Assembly: GCF_025291715.1 (NCBI RefSeq)
Contig: NZ_JAMBIZ010000024.1
Location: 1 to 55,800, forward strand
Origin: Metasolibacillus sp.
GTDB lineage: Bacteria; Bacillota; Bacilli; Bacillales_A; Planococcaceae
Direction: 5' to 3'
DNA length: 55,800 nucleotides
The notes beneath the pieces were generated by a model. That model had not been told where the DNA came from, did no database searches, and saw only the letters and a list, made by a program, of their open reading frames with translations. The stretch's first letter is position 1; each line of letters opens with the position of its first letter. The translations under genes and the position numbers were made by a program. Positions 1 through 55,800 of this stretch are shown here, one piece after another.

Positions 1-76
1 AATTGAACCGCCGTATACGGATCCGTACGTACGGTGGTGTGAGAGGACGGGAGTTAATCGCTCCCTCCTACTCTAT
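1..76 (+). mobile_element. 3' end of a group II intron (domains V and VI)
   Basis: Positions 5-40 fold as a domain V hairpin: ACCGCCGT pairs with ACGGTGGT (one G-U), followed by an inner TACG/CGTA stem and a two-base bulge on the 3' side. Positions 41-75 form a domain VI-like stem, GAGG..GGGAG with CTCCC..CCTACTC, carrying an unpaired A near its base that would be the branch point, and the intron should end near CTCTAT at 71-76. The sequence GTACGGTGGTGTGAGAGG is characteristic of bacterial group II introns. The intron-encoded reverse transcriptase and the 5' end must lie upstream of the window, so only the 3' boundary is seen. Confidence 0.75.
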
Positions 77-355
77 TTTATGCAGCAAATAAGCTGATAT
101 TAAAAAGCTAAACAATATATGGGATTACGGACTATCTTTTAAAATGATAAATTTGTTTCATTTTTAGAAATCTTATTGCTGATGACAAAGTAATTAGCTA
201 CATATATTTTTAGCGCCCTCCAAAGAACAAGGCACAGTCCTCCCTTTAAAAATACTGTTAACCACAGTTTTGAAGATGAGCTAATTATAATTAAAATAAT
301 GAAACCTTTTGCAATTGTTTTTCGTAAAGAAAGAAAACGGAGGGAGGAGAAACAT

Positions 356-436
356 ATGGTAAAAGGCATGTTCTTACTAATTATTGTTTTAACTACCATT
401 ATCATTCAAAATGTCAGAAAACCTAAGAAAGAATAG
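356..436 (+). CDS. 26-aa small hydrophobic membrane protein
   Basis: An ATG at 356 is preceded by a very strong ribosome binding site, GGAGGGAGGAG at 339-349, six to seven bases away. The 26-residue product has a short N-terminus, a hydrophobic run (MFLLIIVLTTIII) that would form one membrane helix, and a basic tail (RKPKKE), so an N-out, C-in insertion is expected. I do not recognise a family. Support rests on the ribosome binding site and the membrane-protein shape; there is no neighbour in an operon. The 88-residue reading frame on the opposite strand across 139-405 has no ribosome binding site and looks spurious. Confidence 0.45.
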   Translation: MVKGMFLLIIVLTTIIIQNVRKPKKE

Positions 437-743
437 CTATATTTCTTTATGGAATGAAGCTAATAATATTGTTTTGGTTATATCTAAACATTTTAGCTTC
501 CTTCTAGCAAATTTCATATTGCTTATCACTTAAAGGCTAGTTCGTTTCAACATACATGCAACATCACAATTAGTCATAGCACTTTAAAATACCTATTTAG
601 CGTGCTACATTAAGCAGGATAACAACGTTCAAATGTTTGGTAAATTGTCATAATTACAAAAAAAATACTGTAAAACAACTGGATTTATATCCTATATTTA
701 GATAGAATAATATCATATTGACTTTAAGGGGGATTCTTTCATT
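437..743. other. AT-rich intergenic region upstream of the first SLH gene
   Basis: No gene is supported here. An inverted repeat, GAAGCTAA at 456-463 with TTAGCTTC at 493-500, follows the small ORF but lacks a T-run, so it is only a weak terminator candidate. A ribosome binding site, AAGGGGGAT, ends about ten bases before the ATG at 744. TTGTCA at 645-650 could be a -35 element but no convincing -10 lies at the right spacing. Confidence 0.4.
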
Positions 744-2102
744 ATGAAAAAGAAATTATACACAGTGGCCGTTGCTTCATTAGCAGCAACAGCAGTAGCA
801 GTTGCACCAGCGGCGGCAGCAGATACGTTTTCAGATGTGAAAAAAGACAATGCACATTATGAAGCGATTACAGCATTACATACAGCAGGTGTTATTAGCG
901 GTTATCCAGATGGCACATTTAAGCCAGCAAAAGATGTAACACGCGGACAAGCAGCAAAAATGATTGCTGGTGCACTAGGTTTGGATACAAAAAATGTTGA
1001 GAATCCGAAGTTAGCAGATTTACCAAAAACGCATCAATACTACGGTCCAATTGCAGCATTAGCAGAGCTTGGTGCCATTGAATATTACGTAGATGATAAC
1101 ACTGTTGCACCAAATGAAGCTATTTCACGTGGTGAATTTATCTTTATGCTAGCAACAGGTCTTGGCATTGAGGAAGAAATCGTGGAGGATGCAGACGCTA
1201 CAATTACACGTGGTGAAGTAGCATCATTCATTTATGAAACATTAAGTGAAGAAGCTGAAGAAGAAACAACGACAGAAGATTCAGCAACAGTTGAACAAAC
1301 AACTGCGGATGCGGCGTTATTAGAAACAGTGTTCACAAAAGCAGCTGAAAAGCAATTAGCAACAGAAAGCTTGAAAGCAGCAATTACTATGGCACAATCA
1401 ATGGTAATTCAAGATGGTGAAGAAGCAGTAACAGTTGATGCAAACATAAAAATGGATATGTCAATTGTCAATAAGCCAATGGCGTTCTTTGCTGAAGGTA
1501 CAGTAGCGATGGTTGAACCAACAACTGGTGAAGCAATCGAGATGCCAATTAAAATGTATATGACTGAAAAAGATGGCATGTACGTGTATGAAGGCTTAAC
1601 AAAAACTTGGGTTAAATATCCTACTGAAATGTTTGACGAAATTTTAGCACAAACAGGTGCACAAATAAATGCAGCAGAGCAATTAGAAATGCTAAAAAAA
1701 TTCGCAACTGATTTCAAAATTAAAGAAGAAGGTAATCACTATATTTTATCTTTAACAGGGGCTGGCGATAAATTTACTGAGCTAGTTCAAGAGCAAATGG
1801 GTGCATTAAACTTAGGCTTAGATGAGGAAGCTCTTGCTGAAATTAAAAACATGAAATTTGATACATTCACATACGACATCAAAATTAATAAAGAAACATT
1901 TGATATCGAAGAAATGGTTATGAATTTCGGCTTTGGCATGAAGGCTGAAGGCATAACAATGGATGTTACAAATAAATCAACAATCAAATACACAGACTAC
2001 AACAGCGTATCAACAATTACAATTCCAGAAGAAGTATTAAAAAATGCTAAGACATTTGAGGAATTAGATTTATCTGCTATTGAAGAAACAGAAGCAAAAT
2101 AA
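744..2102 (+). CDS. SLH-domain surface protein with DUF6612-like C-terminal domain
   Basis: The product has 452 residues. Residues 1-26 form a Sec signal peptide (MKKK, hydrophobic core, AAAA cleavage region). Two clear SLH motifs follow (FSDV..HYEAITALHTAGVI..GYPDGTFKP..TRGQAAKMI at about 28-75, then a second around 88-140), with a degenerate third at about 150-170; SLH repeats bind pyruvylated secondary cell wall polymer and tether proteins to the wall. After an acidic linker, residues ~185-450 resemble the LppX/LolA-like fold of DUF6612 lipoproteins (MYMTEKDGMYVYEG, TWVKYP), of unknown ligand. Probable role is a wall-attached binding protein. It shares its architecture with the next gene, suggesting tandem duplication of the anchor. 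The domain assignment of the C-terminal half is by resemblance only. Confidence 0.8.
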   Translation: MKKKLYTVAVASLAATAVAVAPAAAADTFSDVKKDNAHYEAITALHTAGVISGYPDGTFKPAKDVTRGQAAKMIAGALGLDTKNVENPKLADLPKTHQYYGPIAALAELGAIEYYVDDNTVAPNEAISRGEFIFMLATGLGIEEEIVEDADATITRGEVASFIYETLSEEAEEETTTEDSATVEQTTADAALLETVFTKAAEKQLATESLKAAITMAQSMVIQDGEEAVTVDANIKMDMSIVNKPMAFFAEGTVAMVEPTTGEAIEMPIKMYMTEKDGMYVYEGLTKTWVKYPTEMFDEILAQTGAQINAAEQLEMLKKFATDFKIKEEGNHYILSLTGAGDKFTELVQEQMGALNLGLDEEALAEIKNMKFDTFTYDIKINKETFDIEEMVMNFGFGMKAEGITMDVTNKSTIKYTDYNSVSTITIPEEVLKNAKTFEELDLSAIEETEAK

Positions 2103-2154
2103 TAATGAAGCTAGTTGAAAAACATAACAAAACAATAGAGTAAGAAATATATGG

Positions 2155-2193
2155 GTCGGTTTATGCTAGGATTTTAGTATAAATCGACTTTTT
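2155..2193 (+). terminator. Rho-independent terminator after the first SLH gene
   Basis: A 14-bp stem, 2155-2168 with 2175-2188 (all positions paired, three of them G-T), has a 6-base loop and is followed by five Ts at 2189-2193. This separates the two SLH genes transcriptionally. Confidence 0.8.
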
Positions 2194-2324
2194 CAATACT
2201 ATCAATATGACAGGCATGTTTTTTTATTAAGAATATTATTAATTATCTAGAATTCTATAGCGCTTTCATGTAGAATTTAAGTGTACACTTTAGATTTGAT
2301 ATAAAGATGGAGGTAATTTCCCAA

Positions 2325-4553
2325 ATGACGAAAAAACGAAACAAATTTTACGCAGCAACAGCTGCTGTTGCTGTTACAGCTACTGTAGTAGCTGTAACAC
2401 CTGCATTAGCAGCAGGCACTTTTTCAGATGTAAAAGCTGGCGATGCACATTATGAAGGAATTACAGCATTACATGAAGCAGGCGTTATTAAAGGCTATCC
2501 AGATGGTACATTTAAACCAAATCAAAATGTAACACGTGGACAAGCAGCAAAAATTATTGCTGGTGTATTAGGTCTTGATACGCAAAAAGTAGAAAATCCA
2601 AAATTTGCGGATATTCCAACATCACACCAATACTATGGACCAATCGCAGCGTTAGCAGCACTTGATGCAATCGAAATCTATGAAGATAACACAATTGAGC
2701 CAAACGAAACAATTACGCGTGGCGAATTAGCATTCATGATTGCGCAAGCATTAGGTCTAGAAGCAGAGGGCGATAGCCCGTTCAAAGATGTACCTGCAGA
2801 TAATGACTATGCATACTTTGTGACAGCATTATATGAAGCAGGTATTGCACAAGGCCTTTCTGAAACACAATTTGGCGTTGAGCAAAATGTAAAACGTGGG
2901 CAATTAGCAACATTTATTTTAAATGCTGTGAACACATTAACTGAAGAGCCTGAAACACCAGAAGTAACAACAGGCGATACATTTACATTATCTGTATTAC
3001 ACGTTAATGACACGCATGCACGTGCAGATAAAATGCCTAAATTAGCTACAGCTGTGAAAGAGCAGCGTGAAGCGAAGGAAAACGCTTTAACATTACATGC
3101 TGGGGATGCTTTCAGCGGTACATTATACTTCAATGAATTCCATGGTAAAGCGGATTTAGAGCTATTAAATGAAATCGGCTTTGATGCAATGGTGTTCGGT
3201 AACCATGAGTTTGATTTAGGTTCATCACCTGAAGGACATCAAGCATTAGCAGATTTCGTAGCAGGTGCTAAATTCTCATTCGTTTCAGCAAACGTGGATT
3301 TCTCAGCTGATGATAAGTTCAAAGGCTTATTTACAGACTTAGTTTCAAGTGAGCCTGAAAACGGTAAAATTTATTCAGGTATCGTGAAAGAAATTAACGG
3401 TGAAAAAGTAGGTATCTTTGGCTTAACAACGGAAGAAACAAAAGATATCGCATCACCTGATAAAGTAGTATTCTCAAACTATATTGAAGAAGCAGAAAAA
3501 GCAGTAGCTGCATTTGAAGGTATGGGTGTTAATAAAATTATTGCGTTAACACATATCGGCTATAACGATAATCCAAACGTTGACAATGATATTTTACTAG
3601 CGAAAAGTGTACCTGGCATCGATTTAATTGTTGGTGGACATGACCATACAAAATTAGAAGAGCCATTTGTTGTTGATACAAATACAGTTGGTGAAGACAA
3701 AGAGGCAACATTAATCGTTCAAGCAAATGAATATGTAAACTATTTAGGAACAATTGATGTGACATTTGATGAAAATGGCGTTGTCACAGAATATGATGGT
3801 AAGCTAATCGACTTAGGTGAAGTAGCAGAGGATGAAGCACTAGTAAAATTATTAGCTCCATACAAAGCACATGTGGATGGCGTAAATAATAAAGAAATCG
3901 GTGTGACATTAACTGAAGATTTAGCAAGCCCACGCGCAACTGAAAATAGCTTAGAAAGTGTACGCAGCAATGAAACAGTACTAGGCAATATTATTACAGA
4001 TGGTATGTTAGCAAAAGCACAAAAATATACTGATAAACCAGTTGTAATGGCATTCCAAAACGGTGGTGGTATTCGTGCAGCGATTCCAGCTGGCAATATT
4101 ACAGTTGGTCAAGTAATTACTGTACTACCATTCGGTAATACACTAGCACTTATGGATGCAACAGGTGCAGAGCTAAAAGCAGCATTTGAAGTATCAGTGA
4201 AAAATGCACCAAAAGAAAATGGTGGTTTCCTACACGTTGCAGGTGCAAAATTAAAATATGATTCTTCAAAAGAAGTAGGTTCTCGTGTTGTATCAATCGA
4301 ATACTTCGATAAAGCATCTGGCAGCTATGTAGCACTTGATGATGATAAAACATATACAGTTGCAACTAATGCGTTTACAGCTAAAGGTGGAGACGGATTT
4401 GATATGTTTGCAAAAGCATATGCAGAAGGCCGTGTAACAGATTTAGGTTTATCTGATTGGGAAAACTTCCAAGAGCAATTACTTTCATTAAAAGAAGTAC
4501 CAACAAAGACAGAAGGTCGCATTGTTGATGTTGCACTAGAAGAAGCAAAATAA
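2325..4553 (+). CDS. SLH-anchored 5'-nucleotidase / 2',3'-cyclic phosphodiesterase family protein
   Basis: I place the start at ATG 2325 because the ATG at 2307 overlaps the Shine-Dalgarno GGAGGT (2309-2314); this gives 742 residues beginning MTKKRNKFYAA. Order: signal peptide (to about 30), three SLH motifs (about 31-205), a calcineurin-like metallophosphatase domain (about 219-460: VNDTHAR, HAGDAFSG, GNHEFD, THIGYN, GGHDH) and a 5'-nucleotidase C-terminal domain (about 520-700: NGGGIRAAIPAG, LPFGN). All metal ligands of the UshA/YfkN family are visible. It should act outside the membrane, bound to the cell wall, dephosphorylating nucleotides for phosphate and nucleoside salvage. The SLH block closely resembles the preceding protein. 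The family call is secure; the physiological substrate is not determinable. Confidence 0.92.
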   Translation: MTKKRNKFYAATAAVAVTATVVAVTPALAAGTFSDVKAGDAHYEGITALHEAGVIKGYPDGTFKPNQNVTRGQAAKIIAGVLGLDTQKVENPKFADIPTSHQYYGPIAALAALDAIEIYEDNTIEPNETITRGELAFMIAQALGLEAEGDSPFKDVPADNDYAYFVTALYEAGIAQGLSETQFGVEQNVKRGQLATFILNAVNTLTEEPETPEVTTGDTFTLSVLHVNDTHARADKMPKLATAVKEQREAKENALTLHAGDAFSGTLYFNEFHGKADLELLNEIGFDAMVFGNHEFDLGSSPEGHQALADFVAGAKFSFVSANVDFSADDKFKGLFTDLVSSEPENGKIYSGIVKEINGEKVGIFGLTTEETKDIASPDKVVFSNYIEEAEKAVAAFEGMGVNKIIALTHIGYNDNPNVDNDILLAKSVPGIDLIVGGHDHTKLEEPFVVDTNTVGEDKEATLIVQANEYVNYLGTIDVTFDENGVVTEYDGKLIDLGEVAEDEALVKLLAPYKAHVDGVNNKEIGVTLTEDLASPRATENSLESVRSNETVLGNIITDGMLAKAQKYTDKPVVMAFQNGGGIRAAIPAGNITVGQVITVLPFGNTLALMDATGAELKAAFEVSVKNAPKENGGFLHVAGAKLKYDSSKEVGSRVVSIEYFDKASGSYVALDDDKTYTVATNAFTAKGGDGFDMFAKAYAEGRVTDLGLSDWENFQEQLLSLKEVPTKTEGRIVDVALEEAK

Positions 4554-4597
4554 TAATATAATGCTATATTATGTAAAAAAATAGCATTGCAAGCAAA

Positions 4598-4657
4598 GCC
4601 TGAACAAGGAAGTAAACGCAAACATCGAGCGTTTTACAAAATTGTTCAGGCTTTTTT
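4598..4657 (+). terminator. Terminator after the SLH-nucleotidase gene
   Basis: GCCTGAACAA at 4598-4607 pairs with TTGTTCAGGC at 4642-4651, an inner GTAAACGC/GCGTTTTAC stem extends it, and six Ts follow at 4652-4657. Confidence 0.85.
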
Positions 4658-4782
4658 AATTTGCATAAGAAAGCTTATAGCATCATATTTCAGCATTTTT
4701 TTGCGAAATCAACAAAATTTCACTTTTATATGATGATAAAGGATAGAAGATTAGTTGATTTTTGAAAATAAAAGAAGTTGAT

Positions 4783-4847
4783 GTTGCTAGAAAATTTATA
4801 ACATTCGATTAGCAACGTTGACATAGTATAAAAGAAATGCATATAAT
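4783..4847 (+). promoter_or_regulatory. Sigma-A-type promoter with upstream inverted repeat for the chemoreceptor gene
   Basis: TTGACA at 4818-4823 and TATAAT at 4842-4847 are perfect consensus hexamers separated by 18 bases, so transcription should start near 4854. Immediately upstream an inverted repeat, GTTGCTA at 4783-4789 and TAGCAAC at 4810-4816, abuts the -35 and could be an operator. No SigD-type motility promoter was seen. Confidence 0.75.
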
Positions 4848-4879
4848 GAGATTGTGTGTGAAAAAGGGGGTATTTTTGG

Positions 4880-6565
4880 TTGAGTATTGGGAAAAAATTA
4901 TACATATCTTTAGGTACATTAGTTGTGATTATCTTCGGTATTTCAGTTTTTAGCTATTTGCAAATCTCGAAGGTCAATAATAGGTATAATGAACTGATAG
5001 ATAGTCGTTTAGAGCAAGTTTATTTGGCAGCAGATGTGCAGTCACGTATAGGGGGACAAGGGGCTTTTTTACGACAATATGTATTAGCAAAGGGTTCTGA
5101 CGCACTGTCGAGCTTAGAAAATGAGCAAAAGGCGATTGCAGCTTCATTACAGCGCTTAGAGGAGATTGCATCTGCTGGTACAATGGAGGAATTACTTGCC
5201 CAATTAATTGAAGCAAATAATAACTATAGTGAAGCAGCGGCACGTGTAATTGGCTTAGTGGATGATGGGAAAGTTGATAGTGCGATTCCAATATTAAATA
5301 TTGAAGTGCGTAAAGTCAATAATAAACTAAGTGAAGCAGCGAATGAAATGCTTATCTATAATAAAGAACGATTTACTGAAACGCAAAAGGAAACAGGCAA
5401 GCAAGTAGAGCAAGTAACGATTATTTTAGCCATTATTTCACTTGTAAGTATTATTATCGGTATTATAAGTGTTTTAGCAATTATGCGTGTAGTTGTAATG
5501 CCATTAAAGGCATTAGCAGGAGCAGTAGACCAAATTGCAACAGGGGATTTAACAGTTGAGGACGTTGCCATAAAGTCAAAAGATGAAGTAGCAACAATTG
5601 CGACATCCTTCAATTTAATGAAGGCATCACTGCGTGAATTAATTACTGTGGCGAGCGAAAATGCGGAGCAGCTTTCCAACATCTCGAAAGAGCTGACAAC
5701 AAATACAGCGCAAGTATCCTCAACGTCTACAACGGTTGCAAGCAGCATTGAACAAATTTCATCAAGCACACACGGATCATCACAAATCGCAACAGATACT
5801 TCAGTTGCAATGGATGAAACAGCCTTTGGTATTCAAAATATTGCGGAGTCTACGCAAACGGTACACAATGAGGCACAAAATACGCAAGTCATTGCAAGTA
5901 AAGGGCTTGTTACGATTGAAGATGCGAAAGAGCAAATGCAAGATATTTATAGCTCAACGAAATTAACAACAGAGTTAATTTCAAAGCTAATCACACATTC
6001 ACAACAAATTCAAAGCATTACAAATGTTATTACAGATATTACAGATCAAACGAATTTATTAGCATTAAATGCGGCAATTGAAGCAGCACGCGCTGGCGAG
6101 CATGGTAAAGGCTTTGCTGTCGTGGCAGATGAGGTGCGCAAATTAGCAGAGCAATCGAAATCATCCGCTAATTTAATTGTGAACTTAACGACAGAAATTT
6201 TACATGAGACGAAAAATGTAGAAGGCGCTGTTGCAGATAGTTTACAGCGTGTTGAGACAGGTGTACAAGTTATTGAAGTAGCAGGAGATTCCTTCAATCA
6301 AATTACTGGAGCAATCGAAAATATGACGATGCGCATTGCGGATGCATCTGCTGTTACAGAGCAAATTTCAGCAGCAACAGAGGAAGTTTCAGCATCTGTT
6401 TCAGAGCTAGCTTCCAACGTCAATGGTGTAGCGAACAGTACGGAAGAAATCGTGCTGCAAATCAGTGAGCAAGTGGCATCGATTCAGGAAATTAACGCTG
6501 TATCTGCAGAGCTTGAAATAAAAGCAGGAGAGCTTACACAAGCAATTGCGAAATTTAAAATTTAA
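4880..6565 (+). CDS. Methyl-accepting chemotaxis protein
   Basis: The start is TTG 4880, placed by AAAGGGGG at 4863-4870. The 561-residue product has a membrane helix at about 8-28, an extracellular four-helix-bundle-like sensor region (about 30-175), a second membrane helix (about 178-202), a HAMP domain (about 203-255) and a long cytoplasmic coiled coil. The signalling tip is at about 390-430 ([37 protein letters not shown]), which contacts CheA and CheW. It is a transmembrane chemoreceptor; the ligand cannot be told from sequence. It is monocistronic, with its own promoter and terminator, as is common for scattered receptor genes. Confidence 0.95.
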
Positions 6566-6620
6566 CTTGAATCAACAGAAGTCCCGATGCCATTACGTCA
6601 AGGCGTAATTGATTAATCAA

Positions 6621-6656
6621 ACGCAAGAAAGCCATTGTGGCTTCTTGCGTTTTTTA
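6621..6656 (+). terminator. Terminator after the chemoreceptor gene
   Basis: ACGCAAGAAAGCCA (6621-6634) pairs perfectly with TGGCTTCTTGCGT (6638-6650), with a 3-base loop and a run of Ts. Confidence 0.9.
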
Positions 6657-6698
6657 TGTACAATAAGAATAAAACTAACAGCATGAATGGAGGAAGCG

Positions 6699-7253
6699 AT
6701 GCGATTTAGTAAACAGCAGAAGCAATTTGAGCACTTTTTAGCCGATAAGCTGAAAGGGCAAGTACAGCTTTATGCGACAGTACATCGAAAGGCGCATGAC
6801 CAGCCTGCAAAAGTATGGCTAGTATATAAAGGTGAGGAAATTTTGCGCACGGATGATTTAGCATTCCAAGTACGTGTGAATCAGCAATATACAAAGCAAG
6901 CAATGGAGCTACCGCGAATACCATACAACGAAAATTGGGAAGTGATGATGCAATCAACAGAACGCCAGGCACTTGTGAATTTAAGCGATCAAATCGAACA
7001 GCAAGTAATGAATGAGGGACTTTACCCTGCTTGGTTGTTCTATCAAGCATTAGATGCATTTTATGGACTTACAATAGAGGGGGCACTGCATCATGAAAAT
7101 GAGCTAGTGCAAGTGCTTGCAATGCTTGACCGTAGACTAGGAAAACGCAGACTTGCAGCAATGGAGCCACAAACTCCACTTGCACAAAAATTCCATGCTT
7201 TACGCTGTGAAGTAGAAGGTATAATTAAAATAGGCAGGAGTGGAGGAAGATGA
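6699..7253 (+). CDS. SF0329-family-like protein of unknown function
   Basis: The frame opens at ATG 6687, but that ATG overlaps the Shine-Dalgarno GGAGGAAG, so ATG 6699 (MRFSKQQKQF) is preferred, giving 184 residues. The N-terminus (KGQVQLYATVHRKAHDQPAK) resembles the small Bacillus SF0329 family, where RKAHDQ is conserved. No signal peptide, membrane segment or catalytic motif is visible; a soluble cytoplasmic protein is likely. The stop codon overlaps the next gene's start (ATGA), so the two are translationally coupled. The family assignment is from memory of the N-terminal pattern and is moderate. Confidence 0.7.
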   Translation: MRFSKQQKQFEHFLADKLKGQVQLYATVHRKAHDQPAKVWLVYKGEEILRTDDLAFQVRVNQQYTKQAMELPRIPYNENWEVMMQSTERQALVNLSDQIEQQVMNEGLYPAWLFYQALDAFYGLTIEGALHHENELVQVLAMLDRRLGKRRLAAMEPQTPLAQKFHALRCEVEGIIKIGRSGGR

Positions 7254-7576
7254 GTCATTTAGCGAATACATATGAGCTACCCTATTATGCGGTAATTTTT
7301 GCTTCAGAGCGAACAGAGGGTGACCAAGGCTATCATGTGATGGCCGCAAAAATGGCGCAATTAGCGAGTAAGCAAAAGGGCTATTTAGGTGTCGAAAGTG
7401 CAAGAGATACACATTTAGGTATTACCGTTTCCTACTGGCAAACGCTTGAAGATATTGCAGCCTGGAAGGCAAATGCCGCTCATCAGGTGGCACAAGAGCG
7501 TGGAAAAAAGGAATGGTATAGTCGATTCGCATTACGTGTATGCAAAGTGGAGCGCGATTACTTATTTGAAATGTAA
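7250..7576 (+). CDS. Antibiotic biosynthesis monooxygenase (ABM) superfamily protein
   Basis: This 108-residue protein has the dimeric ferredoxin-like ABM fold pattern: YAVIFASERT strand, long helix (GYHVMAAKMAQLASKQKGYLGVES), then SYWQTLEDIAAWKANAAHQVAQERG and a final YSRFALRVCKVERDY. ABM-fold proteins include small monooxygenases and haem- or polyketide-binding enzymes, and most genomic copies have unknown substrates. It overlaps the upstream gene by four bases (ATGA) and is followed by a terminator, so the two form a short operon. Confidence 0.85.
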   Translation: MSHLANTYELPYYAVIFASERTEGDQGYHVMAAKMAQLASKQKGYLGVESARDTHLGITVSYWQTLEDIAAWKANAAHQVAQERGKKEWYSRFALRVCKVERDYLFEM

Positions 7577-7585
7577 ATAAAAAAA

Positions 7586-7609
7586 CCTCTCGCTAAGGAG
7601 AGGCTTTTT
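7586..7609. terminator. Terminator between convergent genes
   Basis: CCTCTC at 7586-7591 pairs with GAGAGG at 7598-7603, flanked by A5 on the left and T5 on the right, so the hairpin can stop transcripts from both the ABM gene and the convergent yxcD-like gene. Confidence 0.8.
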
Positions 7610-7611
7610 AT

Positions 7612-7905
7612 TTACCATGAAACATTGGCAATCATGCCAGCTTCATCATCAATATCAAGCGAGATTCGCGCACTGATTGAATCGCGTTGTAGCTCTTCAT
7701 CGATATAAAGACGTAACGCGGTAATAAAATTAACAGTATTGTATAGTTCAACTTGGCCATTCACATAGGCTTCTGCTGTATAGCCTGCTAAATCATCATA
7801 CATTAGCTCAACTTCTACATTTTCAGGCTGAACATTTTTAAAGCGTGCATGGAAAATGCAAATCGCATTAATTAAATCCTGCTCGAATAATGTTAGTTGT
7901 TCCAT
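7612..7905 (-). CDS. YxcD-like protein (DUF2653)
   Basis: The 97-residue product matches the Bacillus YxcD/DUF2653 pattern: DLINAICIFHA, PENVEVELMYDD, AEAYVNGQ, INFITALRLYIDEE-like and a final acidic DIDDEAG segment. It is a small acidic cytoplasmic protein of unknown role. Its start overlaps the end of the upstream Tim44-like gene by 13 bases, and in Bacillus genomes these two families commonly occur together, which suggests a functional pair. Confidence 0.82.
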   Translation of the reverse strand: MEQLTLFEQDLINAICIFHARFKNVQPENVEVELMYDDLAGYTAEAYVNGQVELYNTVNFITALRLYIDEELQRDSISARISLDIDDEAGMIANVSW

Positions 7906-8357
7906 GTTTTTGACGTCTCATCTTTCTTTTTACGTGTCATTACTTGGTAAATTTTAATGCATAGGAAGACGATTACCGCAATCGCTGCTGCATTGACCAT
8001 AAAGCCTAAAATTGAGCCTAAAATACCTAAATCGCCGAATAAGCTACCAAATAATAAGCCCGCTAAACCACCGATAAAGAGACCTTTCATTAAGCCGCCA
8101 GAAGTGAAGCCACCTTTTTTCGTTTGAGTTGTATCGCTTTTTGATTTATTCGTGTTATTTTGATTTGTTGTCGCGTTGTTATTGTCCTTATTCTCTTTTT
8201 GAATATTAGACTGATTGTTATTGTTGGATTTAAAGCCCTTTTTCCCTGATTTATAAGACTTTGCCTCCACTTGGTGGTCACCACCGAAAAAGATTGTCGT
8301 TCCTACACTTGAGAAGACAAGTGTAAATGCTAGAAATACTGCTGCAAGTTTTTTCAT
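7893..8357 (-). CDS. Tim44-like secreted or membrane-anchored protein with low-complexity linker
   Basis: The 154-residue product begins with a signal peptide or membrane helix (MKKLAAVFLAFTLVFSSVG), continues with an Asn/Gln/Lys-rich linker (about 35-82), then a glycine-rich hydrophobic pair of segments (about 88-140: GGLMKGLFIGGLAGLLFGSLF and a second helix AAAIAVIVFLCIKIY) and a basic tail. Such proteins are annotated as Tim44-domain or preprotein translocase Tim44-like in Bacillus, without functional proof. The gene is the first of a two-gene operon with the yxcD-like gene. A TG-extended TATACT -10 element lies just upstream on this strand (about 8388-8397). Confidence 0.75.
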   Translation of the reverse strand: MKKLAAVFLAFTLVFSSVGTTIFFGGDHQVEAKSYKSGKKGFKSNNNNQSNIQKENKDNNNATTNQNNTNKSKSDTTQTKKGGFTSGGLMKGLFIGGLAGLLFGSLFGDLGILGSILGFMVNAAAIAVIVFLCIKIYQVMTRKKKDETSKTWNN

Positions 8358-8500
8358 TTCTTTCCTCCATAAAATGTTCTACAACTATAGTATAACAAAA
8401 GAGTGAATTGAAGAAAAACAAATACACTACAATTTTTGCCCAATGCTATGCTGATTTTAAAAAATATGGTATCTTTGTACAAGGTGAAAGGGGAATCAAG

Positions 8501-9070
8501 ATGTCGGCACAGCAACAATACAATGGTCTTATTTTATTAGCATCATACATACAGCGCATTTACATAGCAGAAACAATCAACGAACGTACAGGACAACAAG
8601 TGAGCTCAGCACGTCTATCTCAAGCGAAAAAATATTTAGATGAGCTCAATATGCTCATGCCATTGTTTGAGCAAACACGCACATTAACAGATACGCAATT
8701 ACAGCGTGTGAAAGAAATAACAGCGAGCACAAAACATTTTATGGAAGGCTATTTTCCGCAGTCTCCTGTGACATTCTTACAAAAGCTTGCAATTGTTGGC
8801 TCCTCTTTATATGGCGAGCAGGCAATGAATGCAGGCGTGCTGCGCTTAGGACAGCTATTCCAAAAGGAAGTAGGCAAAGACTTTGCAATGCGCGTCAAAT
8901 TTTATGAGGAGCGCACACAATTTATTGATGCGGTCGTTCATACGCTGTATCAGCACGAGGAGCTAGAGGAAAATTTACAGCAAATTATCGCTAATTGGTT
9001 TGAAGGCATTATCGCCAATCGCCAATACGTACTACAAGATATGGATAAAATCGATCAATTTTTCGCTTGA
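8501..9070 (+). CDS. Hypothetical cytoplasmic protein, 189 residues
   Basis: The frame is open from 8408, but AAGGGG at about 8488-8493 positions translation at ATG 8501 (MSAQQQYNGL). The protein is largely helical, with no signal peptide, cysteine clusters or recognisable catalytic motif; it ends DMDKIDQFFA. I do not recognise a family. It is divergently transcribed from the Tim44-like gene. Its stop codon (TGA 9068-9070) lies inside the -35 region of the argS promoter, so the two units are tightly packed. Confidence 0.75.
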   Translation: MSAQQQYNGLILLASYIQRIYIAETINERTGQQVSSARLSQAKKYLDELNMLMPLFEQTRTLTDTQLQRVKEITASTKHFMEGYFPQSPVTFLQKLAIVGSSLYGEQAMNAGVLRLGQLFQKEVGKDFAMRVKFYEERTQFIDAVVHTLYQHEELEENLQQIIANWFEGIIANRQYVLQDMDKIDQFFA

Positions 9071-9095
9071 CGCACGTATTGTTCATTGTTAAAAT
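9067..9095 (+). promoter_or_regulatory. Promoter of the argS T-box transcript
   Basis: TTGACG at 9067-9072 and TAAAAT at 9090-9095 are separated by 17 bases, predicting a start near 9102. The -35 overlaps the stop codon of the preceding gene. Confidence 0.65.
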
Positions 9096-9101
9096 AATTG
9101 A

Positions 9102-9339
9102 AATTCGATGAAAAAGACAGTAGCTATTTGAGTGAGTGAAGCGAGTTAGGGATGGTGTGAGCCTAATATCATGAAATTAGTGAAGCGCACTTTGGAGAAA
9201 TTACCTGAACAATGAAGTAGGGTCAATCGGGGAAGTCACCTCGTTAACAACAGTAAAGTGGTCATTTCGATGACAACTAGAGTGGTACCACGGGAATTTA
9301 CAGCTCTCGTCTCTATTTTTTAGAGGCGGGGGCTTTTTC
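9102..9339 (+). promoter_or_regulatory. T-box riboswitch controlling argS
   Basis: The leader contains the hallmark T-box sequence AGAGTGGTACCACGGG at 9279-9294. Upstream lies a Stem I with the typical distal part (GCGAGTTAGGGATGGTGTG) and a 3' flank ending GCGCACTTTGGAG. The codon CGC at 9186-9188, followed by a purine and CTTTGGAG, fits the specifier position and encodes arginine, matching the downstream gene. The competing terminator is a 14-bp stem (9302-9315 with 9321-9334) plus a T-run. Uncharged tRNA-Arg should stabilise the antiterminator and allow argS expression. Confidence 0.92.
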
Positions 9340-9362
9340 TATGCAAAAAAGGAGAGGAAAAT

Positions 9363-11036
9363 ATGAAAAACCAATTAGCAACAATCATTAGCATAGCATT
9401 GCAAAATGAGTTATCAGTAACAGAGGTGACAGCATTATTGGAAAAGCCGAAGCATGAGCATTTAGGCGATCTTGCCTTCCCTTGCTTTACATTAGCGAAA
9501 AAATACAAAAAATCACCAACAATTATTGCGGCTGAAGTAGCATCACATATTCAAGCCGATTTCATTAAAGAGCTGAAGGTGGAAGGTGGCTATATTAATT
9601 TTTATTTACAGCAGCTACCAATTGCGCAGCAAGTTATCGCCCAAATTATGGCTGAACAAGGACAGTATGGCACACGTTCTACCAATAAAGAAACAATTGT
9701 GCTCGACTTTTCTTCACCGAACATTGCCAAGCCCTTTTCGATGGGGCACTTACGCTCCACAGTCATTGGGAATGCATTAGCGAATATTGCTGAGAAAATG
9801 GGCTATCAGGCAGTGCGTATTAATCATTTAGGGGATTGGGGCACACAGTTTGGCAAGCTGATTGTGGCATACAAATTATGGGGCAATAAAGAAGCAATTG
9901 AAGCGGCACCAATTGCTGAGCTGTTAAAAATTTATGTGCGCTTTCATGAGGAGGCAGAGCACAATGATGGGCTAAATGAGCAGGCACGTCAAGCATTTAA
10001 GGCATTGGAGGATGGTAATGAAGAAGCACACGCATTATGGCAATGGTTTAGAGCAGCTTCTTTACAGGAATTCCAAGCAATTTATCAATTGCTCGGCATC
10101 ACATTTGATAGCTACAACGGGGAAGCCTTTTACAATGATAAAATGGCACGCATTGTGACAGAGCTTGAAGAAAAGCAATTATTAGTCGAATCAGACGGAG
10201 CCATGGTTGTGCCACTTGTTGATATGCCGCCATGCTTAATTAAGAAAAATGATGGTGCCACATTGTATGCAACACGTGATTTAGCGGCTGCTGTTTACCG
10301 TCAAGAAACATATGCACCAGCGAAAGTTTTTTATGTTGTAGGCAATGAGCAATCGTTGCATTTCAAGCAATTGTTTGCCGTCCTGCAAAAAATGGGGCAT
10401 GATTGGGCAAAAAATTATCAGCATATTCCATTCGGCATGATGCTCGTTGGGGGCAAAAAAATGTCGACGAGAAAAGGCAAGGTTGTACTGCTTGCAGATG
10501 TGTTAAAGGAAGCGATTGATGCAGCCTTCCATAATATTGAGGAGAAAAATCCCACGCTTGTAAATAAGGAAGAAGTAGCAAAAGCGGTTGGCATTGGTGC
10601 AGTGATTTTCAACGATTTAAAAAATGACCGCATGCATGATATCGATTTTGATATTGAGCAAATGGTAACCTTTGAAGGAGAAACAGGTCCATATGTGCAA
10701 TATGCATATGCAAGGATTCAAACGCTGTTGAAGAAGGGTGCTTATGTAGCTAATGAGGAGCCAATCATACATGTGGATGAAGCGGCTTGGCCATTAATTA
10801 AGCAATTACAGGACTTCCCAGACAGCCTAGCAAAAGCATTCAAAGATGCGGATCCATCGCAAATTGCAAAATATAGCTTACAGCTAGCACGCAGCTTTAA
10901 TAAATATTATGCCCAAACGAAGCTACTAAGCGGCGACGAATACCAGCAAGCCCGTTTAGCTATCGCACATTGCGTGGCACTAGTGTTAGGCGAAAGCTTA
11001 CGTTTATTAGGAATTGCAAGCCCAAAGGAGATGTAG
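9363..11036 (+). CDS. argS: Arginyl-tRNA synthetase
   Basis: A 557-residue class I aminoacyl-tRNA synthetase, which attaches arginine to tRNA-Arg using ATP. The N-terminal tRNA D-loop-binding domain occupies about 1-115; the HIGH-like motif appears in SPNIAKPFSMGHLRSTVIG (about 120-138); INHLGDWGTQFGKL follows; the KMSKS-like motif is KKMSTRKGK (about 364-372); the C-terminal DALR anticodon-binding domain includes GETGPYVQYAYARIQ and runs to the end. Length is normal for the family. It lies directly behind the T-box leader, so its expression should respond to arginine tRNA charging, and a phosphoesterase gene follows after three bases. Confidence 0.97.
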   Translation: MKNQLATIISIALQNELSVTEVTALLEKPKHEHLGDLAFPCFTLAKKYKKSPTIIAAEVASHIQADFIKELKVEGGYINFYLQQLPIAQQVIAQIMAEQGQYGTRSTNKETIVLDFSSPNIAKPFSMGHLRSTVIGNALANIAEKMGYQAVRINHLGDWGTQFGKLIVAYKLWGNKEAIEAAPIAELLKIYVRFHEEAEHNDGLNEQARQAFKALEDGNEEAHALWQWFRAASLQEFQAIYQLLGITFDSYNGEAFYNDKMARIVTELEEKQLLVESDGAMVVPLVDMPPCLIKKNDGATLYATRDLAAAVYRQETYAPAKVFYVVGNEQSLHFKQLFAVLQKMGHDWAKNYQHIPFGMMLVGGKKMSTRKGKVVLLADVLKEAIDAAFHNIEEKNPTLVNKEEVAKAVGIGAVIFNDLKNDRMHDIDFDIEQMVTFEGETGPYVQYAYARIQTLLKKGAYVANEEPIIHVDEAAWPLIKQLQDFPDSLAKAFKDADPSQIAKYSLQLARSFNKYYAQTKLLSGDEYQQARLAIAHCVALVLGESLRLLGIASPKEM

Positions 11037-11039
11037 ATA

Positions 11040-11777
11040 ATGCAGTTTGCACTTTTGACAGATATTCATGGCAATGCTGTTGCTTTACAGGCAGTTTTAC
11101 AAGATATAAAGGAGCGAGGTGTGGATGAGGTCTATTGCACAGGTGATTTAATTGGTATTGGACACCAATCAAATGAAGTATTGCAGTTGCTCAGCGCCTT
11201 GCCACATTGTGAAATTGTTTGTGGTAATCACGATGAGGCAGTGTTAGCAATTATTGAAGGTCAGCCTTACCCAAAAAGTCATGCGGGCATTCGTGCGCAT
11301 CATGAATGGCTTGCGGCAAGGCTCGATCCAGCATTGATTCCTTTGTTACAGCAGCTGCCACGTGAAATAGAGAAAACAATTGATACAAAGCGCTTTTTAT
11401 TTACACACTATGCGTTAAAAGGAAAGAATATGCCTTTCCATGAAGACCCGTTTGCCTCAATTCATCAGCCATCACTTGAAAATATGGAGAAGCTATTTCA
11501 AGCTTATCCAACATATGATTGCATTTGCTTTGGACATCATCATCCAACACATGTCTTTGAAAATGACAAGACCATGTATATCAATCCAGGTGCCTTAGGC
11601 TGCAATAGTCCAAACAAGGCGAAATATGCGATTTGCACTGTTGATATAGCTATACATTGGACATTTATTGAAGTAGCCTATGACGGCGCAGCGTTTATTG
11701 AGCAATTTAAGCAGACCGATATTCCTGACAAGGATTTTATTTTGACATCATTTCATGCGGAGGCTAATAAAAATTAG
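11040..11777 (+). CDS. Calcineurin-like metallophosphoesterase
   Basis: The 245-residue protein has all motifs of the family: DIHGN (8-12), TGDLIGIG, GNHDEA, THYALKG and FGHHHPTH. These ligate two metal ions for phosphoester hydrolysis. No signal peptide is present, so it acts in the cytoplasm; related small enzymes act on dinucleotides or phosphoproteins, but the substrate cannot be assigned. It starts three bases after the argS stop, with AAAGGAGAT inside the argS 3' end as ribosome binding site, so it probably shares T-box control. Its last 30 bases overlap the convergent yqhV-like gene. Confidence 0.88.
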   Translation: MQFALLTDIHGNAVALQAVLQDIKERGVDEVYCTGDLIGIGHQSNEVLQLLSALPHCEIVCGNHDEAVLAIIEGQPYPKSHAGIRAHHEWLAARLDPALIPLLQQLPREIEKTIDTKRFLFTHYALKGKNMPFHEDPFASIHQPSLENMEKLFQAYPTYDCICFGHHHPTHVFENDKTMYINPGALGCNSPNKAKYAICTVDIAIHWTFIEVAYDGAAFIEQFKQTDIPDKDFILTSFHAEANKN

Positions 11778-12011
11778 CAAAATACCACTAAATAAACAAA
11801 GCATTTTTGCGAAGGAAATCTTATCCTGCATCCCAGCTAAGCCGATGCCTGTTGTGACAATAAAAATAATGGGACCAACGAGCGCAAGAGAGGTATTGAC
11901 AACGAAAGCCTTTTCTAAAGCGCCAAGCTTGTACATCAGAAATGCAGCTGCAATATCAATGCTACCAGATAAAATACGGAGCCAAATCATATAAAGAAGT
12001 GCTAGTTCCAC
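11748..12011 (-). CDS. YqhV-like membrane protein (DUF2619)
   Basis: An 87-residue protein with a GTG start (ribosome binding site AAAGGTGGG upstream on this strand). Three hydrophobic segments are visible (about 5-25, 35-58, 65-85), with the conserved LRILSGSID and VNTSLALVGP patterns of DUF2619. It is an integral membrane protein of unknown function. Its 3' end overlaps the convergent phosphoesterase gene by 30 bases. Confidence 0.8.
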   Translation of the reverse strand: MELALLYMIWLRILSGSIDIAAAFLMYKLGALEKAFVVNTSLALVGPIIFIVTTGIGLAGMQDKISFAKMLCLFSGILLIFISLRMK

Positions 12012-12061
12012 TCATGTCCCACCTTTCCTTGCTACTATATGAAGGAGGCGGGAGAAATATT

Positions 12062-12098
12062 AAAAAAGCCTACACGTAAAAATAACAGTGTAGGCTTT
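12062..12098 (-). terminator. Terminator of the GIY-YIG gene
   Basis: On the minus strand AAAGCCTACAC pairs with GTGTAGGCTTT across a 12-base loop and is followed by a run of six Ts. Confidence 0.8.
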
Positions 12099-12104
12099 CG
12101 CTTA

Positions 12105-12479
12105 TTATTCAAAGAACACTTTATCGATGTTGTACTTCGCACGTAATGTGTTGATTGCGTATGTTTCATAAATTTCGCGTTCCATAGGATCTTCGATTTC
12201 GTATACTTCGATTTTAAAGATTTCATCGCGGTATTTTTTCATCGGTGACACATTGTCCTCGAAATGCTTTTTAATGCGCTGGCGGATTTTGCGCGCTTTC
12301 CCAACGAATAAAAGCTCATTTTTTTCGTTGTAAAAGAAGAAAATTCCACCTTTTTCACGTGTGATTTTATGGAAGTCGATAAAGCCATGGAATGGTGTAA
12401 TTTCTACATCACCTGGTTTTAACACTTGTTCACGTTGACGAATAACAAGATCTGGTTTTGGTAATTCAATTTTAATCAA
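12105..12479 (-). CDS. GIY-YIG domain nuclease-like protein
   Basis: The reading frame opens at 12572, but the best start is TTG 12479 (MIKIELPKPD), nine bases after AAGGGA; this gives 124 residues. The core GGIFFFYNEKNELLFVGKA followed by RQRIKKHF corresponds to the GIY-YIG nuclease fold, as in the UvrC N-terminal domain, and a downstream glutamate-rich segment (DPMEREIYETYAINTLRAKY) supplies the metal-binding Glu region. The classical GIY and YIG tripeptides are altered (GIF, FVG), so nuclease activity is uncertain. It is monocistronic. Confidence 0.8.
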   Translation of the reverse strand: MIKIELPKPDLVIRQREQVLKPGDVEITPFHGFIDFHKITREKGGIFFFYNEKNELLFVGKARKIRQRIKKHFEDNVSPMKKYRDEIFKIEVYEIEDPMEREIYETYAINTLRAKYNIDKVFFE

Positions 12480-12850
12480 AAAATTCACGTCCCTTACTGT
12501 ATTGAAGCTTAATTCTATCATGAATTCATGAGCTTGGCTATTATCAATCATCTTTCCAACGAAATATAGCAATCATCCATATGGCATAGTTATATCAATA
12601 ACAACTCAAGCAACCTAATAAAGCGTTAAATATACTTAATATGTAAAAAGTGTTGCTATTCAATTTTAAAAATTGTAAAGTAAGCTGTATGAAAATTTAG
12701 CGTCTCCAATAGATAAATAATTTCATTATACCTACATATTATACGACACTTCATTTTAGAAATTTATTTTTATATCACACGCCCCATACTACTAACAAAA
12801 CAATATTCAATTCTCGCACAATTTATAACGATAAATGAAAGTGAATATAA
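12480..12850. other. Long AT-rich intergenic region between divergent genes
   Basis: About 370 bases with no supported gene. It holds the unassigned promoter of the GIY-YIG gene at its left side and precedes the merR-type promoter at 12851. No repeats, tRNA or structured RNA were recognised by eye. Confidence 0.5.
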
Positions 12851-12897
12851 TTGCAAATTATCTTTATTTATGAGTATACTAAAAGTATCACGTGATA
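12851..12897 (+). promoter_or_regulatory. Promoter with perfect palindrome at the transcription start (MerR-CorC operon)
   Basis: TTGCAA at 12851-12856 and TATACT at 12875-12880 are separated by 18 bases. The predicted start lies inside a perfect 12-bp palindrome, TATCACGTGATA, at 12886-12897. A classical MerR operator would sit between -35 and -10; this palindrome is further downstream, so it may be a different operator or an autorepression site. Confidence 0.6.
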
Positions 12898-12924
12898 GTT
12901 TGGAGGGATTGATTTGGGATCGAG

Positions 12925-13311
12925 ATGCTGAAAATTGGTGAACTAGCTGAAATGACAGGGATTACGAAGCGCACAATTGATTATTATACGAATCTAGGTT
13001 TGTTGAAAGCAAAGCGATCTAGTTCTAACTATCGCTATTACAATCAAGAGGCTATTGAGCAGCTACATTTTATTGAGCGCAAGAAAAAGGAAGGGCTTTC
13101 ATTAGAGCAAATTAAACATTTGATTGAACCGAAGATGGAGGAAATTGATATTCAAGATATTCGTGTGCAGATGCAGCAGCTAGAAAAAGAGGTAGCATTG
13201 CTCGTGACAAAGTTATCAAAAGAAGACCAGCTTGCAAAACAAAATATTGTAACAAAAATGAAGCAAGATAGTAACACATTAATACGATCATTACTACTAT
13301 TAATCACTTAG
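12925..13311 (+). CDS. MerR-family transcriptional regulator (YhdQ-like position)
   Basis: The 128-residue protein begins with a MerR winged helix (MLKIGELAEMTGITKRTIDYY, then LGLLKAKRSSSNYRYYN) followed by a dimerisation coiled coil (about 80-118). The C-terminal effector region is short and lacks the cysteine pairs of metal sensors such as CueR. It is followed by a CorC/MpfA exporter gene. In Bacillus subtilis a MerR gene (yhdQ) likewise neighbours yhdP (mpfA), which suggests, but does not prove, that this protein controls the exporter. The ribosome binding site for ATG 12925 is poor (GGGAT), the stronger GGAGGG being 18 bases away. Confidence 0.88.
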   Translation: MLKIGELAEMTGITKRTIDYYTNLGLLKAKRSSSNYRYYNQEAIEQLHFIERKKKEGLSLEQIKHLIEPKMEEIDIQDIRVQMQQLEKEVALLVTKLSKEDQLAKQNIVTKMKQDSNTLIRSLLLLIT

Positions 13312-13351
13312 GAGGTGAAGTCTTACGTTTCAAGCGTAAGACAACTGATTG
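13311..13351 (+). promoter_or_regulatory. Hairpin-separated ribosome binding site and TTG start
   Basis: GGAGGTGA at 13311-13318 lies 30 bases before the only sensible start, TTG 13349 (an in-frame stop sits at 13337). Between them GTCTTACG (13320-13327) pairs perfectly with CGTAAGAC (13335-13342) over a 7-base loop. Folding removes 23 bases and leaves about ten between GGAGG and TTG, a normal spacing. The hairpin therefore appears to build the initiation site. Confidence 0.7.
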
Positions 13352-14674
13352 ACGACCAGTATCAACTTAACCATTTTTATTATTTTATTAGCACTAACAG
13401 CATTTTTCGTGGCAACAGAGTTTGCCATTGTAAAAGTGCGCCAATCACGTATTGATCAGCTACTTGCAGAAGGTGTAAAAAGCGCCCCATCTGCAAAGCA
13501 AGTAACGACACATTTGGATGAATATTTATCGGCCTGCCAATTAGGAATTACCGTAACAGCACTTGGTATCGGGATGGTAGGGGAGAAAACGTTTGAGTTT
13601 ATTCTTCACCCATTTTTTGAAATGCTAGGTATTGGCACAGATTATATTAAGTTTTTCACAATTGGTGGCGCTTTTGTTATTGCCACGTTTTTACACGTTG
13701 TTGTTGGTGAATTAGCACCAAAAACAGTAGCAATTCAAAAAGCTGAAAAAGTAACATTGCTGTTTTCAAAGCCAATTATGCTTTTCTATAAAATTTTATA
13801 TCCATTCATTTGGTTTTTGAATGGCTCAGCGCGTTTATTAGTGGGCTTATTTGGCATGAAGCCTGCGAGCGAGCATGAGCTGTCACATACGGAGGAAGAG
13901 CTACGCTTACTGCTTGCAGAAAGCTTTAAGAGCGGTGAAATTAATAAAAATGAATTGAAATACGTAAATAATGTATTCGAATTCGATGATAAAATTGCAC
14001 GCGAAATCATGGTGCCACGTACAGAAATTGTTGGCTTCGATATTAGTGCTAATTTCCGCGAAATCATTACAGTTATTTCCGAAGAGCGTTATACACGATA
14101 CCCAGTCTATGATGGAGATCGCGATAACATTATCGGCTTCCTAAATATTAAGGAAATTTTAACATTGGGAATTAATAATCGAATTACAGAGGAAACATTT
14201 AAATTTGAAGATTTTATTAACCCTATTTTAAAAACAATCGAAACAATTCCAATTCACGATTTACTGACGAAAATGCAAAAAGAACGCGTCCATATGGCTG
14301 TTTTACTGGATGAATATGGCGGTACTTCAGGCTTAGTGACAGTTGAAGATATTTTAGAGGAGCTAGTTGGTGAAATTCGTGATGAATTTGATGGAGATGA
14401 GGTTCCAGATATTCGAAAAGTAGGCGAGGGGCATTATATTTTATATGCAAAAATGCTGTTAGATGACGTGTCAAAGCTATTACATATCGAATTGGAAAAT
14501 CCTGATATTGATACAATTGGTGGCTGGTACTTCTCACAAAATACGGATTTAGTTGATGACGTTGTGATCGAATATGAAAATTATGCATTTTCAATTTACG
14601 AAAAAGAGGATATTTATTTGCGTTACATTGAAGTGCGGAAGCTAGAAGAGAAAGAGCTAGTAGTAGAGGAGTAA
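13349..14674 (+). CDS. CNNM/CorC-type divalent-cation exporter (YhdP/MpfA-like)
   Basis: 441 residues: an N-terminal DUF21 (CNNM) transmembrane domain of three to four helices (about 1-180, with FFVATEFAIVKVRQSRIDQL and VGELAPKT), two CBS domains (about 205-330, MVPRTEIVGFD, RYPVYDGD, VLLDEYGGTSGLVT) and a C-terminal CorC_HlyC domain (about 345-430). Such proteins export Mg2+ from the cytoplasm with the CBS pair sensing Mg-ATP; Bacillus subtilis and Staphylococcus aureus MpfA are the best-known examples. The TTG start depends on the hairpin-spaced ribosome binding site described separately. It is probably cotranscribed with the MerR gene. Confidence 0.92.
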   Translation: MTTSINLTIFIILLALTAFFVATEFAIVKVRQSRIDQLLAEGVKSAPSAKQVTTHLDEYLSACQLGITVTALGIGMVGEKTFEFILHPFFEMLGIGTDYIKFFTIGGAFVIATFLHVVVGELAPKTVAIQKAEKVTLLFSKPIMLFYKILYPFIWFLNGSARLLVGLFGMKPASEHELSHTEEELRLLLAESFKSGEINKNELKYVNNVFEFDDKIAREIMVPRTEIVGFDISANFREIITVISEERYTRYPVYDGDRDNIIGFLNIKEILTLGINNRITEETFKFEDFINPILKTIETIPIHDLLTKMQKERVHMAVLLDEYGGTSGLVTVEDILEELVGEIRDEFDGDEVPDIRKVGEGHYILYAKMLLDDVSKLLHIELENPDIDTIGGWYFSQNTDLVDDVVIEYENYAFSIYEKEDIYLRYIEVRKLEEKELVVEE

Positions 14675-14678
14675 AAAG

Positions 14679-14711
14679 ACGTCGGGAAATGACAGTTTCC
14701 CGACGTTTTTT
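14679..14711 (+). terminator. Terminator of the MerR-CorC operon
   Basis: ACGTCGGGAAA (14679-14689) pairs with TTTCCCGACGT (14696-14706), loop of six, followed by a T-run. Confidence 0.9.
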
Positions 14712-14730
14712 CAATTTACATTATTTCAGA

Positions 14731-14796
14731 GTGGAAGTCTCCTTAAACAGCCGTTTAAAGGGGGTTTTTTTCGGCTACACTCCACGATAAGGAGGT
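14731..14796 (+). promoter_or_regulatory. Structured leader with terminator-like hairpin before the yugN-like gene
   Basis: CCTTAAAC (14741-14748) pairs with GTTTAAAG(G) (14753-14761) and is followed by G-rich bases and seven Ts (14765-14771), a terminator shape. GTGGA (14731-14735) can pair with TCCAC (14780-14784), and AGCCG with CGGCT, giving an alternative fold. The ribosome binding site GGAGGT is at 14791-14796. It may be an attenuator, or merely a second terminator. Confidence 0.4.
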
Positions 14797-14804
14797 AGAT
14801 TTTT

Positions 14805-15218
14805 TTGTTATTATTAGAAACAGCTCTTGTAGGGCGTGAGGCAAAATATGGCTTATTGCGTAGCCAAATTTGTAAATATGGATTTTCGATTGGTGGTAAC
14901 TGGGATTATGACAAAGGAAGCTTTGATGTTGCGTTATGGCGCGAAGGAGGAACGACGATTTATTTGAGAGCTCCTTTCGTTGTAGTAGAAGGAGAAATGG
15001 ATTGCTATGACTGCATTATTCGCTTTCAAAAACCATTTATTATTAAGCATATCGTCAATATGGGGTTGGATTACGATGAAAGCTCTTGGCTTGATGCAAC
15101 GGGAGCAAGTCAATTCCAATCCCCAGTTGAAAAGGACGCAGAAATATGTCAAAAAAGCAAATGGATGAACGTAGGGCAGGATGTCATTGAAAATCAATTA
15201 ATCCCGTATATTCACTAA
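14805..15218 (+). CDS. YugN-like family protein
   Basis: A TTG start at 14805 lies eight bases after GGAGGT. The 137-residue protein matches the YugN pattern: an N-terminal alpha/beta segment (QICKYGFSIGGNWDYDKGSFD), IYLRAPFVVVEGEMD, then a C-terminal basic and aromatic region. It is a small soluble protein of unknown biochemical role. No partner gene adjoins it in an operon. Confidence 0.8.
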   Translation: MLLLETALVGREAKYGLLRSQICKYGFSIGGNWDYDKGSFDVALWREGGTTIYLRAPFVVVEGEMDCYDCIIRFQKPFIIKHIVNMGLDYDESSWLDATGASQFQSPVEKDAEICQKSKWMNVGQDVIENQLIPYIH

Positions 15219-15275
15219 AAATAACAGGATTCGCGTCTCCTCCTCACGAATATATAGTCGTAAGGAGGGGAACGT

Positions 15276-16163
15276 ATGAGAAGCTGGCAAAGTTTTTTAT
15301 TTGAGCAATTTTTAATTTGGCGTAAGACGAAGCAAAAGTTTTTAGATGTGCAAGAAATGGCACTTTTTATCGAGGAAAGAAGACAAGCACCAGCCTATGA
15401 GCTTGATGAAAAATTTCAAGCAAAGCATCATATTACTAAATATCAATACGATGGTATGCTGTACTATGTTTTGAATGAGCATATTGACGCTCAGAAAAAT
15501 CTTCTTTATTTTCATGGTGGCGCTTATATTAATGACCCGCTGATGTTTCATTGGCGCTATCTTGTAAAGCTAGCTGAACGCACACAGTTTCGTATTATTG
15601 TGCCGATTTATCCAAAGCTACCGCATTTTACACATGAGGCATTGTATGAAAAACTGCACTCATTTTACGCTATGCTTTGTGAAAAACATAGCGAGCCCTT
15701 TATTTTTATGGGAGATTCAGCTGGTGGAGGGATTGCACTCGCTTTCGCACAGGATGTTATGCTGCAAAATAGGCGACGGGCGGAACAAATCATTTTATTT
15801 TCCGCATGGCTTGATGTCTCAGGGGAGGACCCTCGTTATGCAGATGTTGAAAAAATCGATCCGATGCTTGGCTTAGCTGGTGCGCAAATGCTTGGAAAGC
15901 TGTGGGCAAACTCTCAAGATATTTCACACCATTTAGTTAGTCCACTGCACGGCCCTTTGCAGGATATTGGACGCATTACATTGTTTGTTGGTACAGGAGA
16001 AATGCTGATCGTTGATGCTCATATGCTACTTGAAAAAGCAAAGAAGGAAGGCGTTGATCTACTCTATTTTGAATATCCAAAAATGAATCATGTATTTCCT
16101 GTTTTTCCAATTCCAGAGGCTAAAAAAGTATGGAAGCAGCTACTGCCAATTTTGCTTAGATAA
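15276..16163 (+). CDS. Alpha/beta hydrolase, HSL-type esterase/lipase
   Basis: The 295-residue enzyme has the oxyanion motif HGGAY (about 88-92), the nucleophile elbow GDSAGG (about 148-153), an acid in the GTGEMLIVDA segment and the catalytic His in KMNHVFPVFPIP near the C-terminus, completing a Ser-Asp-His triad. No signal peptide, so cytoplasmic. It belongs to the hormone-sensitive-lipase type acting on short-chain esters; the substrate is unknown. ATG 15276 follows AAGGAGGGG. Confidence 0.9.
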   Translation: MRSWQSFLFEQFLIWRKTKQKFLDVQEMALFIEERRQAPAYELDEKFQAKHHITKYQYDGMLYYVLNEHIDAQKNLLYFHGGAYINDPLMFHWRYLVKLAERTQFRIIVPIYPKLPHFTHEALYEKLHSFYAMLCEKHSEPFIFMGDSAGGGIALAFAQDVMLQNRRRAEQIILFSAWLDVSGEDPRYADVEKIDPMLGLAGAQMLGKLWANSQDISHHLVSPLHGPLQDIGRITLFVGTGEMLIVDAHMLLEKAKKEGVDLLYFEYPKMNHVFPVFPIPEAKKVWKQLLPILLR

Positions 16164-16230
16164 TTATTGTTTAGTTTTTGTATAGGCTTATTATGTTATT
16201 CTACAAAAGAACGCGCATAAAGTTTCATAA

Positions 16231-16264
16231 AAAACGAGTCTTCATTCATGGAGGCTCGTTTTTT
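16231..16264 (+). terminator. Terminator of the esterase gene
   Basis: AAAACGAG..CTTC pairs with GAGG..CTCGTTTT across a short loop and ends in six Ts. Confidence 0.8.
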
Positions 16265-16329
16265 ATGTTAGATAACATATAACAACATGCTTGATGAACA
16301 TAAAATACAAAGAAAGTAGGTGATAATAG

Positions 16330-16989
16330 ATGAGTGTAGAAGCGACTATTCGAGATATAGCGGAGCTTTTACCGACAGCACAAACAGCTTGTAAATTACT
16401 ATTTCAAGAATGTTATAAGGCAGGAATTCGCAATGTTTTTATTACCGAGACGTACCGCAGTCAAGAGCGCCAAAATTACTTGTATGCACAAGGGCGTACA
16501 AGACCAGGGGCAATTGTCACATGGACGCTTAGTAGCAAGCACAAATCACGTTTAGCGTGGGACATCGCTGTTGGACCACCAAACACCTTGTATGATGCTT
16601 CCATATTAAATAAAGTCGGGGCAATTGCTCGCAAATTAAATATTATATGGGGCAGCGATTGGGCAGGTAGCATTGATAGAGTACATTTTGAAATCAATTC
16701 AACTTGGAAGATGCCGTCTGGCTATAAACTAGAAGGGAATATCGTTGTTCCAACAAGCAGTACTGTACCTGTTCAATTTGATCCAAAGGAGGAAGTGCCA
16801 ATGTCACAAATATGGAATCCAGGAAGTCCTGCTATGCAAACAGCAGCAGAAGCCTTTATAGCGCAAGCCGTACAAGAGGGCATCATTCAAGCATCACATT
16901 TGACAGATTTGCAAAATAAGCAAATGACTACTGATCGTTTGTTAGGCTTGTACATTACGATTGATCAACGACGAAATGTTACGAAATAA
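16330..16989 (+). CDS. M15-family L-alanyl-D-glutamate peptidase, endolysin-like
   Basis: 219 residues. The N-terminal ~135 residues carry the M15 zinc-peptidase signature: TETYRSQERQNYLYAQGR, then SKHKSRLAWDIA (His and Asp zinc ligands) and DRVHFEIN (third ligand). Such enzymes cut the peptidoglycan stem peptide. There is no signal peptide, as in phage endolysins of the Ply500/CwlK type that rely on a holin. The C-terminal ~70 residues (AAEAFIAQAVQEGII..) may be a targeting or dimerisation part. It lies outside the prophage, with no holin or phage gene beside it, so it may be a relic of an earlier phage or a co-opted autolysin. Confidence 0.85.
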   Translation: MSVEATIRDIAELLPTAQTACKLLFQECYKAGIRNVFITETYRSQERQNYLYAQGRTRPGAIVTWTLSSKHKSRLAWDIAVGPPNTLYDASILNKVGAIARKLNIIWGSDWAGSIDRVHFEINSTWKMPSGYKLEGNIVVPTSSTVPVQFDPKEEVPMSQIWNPGSPAMQTAAEAFIAQAVQEGIIQASHLTDLQNKQMTTDRLLGLYITIDQRRNVTK

Positions 16990-16999
16990 AGTGACTCTG

Positions 17000-17023
17000 A
17001 AGCCTGCCATAAAAGCGGGCTTT
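17000..17023 (+). terminator. Weak hairpin after the M15 peptidase gene
   Basis: AAGCCTGC pairs with GCGGGCTT across a 7-base loop, with only TTTAAA following, so efficiency is doubtful. Confidence 0.45.
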
Positions 17024-17106
17024 AAAGCATATATCCCCTTATTTCTACATAATTAGTAGTAGTATGTCTCCAAATTATGTATAGTAATAGATAAGGAGGA
17101 GAATTT

Positions 17107-17625
17107 ATGAAAAAACTACTACCATTTTTATTCGCATTATCTCTTATTTTAGTAGCCTGTAATCAAAATGTTGAAATCAAGCTACCTGCATCTTTCCTAG
17201 AAGGTCAAGATGTAGCTGAGGTAATTGCACAAGCAAAAGAAGAGGGCATTGGCGAAATCAAGCAAAACGATGATGGTTCTTTGACATATACAATGTCGAA
17301 GGAAAAGCATAAAGAAATGATGAAGGAATTGGAAGACGGAATACTGGAATCAGTTGAAGAAATTAAAAGCACTGATAATTTCCCGTCTATCAAAGATGTC
17401 GCTTATAATAAAGATTATACTGAGTTTACATTAACAGTTGAAAAAGAGAGCTTTGAAGGTAGCTTTGATTCAATTGCTTCATTTGGGCTAGCTATCGCTG
17501 GCATGTATTATCAAGTGTTTAATGGCGTTGATGCAGACGCATACAAAGTAACGATTCATTATAAAGATGAGGCGAACGGCGAAGTTTTCGATACAACCGT
17601 TTACCCAGATGATTTGAATAATTAA
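17107..17625 (+). CDS. Putative lipoprotein of unknown function
   Basis: The 172-residue product has a lipoprotein signal peptide (MKKLLPFLFALSLILVAC) with the lipobox LVAC; Cys18 should be lipidated and anchor it to the outer face of the membrane. The mature part is acidic and contains a KEEGIGEIKQNDDGSLTYT motif, followed by alternating strands. I do not recognise the family, though similar small lipoproteins are frequent in Bacillales. ATG 17107 follows AAGGAGGAG, and a strong terminator follows the gene. Confidence 0.82.
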   Translation: MKKLLPFLFALSLILVACNQNVEIKLPASFLEGQDVAEVIAQAKEEGIGEIKQNDDGSLTYTMSKEKHKEMMKELEDGILESVEEIKSTDNFPSIKDVAYNKDYTEFTLTVEKESFEGSFDSIASFGLAIAGMYYQVFNGVDADAYKVTIHYKDEANGEVFDTTVYPDDLNN

Positions 17626-17626
17626 C

Positions 17627-17676
17627 AAGCAGGTAGCTGTAGGAAAATTACATTTTTATAGCTACCTGCTTTTTTA
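17627..17676 (+). terminator. Terminator of the lipoprotein gene
   Basis: AAGCAGGTAGCT pairs with AGCTACCTGCTT across a loop of about 20 bases and ends in six Ts. The remaining bases up to 17905 hold no gene I can support; a TATAAT at 17845-17850 may be a -10 element for the following regulator. Confidence 0.85.
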
Positions 17677-17917
17677 TGAGCATAAATGCTAAAGCAACGC
17701 ACAAAATAGAAAACCTACTTTCTTTTTCTTTTCATAGAAGCAGAAATTGCTGCAAAAAGTGCATCATCTCCTAATTTGTCTAATAGTAGTTACGTTTAGA
17801 ATAGTAAGAAGTTCCGAAATGATATTGTCCAGTTGAAAAGGTTTTATAATATGCCTTTACAGGAATATTCTTGTTGAGGTATATTTATGATAATCAGCAT
17901 TTTATGAGGTGAGGAAC

Positions 17918-18262
17918 ATGTTAGGGAATAATTCGGACATAAACATATCGACGTTGAGCGCTTTAGCCGAATCAAATCGTATGCATATTGTCGAGCTCCT
18001 ACGCCAAGGCCCTCAAACTGTTGGGGAAATTGCTGACCAATTAGGATTAAAGCAGCCCCAAACTTCAAAGCATTTAAAAGTACTGAGTGACAGCGGAATT
18101 GTAGAAGTGCAAGCACAAGCGAATCGACGAATCTACAAGCTTCGACCAGAACCGTTCCAAGCACTGGACTCTTGGATACAATCCTTCCAGTGTGTCATGC
18201 AAGAAAGATTTGATAATTTAGATGCGTATTTGAAGGAATTGCAGGAAAAAGAACAATCATAA
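17918..18262 (+). CDS. ArsR-family transcriptional regulator
   Basis: The frame opens at GTG 17909, but that codon lies in the ribosome binding site GAGGTGAGG, so ATG 17918 (MLGNNSDINI) is preferred, giving 114 residues. A winged helix is clear: LSALAESNRMHIVELL, QTVGEIADQLGLKQPQTSKHLKVL, SDSGIVEVQAQANRRIYKL. There are no cysteine metal sites. ArsR regulators of this subtype are usually paired with an SRPBCC/AHSA1 gene, and here the downstream partner is broken by a stop codon. Confidence 0.9.
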   Translation: MLGNNSDINISTLSALAESNRMHIVELLRQGPQTVGEIADQLGLKQPQTSKHLKVLSDSGIVEVQAQANRRIYKLRPEPFQALDSWIQSFQCVMQERFDNLDAYLKELQEKEQS

Positions 18263-18280
18263 AACTAAGTAGGATTTACA

Positions 18281-18775
18281 ATGTCAATGGTATCAAGAGT
18301 AGAAAACGATCGTGTACTTATACTGGAGCGCATTTTTGATGCACCACGTGATTTATTATTCAACATGTTTAAAGAGCCATAGCATTTAAAAAATTGGTGG
18401 GGACCTAAAGGGTGGGACGTGCCTGTATGTCATATCGACTTCCGTCCAGAAGGCATTTGGCACTACTGTATGAAATGTGTTGACCAAAGCCAAGGGGAAT
18501 TCTTTGGCATGGAATCTTGGGTGAAGGTGGTTTATAAAGAAATTATCGAGCCAGAAAAAATTTGCTATACGGATTATTTTTCAGATGCAGAAGGCAATCT
18601 AAATGACGAACTGCCTTCAACTGAGGTCACATTAGAATTTGTTGATTTAGGTAGAAAGACGAAGTTAATTAACCGTGCTGAATACGTATCCGCAGAAAGT
18701 CTTCAGACCGTGTTAGATATGGGCATGTTAGAAGGCATAGAAGAAACTTGGGATCGCCTAGCGGAGCTTGTGTAA
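18281..18775 (+). pseudogene. SRPBCC/AHSA1-domain gene with a premature stop
   Basis: ATG 18281 starts MSMVSRVENDRVLILE and runs through a typical AHSA1 N-terminus (RIFDAPRDLLFNMFKEP), then TAG at 18380-18382, and the same frame continues with HLKNWWGPKGWDVPV and the rest of the fold to 18775. One base change from GAG or AAG to TAG explains the break. AHSA1-type SRPBCC proteins bind hydrophobic ligands in a helix-grip cavity. Without readthrough only 33 residues are made; an internal start at 18419 would lack the first strands. A sequencing error is the main alternative. Confidence 0.85.
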
Positions 18776-18863
18776 ACGAAGAAATAGATTGAATTGTGAG
18801 CTTTTCGAATAAATAGATAAATTTTGGACACAATACTAATGATGGTTGGTTAGCCATCATGTT

Positions 18864-18904
18864 AAAAGGCGCTAAAGATTCTAAGGAATCTGGCGCCTTT
18901 TGGT
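18864..18904 (+). terminator. Terminator after the SRPBCC pseudogene
   Basis: AAAAGGCGC and AGATTC pair with GAATCT and GGCGCCTTTT around a short loop, with flanking A and T runs that could serve both strands. A small hairpin (GATGGTTGG/TAGCCATC) precedes it. Confidence 0.7.
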
Positions 18905-18907
18905 TAT

Positions 18908-19153
18908 TTATGATATAAGCTTCTTCACAAGCTTCATATCCATTTCCAGCTCAGCAATTTTAGCGACAGCGTTATCTAACGAAGGCTGAAGCCTAGCATT
19001 GTGAGCTGTTTGTGCAACTACAGTATCCAATGTTACCTGTAACACAGCAATATCCTCACTATTTCGAGTAACCTGCTGTGTGACTACATCTAGCTTTGTA
19101 TCCATCGTGTCCATCTTTTTTAAGATGACCTCAAGTAATTCACGATCCGTCAT
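18908..19153 (-). CDS. Small coiled-coil protein, 81 residues
   Basis: MTDRELLEVILKKMDTMDTKLD begins a protein made almost entirely of heptad-like repeats (VTQQVTRNSEDIAVLQ, IAELEMDMKLVKKL), so it should be a soluble oligomeric coiled coil. GGAGGAG is well placed upstream of ATG 19153 on the minus strand. Similar short ORFs occur widely in Bacillales without assigned function. It is the last intact gene before the prophage boundary. Confidence 0.65.
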   Translation of the reverse strand: MTDRELLEVILKKMDTMDTKLDVVTQQVTRNSEDIAVLQVTLDTVVAQTAHNARLQPSLDNAVAKIAELEMDMKLVKKLIS

Positions 19154-19381
19154 AAATGTCTCCTCCTTTCCTTAAATGATTTGTTCCTTTTTATTCAAGT
19201 AGCTCGCCATTCTAATAATCTCATAACGAAATTTGGAACACTCCGCTCAAATTTTAGTATATTTTATGATGCTACCGACCGAAATAGATAATTTTATTTT
19301 ATCATCTGGGCTTGGTGGAGAACAATAGATTGATTTTATTTATGGTATATTTGAGTTAATTTCTAAAATAACACCTCAAAC

Positions 19382-19411
19382 CTGACAAACTCCCACCCAA
19401 AGCGGTATGAT
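19382..19411 (+). promoter_or_regulatory. Promoter of the interrupted thioesterase gene
   Basis: CTGACA at 19382-19387 and TATGAT at 19406-19411, 18 bases apart, precede the ribosome binding site GAGGTGA and ATG 19431. This host promoter now fires into the prophage end. Confidence 0.6.
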
Positions 19412-19430
19412 AGACCATGAGGTGACCAAA

Positions 19431-19532
19431 ATGCATATATCAGAAAAACAAATTGAAATTCGTTACGCAGAAACAGACCAGATGGGCGTGGTGTACCACG
19501 CAAATTATATCATTTGGAGAGGTGAAGCTTAG
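19431..19532 (+). pseudogene. YbgC-type acyl-CoA thioesterase, truncated by prophage insertion
   Basis: ATG 19431 encodes MHISEKQIEIRYAETDQMG followed by VVYHANYIIW, the exact N-terminal signature of hotdog-fold YbgC/YneP thioesterases, in which D and the HANY segment line the active site. After the Trp codon ending at 19517 the similarity stops and the frame reads RGEA then TAG at 19530. The rest of the gene (about 100 codons) should lie beyond the right end of the prophage, outside this window. Unless the phage supplies a replacement 3' end at attR, the host enzyme is inactivated in the lysogen. Confidence 0.88.
19480..19520. other. Probable attL region of the prophage
   Basis: The junction between host coding sequence and phage DNA falls at or just before 19517, about 80 bases from the end of the integrase gene, which is the usual geometry for a tyrosine-integrase phage. 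The core cannot be delimited without attR. It should be an identical stretch ending within about 19490-19520. Confidence 0.65.
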
Positions 19533-19566
19533 AAACGCAGTTATATCAACGTTTCTAAGCTCTTTT
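19526..19566 (+). terminator. Phage-end terminator facing host read-through
   Basis: AGCTTAGAAACG (19526-19537) pairs perfectly with CGTTTCTAAGCT (19550-19561), loop of twelve, followed by CTTTTT on the plus strand. It would stop transcripts from the thioesterase promoter before they run antisense into the integrase. Confidence 0.75.
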
Positions 19567-19599
19567 TATTGCGTGTACCCCAATTTGTACCCCAAATGA

Positions 19600-20763
19600 T
19601 TACTGATTGCTGACGATTCTGTCGAGCAGGTCACTTGCCTCAGTTTCCTTTTTGACGAGGGAATGAGCGTACACATTATTTACTGTTGTAGGGTGGTCAC
19701 CAAGCATTTCTGCTACAGTGATGAGAGGGATATTACGAGATAATAAAATTGATGCAAAAGTATGACGTAAGCCATGCGTTTTGATGAAGCGCAGATTATG
19801 CTTTTGACAAATATAAGCCATCGCATCACGTGTGTATGAATCTTTAACAGGTCGTAGTCCCTTAACTGTAATGAAAACATAGTCATCGCTTTTAGGCTCA
19901 ATCTTTTTACTCCATTTAGCTTTCTTGCTCCAATCATAGTAAGATTTTAGCTCAGCTACTAGAGTACTATTCATATGCACTTTACGAATACCACGGCGTG
20001 ATTTAGGGGTACGCTCACCATACCGATCTCTTGTTTTGGTGATAGAAATTGTTTTAGACATGAAATCGATGTCTGACCACCGTAAAGCCATTGCTTCACC
20101 TCGACGCATGCCGGTTAAGGCAAGGGTGTGAATAATGGCAATTCGAGAAGGGGAGCCATCTAAACGAGTACAACGTAGTAAGTCATTCAGTTCCTCTTCA
20201 GAGTAATATTGGTCAGGTCCATTAGGCGCTGCATCTTCATAATCTAGCTCTGTAATTGGGTTTTTCTTTAAAACTTCCCGTTGAACAGCATAGTTGAGCA
20301 TTGCGATGAAAGGGCGTAAAATATTTTCGATTGTGGATATCCTATTGCCTTTTTCGATAAGTGGGTCAACAAGCTCCTCTTGAATAATTAAATTCGTTAG
20401 CTTATGCAGCCTGTAATGACCTAGCTTTGGAATAAGGTGATTTTCAGCCGTTTCAGTATAATGTTGCAGCGTGCTTGGCTCCCATTTTTTACGGCGGATT
20501 TGCAAATAGAATTTAATCCAATCACTCACAAGTGTTTCGGAGTTCTGTACAAATACAATTCGTTCATCTAAGACGTCCGCTTTAACCGCAATTAAGGCAC
20601 GCTCAGCTGCTTTTTCAGTGAGGAAATCACTACCTGATTTTTCTCGACGCACGCGGCTATGGTCATAAAATTTATACCTGTAGGCATAGCGCTTTTCACC
20701 GTCTGAATTAAAATAATAATAGATACAATCCTTTTTTGTTTTTGTATATGCTTCTCTCGCCAT
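19600..20763 (-). CDS. int: Phage tyrosine integrase
   Basis: 387 residues. An arm-binding N-terminal segment (about 1-65, DCIYYYFNSDGEKRYAYRYKF), a SAM-like core-binding domain (about 75-180, WIKFYLQIRRKKWEPSTLQHY) and a catalytic domain. Catalytic residues are visible: Arg in LTGMRRGEAMALRW (~218), HGLRHTFAS (~330-335) and Tyr in VNNVYAHS (~364). It integrates and excises phage DNA by strand exchange at att sites. The gene sits beside attL and is read toward it. ATG 20763 is used; the preceding bases carry only a modest ribosome binding site. Confidence 0.95.
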   Translation of the reverse strand: MAREAYTKTKKDCIYYYFNSDGEKRYAYRYKFYDHSRVRREKSGSDFLTEKAAERALIAVKADVLDERIVFVQNSETLVSDWIKFYLQIRRKKWEPSTLQHYTETAENHLIPKLGHYRLHKLTNLIIQEELVDPLIEKGNRISTIENILRPFIAMLNYAVQREVLKKNPITELDYEDAAPNGPDQYYSEEELNDLLRCTRLDGSPSRIAIIHTLALTGMRRGEAMALRWSDIDFMSKTISITKTRDRYGERTPKSRRGIRKVHMNSTLVAELKSYYDWSKKAKWSKKIEPKSDDYVFITVKGLRPVKDSYTRDAMAYICQKHNLRFIKTHGLRHTFASILLSRNIPLITVAEMLGDHPTTVNNVYAHSLVKKETEASDLLDRIVSNQ

Positions 20764-20786
20764 TTAACGAATACCTCCATCTAATG

Positions 20787-20804
20787 AGCTGGCAGGCGCG
20801 TTAG
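20787..20804 (+). repeat. 18-bp direct repeat, copy 1 (upstream of integrase)
   Basis: AGCTGGCAGGCGCGTTAG occurs here, just upstream of the integrase start, and again at 27320-27337 in the same orientation. An exact 18-bp match is very unlikely by chance in this window. It may mark an old duplication or an integrase or accessory-protein site. Confidence 0.7.
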
Positions 20805-20853
20805 ATTGAATATATTCGTATACATGAACTTGCATCCCTCCTTTCAAATGTAA

Positions 20854-21353
20854 TCACAAGCGGGTAGACTTACCATTCCAATATGGACTATGTAGCTTTT
20901 TATGGGTGTACTGGATTAATCGTTTTTCAGCAAATTCATATTCTACGTTAAATTGCTGTTGCATCTTTAAAATATCGTTTTTAGCTGTACCATATACCTC
21001 CTATACGCTGTAGTATAAAAGTCGGCACACATGCATGGTACATAAAGTTATTGGCTTTAAACTCCTGATATTGTTGAAAAGGGAAGGTAATCGAAACTAA
21101 TCGTCACTATGCAACAGCACATTACATAGCTCATGACAAAAATCTTGCCATTCCTTTGCTGGTGTTTGATACTCTTTTAAAAATATATATGGCTGGGCAT
21201 TCAAAAACAGTGCTTGGCTATTATCTGGTCAATAGAAAATTTTAATTCATAATTGTAGTGCAATTTCTGTTATATCAAGTAGGGAAAGGGCTGTGATACC
21301 TAAATAGCTGTAAAGCTGTTTATATAATCTGTAAAGTGAGTGTAGTAATGCAT
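20854..21353 (-). pseudogene. Decayed ImmA/IrrE-type metallopeptidase gene
   Basis: Minus-strand translation in pieces gives LYKQLYSYLGITALSLLD, ALFLNAQPYIFLKEYQTP, WQDFCHELCNVLLHS, FKANNFMYHACVPTF and, after a frameshift, QQQFNVEYEFAEKRL near the 3' end. This is the ImmA/IrrE layout, but HExxH has become HELCN and at least three in-frame stops and one frameshift interrupt it. ImmA peptidases cut phage repressors. The intact ImmA gene of this phage lies at 24420, so this copy is a remnant of another element. Confidence 0.75.
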
Positions 21354-21403
21354 TGAATCAACTCCTAAGAAAAGAATGTATGTTCTTTTTTATTTTACAA
21401 TAA

Positions 21404-21429
21404 AACCCTCACTTTTGAGAAGGAGGGTT
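21404..21429 (-). terminator. Terminator of the nuclease cassette
   Basis: On the minus strand AACCCTC pairs with GAGGGTT across a 12-base loop, followed by TTATT. The stem overlaps the nuclease stop codon. Confidence 0.65.
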
Positions 21430-22123
21430 ATTCACTCACACTAATAAAGGGATTATTGGCTTCTAGTTCATGAGAGGTAATATCATTGAGTGCGGTGTCA
21501 TTATCTAGTGCTTCAATTTTTCTTTCAATAATGCTTGCAAAGCTATATCCTTGCTCTAATAATTTAAAGTCAGGCAATGAAAAAGATAATATTTTACAAG
21601 TATTATCACTTAGAAGGTTTATTTTTCTAACTAACCCAGAAGAACCGCTCCAACTTTTTCCTGATAAACCATGGTAAGAAAATATAATTCCTATTTTTTT
21701 CTTAGATGTCTTCAAAAGACTATAAAACTTGCCAGTCCAAGTTACACCAATTGTTTTATTATAATTTTTGCACTCACACAATAAATAATTATCTAATGAT
21801 ATATAGCCTGCTTTCATAAAATCAATGCCAGGTTTATTCAATTTTACAAGCAAATCAATTTCGTTAGTACTGGTACGCACATTCTTATTAATAGTAAAAA
21901 TATTTGATTTTTCAAATATAAATTCAACTAAATTTTCTAAAGCTTTTCCTTTTGTTGCAGTTGATGTATTTGTAGAACTGTTAGTTTTAATGAATACATC
22001 TAACAAATTTGAATACATTTTAGAGTCTTCTGAAGAGAATTTTAAAGAATCAAGAACGTCTTCACCCTCTTCTTCACATATTTTTAAGTATTCTTTAAAA
22101 GCTAAGGCACTTTTTGAATTCAT
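21428..22123 (-). CDS. PD-(D/E)XK (Mrr-like) nuclease, third gene of a candidate defence cassette
   Basis: The 231-residue protein has a PD-(D/E)XK core: Glu63 in KGKALENLVEFIF, Asp90 in STNEIDLLV, and Glu117-x-Lys119 in LLCECKNYNK, followed by a strand and helix (KKKIGIIFSYHGLSG). This is the arrangement of Mrr-type restriction nucleases. The first 50 residues are a helical extension. The start overlaps the stop of the zinc-ribbon gene (ATGA), with GGGTGG seven bases upstream. No methylase is nearby, so it is not a classical restriction-modification pair. It probably cleaves DNA when activated by its partners; this is inference. Codon use is markedly AT-rich. Confidence 0.8.
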   Translation of the reverse strand: MNSKSALAFKEYLKICEEEGEDVLDSLKFSSEDSKMYSNLLDVFIKTNSSTNTSTATKGKALENLVEFIFEKSNIFTINKNVRTSTNEIDLLVKLNKPGIDFMKAGYISLDNYLLCECKNYNKTIGVTWTGKFYSLLKTSKKKIGIIFSYHGLSGKSWSGSSGLVRKINLLSDNTCKILSFSLPDFKLLEQGYSFASIIERKIEALDNDTALNDITSHELEANNPFISVSE

Positions 22124-22485
22124 TCACAAACCACCCTATAAACGATTAAGACATCACTGAAAATATTTAAATTATCAGCATAACCACAATGGCTACATTC
22201 AAACTCACCATGAATATTACCAATAGACTCATAAAAGTGTTCTTCACCACATGAGGGACAGTTTATGAGGAAGACATGTTCAATATATTTTAATTTCTCG
22301 ATATCCTTTAGTATTCGATATGCATCATGAAGAGTTAATGATCCACGTTTAGCAATGAGTCCAGGGTATATCGTTTCATTCTTTTTGAAATATTGTAGCG
22401 TCTTTAATAACTTCTCTTGAGATTGGTGTGGCAAATTCTTGATTTTCGTATTTTCTTTTATACTCAACAAGGTATTTTGTAACAT
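22120..22485 (-). CDS. Zinc-ribbon protein, second gene of the cassette
   Basis: 121 residues. An N-terminal helical segment contains a winged-helix-like stretch (GSLTLHDAYRILKDIEKLKYI, 48-68) and is followed by a zinc ribbon with Cys76, Cys79, Cys97 and Cys100 (INCPSCGEE..ECSHCGYA). Translation starts at ATG 22485 behind GGAGAGGATGA, inside the 3' end of the first gene, so 110 bases are read in two frames. It overlaps the nuclease gene by four bases. I do not recognise the family. A nucleic-acid-binding adaptor for the nuclease is a reasonable guess. Confidence 0.75.
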   Translation of the reverse strand: MLQNTLLSIKENTKIKNLPHQSQEKLLKTLQYFKKNETIYPGLIAKRGSLTLHDAYRILKDIEKLKYIEHVFLINCPSCGEEHFYESIGNIHGEFECSHCGYADNLNIFSDVLIVYRVVCE

Positions 22486-23548
22486 AGTTCATCCTCTCCA
22501 TCTCAGTACTACTTGAATTATAATACTGAAGTAAGTCAATATTTTTTTCTTTATAATTAAAAGAAAATTTAACTTTTAAGGCTTTATTGCTAAGTTCATC
22601 GTTCCAGCGTAATGAAATCCAAGGGCTGTCGGAGCTTTCTTCGATTTCATCAATAAAGTCACTTAATAATTTTTGGATTTTTCCTGTATTAATACATGAT
22701 TTGAATAAATCATCATTTTCAGAGATAATTTGCTTTAAATCGCCTAACAAAGGCAAAACAGTGGAGTCATTTCTACCTGTGTCTAAAACCACTTTAGAAC
22801 CTGAACGGTATTTTAGCTCTTTAGCGAAGACATTAACATGTTCCTCATCAGCATTTGAGATGATATCTATAGTGGATCCAATGTCCAAAGGAAGAGGGGT
22901 AATGTCTAAATAAATTTGAAACCAAGAGATAACTTTACTTATTTGTTTTGAATAAAAGTATTCGTCACCTCTACGCAAATAACCTTTTATATTGTCTAGT
23001 CTTATTTCTAAGATGTCTAAATCACTGTAGTATACCACTATAATTGGATATTTAATAGTGACTCTACTGGAGTTTTCAGCTGTTTTATGACCAGAAATAG
23101 CATTACTAAACTTTAAAAAATAAGTAGTATCATCGTATTTTTTAAAAGATGGTATCAAATTAGTTTGATAAGTCCAATCCGTAACATAATCCTCTGAAAA
23201 TTTAAGAGATGTAGCATCTAATATTTTTCCTTCTTTTAATAATTTATCTAACTTGCCTAAAATAGGACTGTTAATAGTGTAGAGAGTAGCATATTTAAAT
23301 GCCAATTCGTACTCTAATTCTTGAATAATTTGAATAGTTTTCTCTTCATAACTATTCATTGCTAAATTAAAGATTTCTCCAAATGTTTGTGTTTTTTGGA
23401 CATGAACCAAATCATAAGTAAAAATACTCTCCTCATACGTTATAACTTGATTTTTCAATTTCTCAAGTAATTTTCTTTGAGTTGCTTGTACATATGTTTC
23501 TTTAATAGCTGTTTTGATTAAATCTGAATATTTTATATTTGTTATCAT
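22376..23548 (-). CDS. Unknown 390-residue protein, first gene of the cassette
   Basis: The frame is open from 23587, but GAGGAGGGAG lies seven bases before ATG 23548 (MITNIKYSDLIKTAIKETY), which is taken as the start. It has no signal peptide or membrane helix. The N-terminal ~120 residues are helical; the middle (about 140-250) looks beta-rich (YPIIVVYYSDLDILEIRLDN); the C-terminal part mixes both and is acidic. No NTP-binding or nuclease motif is visible, and I cannot assign a family. It leads an operon with a zinc ribbon and a PD-(D/E)XK nuclease, so a sensor or scaffold role is plausible but unproven. Confidence 0.75.
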   Translation of the reverse strand: MITNIKYSDLIKTAIKETYVQATQRKLLEKLKNQVITYEESIFTYDLVHVQKTQTFGEIFNLAMNSYEEKTIQIIQELEYELAFKYATLYTINSPILGKLDKLLKEGKILDATSLKFSEDYVTDWTYQTNLIPSFKKYDDTTYFLKFSNAISGHKTAENSSRVTIKYPIIVVYYSDLDILEIRLDNIKGYLRRGDEYFYSKQISKVISWFQIYLDITPLPLDIGSTIDIISNADEEHVNVFAKELKYRSGSKVVLDTGRNDSTVLPLLGDLKQIISENDDLFKSCINTGKIQKLLSDFIDEIEESSDSPWISLRWNDELSNKALKVKFSFNYKEKNIDLLQYYNSSSTEMERMNYVTKYLVEYKRKYENQEFATPISREVIKDATIFQKE

Positions 23549-23925
23549 TAAATTCTCCCTCCTCTGTGGCATTTTGTCATTAGACAAAACATCACTACTT
23601 TGTACCAGTTTTATGGATATTTTTATAAAGTAAGTATTTATGAAATCTAATGGTGTGTTGAAAGAATATCATTATCAACTTTACGAAATACAACAGCATG
23701 TGGCTCAGTGTAGTTCATATTTTTACACAGAAACAACTGTGATAATAGTAATTCACTTTGTTGTGTAAATATACCTACATAAACGATAAAAAAATAATGT
23801 GAAACATAAATGCTTAATATTTAAAATGGTGATGCTTTTAAAAGACATGCTACACACATGCCCTATTTTATGATTTATAGAAGAAGTACAGCTGGTACAC
23901 CTTTATTCGCTTGACATTACAACTT
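23549..23925. other. AT-rich spacer upstream of the nuclease cassette
   Basis: About 375 bases without a supported gene. A 23-codon minus-strand frame (23647-23718) lacks a ribosome binding site. A small inverted repeat (GCATG..GCATG-type at about 23845-23865) is not convincing as a terminator. The cassette promoter should lie within the first 100 bases upstream of 23548 but no consensus pair stands out. Confidence 0.5.
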
Positions 23926-24402
23926 CTATTCTTTATCGATATTAATGTATAGTAGGTTATCCGCTACACCATGTAGGAAGATTTTAATTTCATATCCGTT
24001 ATCAGTGTACTCTTCAGCTTCTCCTGTTAACATTTTTTCGAATTCTTTATTGAATTTTTTTAAGTCTAACTTCAATGTATCAATGACAGTTAATGTAGCA
24101 TTATAGGCAAGTCCTTCCTTTGTAATGAAGTTTTCTAAATCCTTTATTACAATACGATAACCTGAAACTTTTTTTCCATCTCGATATTTCGCATTTATGT
24201 CATATTTTTGGGATTCAAAAAGAGTTTGCCAACTCATATTTTCGTCAACTTCGATTTCACTGAATTCCTTTTCGACTAATTCTGGTACATTATATTTTCT
24301 TGCATTTTCGTTATAGTCCTTAGTGAAATCACTTAAATTACTACTACATCCAGCTAAAAATAAAGTCATTACAAATGAAAGAAATAATATAGTTTTCCTC
24401 AA
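23926..24402 (-). CDS. Prophage-encoded lipoprotein
   Basis: 158 residues with a lipoprotein signal peptide and lipobox (MRKTILFLSFVMTLFLAGC); Cys19 should carry the lipid. The mature domain is charged and mixed alpha/beta (VSGYRIVIKDLENF, DNGYEIKIFLHG). It is encoded in the lysogeny module beside ImmA and the repressor, so it is probably expressed in the lysogen. In other Gram-positive phages, lipoproteins at this locus (for example Ltp of TP-J34) block superinfecting DNA entry, which is a plausible role here, but I see no sequence evidence for that specific family. Confidence 0.8.
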   Translation of the reverse strand: MRKTILFLSFVMTLFLAGCSSNLSDFTKDYNENARKYNVPELVEKEFSEIEVDENMSWQTLFESQKYDINAKYRDGKKVSGYRIVIKDLENFITKEGLAYNATLTVIDTLKLDLKKFNKEFEKMLTGEAEEYTDNGYEIKIFLHGVADNLLYINIDKE

Positions 24403-24419
24403 ATTAATTCTCTTCCTTT

Positions 24420-24905
24420 CTATGTTCCATATTGGTTATACCATTCAAAAAACTCTAAAACGCCTAATGGTTCAAAACAAATTGTAAAATTATCGATCGA
24501 TACAGATAAACCGTACTTACTTTCATACCATTCAAGCGCAGCTTCCAAAAATTCTTCTGTCACATTTAAATAATCTGCCAGTTCATAACGATTTCTTATA
24601 TGTAACTTATGGGCTTGTATAATTTTCGATAATGGTACAAGCTTTTTATATGCCCATCTGCGAGCATTAAGTTCTTGTTTGCGGCTGACTACATTCTTTA
24701 AGTCGAGTATATCCCCTGAACTAGTATGGTAATGCCCGATCTCTTCAGCAAGGACACAAGCCTTTTCGATTTGTGAAGGTATATGTTTATTAATCCATAT
24801 AACATTGTCTGCATAAAGACCTTTTGTAGTATAAGGCATCCACTTTTCAAAAATACGAATGTCTAACTGTTCGGCTTCATACATTAAATTTTCATAAAGC
24901 AACAT
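24420..24905 (-). CDS. ImmA/IrrE-family metallopeptidase
   Basis: The ribosome binding site AAGGGGTGA favours ATG 24905 (MLLYENLMYE), giving 161 residues; a GTG at 24914 is the alternative and would overlap the repressor stop. The zinc-site region reads CVLAEEIGHYHTSSGDI (about 50-67), the phage-type ImmA variant with E-E-x-G-H. The C-terminal part has a helical bundle with RNRYELADYLNVTEEFLEAAL. ImmA proteins cleave the adjacent CI-like repressor upon DNA damage or element-specific signals. It is directly downstream of the repressor, as in ICEBs1 and many phages. Confidence 0.88.
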   Translation of the reverse strand: MLLYENLMYEAEQLDIRIFEKWMPYTTKGLYADNVIWINKHIPSQIEKACVLAEEIGHYHTSSGDILDLKNVVSRKQELNARRWAYKKLVPLSKIIQAHKLHIRNRYELADYLNVTEEFLEAALEWYESKYGLSVSIDNFTICFEPLGVLEFFEWYNQYGT

Positions 24906-24910
24906 TCGTA

Positions 24911-25264
24911 TCACCCCTTGTTTTTCCGCTGAGACCGTACAAATGCCTTGAAATCTTCAATTGTTTTTAGTTCCTCTTCTGTCCATTCGTCACCTTCTTT
25001 GTGTGCTGCGATGGTTTGTATTTCGTAATCATCTACGGTGTTTTGATTGTCAGTACGTCCAAGCAAATAATCAACAGAAACTCCGAAAAAGTCAGCTATT
25101 ATTGACAAGGTTTCTGGCGGAGGGGTTTTAGTTCCATTTTCATAAGCGGTGTACGTTGTTCTTGCTACTCCTATTTTTTCAGCTACATAAGATTGAGTAT
25201 ATTGTGAATTCGTTTTTTTGATAGATTCTCTACATTTTTTCAATCTGTTAGCGAAAACATCCAT
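24911..25264 (-). CDS. CI-type phage repressor (XRE family)
   Basis: AGGGGGGAT precedes ATG 25264 (MDVFANRLKKC), preferred over ATG 25285, giving 117 residues. An N-terminal HTH is clear: YTQSYVAEKIGVARTTYTAYENG, then PETLSIIADFFGVSVDYLLG (about 20-70). The C-terminal tail is short and acidic and lacks a LexA-like peptidase domain, in line with inactivation by the neighbouring ImmA rather than self-cleavage. It should bind the GTTCC..GGAAC operators in the intergenic region and keep the phage silent. Confidence 0.9.
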   Translation of the reverse strand: MDVFANRLKKCRESIKKTNSQYTQSYVAEKIGVARTTYTAYENGTKTPPPETLSIIADFFGVSVDYLLGRTDNQNTVDDYEIQTIAAHKEGDEWTEEELKTIEDFKAFVRSQRKNKG

Positions 25265-25285
25265 TTCTATCCCCCCTATTAACAA

Positions 25286-25427
25286 CTATTGTAATTGTTC
25301 CTGATAGGAACTGAAAGAGATAAAACATTAAAGTTCCTTAAAGTATAACTTTTTGTTGACATGTTCCTTAAAGTGCCTTATGATAAAGTTATCAAATGTT
25401 CCTTTAAGGAACTGAAAGGAGGTTGTT
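25286..25427. promoter_or_regulatory. Divergent repressor/cro control region with repeated operators
   Basis: The rightward promoter is TTGACA 25356-25361, 17 bases, TATGAT 25379-25384. A leftward promoter, TTTCAG and TACAAT 17 bases apart on the minus strand, spans about 25289-25317. Operators share GTTCC(N5)GGAAC: a full site at 25297-25311 in the leftward spacer, a perfect palindrome GTTCCTTTAAGGAAC at 25398-25412 just after the rightward start, and half-sites GTTCCTTAAAG at 25333-25343 and 25363-25373, the latter inside the rightward promoter. Confidence 0.85.
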
Positions 25428-25649
25428 ATGAGAATTTGGCTAAAAAACATTCGAATGCAAAAATGCAAAACTCAATCCGAAGTAGCGGAATTAGCAAATA
25501 TCTCTCGAAGCTACTACACCAAAATTGAGTTGGGTTTAAAAACTCCGACAGTTGAAGTAGCTCAAAAAATTGCTGATGTACTTAATTTTAAATGGGTAAT
25601 TTTTTTTGAAAATAAATGTTCTTTAAAGGAACAAAAAAGATTAGATTAA
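25428..25649 (+). CDS. Cro-like XRE-family regulator
   Basis: 73 residues, ATG 25428 behind AAAGGAGGT. The HTH fills most of the protein: QKCKTQSEVAELANISRSYY, KIELGLKTPTVEVAQKIADVL. First rightward gene of the early operon, opposing the repressor, so a Cro-type switch protein or activator is expected. An operator-like palindrome, GTTCTTTAAAGGAAC, lies inside its 3' end at 25618-25632. Confidence 0.85.
   Translation: MRIWLKNIRMQKCKTQSEVAELANISRSYYTKIELGLKTPTVEVAQKIADVLNFKWVIFFENKCSLKEQKRLD
25618..25632. promoter_or_regulatory. Operator-like palindrome inside the cro 3' end
   Basis: GTTCTTTAAAGGAAC differs at one position from the intergenic palindrome GTTCCTTTAAGGAAC core pattern and could be a distal repressor site acting as a roadblock or looping partner. 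Confidence 0.55.
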
Positions 25650-25683
25650 TAATTTTAATCCGTCCTATGAAAGAGGTGGGAAC

Positions 25684-26142
25684 GTGAACAATAAAAACGT
25701 AAAATCTTCGCAAATTCCTGAAGAAAAACTACAGGACATCCAAGTGAAGAAAAATGGTCAAGAAATTTGCTCAAAAGGTTTAGTTGTTATAAATGGACTA
25801 GAGTTCGGCTGGGCTGCAAACGGCGAAAATCATGGTAAGGGTATTTTAGGCTTCGACATCATCGTTAGAGGTGATGAGAAACCTAAAGTGATTGTACACT
25901 ACCATTCGCATTTGATTTCAAAAGAAATTGTTGAAATTTTAGGTTTAACACACAATCAACTCCATTCAGAAAGGGGTGAGAACATGAACAAAAGCAAAGG
26001 GAATGAAAAACAACAGTCCATTGAAGAACTACTCCGCCAACAGTTGCAGCTATTGGCAGAGCGTTCTGAAAAAGCTAATTCGTGCGATTTGCCACATATA
26101 ACTTTGGCGATGGTCGAAATCTTTAAAATTCTAAAAGACTAA
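25684..26142 (+). CDS. Unknown phage early protein, 152 residues, with probable internal start
   Basis: GTG 25684 follows GAGGTGGG. The first ~95 residues are a mixed alpha/beta domain (GLVVINGLEFGWAANGENHG, PKVIVHYHSHL). At 25972-26008 a second ribosome binding site (AAAGGGGTGAG) and in-frame ATG 25984 (MNKSKGNEKQQ) could start a separate 52-residue helical protein. That start region is nearly identical to the one at 26372. So this may be two products or an in-frame fusion of two small genes. Family not recognised. Confidence 0.6.
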   Translation: MNNKNVKSSQIPEEKLQDIQVKKNGQEICSKGLVVINGLEFGWAANGENHGKGILGFDIIVRGDEKPKVIVHYHSHLISKEIVEILGLTHNQLHSERGENMNKSKGNEKQQSIEELLRQQLQLLAERSEKANSCDLPHITLAMVEIFKILKD

Positions 26143-26312
26143 TAAGGTTTAGCAGCTAGTTCTTTATCAATTTCTTTGTAAACTTCATGATATTTTTCAA
26201 CTAGTTGCGAAGGGCTTAAATCAGATAAATCTTGTTTTTCTAAGTAAAGCATTGTTAAAGCAGTTGCTTCGTTAAAAGGAAAATTAGCTTGTCTTGCATT
26301 CACATAAGTCAT
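26139..26312 (-). CDS. Small phage protein, 57 residues, antisense to the early operon
   Basis: GGAGGTGATACAT precedes ATG 26312 on the minus strand. The product (MTYVNARQANFPFNEATALT..) is acidic and helical toward its C-terminus (PSQLVEKYHEVYKEI). Similar small proteins are common in Bacillus phages, function unknown. It resembles in size, start context and C-terminal pattern the other minus-strand mini-gene at 26606-26794, with which it may share origin. Confidence 0.55.
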   Translation of the reverse strand: MTYVNARQANFPFNEATALTMLYLEKQDLSDLSPSQLVEKYHEVYKEIDKELAAKPY

Positions 26313-26393
26313 ATGTATCACCTCCAACCTATCAATAGTTTAGCAGATTGGAAATTATCTGTACTAATATCCCATTCAGAAAGAGGTGAGAAC

Positions 26394-26582
26394 ATGAACA
26401 AAAGCAATGAAGTAATTAATGCTTTGGAAGAATTGACAATCTATCTAGCAACTTTTTACAAGGAACACCAAGCAAGCGAAGAAGAGATTGCAGCTCTTGC
26501 TGAACTTGCAAAAGTGACGTTACATGGTAGAGCTACTCTAACTGCTATAGAGAATAGACGTTCGAGAAGTGCTACAAAATAG
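26394..26582 (+). CDS. Small helical phage protein, 62 residues
   Basis: AAAGAGGTGAG precedes ATG 26394; the longer upstream frame has no ribosome binding site. The product (MNKSNEVINALEELTIYLAT..) is helical with a basic C-terminus (ENRRSRSATK). Its start region repeats that at 25972-26008. Not recognised. Confidence 0.6.
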   Translation: MNKSNEVINALEELTIYLATFYKEHQASEEEIAALAELAKVTLHGRATLTAIENRRSRSATK

Positions 26583-26605
26583 ACGATTTATTCGCTTTCT
26601 TCCAA

Positions 26606-26794
26606 TTAGATTTCGTCATCCGATTCAACTCTAATCATTTCGTTGTAAATAGTTCTTAAATCGTGAGCGACTTGTTCAGCAGTTAAAGGTTCAGGACCGC
26701 CTGTTGTATCTCCGATTTTTTGAAAATCCTTTGAATTATGACTGTACATCGCTTTCAATACTTCAACAGCTAATGATGCGTAGTTAGTGTCCAT
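26606..26794 (-). CDS. Small phage protein, 62 residues, minus strand
   Basis: AGAGGTGATACAA precedes ATG 26794 (MDTNYASLAVEVLKAMYSHN). The C-terminal part (LTAEQVAHDLRTIYNEMI) parallels the other minus-strand mini-gene. Acidic, soluble, function unknown. It is divergent from the HTH gene at 26890, with a long inverted repeat between them. Confidence 0.55.
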   Translation of the reverse strand: MDTNYASLAVEVLKAMYSHNSKDFQKIGDTTGGPEPLTAEQVAHDLRTIYNEMIRVESDDEI

Positions 26795-26811
26795 TTGTAT
26801 CACCTCTTTTC

Positions 26812-26843
26812 TTGATATAAAGAACTAATGTTCCTTATATCAA
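26812..26843. promoter_or_regulatory. 32-bp inverted repeat between divergent phage genes
   Basis: TTGATATAAAGAAC (26812-26825) and GTTCCTTATATCAA (26830-26843) are inverted copies matching at 13 of 14 positions around TAAT. The central GAAC..GTTCC resembles the operator half-sites in reversed order. It could be an operator controlling both small divergent genes. Confidence 0.6.
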
Positions 26844-26889
26844 TTTAACACAAAATATTGTGGCAATCAAAAGAAGGAGGCACAAAATA

Positions 26890-27081
26890 TTGAAATTCCG
26901 TGTAAAAGAATTAAGAGAATCCTGTAAATTATCAAGGTACCGACTTGCCAAACTATCGGGAGTAAATGAATCGACACTCCAAATGATAGAAAATAGCGAA
27001 AATCCAAACCCCACATTTCGTGTTATGTGTAAAATCGCTGATGCTTTGGGTGTAAGTTTGGATGACCTTAGAAAGGGGTGA
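26890..27081 (+). CDS. XRE-family HTH protein, 63 residues
   Basis: A TTG start at 26890 lies nine bases after AAGGAGG. The protein is essentially one HTH domain: CKLSRYRLAKLSGVNESTLQ, MIENSENPNPTFRVMCKIAD, VSLDDLRKG. It may be a second early regulator or antirepressor partner. It is followed by an HTH-like gene 10 bases later. Confidence 0.8.
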   Translation: MKFRVKELRESCKLSRYRLAKLSGVNESTLQMIENSENPNPTFRVMCKIADALGVSLDDLRKG

Positions 27082-27091
27082 AACAACTCCC

Positions 27092-27313
27092 GTGAGTAAG
27101 CCCATTAATGACCCAACCAAAAAGCTGTATTGGGATATTGATGACATTATTGCAGTAATGCCGTACCAGCGCTCATTTTTAATCAACCATGTGCTAAGTG
27201 ATCCACGAATCCAGCGTCTTGAAAAACGTTTTGGACCACGTAGCAAAAAGATATGGCCGCGTGAGCAAGTAACAGAAGCTATACACAACATCATTGCAAC
27301 TAAATGGGAATAA
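27092..27313 (+). CDS. Small phage DNA-binding-like protein (excisionase/DUF771-like shape)
   Basis: AAGGGGTGA favours a GTG start at 27092 (MSKPINDPTKKLYWDIDD), giving 73 residues. The segment WDIDDIIAVMPYQRSFLINHVL..FGPRSKKIWPREQVTEAIH has the layout of a small winged helix with a basic wing, as in excisionases and DUF771 proteins. The assignment is by shape only. Confidence 0.55.
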   Translation: MSKPINDPTKKLYWDIDDIIAVMPYQRSFLINHVLSDPRIQRLEKRFGPRSKKIWPREQVTEAIHNIIATKWE

Positions 27314-27396
27314 AAATACAGCTGGCAGGCGCGTTAGGCAGGGGAATGAACACCCTGAATGATATTGCATTGATGTTACAAGACAGCTTGGTTTAG
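27304..27396 (+). CDS. Possible 30-residue mini-protein overlapping the preceding gene
   Basis: ATG 27304 overlaps the preceding stop and opens a short frame, MGIKIQLAGALGRGMNTLND, ending at TAG 27394. It contains copy 2 of the 18-bp direct repeat. No separate ribosome binding site; coupling would be needed. Weak. Confidence 0.3.
   Translation: MGIKIQLAGALGRGMNTLNDIALMLQDSLV
27320..27337 (+). repeat. 18-bp direct repeat, copy 2
   Basis: Identical to 20787-20804, same orientation. Confidence 0.7.
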
Positions 27397-27483
27397 AGAT
27401 TAATATAACGTGAATTTTAATGGATTAGTAACACATTTTCGACTAAGTTCGTTTTCGACTTTTTTATAGAGGGGGTGAAGGCA

Positions 27484-27777
27484 ATGAGAGCTTTGTCCCT
27501 AGACTTTTCTAAAATCTTAAAGAAATTTCGTGAGGATGCGAAGTTGTCGCAGGAAGAGCTGGCGTATCGATTAAACATGACACAATCGCATATCAGCAAA
27601 TACGAGTGTAATCGCAAAGTAATTGATCTTGAAACATTTCTGCGCTGGGTACATATTACAAATGCGGATGCTCAAGCGGCAATTGTCATGTTTGGCACAG
27701 ATGTAATAACGCATGCAAGCCAACTGATATCCATTATGCCAGCGTTTATCTTTATCAAATTACAAATTTTTCTGTGA
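27484..27777 (+). CDS. XRE-family HTH protein with hydrophobic C-terminus
   Basis: GAGGGGGTGA places the start at ATG 27484 (MRALSLDFSKILKKF), 97 residues. A canonical HTH covers about 10-62 (EDAKLSQEELAYRLNMTQSH, ISKYECNRKVIDLETFLRWV). The C-terminal ~30 residues are hydrophobic (HASQLISIMPAFIFIKLQIFL), which suggests membrane association or oligomerisation, unusual for this family. Confidence 0.75.
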   Translation: MRALSLDFSKILKKFREDAKLSQEELAYRLNMTQSHISKYECNRKVIDLETFLRWVHITNADAQAAIVMFGTDVITHASQLISIMPAFIFIKLQIFL

Positions 27778-27788
27778 GGTGAAGAAGT

Positions 27789-28052
27789 ATGACATTGGAT
27801 GAATACCGCGCAGAGCTCGCTAACTTAGAGTACATGCGTGATAACACAACATGTGAGGATTGTCGCAATCGATTATTAAAAAGAATTTACGTAACGAGGG
27901 CAGCGATTATCAATCTAGCAAAACGCGAAGTATTATTAACAGATTTAGAAAGCCGAGGAATAGCGGTGGAAATTGTTAAACGCTTCAAAGTGAAAAAATC
28001 TATTAAGCCAAATAACAAGGCGGTGAAAGCGATTGTTAAAGTGGATGCTTGA
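27789..28052 (+). CDS. Hypothetical phage protein with CxxC, 87 residues
   Basis: ATG 27789 follows GAGGTGAAGA. The product begins MTLDEYRAELANLEYMRDNT and has CEDCR at about 22-26, a helical middle and a strongly basic tail (KRFKVKKSIKPNNKAVKAIVK). Nucleic-acid binding is possible. Its 3' end overlaps the following membrane mini-gene. Confidence 0.65.
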   Translation: MTLDEYRAELANLEYMRDNTTCEDCRNRLLKRIYVTRAAIINLAKREVLLTDLESRGIAVEIVKRFKVKKSIKPNNKAVKAIVKVDA

Positions 28053-28167
28053 TTACTTTTTCATGATAGAGGACTGGCAAGAGTTGAGTGATACAGATTT
28101 AGCGTATTTAGGCTTGTTAGCAATTGCAATCATATTTTCAGCAATAATAATTTTAGTTTTTTGGTAG
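28045..28167 (+). CDS. 40-residue single-pass membrane protein
   Basis: ATG 28045 overlaps the end of the preceding gene. The product has an acidic N-terminus (MLDYFFMIEDWQELSDTD) and one membrane helix (LAYLGLLAIAIIFSAIIILV). It is too short for routine gene calling; translational coupling would drive it. Function unknown. Confidence 0.5.
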   Translation: MLDYFFMIEDWQELSDTDLAYLGLLAIAIIFSAIIILVFW

Positions 28168-28178
28168 GAGGTAGCAAC

Positions 28179-28595
28179 ATGTTAAAAGTGAACGGAGCGG
28201 CCGTTGTAAAAGGCCAATACACTGTATGTTTGCCATTGACAGAGGCAGTATATGAAGCAATGTCAACTGAAGAGGCAAGAACATTAATCAGCGAGGCAAT
28301 AAAGGCACAAACGCACAGAAGTGTTCAAGTGAGTCAGGTCCATATCTATGACTACGAAGAAGTTGAAGAAATTAATGCATTACAAGCGATAAATCACTAT
28401 TTAGTGCAGGGTGAGCGTGTGGATGGTGTATTACATCACATTGTTACAAGTGAGATTAATAGGCTGCAAGAAATGCTAGAAGGAAATGACGGTATGAGTG
28501 TACGAGAAATCAGAGCGCAGTTTGTAGATCTGCACCGTCAATTGTTAGCTGCTCAGCGGAAAATTGAAAGTTTGGAGCGTGAGCAAAATGATTAA
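28179..28595 (+). CDS. Hypothetical phage protein, 138 residues
   Basis: TAGGAGGTAG precedes ATG 28179 (MLKVNGAAVVKGQYTVCLPL). The N-terminal half is mixed alpha/beta; the C-terminal ~50 residues form a coiled coil (FVDLHRQLLAAQRKIESLE). No family recognised. It precedes a 31-residue mini-ORF by overlap. Confidence 0.65.
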   Translation: MLKVNGAAVVKGQYTVCLPLTEAVYEAMSTEEARTLISEAIKAQTHRSVQVSQVHIYDYEEVEEINALQAINHYLVQGERVDGVLHHIVTSEINRLQEMLEGNDGMSVREIRAQFVDLHRQLLAAQRKIESLEREQND

Positions 28596-28683
28596 TTTTT
28601 TTAGAAAGCTCTTTGGAAAACGGACAAGTCTTACAACAAAACAGCAGCTTGTATGTATGTCTAATTGCATTAAAAAAGGTTGA
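28588..28683 (+). CDS. Possible 31-residue mini-protein
   Basis: ATG 28588 overlaps the preceding stop (ATGATTAA). Product begins MINFFRKLFGKRTSLTTKQQ and is basic with two cysteines. No distinct ribosome binding site beyond GAGCG upstream. Weak. Confidence 0.35.
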   Translation: MINFFRKLFGKRTSLTTKQQLVCMSNCIKKG

Positions 28684-28757
28684 CTAACCGCTAGAACGAT
28701 TAATCAACCAATACAAATCAATAGCAAAGTTATTATATCACATATCACAACGACGAT

Positions 28758-28890
28758 GCGAGTTAAACTCGCTCCCGTCCAGCAGCTTAAAAGTAGCACA
28801 GGTTAGCGTGCATCCCCCTCGCTTTTAAGTTGCTTGATGGGATAAATCCATCAGAAAGTAAAAAACCTAACGCCGGCACGCTAGGTTTTC
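28758..28890. ncRNA. Cluster of four stable hairpins in a gene-free stretch, possible structured RNA
   Basis: Between the early genes and the ERF gene (28684-28963 is gene-free) four stems follow one another: GCGAGT/ACTCGC at 28758-28772; a 13-bp stem 28781-28793 with 28822-28834 enclosing an inner GCAC/GTGC; TTGATGG/CCATCA at about 28834-28852; and AAACCTA/TAGGTTT at about 28862-28888. The last may end a transcript. The density of structure suggests an RNA element or an attenuator. Confidence 0.45.
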
Positions 28891-28963
28891 AGGTCATACG
28901 TAAAAAATCTCTAACAGTATTGTAGCGTATGGCCACCTTTAAATCAAGAGAGGAGGCAACATT

Positions 28964-29941
28964 ATGATTTTTTCAGACAATAACACGAATATTTCTGCAG
29001 CACTAGCAAAGTCTTGGGCGGCTATTCAAACGCCCAAGCACAATAAAACGGTGCAAGTGAGGACAAAAAGCGGCAGTTTTTACACATTTGAATATACGGA
29101 TTTTGCAGGCATTTTAGAAGCTGTTAGAGCGATTTTCGTAGAAAACAAGTTAACTATCATGCAAAACAGCTATACACAGATGGAGCAGGACAAAGTATTT
29201 GCGTGTGTCGAGACTATCATCTTGCATGAATCAGGTGAATTTGCAAAATCTTATCCGCTCAAATTTCTAGCTGCTAATAGTATGCAAGATTTTGGGGGGC
29301 AAATCACCTACATGAAGCGTTATAGCCTAGCTGCAATGCTTGGTATTGCTACAGAGAAAGACGATGATAGCAACGGGATGAGCGGCAATGAGTATCAATA
29401 CATCCAAGAACCGCCACGTCAGCAGGCACCACAGCAACAACGGCAAGCTCCATCGCAACCAACAGGGCTTATCACACAAAATCAAATGCAACGTTTGGAT
29501 AAGGTGTTATTACCGTTGGCGGAATCGCAAGGCATCGAGGCGAACACGCTTTACAATAACAGCTTGCAAAAGTGCAAAATTGCTCCAAAGCCATCTAATC
29601 AACTCACGGCACAAGAGGCGAGTACGTTAATCGGCTATTTAGATCAAGTAGCCGCAAAAGTAGCTGAAATGGCAAAAAATGGCGCACAGGCACCACAGGA
29701 GCCTGCTGAGCCTACCAATTCACCAAAGTCTGACAAAATTACGTCAGGGCAAATGAAAGACCTAAAAGCGGTGCTTAACGCTGCAAGCACACGTACAAAA
29801 ATGGACAAGGATGCTGTAGCGTACTATGCCAAAACGACACTAGGGATAGCTGACAATATTTTGATAGACAATTTGACGCAAGAGCAAGCAAATAAAATGA
29901 TCGATTTTATCTCACAAATACCTGAAGCGAAGAAAGCGTGA
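28964..29941 (+). CDS. ERF-family single-strand annealing protein
   Basis: 325 residues. The N-terminal ~140 residues carry the ERF pattern: FTYTDFAGILEAVRAIFVEN-like segment, ETIILHESGEF, and QITYMKRYSLAAMLGIATE followed by acidic DDDSN. A Gln/Pro-rich linker (about 148-172) joins a C-terminal region with two similar helical modules (LITQNQMQRLDKVL and ITSGQMKDLKAVL). ERF proteins anneal complementary single strands during phage recombination and replication. AGAGGAGGC precedes ATG 28964. No separate SSB or exonuclease gene was found beside it. Confidence 0.88.
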   Translation: MIFSDNNTNISAALAKSWAAIQTPKHNKTVQVRTKSGSFYTFEYTDFAGILEAVRAIFVENKLTIMQNSYTQMEQDKVFACVETIILHESGEFAKSYPLKFLAANSMQDFGGQITYMKRYSLAAMLGIATEKDDDSNGMSGNEYQYIQEPPRQQAPQQQRQAPSQPTGLITQNQMQRLDKVLLPLAESQGIEANTLYNNSLQKCKIAPKPSNQLTAQEASTLIGYLDQVAAKVAEMAKNGAQAPQEPAEPTNSPKSDKITSGQMKDLKAVLNAASTRTKMDKDAVAYYAKTTLGIADNILIDNLTQEQANKMIDFISQIPEAKKA

Positions 29942-29955
29942 TAGGAGGAACAAGC

Positions 29956-30123
29956 ATGCAAACAATACGGGATTTTAATCGCAAAACAGTTACTGCAGTT
30001 GTTAAAAGTGACTTGTTAGGCAAAATTGAGGAAAGCCAAACACGTGGATGGCGAGTCATAGGAGAATTACAACAGCTATCGAACGGACATTGGTCCTGTT
30101 TGATGGCTAAGGATGAAAGGTAA
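29956..30123 (+). CDS. Small hypothetical phage protein, 55 residues
   Basis: TAGGAGGAA places the start at ATG 29956 (MQTIRDFNRKTVTAVVKSDL). Basic N-terminus, then GWRVIGELQQLSNGHWSCLM, a small beta-rich fold common in phage replication modules, function unknown. Confidence 0.65.
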   Translation: MQTIRDFNRKTVTAVVKSDLLGKIEESQTRGWRVIGELQQLSNGHWSCLMAKDER

Positions 30124-30137
30124 GGAGGCACTTCCTC

Positions 30138-31163
30138 ATGGAGCACAGCAAAAACATTGTAAGAGTAGAGAAAAACAAGGACTACACTATCATTAACAAC
30201 ACGTCGCTGTATGATGATCGTCTCAGTTGGAAGGCAAAAGCTATTCATGTCTTTATGTTATCAAAGCCAGATGACTGGACATTCCACAATATTGAAATGA
30301 TGAAGTGGGCGAATGAAGGTGAGCACGCTTTTGCTTCTGGATTAAAAGAATTGAAGCGATATGGCTATGTGAAAAAGGAGCGTCGTCGCAACAAAGGTGG
30401 CAAATTTGATTGGGTAACGGTGGTTTATGAAGTACCTCAGGAAGTAAAGGAGAGTGAACAGCCTGTCGAGTCTGTTCATCCATCACCCGATTTACCATGT
30501 ACGGAAAATCAGGGTATGGCTCAACCATACCCCGAAAAACCATCCGTGGAAAAACCACGAGTGGATAATCCATCTACGGAAAAACCATCCGTGGAAAATC
30601 ACGAACTACTAAGTACTGATATACCAAGTACTGAATTACTAAGTACTAATAAACTAAGTACTGAATTTAAAAATATTAATAATAATGATGATGAAGCAAA
30701 GGCTTCGCCAGCACCAGCAAGACCGCAAGAAAATGCCTTCGCCTTTTATCAAGCGAATGGCTTTGGTGTCTTGTCGGGGTACGTTACCGAAAAAGTTGGA
30801 GCGTGGGTGGATGATGTTGGGGACGATCTCGTTGTACATGCTATGAAACTAGCAATTGAAAATAATGCAATTAAGTGGAGCTATGTGGAAACAATCTTGC
30901 GTGGTTGGTCACAAAAACAAATTACAACAATTGAGCAAGTGGAAGCAGAAAAGTTACGCTTTGCTGCTGAAAAAAATAAACAACAGACTCAACGACGGCG
31001 ACCAGGTAACTATGGGCGAAAGGTTGAGGTTGTGCCAAAGTGGATGCATAAGGAGCAAAATCCTTCTGCAGCTCTTGAAGTACCAACTCCTTTAAACAAT
31101 GAAAATACAGATATCGATGCAGAGTATCAAGAATTACTTAAGCAATTTCGTGGATTGTCATAG
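30138..31163 (+). CDS. DnaD-like phage replication initiator
   Basis: 341 residues. N-terminal winged helix (about 10-100: LYDDRLSWKAKAIHVFMLSK, ASGLKELKRYGYVKKERRR); a linker (about 110-185) coding for 5-residue repeats (KPSVE, NPSTE, LLSTD, IPSTE); a DnaD/DnaB_2 C-terminal domain (about 198-265: FAFYQANGFGVLSGYVTEKV, IKWSYVETILRGWSQKQI); and a basic tail. It should bind the origin and recruit helicase. The linker DNA contains two iteron arrays, so the origin probably lies within the gene, as in lambdoid and SPP1-type phages. No DnaC-type loader gene follows, so the host loader may be used. Confidence 0.88.
   Translation: MEHSKNIVRVEKNKDYTIINNTSLYDDRLSWKAKAIHVFMLSKPDDWTFHNIEMMKWANEGEHAFASGLKELKRYGYVKKERRRNKGGKFDWVTVVYEVPQEVKESEQPVESVHPSPDLPCTENQGMAQPYPEKPSVEKPRVDNPSTEKPSVENHELLSTDIPSTELLSTNKLSTEFKNINNNDDEAKASPAPARPQENAFAFYQANGFGVLSGYVTEKVGAWVDDVGDDLVVHAMKLAIENNAIKWSYVETILRGWSQKQITTIEQVEAEKLRFAAEKNKQQTQRRRPGNYGRKVEVVPKWMHKEQNPSAALEVPTPLNNENTDIDAEYQELLKQFRGLS
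30538..30695 (+). other. Probable phage replication origin: two 15-bp iteron arrays and an AT-rich tract
   Basis: Array 1, 30538-30597, has four 15-bp units of the form AACCATCCGTGGAAA (units 1 and 4 identical). Array 2 has AAGTACT at exactly 15-bp spacing, starting at 30611, 30626, 30641 and 30656. An AT-only or nearly AT-only stretch follows at about 30664-30695, suitable for unwinding. All lie within the initiator coding sequence. Confidence 0.7.
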
Positions 31164-31180
31164 AAAGGAGCATGGAAGTG

Positions 31181-31432
31181 ATGAAAAGACCTTACCAAAA
31201 CGTATTCCCATCCTTAAAGGCGCTTTATGAGCAGTATGCTGTGCCCTATGAGCAAATCGTGTATGAGGACAAGCCATATAAGTTTATCCGAACAAAATAC
31301 AAAGCGAATATGCACATCGATATTTATCGCCATAAAGAGGAGCAACACACGGTAGAAATCTATCTCGTTGGCAAGAGACCGTACTACATTAACACGTACT
31401 ATCAGGTGAGTGTACTCCATGCAATCGTGTAA
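31181..31432 (+). CDS. Hypothetical phage protein, 83 residues
   Basis: AAAGGAG is one base from ATG 31172 but ten from ATG 31181, which is preferred. The basic product (MKRPYQNVFPSLKALYEQYA) looks alpha/beta with IRTKYKANMHIDIYRHKEE. Its position after the initiator gene is where helicase loaders often lie, but it is far too short and has no Walker motif. Family not recognised. Confidence 0.6.
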   Translation: MKRPYQNVFPSLKALYEQYAVPYEQIVYEDKPYKFIRTKYKANMHIDIYRHKEEQHTVEIYLVGKRPYYINTYYQVSVLHAIV

Positions 31433-31595
31433 GCGATGTGGTCGCACATTACGCAATGGCAAATCGATGGAGCGCGGGTATGGTCTCACTTGTTGGCAAC
31501 ATCATTTAGACGAGCTAGAACAGCAATTTTTAAAAATCCAACTCACGATAGATGACATATTGAAAATGGACCAGAAGGAGCGAGTAGATGTATAA
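31419..31595 (+). CDS. DUF6011-type zinc-finger protein
   Basis: CAGGTGA precedes ATG 31419; 58 residues. CKRCGRTLRNGKSMERGYGL followed by TC gives the C-x2-C...C pattern of DUF6011, with His in TCWQHH as a possible fourth ligand. The rest is an acidic helix. Overlaps both neighbours, consistent with coupled translation. Confidence 0.75.
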   Translation: MQSCKRCGRTLRNGKSMERGYGLTCWQHHLDELEQQFLKIQLTIDDILKMDQKERVDV

Positions 31596-32103
31596 ACCAA
31601 AGTCAGTATCACATGCCAATCGTGGCAGGCACTTAGAACGCCTAATTGACATGTCTAATACAAAATACCGTAATGCAGGGCTGGCAGACATACGCAAGAT
31701 TCCAACGCCTGTGCAAATCACAAAATCACTCGGAAATCGAGTAGAGGGGCGCAAAGAAAAAGCAGAATGGGTGGATTACGCAGGTATCTGTAACGGACAA
31801 GCCATTGTATTTGACGCAAAAGAAACCAAAGGTAAGAGCTTCCCTCTCGCCAACTTACATGACCATCAATACGAGTTATTGCAATCGTGGTATGACAAGG
31901 GCGCCCTTGTATTCTTGTTAATTTATTTTACAGACATTAACAAGTTTTATAGATTGCCATTTCCACCTTTACGAGACGCTTGGCAAATAGCTAAAGCGGG
32001 TGGCCGCAAGTCAATTCCGTTATTGACTTTTGAGCAAGTAGCTTTTGAAGTAAAGTCAGCTGATGGCTACGCATTGCATTACTTATTGCCATTTATCAAG
32101 TGA
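31588..32103 (+). CDS. RecU-like Holliday junction resolvase
   Basis: 171 residues. N-terminal NRGRHLERLIDMSNTKYRNA, IPTPVQI, then VDYAGICNGQAIVFDAKETK and NLHDHQYELL match phage RecU proteins. The catalytic Asp (in VDYAG) and FDAKET (Asp-x-Lys core) of the PD-(D/E)XK resolvase fold are present. It cleaves four-way junctions formed during phage recombination, working with the ERF annealase. Start overlaps the DUF6011 gene. Confidence 0.9.
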   Translation: MYKPKSVSHANRGRHLERLIDMSNTKYRNAGLADIRKIPTPVQITKSLGNRVEGRKEKAEWVDYAGICNGQAIVFDAKETKGKSFPLANLHDHQYELLQSWYDKGALVFLLIYFTDINKFYRLPFPPLRDAWQIAKAGGRKSIPLLTFEQVAFEVKSADGYALHYLLPFIK

Positions 32104-32116
32104 GAGGTGAGGGCTA

Positions 32117-32734
32117 ATGTTGACAGCACCGCAATTTTACATTGAGCAAGGTATTCCTAAAGCCCGTTGGATGTTTCCAGGTAGGTATTATAAAGCAAGG
32201 CTACTCACTTTACCACGTACAAGTGATGAAGCATTGATGTATATACATGTGCAAAATACACAGCAGGTTACAGCTTATCAAGACGAGGCTAGGCAGCATG
32301 AGCTAGGCACATATCCATTGCAAGATTTTGAAAAAATCAGAGAGCTGCCAAGAACGAACACCCCCATATCAGGGCAACGCAACAAGTTTTTAGCAAAAGT
32401 GGTACAAGCACTGCACCATTTCGCTGTAGGTGACGAGTATGTTATCTCTGATCCGCGCGCGGATAGTTACTACAGTGTGTATCTAAAAAGTCGCCCTGAC
32501 CATGCGCCAGTGGGCTCATATATTACTAACTTTTTTGAGATAGTAGCACCATTTGAAATGGAACCACAAATGGTTGATAGTGTGCACGATTTAACCAAAA
32601 ATGAGCGGAAAGTAACGCAATCCGTGCACGATATACCAAAAACAGCGCTTAAAATAACAAAATTGGTGAACGAAGAACCTGAAAAGAAAAACGTTTCACA
32701 ATCAGAAAAATTTGAACAACTAACTTTATTTTAA
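32117..32734 (+). CDS. Unknown phage protein ending in a sliding-clamp-binding motif
   Basis: 205 residues; ATG 32117 behind GAGAGGTGAGGG. The first ~150 residues are mixed alpha/beta (FYIEQGIPKARWMFPGRYYK). A segment about 150-195 has near-repeats (VDSVHDLTKN, TQSVHDIPKT) that look like a flexible linker. The protein ends EKFEQLTLF, the consensus QLxLF peptide by which polymerases and repair proteins bind DnaN. That indicates recruitment to the replication clamp; the enzymatic role of the rest is unknown. Confidence 0.7.
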   Translation: MLTAPQFYIEQGIPKARWMFPGRYYKARLLTLPRTSDEALMYIHVQNTQQVTAYQDEARQHELGTYPLQDFEKIRELPRTNTPISGQRNKFLAKVVQALHHFAVGDEYVISDPRADSYYSVYLKSRPDHAPVGSYITNFFEIVAPFEMEPQMVDSVHDLTKNERKVTQSVHDIPKTALKITKLVNEEPEKKNVSQSEKFEQLTLF

Positions 32735-32746
32735 GGAGAATGCAAA

Positions 32747-33178
32747 ATGAAAGCTATCACAATTACACAGCCTTGGGCTTCGCTAATTGCCCTTGGTGAA
32801 AAGCAATTTGAAACGCGCGGTTGGTCAACAACCCACCGTGGAGAAATCGCCATCCATGCGGGGAAGAAAGTGAATGAGGAAGCGTTTGAGGATTTCAAAA
32901 CCATCTTTAGAAAGCATGGTATTACATCCGCTAAAGAACTACTAACAGGGGCAGTTATTGCTACAGCTAATTTAGTAGATTGTCATAAAGTCACAACTGA
33001 AGATTATGAGCAAGGAATGGCCGCTACAACTGGTCCAAGAATTAGTGGACAGGAATATCGATTAGGTGACTATACACCACGTCGCTATGCATGGGAGTTG
33101 GATAGTGTACAGCACTTGTCAAAGCCGATACTAGCCAAAGGCAAGCTCAGTTTATGGGAGTGGAAACAAAGTATTTGA
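32747..33178 (+). CDS. ASCH/PUA-like domain protein
   Basis: 143 residues starting MKAITITQPWASLIALGEKQ, followed by FETRGW and GEIAIHAGK, the ASCH signature. The fold has a groove for RNA or modified nucleosides; some members hydrolyse N4-acetylcytidine. Phage copies usually have unknown targets. AAGGAGAAT precedes the ATG. Confidence 0.85.
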   Translation: MKAITITQPWASLIALGEKQFETRGWSTTHRGEIAIHAGKKVNEEAFEDFKTIFRKHGITSAKELLTGAVIATANLVDCHKVTTEDYEQGMAATTGPRISGQEYRLGDYTPRRYAWELDSVQHLSKPILAKGKLSLWEWKQSI

Positions 33179-33207
33179 ACCATTATGCGTAGGAAGGAGC
33201 TAACAGG

Positions 33208-33615
33208 ATGGCTATAGTTAGTACAAAATCATTAAGACGATTATCTGATAAATTGCCAAGTTCAGCAGGCGTTGCAGCAGGGGCTTTATTAGAAAGCGCT
33301 GATTATATTGACGAGTTAGAGGCGTTAATATCAACAATGACAAATAAAATTGAGAGCATACAAGATGAACTGAATTTGTCGAGAGTTAAACAGATGGATT
33401 TGATTGTGGATAAAGCTGATTATATCAAAGGAATTCATTTGATAAACGAACATAACAAACAATTACGTGAAGCACTTGAGTTTTACCAAGAAGTACAAGA
33501 TTACAAGAGCCTTGCTGACATACACATAACACGTGCACATTTAACAAAGCTTGGTCAAGATATGGGAGCGACAGCTCGAGAAGCATTATTAAGTACCTGG
33601 TCGGAGGTCAATTAA
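33208..33615 (+). CDS. Coiled-coil phage protein, 135 residues
   Basis: AGGAAGGAG precedes ATG 33208. After a short N-terminus, about residues 30-95 form a coiled coil (IDELEALISTMTNKIESIQD, NKQLREALEFYQEVQDY). Function not recognised. Confidence 0.65.
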   Translation: MAIVSTKSLRRLSDKLPSSAGVAAGALLESADYIDELEALISTMTNKIESIQDELNLSRVKQMDLIVDKADYIKGIHLINEHNKQLREALEFYQEVQDYKSLADIHITRAHLTKLGQDMGATAREALLSTWSEVN

Positions 33616-33656
33616 ACAATCTGTGAATTGAATGAAGAATGGAAGGGTGAGAACAA

Positions 33657-33761
33657 ATGGAATGTTTATTATGCGACAAACAACTAGAAGAATCAGAGGT
33701 GGTTTACGATGAAACAGGCAATGAATACTGTGAAGCATGCTTAAAGGAAGGTGATAGTTAA
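33657..33761 (+). CDS. 34-residue zinc-ribbon mini-protein
   Basis: GGAAGGGTGAG precedes ATG 33657. MECLLCDKQ and YCEACLKEG supply two CxxC pairs, enough for one zinc site. Its stop overlaps the next start (TAATG). Likely real despite its size. Confidence 0.6.
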   Translation: MECLLCDKQLEESEVVYDETGNEYCEACLKEGDS

Positions 33762-33874
33762 TGTTTAGCAAACAAACTGGCAGAGATTTTATGATTTTGG
33801 GATATGTGTTAGTTGCACTAGCCTTTATAGGTCTAGGAGCAGTAGGCTACTTGATTTTCAAATGGATATTTTAG
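33761..33874 (+). CDS. 37-residue single-pass membrane protein
   Basis: ATG 33761 overlaps the preceding TAA, and AAGGAAGGTGAT lies upstream. A basic N-terminus (MFSKQTGRD) precedes a 22-residue hydrophobic helix (FMILGYVLVALAFIGLGAVG) and a short basic end. Far upstream of the lysis region, so not an obvious holin. Function unknown. Confidence 0.55.
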   Translation: MFSKQTGRDFMILGYVLVALAFIGLGAVGYLIFKWIF

Positions 33875-33916
33875 TAAACACAATGACCAAAATGTGAAGT
33901 AAAGAGGGTGAAGAAA

Positions 33917-34237
33917 TTGGAATGTCCAAGTGAATTTGGCATTTACGACGCAATGGTCGTTTTAGAGTTCCCTGATCACGTGTATGCAATAAATGGTGGC
34001 TATTACACAACGAAAGATAGCTGTGCTGTCGACGTGTGTATGGTGGATGAAATTCAATATTTGTGGCAACAAGGCATTGTTACTACAGGTTGCTGTTGTG
34101 GTCATGGCATTACTGACGCAATGATAAATGTTGCTGATTGTAGCATACAAAAAATGATTGAGCTGGGATATCGGCGATCAGAAGCAAATGATTACACATT
34201 TTTAGCTACAAGTAAGCATGAGGAGCTGGCACTATGA
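33917..34237 (+). CDS. Cys-rich phage protein, 106 residues
   Basis: A TTG at 33917 (MECPSEFGIYDAMVV) is best placed relative to GAGGGTGA; a GTG at 33908 overlaps that site. A CCCGHG motif near residue 63, with other Cys and His, suggests metal binding. Similar proteins occur in Bacillus phages without known function. ATGA overlap with the next gene. Confidence 0.65.
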   Translation: MECPSEFGIYDAMVVLEFPDHVYAINGGYYTTKDSCAVDVCMVDEIQYLWQQGIVTTGCCCGHGITDAMINVADCSIQKMIELGYRRSEANDYTFLATSKHEELAL

Positions 34238-34506
34238 AAAAAATTATGGAATCAACTACAAGCGAAACAGTTAATCTATTACACACTATTTCTGTCGAAT
34301 GTTCTTATTTTGATTTAAAAGATGCATGTGAACACAACGCCATCACGTTTGTTGCCAAAACAGACGGTGAAGCCGATGGAGAAAAAGTAAATAATTTAGA
34401 TTATGCAGTTCAATGTTCAATCACAGACGCTAGAGATTTTGCAAAATATATATTGTCTTTATGTGATGAAATTGAATCAGCAAAACATGAAAAGAGGGGC
34501 GATTGA
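34234..34506 (+). CDS. Hypothetical phage protein, 90 residues
   Basis: Starts by ATGA overlap with the preceding gene, with GAGGAG upstream. Acidic, mixed alpha/beta (MKKIMESTTSETVNLLHTIS). No motif recognised; part of the tightly packed early operon. Confidence 0.6.
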   Translation: MKKIMESTTSETVNLLHTISVECSYFDLKDACEHNAITFVAKTDGEADGEKVNNLDYAVQCSITDARDFAKYILSLCDEIESAKHEKRGD

Positions 34507-34761
34507 ATGCTAGAAATCACAAACAAGCAGCTTGTCACAACACGTAAGCCACATGAGTGCTTTGCATGTACAACAACTATTGACAAAGGTATACAAGCCA
34601 TACACGCAACAGCAAAGCAGGACGAACAACACATGCGGTTTCACCTGCATACTGAGTGCAATATAAAGTTGACCAAAAATAAACATGCATTGCCTGACGG
34701 CATTTATTATGGATGCTTAAACGATATCGAGCCAACACCACAATGGCTACTGGAGGGATAA
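34507..34761 (+). CDS. Putative zinc-binding phage protein, 84 residues
   Basis: Follows the previous stop immediately. HECFACTTTIDKGIQA provides CxxC and HLHTECNIKL provides His/Cys, a treble-clef or zinc-ribbon-like arrangement. Function unknown. Confidence 0.65.
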   Translation: MLEITNKQLVTTRKPHECFACTTTIDKGIQAIHATAKQDEQHMRFHLHTECNIKLTKNKHALPDGIYYGCLNDIEPTPQWLLEG

Positions 34762-34764
34762 ATC

Positions 34765-34965
34765 ATGAATAATAAATGTGAAAAATGTGGGAATGACCAC
34801 TTGTTTTACAACGAAGTTGCCCTATTAGCTAAACAACTTATTTGTAATGATGAAAGTTATATGGATGGGGAGATTGTAGATAAAACTGATGAAGTAGCCA
34901 ATGCATACGAAATTGTGTACTGCTATCAATGTAGGGAAGTTGTTGATAGTGGAGAGCTATATTAA
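34765..34965 (+). CDS. Zinc-ribbon phage protein, 66 residues
   Basis: GGAGGG lies upstream of ATG 34765. NKCEKCGNDH near the N-terminus and VYCYQCREV near the C-terminus form two CxxC pairs, a complete rubredoxin-like knuckle set. Function unknown. Confidence 0.7.
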   Translation: MNNKCEKCGNDHLFYNEVALLAKQLICNDESYMDGEIVDKTDEVANAYEIVYCYQCREVVDSGELY

Positions 34966-34970
34966 AAAAT

Positions 34971-35000
34971 CATCGTAGCGAGCTCCAACTTGCTACGATG
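34971..35000. terminator. Perfect hairpin between early genes
   Basis: CATCGTAGC (34971-34979) pairs with GCTACGATG (34992-35000). No T-run follows, so it may be a processing or pausing site rather than a terminator. Confidence 0.45.
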
Positions 35001-35055
35001 AAACATAGGTTCCCTTATGTGTGTGCAAAATTATTATAGCACAAGGGGCGAGTGT

Positions 35056-35229
35056 ATGGGGCAAACAACTGAAATTAACAAATTTGAAAACGGCGTTTAC
35101 ATTGTACAAGACGGACATATTACACCGTTAATGCCAAAAGATTTCGGACAAGACACAATCATTTGGAAAAATGGACGTGTACTAGATGTGGAGCGTGCAG
35201 AACGTATTCGCATCCAACAAATTAAATAA
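35056..35229 (+). CDS. XtrA-like phage protein
   Basis: AAGGGGCGAG favours ATG 35056 (MGQTTEINKFENGVYIVQDG), 57 residues. The pattern GHITPLMPKDFGQDTIIWKN followed by GRV resembles XtrA/YqaO of PBSX and skin, genes that lie next to the late regulator there as here. Function unknown. Confidence 0.7.
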   Translation: MGQTTEINKFENGVYIVQDGHITPLMPKDFGQDTIIWKNGRVLDVERAERIRIQQIK

Positions 35230-35252
35230 CAGTCCTTACGGAAAAACCGACG

Positions 35253-35301
35253 GACACTGATAGGCTTTGGCAATTACGCCAGGCTTATTAGTGTCTTTTT
35301 T
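35253..35301 (+). terminator. Terminator at the end of the early operon
   Basis: GACACTGATA..GCC pairs with GGC..TATTAGTGTC in an interrupted long stem, and six Ts follow at about 35296-35301. Confidence 0.75.
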
Positions 35302-35331
35302 ATTTTTACATAACAAGAAAGGGTGATGAAT

Positions 35332-35856
35332 ATGTATTTTCCTGATCTAATCGATGAATATAAACAATCGCTGAAAGAGCTACGTGCATCTGGCGGATGC
35401 TCAAGTATGGAGCGCGACATGAAAGAAGCCATTCAATGGATGGAAACAGGTTATGATCCAGCCGAGTACCGCGCGGCCACTCGTACAGATTCGTTTGTCA
35501 TGGACCATCACCTTATGCAAGATTTGATTTCATATACAGATGCTGAGAGCTATGTACCCGACTGGATGAAAGAAAATGAAAGTGGTGATGATTCATGGGC
35601 GAATGAAATTTTACGCATGGCAAAGATGAAAAATAAAATAAAGCATACGTTGAAAGGTTTAACAGAAAACGAACGCGCGATTTTCGTTATGATCCGCGCG
35701 GAATATATGTCATTTGGAAAAGTTGCGCAAGTGTTGAATGTTACTAAAAGTACAGTTCAAACGCACTTACGGCGAGCTGAATCAAAAATAAACAGCAATA
35801 TTTCCAAAGAAATTGCGAGTATGTCATACGATTACCTATATAGTAGAGAGGCATAA
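35332..35856 (+). CDS. Xpf-like sigma-factor-related late regulator
   Basis: AAAGGGTGA favours ATG 35332 (MYFPDLIDEYKQSLKEL), 174 residues. The C-terminal part has a sigma region 4-like HTH (LTENERAIFVMIRAEYMSFG, KVAQVLNVTKSTVQTHLRRA). The N-terminal pattern (YKQSLKELR..AIQWMETGYDP) matches PBSX Xpf, the positive control factor for late genes. It should direct RNA polymerase to the late promoter before the terminase genes. It lies directly upstream of a foreign-looking cassette. Confidence 0.85.
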   Translation: MYFPDLIDEYKQSLKELRASGGCSSMERDMKEAIQWMETGYDPAEYRAATRTDSFVMDHHLMQDLISYTDAESYVPDWMKENESGDDSWANEILRMAKMKNKIKHTLKGLTENERAIFVMIRAEYMSFGKVAQVLNVTKSTVQTHLRRAESKINSNISKEIASMSYDYLYSREA

Positions 35857-35942
35857 AAGTGTATATGGAGCAGCTCATGATGTTATAAAGAAAAGAAGTT
35901 GAATAAGAAATGCGGTTTGAATTTGGGCATATAGACACATTT

Positions 35943-35970
35943 TTGACAAATTTATAAACTTGTCTAATAC
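35943..35970 (+). promoter_or_regulatory. Consensus-like promoter upstream of the unknown cassette
   Basis: TTGACA at 35943-35948 and TAATAC at 35965-35970, spacer 16. The 290-base gap between Xpf and the cassette (35857-36166) contains no gene, only promoter-like AT-rich DNA. Confidence 0.55.
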
Positions 35971-36133
35971 AACGATTCTCACAAAAAGTATCAATGAGGG
36001 ACAAATCGCAGCTAATTAGAGTATAGTTAAACAATTAGATAAAGTTGTAAATTTCTCCCCTAATCTAGGTATTTTAATCTAGTCATAAATGATAAATGTG
36101 TTATTATGATATTATCAAGAATAATATGGTAAT

Positions 36134-36142
36134 TGTTATAAT
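36134..36142 (+). promoter_or_regulatory. Extended -10 promoter directly before the cassette
   Basis: TGTTATAAT is a TG-extended perfect -10 with a weak -35. Transcription would start near 36149, giving a short leader with TTAGGAGAAG as ribosome binding site. Confidence 0.55.
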
Positions 36143-36166
36143 AAATTGATTATTAGGAGAAGAGAA

Positions 36167-36961
36167 TTGGAGAGACTACAGCAGTTTTATAAACATAGTT
36201 GTACCCCACATACAAACGAAAATCTTGTGCTCTTACAAACTGATTTCGAGAAAATAGAAATTGATGTAAAGGATAGCGCTTGCCATCATTTAAGGTGTTT
36301 GCAATTGAATAACTTAGTTCGATTTTTGAATCCAAAAGTAAACATAAAAAAACATGCTAAACCACATATTTCGACAGATATTTTGGAAAACGACATGGAT
36401 GCAGCTTTTAACACACTAAGCCAAATGGAGATCCCCTCTGAAAAAATTGTAAGAGACAATGTAGAAGAAATGAAGCATCTTTACTTTCTTCCTTGGTATA
36501 TAGAAGGAAAAATCAAGGATATAACATGTGGGAATAAACGTAAAAAAATAGATTATAGAATCAAAGGAATCTTGCCTTCATACTTTATAAGTGAATTGGA
36601 TTTACAATTTGATGCAGAAAAAGAAGAAGAGGTTGTAGAATATGGTGATAGAGGAGCTCGCGCCATATCATTTTTTAAGTTTTTTAAAGATAGCGAGTTC
36701 GAAGAATGTATTGATTCCCAAGAAATAGACAGAAAAGTGAATGAGGTTAAATATAGAATAAAACCAAAGTATGTTGAGAGTATGGATTATTATTTTATTG
36801 GCAACATTAATGCAGAGGTAGGACTTTTAGAGAGGGATAATCAACCACATAATGAGAATCCTTTATACTATCATTTTAACTTATGGAAATTAAAAAGTAT
36901 GGAATTAGCAACGATATATAAAGAATTCGAATTATTCCCTTTCAAAAAGGAGGTATTGTAG
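36167..36961 (+). CDS. Unknown protein, first gene of a three-gene accessory cassette
   Basis: TTG 36167 (MERLQQFYKHSCTPH) lies after TTAGGAGAAG; the upstream in-frame start at 36146 overlaps the -10 region. 264 residues, soluble, charged. A segment about 45-60 is basic (FLNPKVNIKKHAKPH). About 115-170 looks beta-rich (LPWYIEGKIKDITCGNKRKK, SYFISELDLQF). No recognised motif. AT-rich and with codon use unlike the flanking structural genes, suggesting separate acquisition. Possible roles include superinfection exclusion or defence; none is demonstrated by sequence. Confidence 0.7.
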   Translation: MERLQQFYKHSCTPHTNENLVLLQTDFEKIEIDVKDSACHHLRCLQLNNLVRFLNPKVNIKKHAKPHISTDILENDMDAAFNTLSQMEIPSEKIVRDNVEEMKHLYFLPWYIEGKIKDITCGNKRKKIDYRIKGILPSYFISELDLQFDAEKEEEVVEYGDRGARAISFFKFFKDSEFEECIDSQEIDRKVNEVKYRIKPKYVESMDYYFIGNINAEVGLLERDNQPHNENPLYYHFNLWKLKSMELATIYKEFELFPFKKEVL

Positions 36962-36962
36962 A

Positions 36963-37595
36963 GTGAATATAGAAAAGAAATTAAGTAAAATGTATGAAAA
37001 TACAAATGATTGGGGAGTTTCGAACAGCTACAATGGGCATGTTTTACTTGATATAAGTGAGCCTTTGATGTTTGTTTTAAATGAATTAAATAATTATTAT
37101 TTAGCGTACACACTGCAAAATAGAACTTTGCTTTTAAATAATGACACTAAAGCAGATATAGTTGAGGTATTAATTGTTAATACTTCTTTTCATATGATAA
37201 AGATGTTGTTACAAGGAGAATTGGATATAAAGGAGGCGCTTTCTAGTGACTGTATGTATAGGGTAGGTAAAGTAGGTGATAAAGTGTTTCCGGAAAAAAG
37301 TGTAAGACATATTAATGAAGTGGAAGATAGAGTACCTGAGTATGGGGTTCGATTGGATAGTACAGTACCTAACAAAGTAGATTTAATGAAGGTCTTACAC
37401 ATGATTGAGTCAAGTGCAGAGGTTTATGAACCATTTTCTATCAAGGAAAAGAAAGTATATAGAGATAATACTCGAATTGAAACATCGAAAAAAGAAAAGA
37501 AATATAATTACCTGAATGCAAGCGATTTGAAAGAGTATTATCTTAAAAAAATATATGGCGACAGAATTGAGGAGAAAGATGAAGTTCATTATTAA
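36963..37595 (+). CDS. DUF6575-like protein, second gene of the accessory cassette
   Basis: GTG 36963 follows AAGGAGG and the preceding stop by one base. 210 residues. The first ~115 (GHVLLDISEPLMFVLNELNN, YYLAYTLQNRTLL, MLLQGELDIKEALSSD, MYRVGK) resemble the DUF6575 pattern of a short open beta-sheet followed by LLxGxxxxxEAF. The C-terminal part is a charged helical tail. Function unknown; the family resemblance is tentative. Confidence 0.7.
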   Translation: MNIEKKLSKMYENTNDWGVSNSYNGHVLLDISEPLMFVLNELNNYYLAYTLQNRTLLLNNDTKADIVEVLIVNTSFHMIKMLLQGELDIKEALSSDCMYRVGKVGDKVFPEKSVRHINEVEDRVPEYGVRLDSTVPNKVDLMKVLHMIESSAEVYEPFSIKEKKVYRDNTRIETSKKEKKYNYLNASDLKEYYLKKIYGDRIEEKDEVHY

Positions 37596-37974
37596 TAAAA
37601 CAGTTTATAATGTTTTTAAACCATATCCAAAAAATGAGAAAATTTCTATGGAAATGATGGTGAAATTCGGATCTGGGAAAAAAGATGTCTCACAAAGAGC
37701 TTTTTTTGTTGAGCTTAATATAGAATGCAAAGATGGGGAAACTGAAATTGAAACACGTGATTTATTCATAGATGCTAGATTAAACTATACGTTAGATAAG
37801 ACCAAATTTAAAGATTTGGATGATAAAGAGATGGAAGAAGATAACAAATATTTTATCGAGTTGTTAAATCGTTTAAATAAAGCAATAAAAGGTATAACCT
37901 CTCTAGATGATGTACTTAGACCTTTAGATATTGAAAGGGCTATTAAAAAGTATAAAAAAGAAAAAGGGGATTAA
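37579..37974 (+). CDS. Unknown protein, third gene of the accessory cassette
   Basis: GAGGAGAAAG directly precedes ATG 37579 (MKFIINKTVYNVFKPY), inside the end of the previous gene (17-base overlap), 131 residues. Beta-rich N-terminus (RAFFVELNIECKDGETEIET) and helical, lysine-rich C-terminus (DVLRPLDIERAIKKYKKEKG). Not recognised. Overlap shows that the three genes form one translational unit. Confidence 0.65.
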   Translation: MKFIINKTVYNVFKPYPKNEKISMEMMVKFGSGKKDVSQRAFFVELNIECKDGETEIETRDLFIDARLNYTLDKTKFKDLDDKEMEEDNKYFIELLNRLNKAIKGITSLDDVLRPLDIERAIKKYKKEKGD

Positions 37975-38051
37975 TTACCATATTAATTCCTGTTGCTGCT
38001 TTAATTTGATTATTAAAGTTTATTTAATTCAAATGGTTAGGGAATGTCATT

Positions 38052-38078
38052 AAAAGGTATCCATTGTGATGCCTTTTT
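38052..38078 (+). terminator. Terminator closing the accessory cassette
   Basis: AAAAGG(T)ATC pairs with GAT(G)CCTTTT across a 6-base loop, followed by Ts. It lies between the cassette and the terminase genes. Confidence 0.7.
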
Positions 38079-38135
38079 TTATTTCACAAAACGACAGGTA
38101 GAAATAAATGTTAGAGGTGGTGGTGATTATGAAGC

Positions 38136-39122
38136 ATGGCTAGAGCAAGAGACCCAAGACGTGACCAAGCCTATGAAATTTATAAAGTCTACAACGGTGA
38201 TATAAAACTGAAAGATATAGCGGAACAACTCGATATATCTGAGGGAACTGTGCGCGGTTGGAAGAACAAAGATAAATGGGACGAGCGTCTAGAAGCAGAA
38301 TCGAATGGAACGTTCCATTCGAAAGCAGAAAAAAATACGGAACGTTCCGTAAAAAAGAAAGCAAAAAAAACACAACGTAACAAATCAAATAGTGAAGCGA
38401 ATTCACAAGCAACTGTACAGTTTGAAATCGTCCCAAGTGACGGTCTCAACAGCCAGCAGTTGCTTTTTTGCATGTACTACACAAAGTATTGGAATGCCAC
38501 CAAAGCATACAAAAAAGTGTATGGTTGTGACTACGCTTCAGCGATGAGCAATGGTAGCCGCCTGCTAAGAAATGATAAGGTGCGCGCTGAAATTCATCGA
38601 TTGAAAGAGGAACTGGCGAACGGCATTATGCTTGATGCACGTCAGGTGCTACAAAAGTATATTGATATTGCATTTGCAGATATTACAGACTTTATCGAAT
38701 TTTCACAAGTCGAATCTGAAGTAACCGAAATGACGGTTACTACTGATGAGGATGGTAACCAGATACACACATTTCGCACCGAGCCATTTACGTATACGAA
38801 GTTTGCTATGCGTCATAGCGATGAAATTGATGGCACGCTTCTTACTGCGCTATCTAAAGGTAAAGATGGCATGTTCAAAGTACAACTTGCTGATAAAATG
38901 ACCGCGCTCAACATGTTGGCGAAGTATACGGACTTGTTGGATGACAATACGCGCAAGCAACTTGAACATGAGAAATTACGTGCCGAAACCGACTTTGCAG
39001 AAATGCGTGCGGCTAAGCTTCGTGGTGATAAGAAAGATACATCGATGTTAGATGCGTTAGTCAAAGGGCGCGAAGAATATATGCAGATGATGAAAGGGCG
39101 TGAGCAAGATGGCCAAGACTAA
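38136..39122 (+). CDS. Terminase small subunit (XtmA-like)
   Basis: 328 residues. N-terminal HTH (YNGDIKLKDIAEQLDISEGT, VRGWKNKDKW), a basic linker (KKKAKKTQRNK), then the terminase_2 domain (LNSQQLLFCMYYTKYWNATK, AYKKVYGCDYASAMSNGSRL) and a helical C-terminus. It recognises the packaging site and stimulates the large subunit. The C-terminus overlaps the large subunit start by 14 bases. Longer than many TerS because of the extra N-terminal HTH, as in PBSX. Confidence 0.92.
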   Translation: MARARDPRRDQAYEIYKVYNGDIKLKDIAEQLDISEGTVRGWKNKDKWDERLEAESNGTFHSKAEKNTERSVKKKAKKTQRNKSNSEANSQATVQFEIVPSDGLNSQQLLFCMYYTKYWNATKAYKKVYGCDYASAMSNGSRLLRNDKVRAEIHRLKEELANGIMLDARQVLQKYIDIAFADITDFIEFSQVESEVTEMTVTTDEDGNQIHTFRTEPFTYTKFAMRHSDEIDGTLLTALSKGKDGMFKVQLADKMTALNMLAKYTDLLDDNTRKQLEHEKLRAETDFAEMRAAKLRGDKKDTSMLDALVKGREEYMQMMKGREQDGQD

Positions 39123-40392
39123 TATAAAGTTCAGTCCTAAACAACTTGAAGCCATTTACCGCCCTTACGATGTTACTTTTGATGTACTGGAAGGCACACC
39201 ACGTTCAGGAAAAACGACAGCCGCGCACTTTCGCATGGCTGATTATTACACATGGAGCCGAGACACTAACCATCTAATAACTGCCTATAATCAGGAACAA
39301 GCTCACCGCCTGTTTTTTGATGGCGATGGCACAGGACTGATTCATATTTTTGGTGATTTGATTGAGCCTAAGCACGATGATGATGGAGCCCACTATCAAT
39401 TGCACACACCTAATGGTATCAAGAAAATTTACTATAAAGGTGGCGGTAAAAGCAATTCAGTTGGTGCTATCACAGGTATGTCGCTAGGTAGTGTAGTATT
39501 TTGCGAGATTAATTTACTCAATATGAAGATGATACAGGAATGTTTCAGACGGACATTTGCTGCAACGGATCGTTATCATTTAGCTGATCTAAATCCACCC
39601 GCACCTCACCATCCTGTTATAAAAGATGTGTTTGAGGTACAAAATACACGCTGGATGCATTGGACAATACAGGACAATCCAATTATCACAGAGGCACGTA
39701 AGCAAGAGATTTACGACATTTTAGTCAAAAATCCATATTTATTAGATAGAGATTGGTTTGGTAAAAGAGTGCTTCCGCAAGGTGTAATTTACAGCATGTT
39801 CAATATGCAAGCTAATGTATTGCCAAAAGTGCGCGGTCAAATATACGAAATGTTTTTCGTTGCTGATGGAGGACAATCGGACGCGACTTCGTGTAGTTGT
39901 AATATCGTGGTGCGTTATGAGGATAAATTCAGGCTTTTGCGTGTAGCTAATTACTATCATAGTGGCGCTGAGACGGGGCAAGTTAAGGCTATGTCTACCT
40001 ACGCCAAGGAGTTAGTCAAGTTTAAGGAGTGGTGTGTTAAAACGTTTGAAATGCGTTATACAGAGTTCTTTGTTGATCCAGCATGTAAATCTCTCCGAGA
40101 AGAATTACATCTGTTAGGCGTACACACAAAGGCAGCAGACAACAATAGTAAAGATGTAAAAGGGAGCTCGAAAGGAATTGAAGTAGGTATTGAACGCCTA
40201 CAAAACTCAATCACTAACGAGCAATTTTTAATTGTGGAAACGGATAGCGAATATGACCATTATGACTTTTTAAAAGAAATTGGAATGTATGCGCGTGATG
40301 ATGACGGCAAGCCAATTGATGACTATAACCACGCATTAGATGAAGGCAGATATGCTAATAATTACTTCTTCAAGCGTTATTTAAGAGGGTAG
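39109..40392 (+). CDS. Terminase large subunit (PBSX family)
   Basis: ATG 39109 (MAKTNIKFSPKQ) is preferred over GTG 39100 by ribosome binding site spacing; 427 residues. ATPase domain with Walker A GTPRSGKT (29-36) and Walker B-like GSVVFCEINLL, coupling motif, then an RNase H-like nuclease domain with acidic residues (FFVADGGQSDATS, EFFVDPACKS, DDYNHALDEGRY). It cuts and pumps DNA into the procapsid. The acid after the Walker B strand reads C-E, a normal catalytic Glu. Confidence 0.95.
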   Translation: MAKTNIKFSPKQLEAIYRPYDVTFDVLEGTPRSGKTTAAHFRMADYYTWSRDTNHLITAYNQEQAHRLFFDGDGTGLIHIFGDLIEPKHDDDGAHYQLHTPNGIKKIYYKGGGKSNSVGAITGMSLGSVVFCEINLLNMKMIQECFRRTFAATDRYHLADLNPPAPHHPVIKDVFEVQNTRWMHWTIQDNPIITEARKQEIYDILVKNPYLLDRDWFGKRVLPQGVIYSMFNMQANVLPKVRGQIYEMFFVADGGQSDATSCSCNIVVRYEDKFRLLRVANYYHSGAETGQVKAMSTYAKELVKFKEWCVKTFEMRYTEFFVDPACKSLREELHLLGVHTKAADNNSKDVKGSSKGIEVGIERLQNSITNEQFLIVETDSEYDHYDFLKEIGMYARDDDGKPIDDYNHALDEGRYANNYFFKRYLRG

Positions 40393-40400
40393 GTGAAGCA

Positions 40401-41897
40401 ATGCTCAATGGAATTAAAAGCTTCTTTCGAAAGGTGGGTGAAAAATTGGGGTTAATAAAAAAGATAGAAAGTGTCACGCAGCATAAAAAGATAGCGCTTG
40501 GAGATGATTTTTATAACAAAATTATCGAATGGCGCGCGCTGCATCGAGGGCATTTCGAGGGCATTCACGACATGCCGTATTTTAATATCCAAGAGGGCGT
40601 AGGTAAGCGTACAATTGCTACACTCAATATGCCAAAGGTAGCAAGCGAAGAGTTGGCAACACTCATTTTTAATGAAAAAGTTGAATTGTCGTTGTCGGAT
40701 ACTAATTTTAATGAGTTCGTACACGAAGTGTTGAAGGAAAACAAATTTACATCCAACATGCAAAATTACTTGGAGTTTATGTTTGCGATGGGCGGCATGG
40801 TGATTAAGCCGTACGTCAAAGATGGTAAAATTCAGTTGTCTTATGTAACTGCGGATTGTTTCCTACCCGTGTCATGGACGAACGCGCGGATTACTGAGGG
40901 TGTGTTTATCAGTGAGACACGTAAGCAGGGTAAAGTTTACACGCACTTGGAATGGCATACTTTCGAGGATGGTGTATATACAATTATCAACGAGCTGTAT
41001 GAGAGCGAAAACGGCAATGATTTAGGCAGTAAAGTACAATTGTCAGTGCTTTATCCTGATATGGACGAGATTATCTCCATTCATGACGTTGAGAAACCGC
41101 TGTTTGCTTACCTCAAGCCGAACATAGCGAATAATATTGATTCAACTGTACCTTTGGGTATCTCAATTTACGCCAACAGCTACGATACGCTAAAGTCACT
41201 AGATATTGCATTTGACAGCTTGCAGCGTGAGTTTAGGCTAGGGCGTAAGCGTATCATTGTACCAGCGCATATGATTAAGATGGTAGTTGACCCCGACACA
41301 GGGGAACGACATCGCTACTTTGACCCAACAGATGAAACATATGAGGCGTTTGATAGTGGAAATATGGATGAACACCGGATTGATGAAATCAACGTGACAT
41401 TACGTGTAACAGAGCATATCGACGCTATCAATGCGCTATTGAATATACTTGCTATGCAGTTGGGTTTTAGTGCTGGGACATTTTCATTCAATGGTCAATC
41501 AGTCAAGACAGCTACAGAAGTAGTTTCAGAAAATAGTAAAACTTTCAGAACGAAGCAGAGCCACGAGAACGTTATTGAGCAAGGAATCAAGGATTTAATA
41601 GACTGTATAGCTGTGATAGCTGGCTTGTATGGGCTTTATAAGCCGCCAACAAAGTATGAAACAACAATTAAGTTTGACGATAGCATAGCTCAGGACGCTG
41701 ACGCAGAGATAGACAAGCAAATTAAGCTTGTGGCAGCAGAGTTACAAAGCCGCAAGCGTGCTATTAAAACAATATTCGGTGTGACCGATGAAGTAGCGGA
41801 AGAAATAATACAAGAAATTTACAAAGAGACGTTGCGAAATGCTCCTGATTTAGACGAGCTAAAAAAGCAAGCGTCTTTTTTCGGTCGTGAGGAGTGA
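40401..41897 (+). CDS. Portal protein (SPP1 gp6-like)
   Basis: 498 residues. N-terminal amphipathic segment, then the clip/stem-type pattern (LNMPKVASEELATLIFNEKV, FMFAMGGMVIKPYVKDGK, YADCFLPVSWTNARITEGVF-like), a long region with QLGFSAGTFSFNGQSVKTATE and a C-terminal helical crown (DAEIDKQIKLVAAELQSRKR). It forms the dodecameric ring at the packaging vertex. Located directly after TerL as expected. Confidence 0.93.
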   Translation: MLNGIKSFFRKVGEKLGLIKKIESVTQHKKIALGDDFYNKIIEWRALHRGHFEGIHDMPYFNIQEGVGKRTIATLNMPKVASEELATLIFNEKVELSLSDTNFNEFVHEVLKENKFTSNMQNYLEFMFAMGGMVIKPYVKDGKIQLSYVTADCFLPVSWTNARITEGVFISETRKQGKVYTHLEWHTFEDGVYTIINELYESENGNDLGSKVQLSVLYPDMDEIISIHDVEKPLFAYLKPNIANNIDSTVPLGISIYANSYDTLKSLDIAFDSLQREFRLGRKRIIVPAHMIKMVVDPDTGERHRYFDPTDETYEAFDSGNMDEHRIDEINVTLRVTEHIDAINALLNILAMQLGFSAGTFSFNGQSVKTATEVVSENSKTFRTKQSHENVIEQGIKDLIDCIAVIAGLYGLYKPPTKYETTIKFDDSIAQDADAEIDKQIKLVAAELQSRKRAIKTIFGVTDEVAEEIIQEIYKETLRNAPDLDELKKQASFFGREE

Positions 41898-41901
41898 TTA
41901 G

Positions 41902-43500
41902 ATGGCACGTCCAACTGTCACACCGCATCAATTTAACTTATATACATCGCAAATCAGCGACATTTATGTTGCGCTAGAGGATGAGTTATTTCAACAAATA
42001 GCCAAACGCTTGAAAGCTCCTACAACGGCTGGCAAAGATTATGTTTTGCAATGGCAGATTGATAAAATGCAACAACTACGTATGCTGAATCAAGAAACCA
42101 TAGCCGCGCTTGCTCAAACGACTGGGATAGCAAAAGGTGAAATTGAGCAAATGTTTGAGAATGTTGGATATGACACTATAAAGTCAGTCTATGAAGATAT
42201 AAAGCGAATTAAATATCAACGGCAACCTAAGTCATCGGATATTGACGCACGGCTTGAAGCATACGTAAAACAAACGTTTCTTGATATTGATAACTATGTC
42301 AATCAAACATTGATCACCACCAACTACGGTGAGGGTACGGTTACTAAGATGTATCGTAAGATTGTCGAAGAAACCACCGCACAAGTGTTAGTTGGCAATA
42401 AAACAATCAATCAAGCGATGGCTGAGACAATTGTTAGGTGGGCGGAGCGCGGCATTGACACTGGATTCATCGACAAGGGCGGTAATACATGGCACTTGGA
42501 AGAGTATATAAATACAGTTTTACGCTCAACGGTTAACCGCACATACAACGAGTTACGTCTATCACGTATGCAAGACTATGATATTGATTTAGTGCTAGTT
42601 AACAGCTATTCAAACGCTCGCCCAGCTTGCGCAAAGATACAAGGGCGCGTCTGTAGCATGAGAAATCCGTCGAGCCATCCTGATTATCCGAGCATATATG
42701 ATTTTGGATATGGTAGACCCGACGGAATTAGAGGTATCAACTGCCGCCATATTCTTTATCCGTACATTCTAGGTATCAATATCAACAATCAAATACAATA
42801 TGATGCAGCGGACGTATCGAAAGAATATGAGCTCACACAAAAGCAGCGATATCATGAGCGTCAAGTACGCAAGGCGAAGCGCTCTTTAAACCTAGCGAAA
42901 GAAATCGGTGACGAAAAGACGATTGCTAAATATGATAAGCTGGTGCGTAATCGTCAAGCGAAAGTGCGGGAGTTTATTGCTGAGCATGGCTTGCCGCGTA
43001 GGTACGACAAAGAGCGTGTCATTGACTTGAGCAATGCAAGGAGCCTCAATAACAATGAGCAGCGAGCAATTAATCAATATATCAGTTCAGACTCCTACAA
43101 AATTAATGATAAGTTGCGTAGGGGGCTGTCTCTCGATAAGAGCGACAGCGAGCTAATAGAAAACCTTGATAAAGCTTTAGACAAGTTACCTAGATACACA
43201 GGTGATGTAAATAGATCGTTGTTCTTCTATGATGACGAATCTTTTATTAATTTTACTAATCAATATCAAGTTGGTAAAATAATAAAGGAACCTAGTTATT
43301 TATCCACTGCTAAAAATGTATACGACGAGGACGACGATATCAGGTTAGTCATTAAGAATACGAAAAACGGCATAGACTTAAAAGGGTACAATGACAGTGA
43401 AAAGGAAGTATTATATAAGCGAGGATCGAAATTCGTTGTCACTGGACGGAAAATTGTGGATGGTAAAATAGTTATCACGCTGGAGGAATACGATGAGTAA
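41902..43500 (+). CDS. Minor head protein fused to an ADP-ribosyltransferase domain
   Basis: 532 residues. The N-terminal ~330 residues match phage minor capsid (SPP1 gp7-like/minor capsid 2) proteins, including CAKIQGRVCSMRN, GYGRPDGIRGINCRHILYPY. The C-terminal ~160 residues have the R-S-E layout of ADP-ribosyltransferases: Arg438 in VNRSLFF, Ser468-Thr-Ala in SYLSTAK, and Glu500-x-Glu502 in DSEKEVLY; preceding helix RAINQYISSDSYKI is the usual lead-in. ExE suggests arginine-directed transfer. A few copies of the protein are packaged and may be ejected with DNA, so it could modify host targets early in infection. Domain calls are by motif; activity is inferred. Confidence 0.85.
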   Translation: MARPTVTPHQFNLYTSQISDIYVALEDELFQQIAKRLKAPTTAGKDYVLQWQIDKMQQLRMLNQETIAALAQTTGIAKGEIEQMFENVGYDTIKSVYEDIKRIKYQRQPKSSDIDARLEAYVKQTFLDIDNYVNQTLITTNYGEGTVTKMYRKIVEETTAQVLVGNKTINQAMAETIVRWAERGIDTGFIDKGGNTWHLEEYINTVLRSTVNRTYNELRLSRMQDYDIDLVLVNSYSNARPACAKIQGRVCSMRNPSSHPDYPSIYDFGYGRPDGIRGINCRHILYPYILGININNQIQYDAADVSKEYELTQKQRYHERQVRKAKRSLNLAKEIGDEKTIAKYDKLVRNRQAKVREFIAEHGLPRRYDKERVIDLSNARSLNNNEQRAINQYISSDSYKINDKLRRGLSLDKSDSELIENLDKALDKLPRYTGDVNRSLFFYDDESFINFTNQYQVGKIIKEPSYLSTAKNVYDEDDDIRLVIKNTKNGIDLKGYNDSEKEVLYKRGSKFVVTGRKIVDGKIVITLEEYDE

Positions 43501-43657
43501 AAAATATAAACCTTATGAGCACCCACGTTGGCGTGAGACACCATCTTTCAAGGTAGTCGGGGATGTGCCAATAACGGAGGAACAGCAAAAACAAGAAGAA
43601 CAGTTTCAAGAAGATTTTACTGAACTAATGAAAAAGCGTAAGGAAAATAAGAAATAG
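43493..43657 (+). CDS. Small charged phage protein, 54 residues
   Basis: TGGAGGAAT precedes ATG 43493, overlapping the previous gene by eight bases. Product begins MSKKYKPYEHPRWRETPSFK and has an acidic then lysine-rich helical tail. Not recognised; conserved position between minor head and scaffold genes. Confidence 0.6.
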   Translation: MSKKYKPYEHPRWRETPSFKVVGDVPITEEQQKQEEQFQEDFTELMKKRKENKK

Positions 43658-43660
43658 TAT

Positions 43661-43740
43661 AACACTTGCCTCTAATTTGGTGAGTGTTTTTGTTTTGGTC
43701 AAAATCCCAAACGTTTGGGAAAATCGTCTTTTTGACGCAC
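43661..43740 (+). terminator. Hairpin pair before the scaffold gene
   Basis: AACACT (43661-43666) pairs with AGTGTT (43683-43688) and is followed by Ts. A second element is the perfect 16-bp palindrome TCCCAAACGTTTGGGA at 43705-43720, framed by GTCAAAA and TTTTGAC. Partial termination or transcript processing within the head operon is likely. Confidence 0.55.
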
Positions 43741-43817
43741 AGCTTGTAGACGTTAAACAATAAAGCGTGTCTTACTCTATCGTGCCGTTGCACGTTAAAC
43801 ACGTAGGAGGACATATT

Positions 43818-44375
43818 ATGACGAAAGAACAATTGATTGCATTGGGATTGACAGAGGAGCAAGCACAATCGATTTTAGATGGTTTTGGCACTATGGTACC
43901 TAAAACTCGATTGGATGACAAAATCAAGGAGCTAAAGGCTGCTAATGACACCATTGCGGAACGTGACCGGCAACTTGAAGATTTAAAGCCAAAAGCGGCA
44001 GGGCATGAGGCATTACAAGCAGAAATCACACGTTTGCAGCAAGAAAACAAAGATAATGCAGATAAGCATGCATCCGAGCTTGCTGAAACACGCCTAACAA
44101 GCGCAGTTAAGTTAGCAATAACTGGTAAGGTACAAGATTTAGATATTGTCTCAGGCTTGTTAGATAAAACGAAAATCGAGTTGGATGAACAGGGTAATGT
44201 AAAAGGTGGTCTTGATGAACAGTTAACGACTTTGAAAGAATCGAAGTCGTTTTTATTTGTGCCCGATGAAGAGGAACAACCAGCAGTGCCATCGTTTGGC
44301 GGGGGGAATCCAACGCCGCCAAAACAAGGCGGTAGTGACGATCCATTCACTGCAAAACTAGCAAAATATGAATAA
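43818..44375 (+). CDS. Capsid scaffolding protein (phage GP20 family)
   Basis: ATG 43818 follows GTAGGAGGAC, 185 residues. N-terminal MTKEQLIALGLTEEQAQSIL, a long coiled coil (IKELKAANDTIAERDRQLED, LQAEITRLQQENKDNADKH) and a proline/glycine-rich end (FGGGNPTPPKQGGSDDPF). It chaperones capsid shell assembly and leaves before packaging. Directly precedes the major capsid gene. Confidence 0.88.
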   Translation: MTKEQLIALGLTEEQAQSILDGFGTMVPKTRLDDKIKELKAANDTIAERDRQLEDLKPKAAGHEALQAEITRLQQENKDNADKHASELAETRLTSAVKLAITGKVQDLDIVSGLLDKTKIELDEQGNVKGGLDEQLTTLKESKSFLFVPDEEEQPAVPSFGGGNPTPPKQGGSDDPFTAKLAKYE

Positions 44376-44387
44376 AGGAGCATTTAT

Positions 44388-45293
44388 ATGACAACAAAAA
44401 ATAATCAAAAAGCTGCACGTAGTTACCAACCGCAATTTAAAGCGTTGCTACAAGCGGTATTCAAAAAGCAAGCTTATTTCGCTGACTTTTTTGGCGGAGG
44501 AATTGAAGCATTAGACGGTGTACAGCACAACGAAACTGCTTTCTATGTAAAAACGTCCGATATTCCTGTTGTAGTAGGTACAGCCTATAACAAAAATCCA
44601 AATGTAGCATTTGGCACAGGGACAGGCAACACAACGCGCTTTGGACAACGTACCGAAATTATTTATACAGATACACCTGTACGCTATTCTTGGGAATGGG
44701 TGTTTCACGAAGGTATTGATAAGCACACAGTCAATAATGATTTTGAAGCGGCTGTAGCAGATCGTTTAGATTTACAAGCGCAGGCAAAAATTAAAACATT
44801 CGACGATGCACACCGTGATTTTATTGCATCTGTAGCAGGTCATACTGATGAACTAGCAGGTTATACAAATGATGCTGTATTACAATTATTCAATCGATTG
44901 TCGACGTATTTCACGAACATCGAGGCTATTGGCCGCCGTATCGCTAAAGTTACGCCAGAGCTTTACAATGCGATTGTGGACCATCCATTAACAACGTCAG
45001 CAAAAAAATCATCGGCCGACATTGATAATAATGGCATCATTAAGTTTAAAACGTTTGAAATCCACGAAATTCCTGAAACAAAATTGAAAGAAGGAGATGT
45101 GGCTTATGTGTACATTGCTGGTGTAGGTAAAGCATTCACAGGTATTAATACGGCGCGTACAATTGAATCTGAGGACTTTGACGGTGTCGCGTTACAAGGT
45201 GCAGGGAAAGCGGGAGAATTTATCCTAGATGACAATAAGCCTGCTGTTGTCAAAGTAACGTTAGCGGAAGATACAGACACGCCGGAAGGGTGA
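44388..45293 (+). CDS. Major capsid protein
   Basis: 301 residues. Sequence such as FGTGTGNTTRFGQRTEIIYT, DTPVRYSWEWVFHEGIDKHT and FFGGGIEALDGVQHNETAFY is typical of A118/TP21-type HK97-fold capsid proteins of Listeria and Bacillus phages. It forms the icosahedral shell. AAAGGAG precedes ATG 44388. Its place after the scaffold gene confirms the call. Confidence 0.88.
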   Translation: MTTKNNQKAARSYQPQFKALLQAVFKKQAYFADFFGGGIEALDGVQHNETAFYVKTSDIPVVVGTAYNKNPNVAFGTGTGNTTRFGQRTEIIYTDTPVRYSWEWVFHEGIDKHTVNNDFEAAVADRLDLQAQAKIKTFDDAHRDFIASVAGHTDELAGYTNDAVLQLFNRLSTYFTNIEAIGRRIAKVTPELYNAIVDHPLTTSAKKSSADIDNNGIIKFKTFEIHEIPETKLKEGDVAYVYIAGVGKAFTGINTARTIESEDFDGVALQGAGKAGEFILDDNKPAVVKVTLAEDTDTPEG

Positions 45294-45299
45294 TGACTC

Positions 45300-45473
45300 A
45301 TGGCAAAATACAAGGTGTTGCAACCATTTAGAGATAAATATACGAAAGAAGTATATACACCTAACCAAGAAATCGAAATGACTGTCAAGCGCGGGAATGA
45401 AGCAATCGCCAATCTCGAAAAATGGGATGGCGATTTTTTAGAGCGTATTGATAAAACAAAAGAAGGTGATTAA
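45300..45473 (+). CDS. Small head protein, 57 residues
   Basis: ATG 45300 follows AAGGGTGATG near the capsid stop. Product begins MAKYKVLQPFRDKYTKEVYT and ends in a charged helix. Similar small genes follow capsid genes in related phages; probably a head decoration or completion factor. The stop is directly followed by the next ATG. Confidence 0.65.
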   Translation: MAKYKVLQPFRDKYTKEVYTPNQEIEMTVKRGNEAIANLEKWDGDFLERIDKTKEGD

Positions 45474-45872
45474 ATGCCTTATTTAATACATGAAGAGTAC
45501 AAAGCATTGAGCCAAAATAACATTGCGCCTGATGCTTTTCCTTTTTTTGAACGAAAAGCCTGTGATGTATTAGACAGTGTTACAAATGATTTTTATCAGC
45601 ATACAGACTTAGAGGGCGATTGGGATTGGCGCAAGTCCAAGTTTAAAAAAGCTGTCGCCGCGCAAATTGATTACTTTTACGAGATGGGCGCTACTAGCTC
45701 GCATGGATTACAAGAAGTGGCTACGGTACAGATTGGCCGCACAATGTTGAGTACAGGCACAAGTCGCAGTTCTGCAAAAGCTGAAAAGAATAGCCTATTA
45801 TCTGAGGATGTTGTGGTGTATTTGCGTAACACAGGGTTGTTATATCAAGGAGTGAGTACGGCATGCTGGTGA
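45474..45872 (+). CDS. Head-tail connector protein (gp6/YqbG-like)
   Basis: 132 residues, starting one base after the previous stop codon. Helical N-terminal part (FPFFERKACDVLDSVTNDFY, WDWRKSKFKKAVAAQIDYFY) is typical of head-completion adaptors that ring the portal. It overlaps the next gene by ten bases. Confidence 0.8.
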   Translation: MPYLIHEEYKALSQNNIAPDAFPFFERKACDVLDSVTNDFYQHTDLEGDWDWRKSKFKKAVAAQIDYFYEMGATSSHGLQEVATVQIGRTMLSTGTSRSSAKAEKNSLLSEDVVVYLRNTGLLYQGVSTACW

Positions 45873-46210
45873 GGGCTTTGCCGCGCTCGTGGCTCATACA
45901 TGACATTGTCTATCGGCAGCGTCTTGATGGTAAGGATGACTACGGCAACCCTTTATATGCTGTACCTACCATCATTAAGCATGTGAGAGTTGACCAAACA
46001 ACCGTATTTAGTCGTGACAAAACACAAACTAAGATTATGGCCAATGCAATTATTTTTATAGATGCACGTAATAGCGAACTGATTCCTGATAAATTTATCG
46101 AGGAATCTATTATCGCTTTTAATGGCCAAGAATACGTCCTTAAAAAGATTGTGCCATGTTATCACCCTAAGAGTGATACTGTGAGACATTGGGAGCTAGA
46201 GGTGATTTAA
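45863..46210 (+). CDS. Putative minor capsid / head closure protein
   Basis: 115 residues: LIHDIVYRQRLDGKDDYGNP, FIDARNSELIPDKFIEES, FNGQEYVLKKIVPCYHPKSD. The pattern matches minor_capsid_1-type proteins that close the head-tail connector. Start behind AAGGAGTGAG. Confidence 0.78.
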   Translation: MLVRALPRSWLIHDIVYRQRLDGKDDYGNPLYAVPTIIKHVRVDQTTVFSRDKTQTKIMANAIIFIDARNSELIPDKFIEESIIAFNGQEYVLKKIVPCYHPKSDTVRHWELEVI

Positions 46211-46533
46211 TGCATATCAAAATAAGACGGCAACTTGATGGTGTACCCATACGCTTATCCAATATGACTAAGCAGGGACAATATGCGTTTGTTAATCAGG
46301 TCTACGCCGATACAAATATGTATGTGCCTATGTTATCCAGTGACTTGCGTAATCAGTCATCCATTGGGACCGATGGCAAGTCAATTACGTGGCACTCAAT
46401 TTATGCGCGGCGTCAATATCATAACATTGGAGCTAAATTCACGACACCAGGTACAGGGCCGAAATGGGAAAGCAAGGCATTGGCAATCCATAAAGATGAT
46501 TGGCTAAGAGTCATTAGAAATGCAATGAAGTAG
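46210..46533 (+). CDS. Minor capsid / tail completion protein
   Basis: ATG 46210 overlaps the previous stop (TTTAATG) behind GAGGTGATTT, 107 residues. MHIKIRRQLDGVPIRLSNMT and DTNMYVPMLSSDLRNQS with a Lys/Trp-rich end (GPKWESKALAIHKDDW) fit the minor_capsid_2 / tail completion family. Confidence 0.75.
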   Translation: MHIKIRRQLDGVPIRLSNMTKQGQYAFVNQVYADTNMYVPMLSSDLRNQSSIGTDGKSITWHSIYARRQYHNIGAKFTTPGTGPKWESKALAIHKDDWLRVIRNAMK

Positions 46534-46534
46534 T

Positions 46535-46572
46535 TTGTGAAATGGCTTATACTGAATTACAATTTATATAAT
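46535..46572 (+). promoter_or_regulatory. Internal promoter before the membrane-protein moron
   Basis: TTGTGA at 46535-46540 and TACAAT at 46558-46563, spacer 17; an alternative TATAAT lies at 46567-46572. A private promoter inside the structural operon is typical of morons. Confidence 0.6.
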
Positions 46573-46593
46573 TGATTGTAATGAGGTGGCGAA

Positions 46594-47067
46594 ATGATAA
46601 CATGGATTGAATTAATAAAAGATAGTTTACCCGTAATTGGCACCTTAGGGGGTGCTGCAATAGGAGCGTTTGTGACTTTAAAAAGTAACAAGTTTATTTA
46701 TGAAAGAGAAATAAATAAACTGCAGTATGAGAGAAAACTAGAACAGCAACAAACTTTAATAAAAGCTTATCAACACATTGTGAAAATATCTATCGAAAAA
46801 AATATTATCACTTTAAAGAATAACGGTTTACACGATATCAAATGGGATGAATTCGACAAAGAAATTCGTTCAGTTTTATACGATAATTATACTTTGCTAG
46901 ATGCTGAAGTGAAAAGTAGACTTAAAAGTATTGATAAGATAAGGAAAGAAATTGCATTATCACTTTTTCCTAATCCGGAGTTTGAAATAATGATTGATAC
47001 TTATGCTTATGAATGTGATCAATTAATTGAAACAGTTGAAAATATGCTGAATTATAAAGAGTGGTGA
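46594..47067 (+). CDS. Membrane-anchored coiled-coil moron protein
   Basis: 157 residues; ATG 46594 after GAGGTGGCG. One N-terminal membrane helix (SLPVIGTLGGAAIGAFVTLK), then a cytoplasmic helical domain beginning with a coiled coil (INKLQYERKLEQQQTLIKAY) and ending acidic. It interrupts the conserved order of head-tail completion genes, is AT-rich, and has its own promoter, so it is probably a moron expressed from the prophage. Envelope placement suggests a role in exclusion or host physiology; the family is not recognised. Confidence 0.7.
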   Translation: MITWIELIKDSLPVIGTLGGAAIGAFVTLKSNKFIYEREINKLQYERKLEQQQTLIKAYQHIVKISIEKNIITLKNNGLHDIKWDEFDKEIRSVLYDNYTLLDAEVKSRLKSIDKIRKEIALSLFPNPEFEIMIDTYAYECDQLIETVENMLNYKEW

Positions 47068-47071
47068 AACA

Positions 47072-47470
47072 ATGGAACTTGATTTATTGTTACAGCTCAA
47101 CCGCTATATCAATAATCAAAAGCCGTTTGCTAGCAGTATTATTGGGGTGTTAAATGCCGTCGAAAGTATTTCGGTTATGGCGATGCCCGGCGGAGCAGAA
47201 ACGGTCTATTTTGATGGTACACGCGATAAACAACAGCAAGTGCAAATTAATGCTAAAAGTAAGAAGCAAAATAATTGTATCGACTTTCTGAATACGATTT
47301 TTCAAAAGCTTGAAAATTTATCTGATCTACCGTCGGAAAACGGCAGTTATATGTTTAACGATATACGAATTGCTGGTATGCCCTCGCTCATCTTAATCGA
47401 TGAGCAGGGCTATTTTATTTATCAATTATCAATCAGTGTACAAATTACAATTGAAAAAGGAGTGGCTTAA
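47072..47470 (+). CDS. Minor capsid / tail terminator protein
   Basis: 132 residues: MELDLLLQLNRYINNQKPFA, then VMAMPGGAETVYFDGTRDKQ and IEKGVA end. The pattern matches minor_capsid_3-type proteins (tail terminator fold) that precede the major tail gene in A118-like phages. Confidence 0.78.
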   Translation: MELDLLLQLNRYINNQKPFASSIIGVLNAVESISVMAMPGGAETVYFDGTRDKQQQVQINAKSKKQNNCIDFLNTIFQKLENLSDLPSENGSYMFNDIRIAGMPSLILIDEQGYFIYQLSISVQITIEKGVA

Positions 47471-47914
47471 ATGGCACGTAAAAAGAATGCTTTAACGGAA
47501 TATTGGGTAGGTGCATATGAAGGCGAAAACAGCACAGCTAATTTGCGTCTAGCAAAGTGGATTTCTACTGTTACGGATGATGGTGAGGAAGAAACGGAAG
47601 AATACGCATTTTATGACGGTGATGGCACAAAAGAGACAGACGTTATTGCAGTCAAGAAAGCATATACATTTGAAGGTATGCACGACGTGGAAGATCCGGC
47701 TCAAAAATTAATAGCGGACCTCGAACTAGAAACAGGCGAAGCTCGTAAAATCATGTTCAAACAAGTTCGTACAGACGGAACGGAGTTTGAGGGGCGTGCT
47801 ACTGTATCAGAAATTAAAGTTACAGGTGGCGAGGCATCTGACTATGCGCCATTCAACTGCCGTATCTCATGGGATGCTAAACCGACAATTACAGTAGCAC
47901 CAGTAACGCCCTAA
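47471..47914 (+). CDS. Major tail (tube) protein, short form
   Basis: 147 residues: MARKKNALTEYWVGAYEGEN, FYDGDGTKETDVIAVKKAYT, FEGMHDVEDPAQKLIADLEL, RTDGTEFEGRATVSEIKVTG. This matches tail tube proteins of A118/SPP1-like siphophages; hexameric rings stack to form the tube. The gene ends in CCC TAA (47909-47914), a known +1 slippage signal in SPP1's tube gene, and a downstream open frame could extend it by 30 residues. Confidence 0.88.
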   Translation: MARKKNALTEYWVGAYEGENSTANLRLAKWISTVTDDGEEETEEYAFYDGDGTKETDVIAVKKAYTFEGMHDVEDPAQKLIADLELETGEARKIMFKQVRTDGTEFEGRATVSEIKVTGGEASDYAPFNCRISWDAKPTITVAPVTP

Positions 47915-48005
47915 TGAGCCCGAATCATCGGGCAACACAGAACCAGAACAACCCAATGAACCAATTGAGGGAACAGAAGAATTAATCGAAGGAGAAGGCG
48001 AATAA
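47909..48005 (+). CDS. Frameshift extension of the major tail protein (long form C-terminus)
   Basis: If the ribosome slips +1 on CCC at 47909-47911, reading resumes at 47913 and stays open for 30 codons to TAA 48003-48005, adding an acidic Pro/Glu-rich tail that starts NEPESSGNTEPEQPNEP. A hairpin, GCCCGA/TCGGGC with a four-base loop (47918-47933), lies just after the stop and could stimulate slippage. The long form would total 177 residues. SPP1 gp17.1* and Listeria PSA structural proteins are precedents. Confidence 0.7.
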
Positions 48006-48019
48006 GCCTTCTTTTTCTT
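47994..48019 (+). terminator. Terminator-like hairpin after the tail gene
   Basis: GAAGGC (47994-47999) pairs with GCCTTC (48006-48011), loop of six containing the long-form stop, followed by TTTTTCTTT. Partial termination here would favour tube protein over downstream chaperones. Confidence 0.65.
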
Positions 48020-48039
48020 TATAAAAAGGAGCGGTATAC

Positions 48040-48411
48040 ATGGTAATTAAAATTAATACACGAAAAGCTACAATTCCAGTGGAGATTGACGGAGATTTAA
48101 AGTTTGAAATTGATATGTCGGACGAGAGTTTGCAACAAAATCGCACAGTTTTTGAAAAGTTCCATGCAGCTGCTCATGAGCTTGAAGATGAAGATTTTGA
48201 TGGAGCGAAAGAGCTTATTATTAACGCACTTGACGAGTTGTTAGGAACCGGTGCAGGAAACGCTATCTACGAGCGTGTAGGTGGAGCTTTTGCTTGCGTT
48301 GATGTATTTAATCAACTTGCAGAAGGAATTGCAGCAGAAGCTAGTAAACGCGGTTTACAGATGGAACATGATAAAGTTACCCAGTATGTACAGTCAAAAA
48401 AACAACACTAA
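48040..48411 (+). CDS. Tail assembly chaperone (gpG-like)
   Basis: 123 residues, ATG 48040 after AAAAAGGAGCGG. N-terminal MVIKINTRKATIPVEIDGDL, helical middle with a glycine-rich turn (LLGTGAGNAIYERVGG). Position between the tube and tape-measure genes and size fit the first tail chaperone. The end contains an A-rich heptamer, but the -1 frame closes after eight codons, so no gpGT-like fusion is made. Confidence 0.75.
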   Translation: MVIKINTRKATIPVEIDGDLKFEIDMSDESLQQNRTVFEKFHAAAHELEDEDFDGAKELIINALDELLGTGAGNAIYERVGGAFACVDVFNQLAEGIAAEASKRGLQMEHDKVTQYVQSKKQH

Positions 48412-48447
48412 CCAAAAAAGCGTAAAAAGAAAAAGTAGGAAGTGCCT

Positions 48448-49014
48448 ATGTTTATATTAACGGAAACGCTACCTTGGCAAGTTGAAATAAACGGTGTTAT
48501 GTATGACATTGATTTGTCATTTGATAATGTCTTATCAGTTATTGACTTGCTCAATGATAACGAGGTCAATGACGCGCAGCAGATAGTAGCAGGGGTGTAT
48601 ATGCTACTAGGACAAGATTTAGATTGTACTCTGCAAGAGCAAGCGGATATTTTTGTAATGCTTTTTGACACATTTATCAATAATGAACAGGACAATGACG
48701 TTGAATATGATCTTGAAGGCAATCCAATGCCACATATGCAAGAGGATGACCACGAGGCTCTATATGATATCAAGCACGACGCGCAATATATTTACGCGTC
48801 TTTTTTGCAATGTTATGGCATGGATTTATTTGAGCAGCAAGGCAAGCTGCATTGGTGGAAATTTAAGGCGCTCTTGTCTGGGCTGAGCGAAGATACCAAG
48901 TTTAAAAAGGTATTAGAGATTCGTCAGATGGAGTTGCCAACGGGCAAAGGTACAGGAAAGCAACGTGAAGCAATTAAAAAAATCAAACGGGCATATGCGC
49001 TAAAGGAGCGATGA
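48448..49014 (+). CDS. Second tail chaperone (Bacteriophage Gp15 family)
   Basis: ATG 48448 (MFILTETLPWQVEINGV) behind TAGGAAG, 188 residues. The motifs YDIDLSFDNVLSVIDLLND, HWWKFKALLSGLSEDTKFKK and MELPTGKG are typical of phage Gp15 proteins. It works with the preceding chaperone on the tape measure. In the same frame as its neighbour but separated by two stops. Confidence 0.88.
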   Translation: MFILTETLPWQVEINGVMYDIDLSFDNVLSVIDLLNDNEVNDAQQIVAGVYMLLGQDLDCTLQEQADIFVMLFDTFINNEQDNDVEYDLEGNPMPHMQEDDHEALYDIKHDAQYIYASFLQCYGMDLFEQQGKLHWWKFKALLSGLSEDTKFKKVLEIRQMELPTGKGTGKQREAIKKIKRAYALKER

Positions 49015-49062
49015 TATGCAAAATACTAGAGAGCCGTTGAGCACCAAAGGGGTGATATAGTA

Positions 49063-52000
49063 ATGGCGGCAGATGGAAAAATAGTAATTGATGTCATATT
49101 AGATGATGGACGAGTCGTTAAAGGTGTTGCTGACATTAATAAGCAGATTGATGGTATCAATAAGTCAGCAAAAGGCGCTTCGACTGGCGTTAAAGATATG
49201 GTTACTGCGCTAGGTTTAGTTGGACTTGCTCAAAAAGGGATACAGCTTGTTACAAGTGCGCTAGATGGAGCAATAAAACGCTTTGACACAATAAACGGAT
49301 TCCCGTCCGTTATGGAGCGTATGGGCTTTAGTAGTGAGGCGGCTCAAAAATCTATCAGCAAGTTGTCTGATGGTATTCAAGGCTTGCCGACAACGCTTGA
49401 TGGTATTGTGTCAAGCACTCAAAATATAGCGGTTTTAACAGGTGATTTAGATACAGCAACTGACACAGCATTGTCTTTGAACAATGCTTTTTTAGCGTCA
49501 GGGACAAGTGCAGCTGATGCTGAACGTGGACTTGTGCAATATGTGCAAATGCTGAGCAAAGGCTCTGTCGATATGCAATCGTGGCGCACGTTGCAGGAGA
49601 CGATGGGATACGCAGTTAATAAAACAGCCGAGGCATTTGGCTTCGCTGGTGAGTCAGCCCAAAACGATTTGTATGCAGCGTTAAAAGACGGTGATATCAA
49701 ATTTAAAGACTTTAACGCTAAAATCATTGAGTTAAACGGTGGAGTGAACGGCTTTGCGGATATTGCTAAAAATAGTAGTGCAGGGATCAGTACATCATTT
49801 GGCAATCTGAAAAATGCGATTGTTGTTGGTGTTGCTAATATGATTTTCTCGTTTGACCGTTTGACAAAAGAAGTTACGGGTAAAACAATTGCTGAAAATC
49901 TTGATAGTTTAAAAATTGTTGTGCGAAATGTGTTTGCTGCCATTAATGGTGTGATTGAAAGTGCCGCGCCAATTGTTAAAGTGTTTGCATCAGCGATAAG
50001 CGCTACAATTCCTGTAGTACAGACATTGACGCCCGCTATAATCGGTTTGACAGCAGCATTTGCGGCATACACAGTCATTACAAAAGCAACGTCAGCGATT
50101 AACGCTGCAAAAGTAGCAATAGCAGCTGCGGAAGCCACTACACAAGCATTAACAATAGCAACTAAAGCACGTATTGCGTCACAAATTACCATGACGACAG
50201 TAGATAGAGCTGGCACGGCTGTAACGATTGCATCAACTAGTGCCATTACACTTAAAACTTTAGCAATTGGTGTAATGACAAAAACTATCAAACTATCAAC
50301 AGTTGCGCAAATAGCTGCGACAGCAGCTACAAAAGCATTTGGGGCAGCTATATCATTTTTGAGTGGTCCTGTAGGTTGGGTGATTGCAGGTATTGGATTA
50401 CTTGTTACAGGTGTTATTGCTCTTGTCAAATGGTTTAATAGGACCACAGAAGAGGGAGCTAAATTAGCCCAACAAAATGAAGCGTTAGCAGAATCAACAA
50501 AAGCATTGAGCACCTCAGTTGAAGAATCTGCAGCAGCATATCAAAAAAATCAAAGCAATATTGAAACTAATGCGCAGGCTTACACAGAACTTGTTGCTGA
50601 AATTGAGACACTTGCAGCAAAGGAAAAGAAAACGGCTGAAGAAAAGAAGCTATTAAACTCGTATATTGAGGAATTAAATCGAAATGTCGATGGTCTAAAC
50701 CTTGTATATGGGGAGCAGACCAATGCATTAAGTGCCACTTCAGAGCAAATTTTAAATCGAATTAACCTTATGAAAGAGGAGCAAAAGCAACATGCATCGC
50801 AAGAGCGGCTTACTGAAATCATCAAGGAACAAATCGAAATCGGCAAACAACAAGAGGAAGTTAATGCGTTAATTGAGAAAAATAACAAATTATATGAAGA
50901 TGGCAAGATAACTAAATCAGAATACAAAGAAGAATCAGAAAAGTTGCAAGTACAAGAAGCGGAACTATCAGCAGCTCATACAGCAGCAGGCGAAGAGCGT
51001 GTACGAGTGGAAAACGAAATCATCGAGGCGAATGCCGCAGTAGCAGCTGCGGCAGAAGAGAATATTGGCAGACAATTGAAAATGTATGATGAATTGTCCG
51101 AATCCGCCAGAAAAACAGTCGATGACATGAAGTCTACTTGGGAGGACTACGCTAGCTCTGCTACGGATATGTTCGATAAGTTGAGTGATAAGTCTAAAGT
51201 TTCTGTTGCCGAAATGCAGAAAAACTTAGAAGAAAACCAACGTGTCATCACAGATTGGGCAGATAATATTGCGAAGCTTGCCGAGCGTGGAGTTGATGAG
51301 GGTTTACTAAATAAGTTACGTGAAGCAGGACCTGAGTCGGCGGGCCATGTCAATGCACTTGTTAAGGCTTCTGATGCAGAATTGCAAAAGTTAAGTGAAA
51401 CTTTTGCAAAGGGTGGAGAAGTTGCAACGGAAGCGCTTAGGACGTCATTAGGGCCAGAAAATGCCGCTATTTTCAATGAAGTGAGTCATTTAGTAATAGG
51501 TATTGAAAAAACTTTAGCAGCTAGCATTGAAAGTGCAGATTGGACAGCACTAGGCATGGATATTGCAAAAGGGTCTGCAGGAGGTATCGAAAAAGGTACA
51601 CCCGAAGCCGAGAACGCTGCAAAAGAAATGGCAAAAGCGACAGAGGATGCAGCAAGAAAACAATTAGATACACATAGCCCATCGAAGGTGTTTGTTGATA
51701 TCGGTAAAGATACAGCAGATGGTCTAGCACTCGGTATCAAAAAAGGCATTCAAGCAGTTCTTAAATCTATTACAACTTTAATGAAAAATATAACAAAGCC
51801 ATTCGACAATATATCTGCCACTTTCGAAAAAGTTGGTAATGAAGCAATGGCCGGAATGGTACGCGGGTTAAAGGCTGGAGAAAAGCAAGTTATAGCAACA
51901 GCTCGTAGCATTGCTAATAGCGCAGCTCAAACAGTGCGCCAAGCCTTGGATATTCATTCACCCTCGCGAGTAATGAAAAAAATTGGTGAATTTACTGGCG

Positions 52001-53544
52001 AAGGTATGGCTATCGGTATTGCAAATACTAAAAGTCTGAATGAAAAAGCAGTAACTGATGTAACGAAAGTTATTACTAACGCAGCTAAAGCTAATGCGGC
52101 GGAAGTTGCGAAAATCGCGGATAAGGCTGAGGATGAACGTACTAAAATTCAACAGTCTTATGCTAAAAAGCGTGCTAATTTAAAGAAAGCTGATAGCAAA
52201 AAAATCGCAGAGCTTGAAAAAGAGATGCATGCGAAATTAGCGGAAATCAACAAAAAAGCCTGGTCTGAAATGGAGAAAAAAGAAGGCGAGGCTAACAAGA
52301 AAAAGCTCGAAGCTGTCAAAAAGTACATTGATGATTTAAAAAAATATAATCAGCTAAGTTTGATTGAGGAAGCGCAGTATTGGCGCGCATCTTACAAACA
52401 ATTTGCAAACGGATCAGCAGAAAACGTTGAGCTTAGACGACAATATCAAGATAACGTCAAACGTATCAATGATGCTATCACTAGCACTAATAATGAGTAT
52501 TTAGGCAAAGCACAAAAAATCAACGATGATCTAATAAAAAGCGAACAAGATTTAAATAAAAAGTATAATGATACATTGGAAAATCGATATCAAACAATCC
52601 TAAAAACATTTGGCTTGTTTGACGAGGTAAAAAAACGTGAAGCCGTCACTTCCGAAGTGCTCGCTAAAAATCTAAGCGACCAGGTACTCGCTCTGAATGA
52701 CTGGCGTAATCAATTAACACAGCTAGAGCGCAGACGAGTGTCTAAAACATTGTTAGATGAGCTCCGACAAATGGGTCCAGCAGCCACCGAAGAGCTACGA
52801 GCTTTAAACTCTATGACGGATACGGAATTAAAAGCTTATCAAAGTATGTATCAAGAAAAGTCTAGAATAGCACGTGAACAGGCCGTCAAAGAGATGGAGC
52901 CGCTAAAAAAGGAAACTCAATTACAAATCAGTGAAATGCGCGAAGCGGCTAACAAGGAGCTGCAAACGCTTAATACGGAATGGCAGCAAGCGATCAAAGA
53001 CGTGGTAGGCGGCACTGAAACGCAACTGAAAACACTCCACCAAGTGGGTAAAAACGCTGGGCAAGGTTTAATCGATGGAATGAAGTCGATGGATGGAGCT
53101 TTACGAAAACAGGCAGAAAATATGGCTAAATCTATCAAAAAAACGATTGAATCATCCTTGCAAATTAAATCACCATCGCGTTGGATGCGTGACTACGTCG
53201 TTGGAAATTTGGCAGCAGGCTTTGATGTCGGGGTAGATCGTCAAAAATCATTTTTGACGAACGCATCTGAAAAAATTGGTGATTTTATTAAGCCATCAAT
53301 CATCAATCCATTACGAGGCGCAAAAGTTAACCTCGATTTGGACAAACCATCGCCAATGATAAATAATTATTCGACTGTCAATAACAATACTTTTGGTAGT
53401 GATGGAGAAAGTGACATGCACATTGAAACATCCGATGTTATCCTGCATGGCGAAAAAATTGGTGAGATTATGTACAAAATCGTTAGTGGTAAACAGTATC
53501 GAGGCGCTAATGTAGCAGCTATGGTGAAAGGAGTGCCATTGTGA
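49063..53544 (+). CDS. Tape measure protein
   Basis: 1493 residues. N-terminal tape-measure domain (about 60-270: TINGFPSVMERMGFS, SSTQNIAVLTG, MLSKGSVDMQSWRTLQE), hydrophobic helices (about 325-350 and 430-460, GPVGWVIAGIGLLVTGVIAL), long coiled coils (about 475-690 and 1000-1130), and three copies of a motif near 871, 964 and 1368: HSPSKVFVDIGKDTADG, HSPSRVMKKIGEFTGEG, KSPSRWMRDYVVGN. It sets tail length and is likely ejected ahead of the DNA; the hydrophobic part may insert in the membrane. No peptidoglycan hydrolase domain is seen. At about 0.15 nm per residue it predicts a tail of roughly 220 nm. Confidence 0.95.
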   Translation: MAADGKIVIDVILDDGRVVKGVADINKQIDGINKSAKGASTGVKDMVTALGLVGLAQKGIQLVTSALDGAIKRFDTINGFPSVMERMGFSSEAAQKSISKLSDGIQGLPTTLDGIVSSTQNIAVLTGDLDTATDTALSLNNAFLASGTSAADAERGLVQYVQMLSKGSVDMQSWRTLQETMGYAVNKTAEAFGFAGESAQNDLYAALKDGDIKFKDFNAKIIELNGGVNGFADIAKNSSAGISTSFGNLKNAIVVGVANMIFSFDRLTKEVTGKTIAENLDSLKIVVRNVFAAINGVIESAAPIVKVFASAISATIPVVQTLTPAIIGLTAAFAAYTVITKATSAINAAKVAIAAAEATTQALTIATKARIASQITMTTVDRAGTAVTIASTSAITLKTLAIGVMTKTIKLSTVAQIAATAATKAFGAAISFLSGPVGWVIAGIGLLVTGVIALVKWFNRTTEEGAKLAQQNEALAESTKALSTSVEESAAAYQKNQSNIETNAQAYTELVAEIETLAAKEKKTAEEKKLLNSYIEELNRNVDGLNLVYGEQTNALSATSEQILNRINLMKEEQKQHASQERLTEIIKEQIEIGKQQEEVNALIEKNNKLYEDGKITKSEYKEESEKLQVQEAELSAAHTAAGEERVRVENEIIEANAAVAAAAEENIGRQLKMYDELSESARKTVDDMKSTWEDYASSATDMFDKLSDKSKVSVAEMQKNLEENQRVITDWADNIAKLAERGVDEGLLNKLREAGPESAGHVNALVKASDAELQKLSETFAKGGEVATEALRTSLGPENAAIFNEVSHLVIGIEKTLAASIESADWTALGMDIAKGSAGGIEKGTPEAENAAKEMAKATEDAARKQLDTHSPSKVFVDIGKDTADGLALGIKKGIQAVLKSITTLMKNITKPFDNISATFEKVGNEAMAGMVRGLKAGEKQVIATARSIANSAAQTVRQALDIHSPSRVMKKIGEFTGEGMAIGIANTKSLNEKAVTDVTKVITNAAKANAAEVAKIADKAEDERTKIQQSYAKKRANLKKADSKKIAELEKEMHAKLAEINKKAWSEMEKKEGEANKKKLEAVKKYIDDLKKYNQLSLIEEAQYWRASYKQFANGSAENVELRRQYQDNVKRINDAITSTNNEYLGKAQKINDDLIKSEQDLNKKYNDTLENRYQTILKTFGLFDEVKKREAVTSEVLAKNLSDQVLALNDWRNQLTQLERRRVSKTLLDELRQMGPAATEELRALNSMTDTELKAYQSMYQEKSRIAREQAVKEMEPLKKETQLQISEMREAANKELQTLNTEWQQAIKDVVGGTETQLKTLHQVGKNAGQGLIDGMKSMDGALRKQAENMAKSIKKTIESSLQIKSPSRWMRDYVVGNLAAGFDVGVDRQKSFLTNASEKIGDFIKPSIINPLRGAKVNLDLDKPSPMINNYSTVNNNTFGSDGESDMHIETSDVILHGEKIGEIMYKIVSGKQYRGANVAAMVKGVPL

Positions 53545-54362
53545 CATTAATTTTTGTACGAAAAGATGGATCAAAAATAAATTTACTTGATGCAGGTATA
53601 CGAGTGATGGAGTTTGAGCCTGAATCTTTAGACAATCGTAATGAATCTCACAATATAAACGGTGGTGGGTATGGCATTACTAATCAAGGTTACAACACTC
53701 GCTATATTGATGCGACATTTAAAATGCAAAATTATGATTTGACAGACTACGTCTTGTCCAGACGTGTATTATTTAATTTATTTGGTAGCGGAGAAGATTT
53801 TCACATCATCGATACAAAAGAAATTGGTATATGGTGGTATGTCCGTAATGACAACAAATTTAGTTTAAGGCGTACCGTTAAAAATGGCATGTTTAGCGTC
53901 AAATTTGTATGTGTTACACCATATGCACAATCAAGAGGTAGTTGTATAGATTTACAAAATCATAAAGAATGGGACAAGGATTTGTGGAGCTGGGGCATGG
54001 GGATAGATTGGGATAAAACATATAGCTATGAACATAGCTCAAACCATTTCAGTATTGAAAACATTGGTAATGCCTTAATTGATCCACGCCAGCATGAGCT
54101 TGAAATCACTGTCAAAGCAACAGCATCTCAATATTTGCAAATAACGAATCAAACAACAGGCGATGTGTATAAATACGGTGGCACATTAACGGCAAATGAT
54201 ACGCTAGTATTAAAAGGGATACAGACATTGAAAAATGGTCTCTCTGTATTTAGAGATACAAACAAAAAGCTAATTACATTAGCACCCGGACAAAATATAT
54301 TTACAGTAGAGGGCGGTACTATTCAAAGTATCGCTTTTAATTTTAGGTTTTTATACCATTAG
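53541..54362 (+). CDS. Distal tail protein (Dit, Sipho_tail family)
   Basis: GTG 53541 overlaps the tape measure stop. 273 residues. The N-terminal belt domain (SLDNRNESHNINGGGYGITN, YIDATFKMQNYDLTDYVLSR, LFNLFGSGEDFHIID) and a C-terminal galectin-like domain (HSSNHFSIENIGNALIDPRQ) match Sipho_tail Dit proteins that form the hub joining the tube to the baseplate. Normal length for the family. Confidence 0.9.
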   Translation: MTLIFVRKDGSKINLLDAGIRVMEFEPESLDNRNESHNINGGGYGITNQGYNTRYIDATFKMQNYDLTDYVLSRRVLFNLFGSGEDFHIIDTKEIGIWWYVRNDNKFSLRRTVKNGMFSVKFVCVTPYAQSRGSCIDLQNHKEWDKDLWSWGMGIDWDKTYSYEHSSNHFSIENIGNALIDPRQHELEITVKATASQYLQITNQTTGDVYKYGGTLTANDTLVLKGIQTLKNGLSVFRDTNKKLITLAPGQNIFTVEGGTIQSIAFNFRFLYH

Positions 54363-54377
54363 AAAGGAGTTGTATGC

Positions 54378-55800
54378 ATGACGTTATATAATACACAGTC
54401 ACCAATAACGAAAGATGAGCGTGTCAATATCAATAAAACATGGGATGATATTTTACGTCGTTTTAATAACCTACAAAGGCAGATTAATATCCTAGCTGGC
54501 GATAACGATGTAGACGAATTAATCAAACGTATACAAGATGCATTAGATAGTGCAGATTCAACGCTTGCTGAATTGCAAGCGGCTTTAAATGATGCATCGG
54601 ACTTAATTGATAACATGATTAACGCAACGATTGAGGCAACGGAGGCAGCTACAGCAGCCAACCAAGCCACAGCAGATGCAACACAAATAATTAACGATTT
54701 AACTGCATTACAAGTAGATTTAGAGCAGTTGCAGACATCACTAGAGCAAAGTATCGCAGATGCCACAGCAGCAACGACAAACGCAAATACAGCGACAACA
54801 AATGCTAATCAAGCAACACAAGACGCCCAGCAAGCCACGACAGATGCAACAAGTGCGGCACAAAGAGCAGAGAGTGCAGCGGATGCCGTCAAGGGTTGGG
54901 GGCAAGCGGAGCCATACAATAGCACTAAAACATACGAACGTAATAATGTTGTGACTTATGAGGGTAGCTCATACCAGGCTAAACATGATGGAGTAACATC
55001 TATACCAACTACAACAGCAGACTGGATTATAATTGCTCGCAGGGGGCTAGACGGTCAAGGGGCAGTGCAAACAGTTAATGAGCAATTGCCTGACGAGGAT
55101 GGCAATGTCGATATAGGTATCGCTAATATTAATGGTCTACAAGTAGCGCTTGACAGTAAGGCAAATGATGCGGATTTGACATTGCTAGATAACAAAGTTA
55201 CTACACACTTGGACAAAAATGCATCGCTAATAGAAAAAGGGCATGTGCAATTATCAAATACACCTGCAATGGATGAGACTAAAGCTATTACACCGAGAGG
55301 CGTAGCAGTTGTAGTTGGAGAATTTTATAATTCAGGCTTTAACAGTGCTTCGGCACGAATAGCAACAGACTTAAATGCTATAAATATATCATCAAGATAC
55401 TACACTTATAATACTACTTTAAATAAACCACCAAATACATTACATGGCTTAGTGGAAACTATAATAAACGATACTCAAGCAGTGCAAATTTTCTATGAGA
55501 CACATCTTAACGACAGAATCTATTTCAGAAGAAAATCTGAAGGAGTTTGGAAACCGTGGGTAAGTGTAGTGACAAGTTCAATGACATGGATTGAAGCCAC
55601 TCCTCAAAATGGATGGCAACAACCACCCGAAGAATATATGAGATTAAGATATACAAAAGATAGTCTAGGATTTGTACATGTCGAAGGGCATTTATTTGGT
55701 GGTGCAATATCTATTAATACTATAATCACCACATTACCAATTAATTACAGACCGATAACGGTGTTACCTATAAATGCTGTATTGGCGGACGATGGAAATA
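54378..55800 (+). CDS. Tail fibre / receptor-binding protein, 3'-truncated by the window end
   Basis: AAAGGAGTTG precedes ATG 54378 and the frame stays open to the last base (474 codons seen). N-terminal baseplate-anchor segment (TKDERVNINKTWDDILRRFN), an Ala/Thr/Asn-rich trimeric coiled coil (about 90-170, repeated ATxxANxAT), a carbohydrate-binding-type module (YNSTKTYERNNVVTYEGSSY), a phage tail-collar-like connector (GHVQLSNTPAMDETKAITPR) and a pyocin-knob-like region (IYFRRKSEGVWKPWV). It should recognise the host surface. It directly follows Dit, where a Tal protein is normally found. Confidence 0.82.
   Translation, partial: MTLYNTQSPITKDERVNINKTWDDILRRFNNLQRQINILAGDNDVDELIKRIQDALDSADSTLAELQAALNDASDLIDNMINATIEATEAATAANQATADATQIINDLTALQVDLEQLQTSLEQSIADATAATTNANTATTNANQATQDAQQATTDATSAAQRAESAADAVKGWGQAEPYNSTKTYERNNVVTYEGSSYQAKHDGVTSIPTTTADWIIIARRGLDGQGAVQTVNEQLPDEDGNVDIGIANINGLQVALDSKANDADLTLLDNKVTTHLDKNASLIEKGHVQLSNTPAMDETKAITPRGVAVVVGEFYNSGFNSASARIATDLNAINISSRYYTYNTTLNKPPNTLHGLVETIINDTQAVQIFYETHLNDRIYFRRKSEGVWKPWVSVVTSSMTWIEATPQNGWQQPPEEYMRLRYTKDSLGFVHVEGHLFGGAISINTIITTLPINYRPITVLPINAVLADDGN

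Follow-up and report, generated by a model that had tools for sequence, protein, structure and literature searches.

We identified a conserved three-gene unit (A, B and C) in a prophage within the 55,800-nucleotide window, by which we mean the whole stretch of Metasolibacillus sp. DNA that was analysed. With a little better than even confidence, we propose that it is a prophage-borne three-protein defence (superinfection exclusion) cassette, in which a DNA-clamp sensor, A, controls a nuclease, C, through an adaptor, B. The trio is a real conserved unit; we infer its defence role from the genes themselves, with a moderate fold match for A and an enrichment of defence genes among its neighbours that is not significant. 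The three overlapping genes occupy the minus strand between the integrase and the lysogeny/repressor block of the prophage, as follows.

22376..23548, minus strand: gene A, 390 aa, predicted RdgC/CENP-N/RexA-fold DNA-binding protein, proposed sensor/clamp
22120..22485, minus strand: gene B, 121 aa, predicted winged-helix and zinc-ribbon protein, proposed adaptor
21428..22123, minus strand: gene C, 231 aa, Mrr-like PD-(D/E)XK nuclease, proposed effector
22376..22485, minus strand: 110-base A/B overlap, with B in the +1 frame of A
23557..23563, minus strand: putative ribosome-binding site of A, AGGAGGG, from the sequence
22493..22499, minus strand: putative ribosome-binding site of B, GGAGAGG, within the coding sequence of A at the codons of its MERMNY motif
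21406..21423, minus strand: terminator-like hairpin 3' of C, supported as a terminator by its position and not by hairpin number
19600-20763: integrase, flanking the cassette in the prophage

B and C are joined by a 4-base overlap, ATGA. The coordinates, sizes, overlaps and residue numbers given in the original prediction were all correct on recheck. Its placement of the cassette between integrase and repressor was borne out as well, though the repressor-like helix-turn-helix (HTH) gene (24911-25285) is not the direct neighbour of A: two genes intervene, one lipoprotein-like and the other for an M78 (ImmA/IrrE-type) peptidase. The reported lack of a methylase, an enzyme to which type I-III restriction-modification systems would be linked, held among the seven window proteins scanned at and around the cassette. 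A terminator scan of the region found one hairpin against 1.8 expected in shuffled sequence, which is not significant alone, and a promoter scan, with 32 sites where 26.4 would be expected, gives us no ground to name a promoter. We rejected a programmed A-to-B frameshift as unnecessary, since translation of B can begin at a start and ribosome site of its own. The A/B overlap and the ribosome site inside A suggest, at most, translational coupling, which falls short of the stoichiometric complex that the original prediction read from the overlap. Purine-rich sites also precede the B starts in the listed loci, a count biased by the start-choosing script, which favoured such sites.

Several neighbouring genes deserve mention in their own right. 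The lipoprotein-like gene (23926-24402, minus strand), between the cassette and the M78 gene, has no Pfam match over the cut-off and is a candidate lysogenic-conversion gene. The M78 peptidase gene (24420-24914) and the HTH gene, both on the minus strand, share a 4-base overlap, and we take the pair to resemble an ImmA-ImmR-type induction switch. A second, decayed M78 (ImmA/IrrE-type) peptidase gene (20875-21321, minus strand) lies immediately downstream of the cassette; intact homologues of it, 44% and 41% identical, come after the trio in L003 and L022. In the closest relative (L003:4234-4644, L005:728-1138), the cassette begins about 350 bases behind a same-strand repressor-like HTH gene, with no lipoprotein gene of at least 80 aa between the two.

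A trio not conserved in other genomes was one of the outcomes that the original prediction named as refuting it, and it survives this check: A, B and C recur in order in all 21 virus contigs and in 37 of the 39 genome loci described here. Searches by tblastn with A and with C retrieved the identical seven of 50,697 phage records, all from Staphylococcus phages; in one of these, Henu2, the trio is gp12, gp13 and gp14 and adjoins the integrase. Scans of IMG/VR with alignments of A and C yielded 15 and 17 loci, with A, B and C present in 15/15 and 17/17, respectively. By their listed names these make up the 21 distinct contigs, eight of which carry a B identical to that of Henu2 and are near-identical Staphylococcus phages, that is, one lineage. 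The 39 genome loci come from a scan of 84,980 species genomes with the C alignment, and B accompanies C in 38 of them. Both exceptions to the full trio lie at the start of short contigs (C is cut short close to the contig start in L074, and the contig of L083 opens within B). Weak genome matches with no A and B found within about 1.5 kb (L007, L011-L013, L017-L020) were dropped. Frames are split in four genome loci (L064, L066, L090, L091) and A is cut by the contig start in L075; among the virus contigs, frames are split in two (L034/L041, L051) and C is cut at the contig end in L027/L049. The broken A or C frames in L034/L041, L051, L064, L066, L090 and L091 point to decay or a cost in certain hosts, unless they are errors of assembly.

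The trio occurs in Staphylococcus phages, Bacilli, gut Clostridia, Lachnospiraceae, a Lactobacillus and a Fusobacteriaceae genome, several of these being metagenome bins. Occurrence of the system looks rare, though the genome scan, being pattern-based, sets only a lower bound. Of 261 genomes in the family, three, the window's own included, have true members of A, with no match to A in the conspecific genome G066. For C, true members among 398 genomes of the class were the window's own, G603 and the distant G389, and phrog_6350 matched at E up to 1e-10 in one of 398 genomes of the phylum, again the window's own. On plasmids, A was unmatched in 72,556 records. A compact operon with a nuclease and a patchy distribution would also fit a toxin-antitoxin or addiction unit with C as the toxin. 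We regard this as very improbable given that the three genes stay together in nearly all genome loci and that A, at 390 aa, is far above the usual size of an antitoxin.

The genes also bear signs of constraint. Compared with a 74%-identical relative, dN/dS of the window copies is about 0.06 for A (outside the overlap, with dS saturated), 0.17 for B (outside the overlap) and 0.15 for C; together with the recurrence of the trio as a unit in many genomes, these low ratios indicate more than a chance association. B lies in the +1 frame of A in all 45 distinct loci, with an overlap of 32-110 nt in 44 of them and a broken A frame in the remaining one (L066). Pairwise distances across 34 loci are correlated (A-B r = 0.89, A-C 0.88, B-C 0.83; 0 of 2000 permutations as high), a correlation that is also expected from the shared ancestry of linked genes alone.

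The original prediction held that A belongs to no recognisable family, which stands for sequence families and is modified by structure. Neither Pfam nor NCBIfam gives A a family at E up to 1, and in PHROGs it corresponds to phrog_17559, of unknown function. A profile search of solved-structure sequences with A gave only matches over 17 profile positions to designed repeat (Pizza) proteins, which we took as chance. The predicted structure, by comparison, has its best fold matches to RdgC and CENP-N/Iml3 and a weak one to lambda RexA, with the N-terminal helices barely covered. A therefore probably has an RdgC/CENP-N/RexA-type fold, although the match, to a predicted model, is moderate, and the Foldseek TM-scores made us rate an RdgC-like fold over the whole protein less firmly. 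RdgC, CENP-N/Iml3 and RexA are DNA-binding proteins of one fold group, and RexA is a prophage exclusion factor. Profile alignment (hhalign) of A with six RdgC sequences gave a probability of 0.7% and that with RexA no similarity, in a test that cannot decide the matter because the RdgC versus RexA control also gave nothing.

The fold of A could also suit a module for phage recombination or DNA repair, in which an RdgC-like protein and a nuclease would serve the replication of the phage itself. RdgC homologues occur in 430 of the 50,697 phage records; among the matches listed, 15 of 20 bear RdgC, recombination or exonuclease names. Nonetheless we consider such a module distinctly unlikely: the window trio belongs to the integrase-repressor block and is encoded on the minus strand, at a distance from the phage genes that follow after 28 kb and run the other way, copies also occur in bacterial contigs near type I HsdR or a UG31 reverse transcriptase, and no annealase or recombinase family was recognised among A, B and C.

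For B, the original call of a zinc ribbon fits the window copy and most of its relatives. The window copy has the CxxC...CxxC pattern, with only weak zinc-ribbon matches under the curated cut-offs of Pfam and NCBIfam, and its structure model contains a winged helix and a zinc ribbon. Its profile matched solved-structure sequences weakly, the best being eS25 (0.0021). The pattern is present in 32 of 39 B proteins, and three of the 39, including that of Staphylococcus phage Henu2, lack any CxxC whatever; zinc is thus usual in B, not essential. Overall, B resembles a winged helix with, in most members, a zinc ribbon.

The assignment of C as an Mrr-like nuclease was upheld. C scores 21.7 bits against PF04471 (Mrr_cat), for which the curated cut-off is 21, and the predicted catalytic residues E63, D90, E117 and K119 are as originally stated and recur in 39/39 non-redundant members that reach 200 aa. 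Conservation of N81, R83 and N87-D90 is partly selected, because NxR..NEID served as the pattern of the genome scan, and ECKNY and NEID as those of the virus scan with C; E63 is in neither scan pattern, and E117 and K119 are outside the genome-scan pattern. C corresponds to phrog_18586 and phrog_6350, both of unknown function, and its profile had no match among solved-structure sequences at E up to 1. By family, then, C is an Mrr-type nuclease with conserved catalytic residues, and its cleavage activity is predicted.

An Mrr_cat nuclease, a protein of DNA-binding type (B) and the seven proteins scanned nearby, with no methylase among them, raise the alternative of a type IV-like restriction complex that recognises phage DNA carrying modifications (methylation or hypermodification) and cleaves it, with C as the nuclease and A and B as the readers. 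We hold this to be unlikely, though worth weighing, given that no modified-base reader domain was recognised and that A, without a Pfam family, has a fold closest to RdgC-like proteins.

A second subtype bears on how the parts of the cassette relate to one another. It comprises four loci (genome G389 and the IMG/VR contigs L117, L118 and L119) with the same gene order and a different first protein, at the following positions.

L117:3447-5765: second-subtype cassette
L118:3460-5756: second-subtype cassette
L119:3427-5762: second-subtype cassette
L016:1336-3537: second-subtype cassette

The first protein (A') has about 384-429 residues, its start not being settled, and belongs to phrog_6078 in L117-L119; the A' and B frames overlap here too. 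Aligned by hhalign with their subtype 1 counterparts, the first protein reached a probability of 0.5%, B 96.6% and C 99.7%. With B and C clearly related and the first protein showing no profile similarity, the B-C pair is the constant part of the cassette. Kinship of A' with RexA was not detected (2.9%), and the first and third genes of this subtype had no match in named phages. Either another first protein was swapped in, or the original one has changed too far to be recognised, and the retention of B and C suggests that the first protein determines what is sensed. More tentatively than for the defence role itself, and at somewhat less than even confidence, we propose an undescribed class of phage defence in which an RdgC/CENP-N/RexA-fold sensor licenses an Mrr-type nuclease through a winged-helix/zinc-ribbon adaptor, and in which exchangeable first proteins define the subtypes.

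In the defence cassette as we picture it, A would sit on DNA as an open or closed clamp, by analogy with proposals for RdgC and RexA, and would recognise a structure or protein-DNA complex formed by invading phage DNA as it replicates or recombines. B, which probably binds DNA and may be made in step with A, would serve as the adaptor that connects A to C and holds C silent until triggered. C would then cut DNA, that of the phage or also that of the cell, and the invader would fail. With no methylase among the genes scanned near the cassette, self DNA would be spared by control of C and not by marking of DNA. What the analysis shows is the linkage of the genes, their coupling signals, the conserved active site of C and the predicted folds; we infer that A binds DNA, that the three proteins form a complex, that C is silent before infection and then cleaves, and that the outcome is defence. 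For lambda, passages of PMC11077077 argue that exclusion does not rest primarily on DNA binding by RexA, and the clamp of A may accordingly be a platform more than a detector.

The genomic surroundings of the trio are mixed. In 14 chosen phage records (13 of the 21 IMG/VR contigs and Henu2), a tyrosine integrase domain lies less than 2 kb from the trio in six, more than 13 kb away in five, and was not found in three; in one of these three, L038, a serine recombinase gene adjoins the trio. Among 97 trio-neighbour proteins, nine match Phage_integrase and three Resolvase, alongside many non-phage families. Single cases in bacterial contigs include a UG31 reverse transcriptase and a PLD-SNF2 helicase adjoining the trio and a type I HsdR about 1.3 kb off. 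At 1e-10, PADLOC families matched numbered 60 for the 97 neighbours and 10 for 90 control proteins drawn from ten arbitrary regions of four genomes. This excess partly reflects several models matching one gene (three genes were hit by 23, 10 and 9 models, respectively), and some of the control matches are presumably housekeeping paralogues. Counted as proteins with strong PADLOC matches, the comparison is at least 4/97 neighbours versus 0/90 controls (Fisher P 0.12). With this P value, inflated model counts and a control that also matched, we rejected defence-island enrichment as proof of defence. A partial OloA (PADLOC) match is common to four of the 97 neighbours, in Clostridia loci that are at least in part closely related (e.g. 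L063:4297-6144, L067:7809-9584).

The position of the window trio near the repressor block also fits a lysis-lysogeny control module with defence as a by-product, as proposed for RexA, which biases the lambda switch according to passages of PMC11077077. We find this improbable, since it is not easy to see why a switch would include a nuclease whose catalytic residues are conserved throughout, and some copies of the trio adjoin non-phage genes.

The proposed defence cassette is not RexAB (there is no RexB), not RdgC by sequence, and not a PADLOC 2.0.0 system. The original statement that it matches no known defence system agrees with PADLOC 2.0.0, in which A and C each hit 0 families at E up to 1 and B only HEC-08 (0.0074) and Cas12u3 (0.15), both weakly and over the zinc ribbon. 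Without a model for A or C in PADLOC 2.0.0, a contribution of the cassette to phage resistance may escape such tools. We found no description of the trio in the open-access literature searched, in which preprints are hardly covered. What would be new is a prophage-encoded nuclease-effector cassette, with a presumed role in defence, that employs an unusual DNA-clamp sensor.

Mrr is usually a single protein that carries its own DNA-reading domain; C shares the catalytic domain of the Mrr endonucleases (PF04471), consists of this nuclease domain with short flanks, and is partnered with A and B. In E. coli, rdgC is a solitary gene in the vicinity of mak, araJ and sbcCD, whereas A is linked to B and C, has an additional N-terminal helical part and gives no profile match to RdgC. 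CENP-N/CENP-L (Chl4/Iml3) are eukaryotic inner-kinetochore centromere proteins, and the fold they share with A shows no shared function. The same trio, with the order and overlaps of the window, is present beside the integrase as hypothetical proteins gp12-gp14 in Henu2, where A is 27% and C 35% identical to the window copies and B lacks the zinc cysteines. RexAB exclusion dates back to Benzer's rII work, and the Discussion of PMC11077077 leaves open whether the true function of RexA is exclusion. The membrane partner RexB has no counterpart in the cassette, where the partners are instead a winged-helix/zinc-ribbon protein and an Mrr_cat nuclease. If our proposal is correct, a fold used in recombination control, lambda exclusion and kinetochores has also been coupled to a nuclease for immunity, and the cassette, in which a comparable DNA-binding fold would be paired with DNA cleavage, an output that can be read, in place of a membrane partner, would offer a simpler way than RexAB to ask what such clamps detect.
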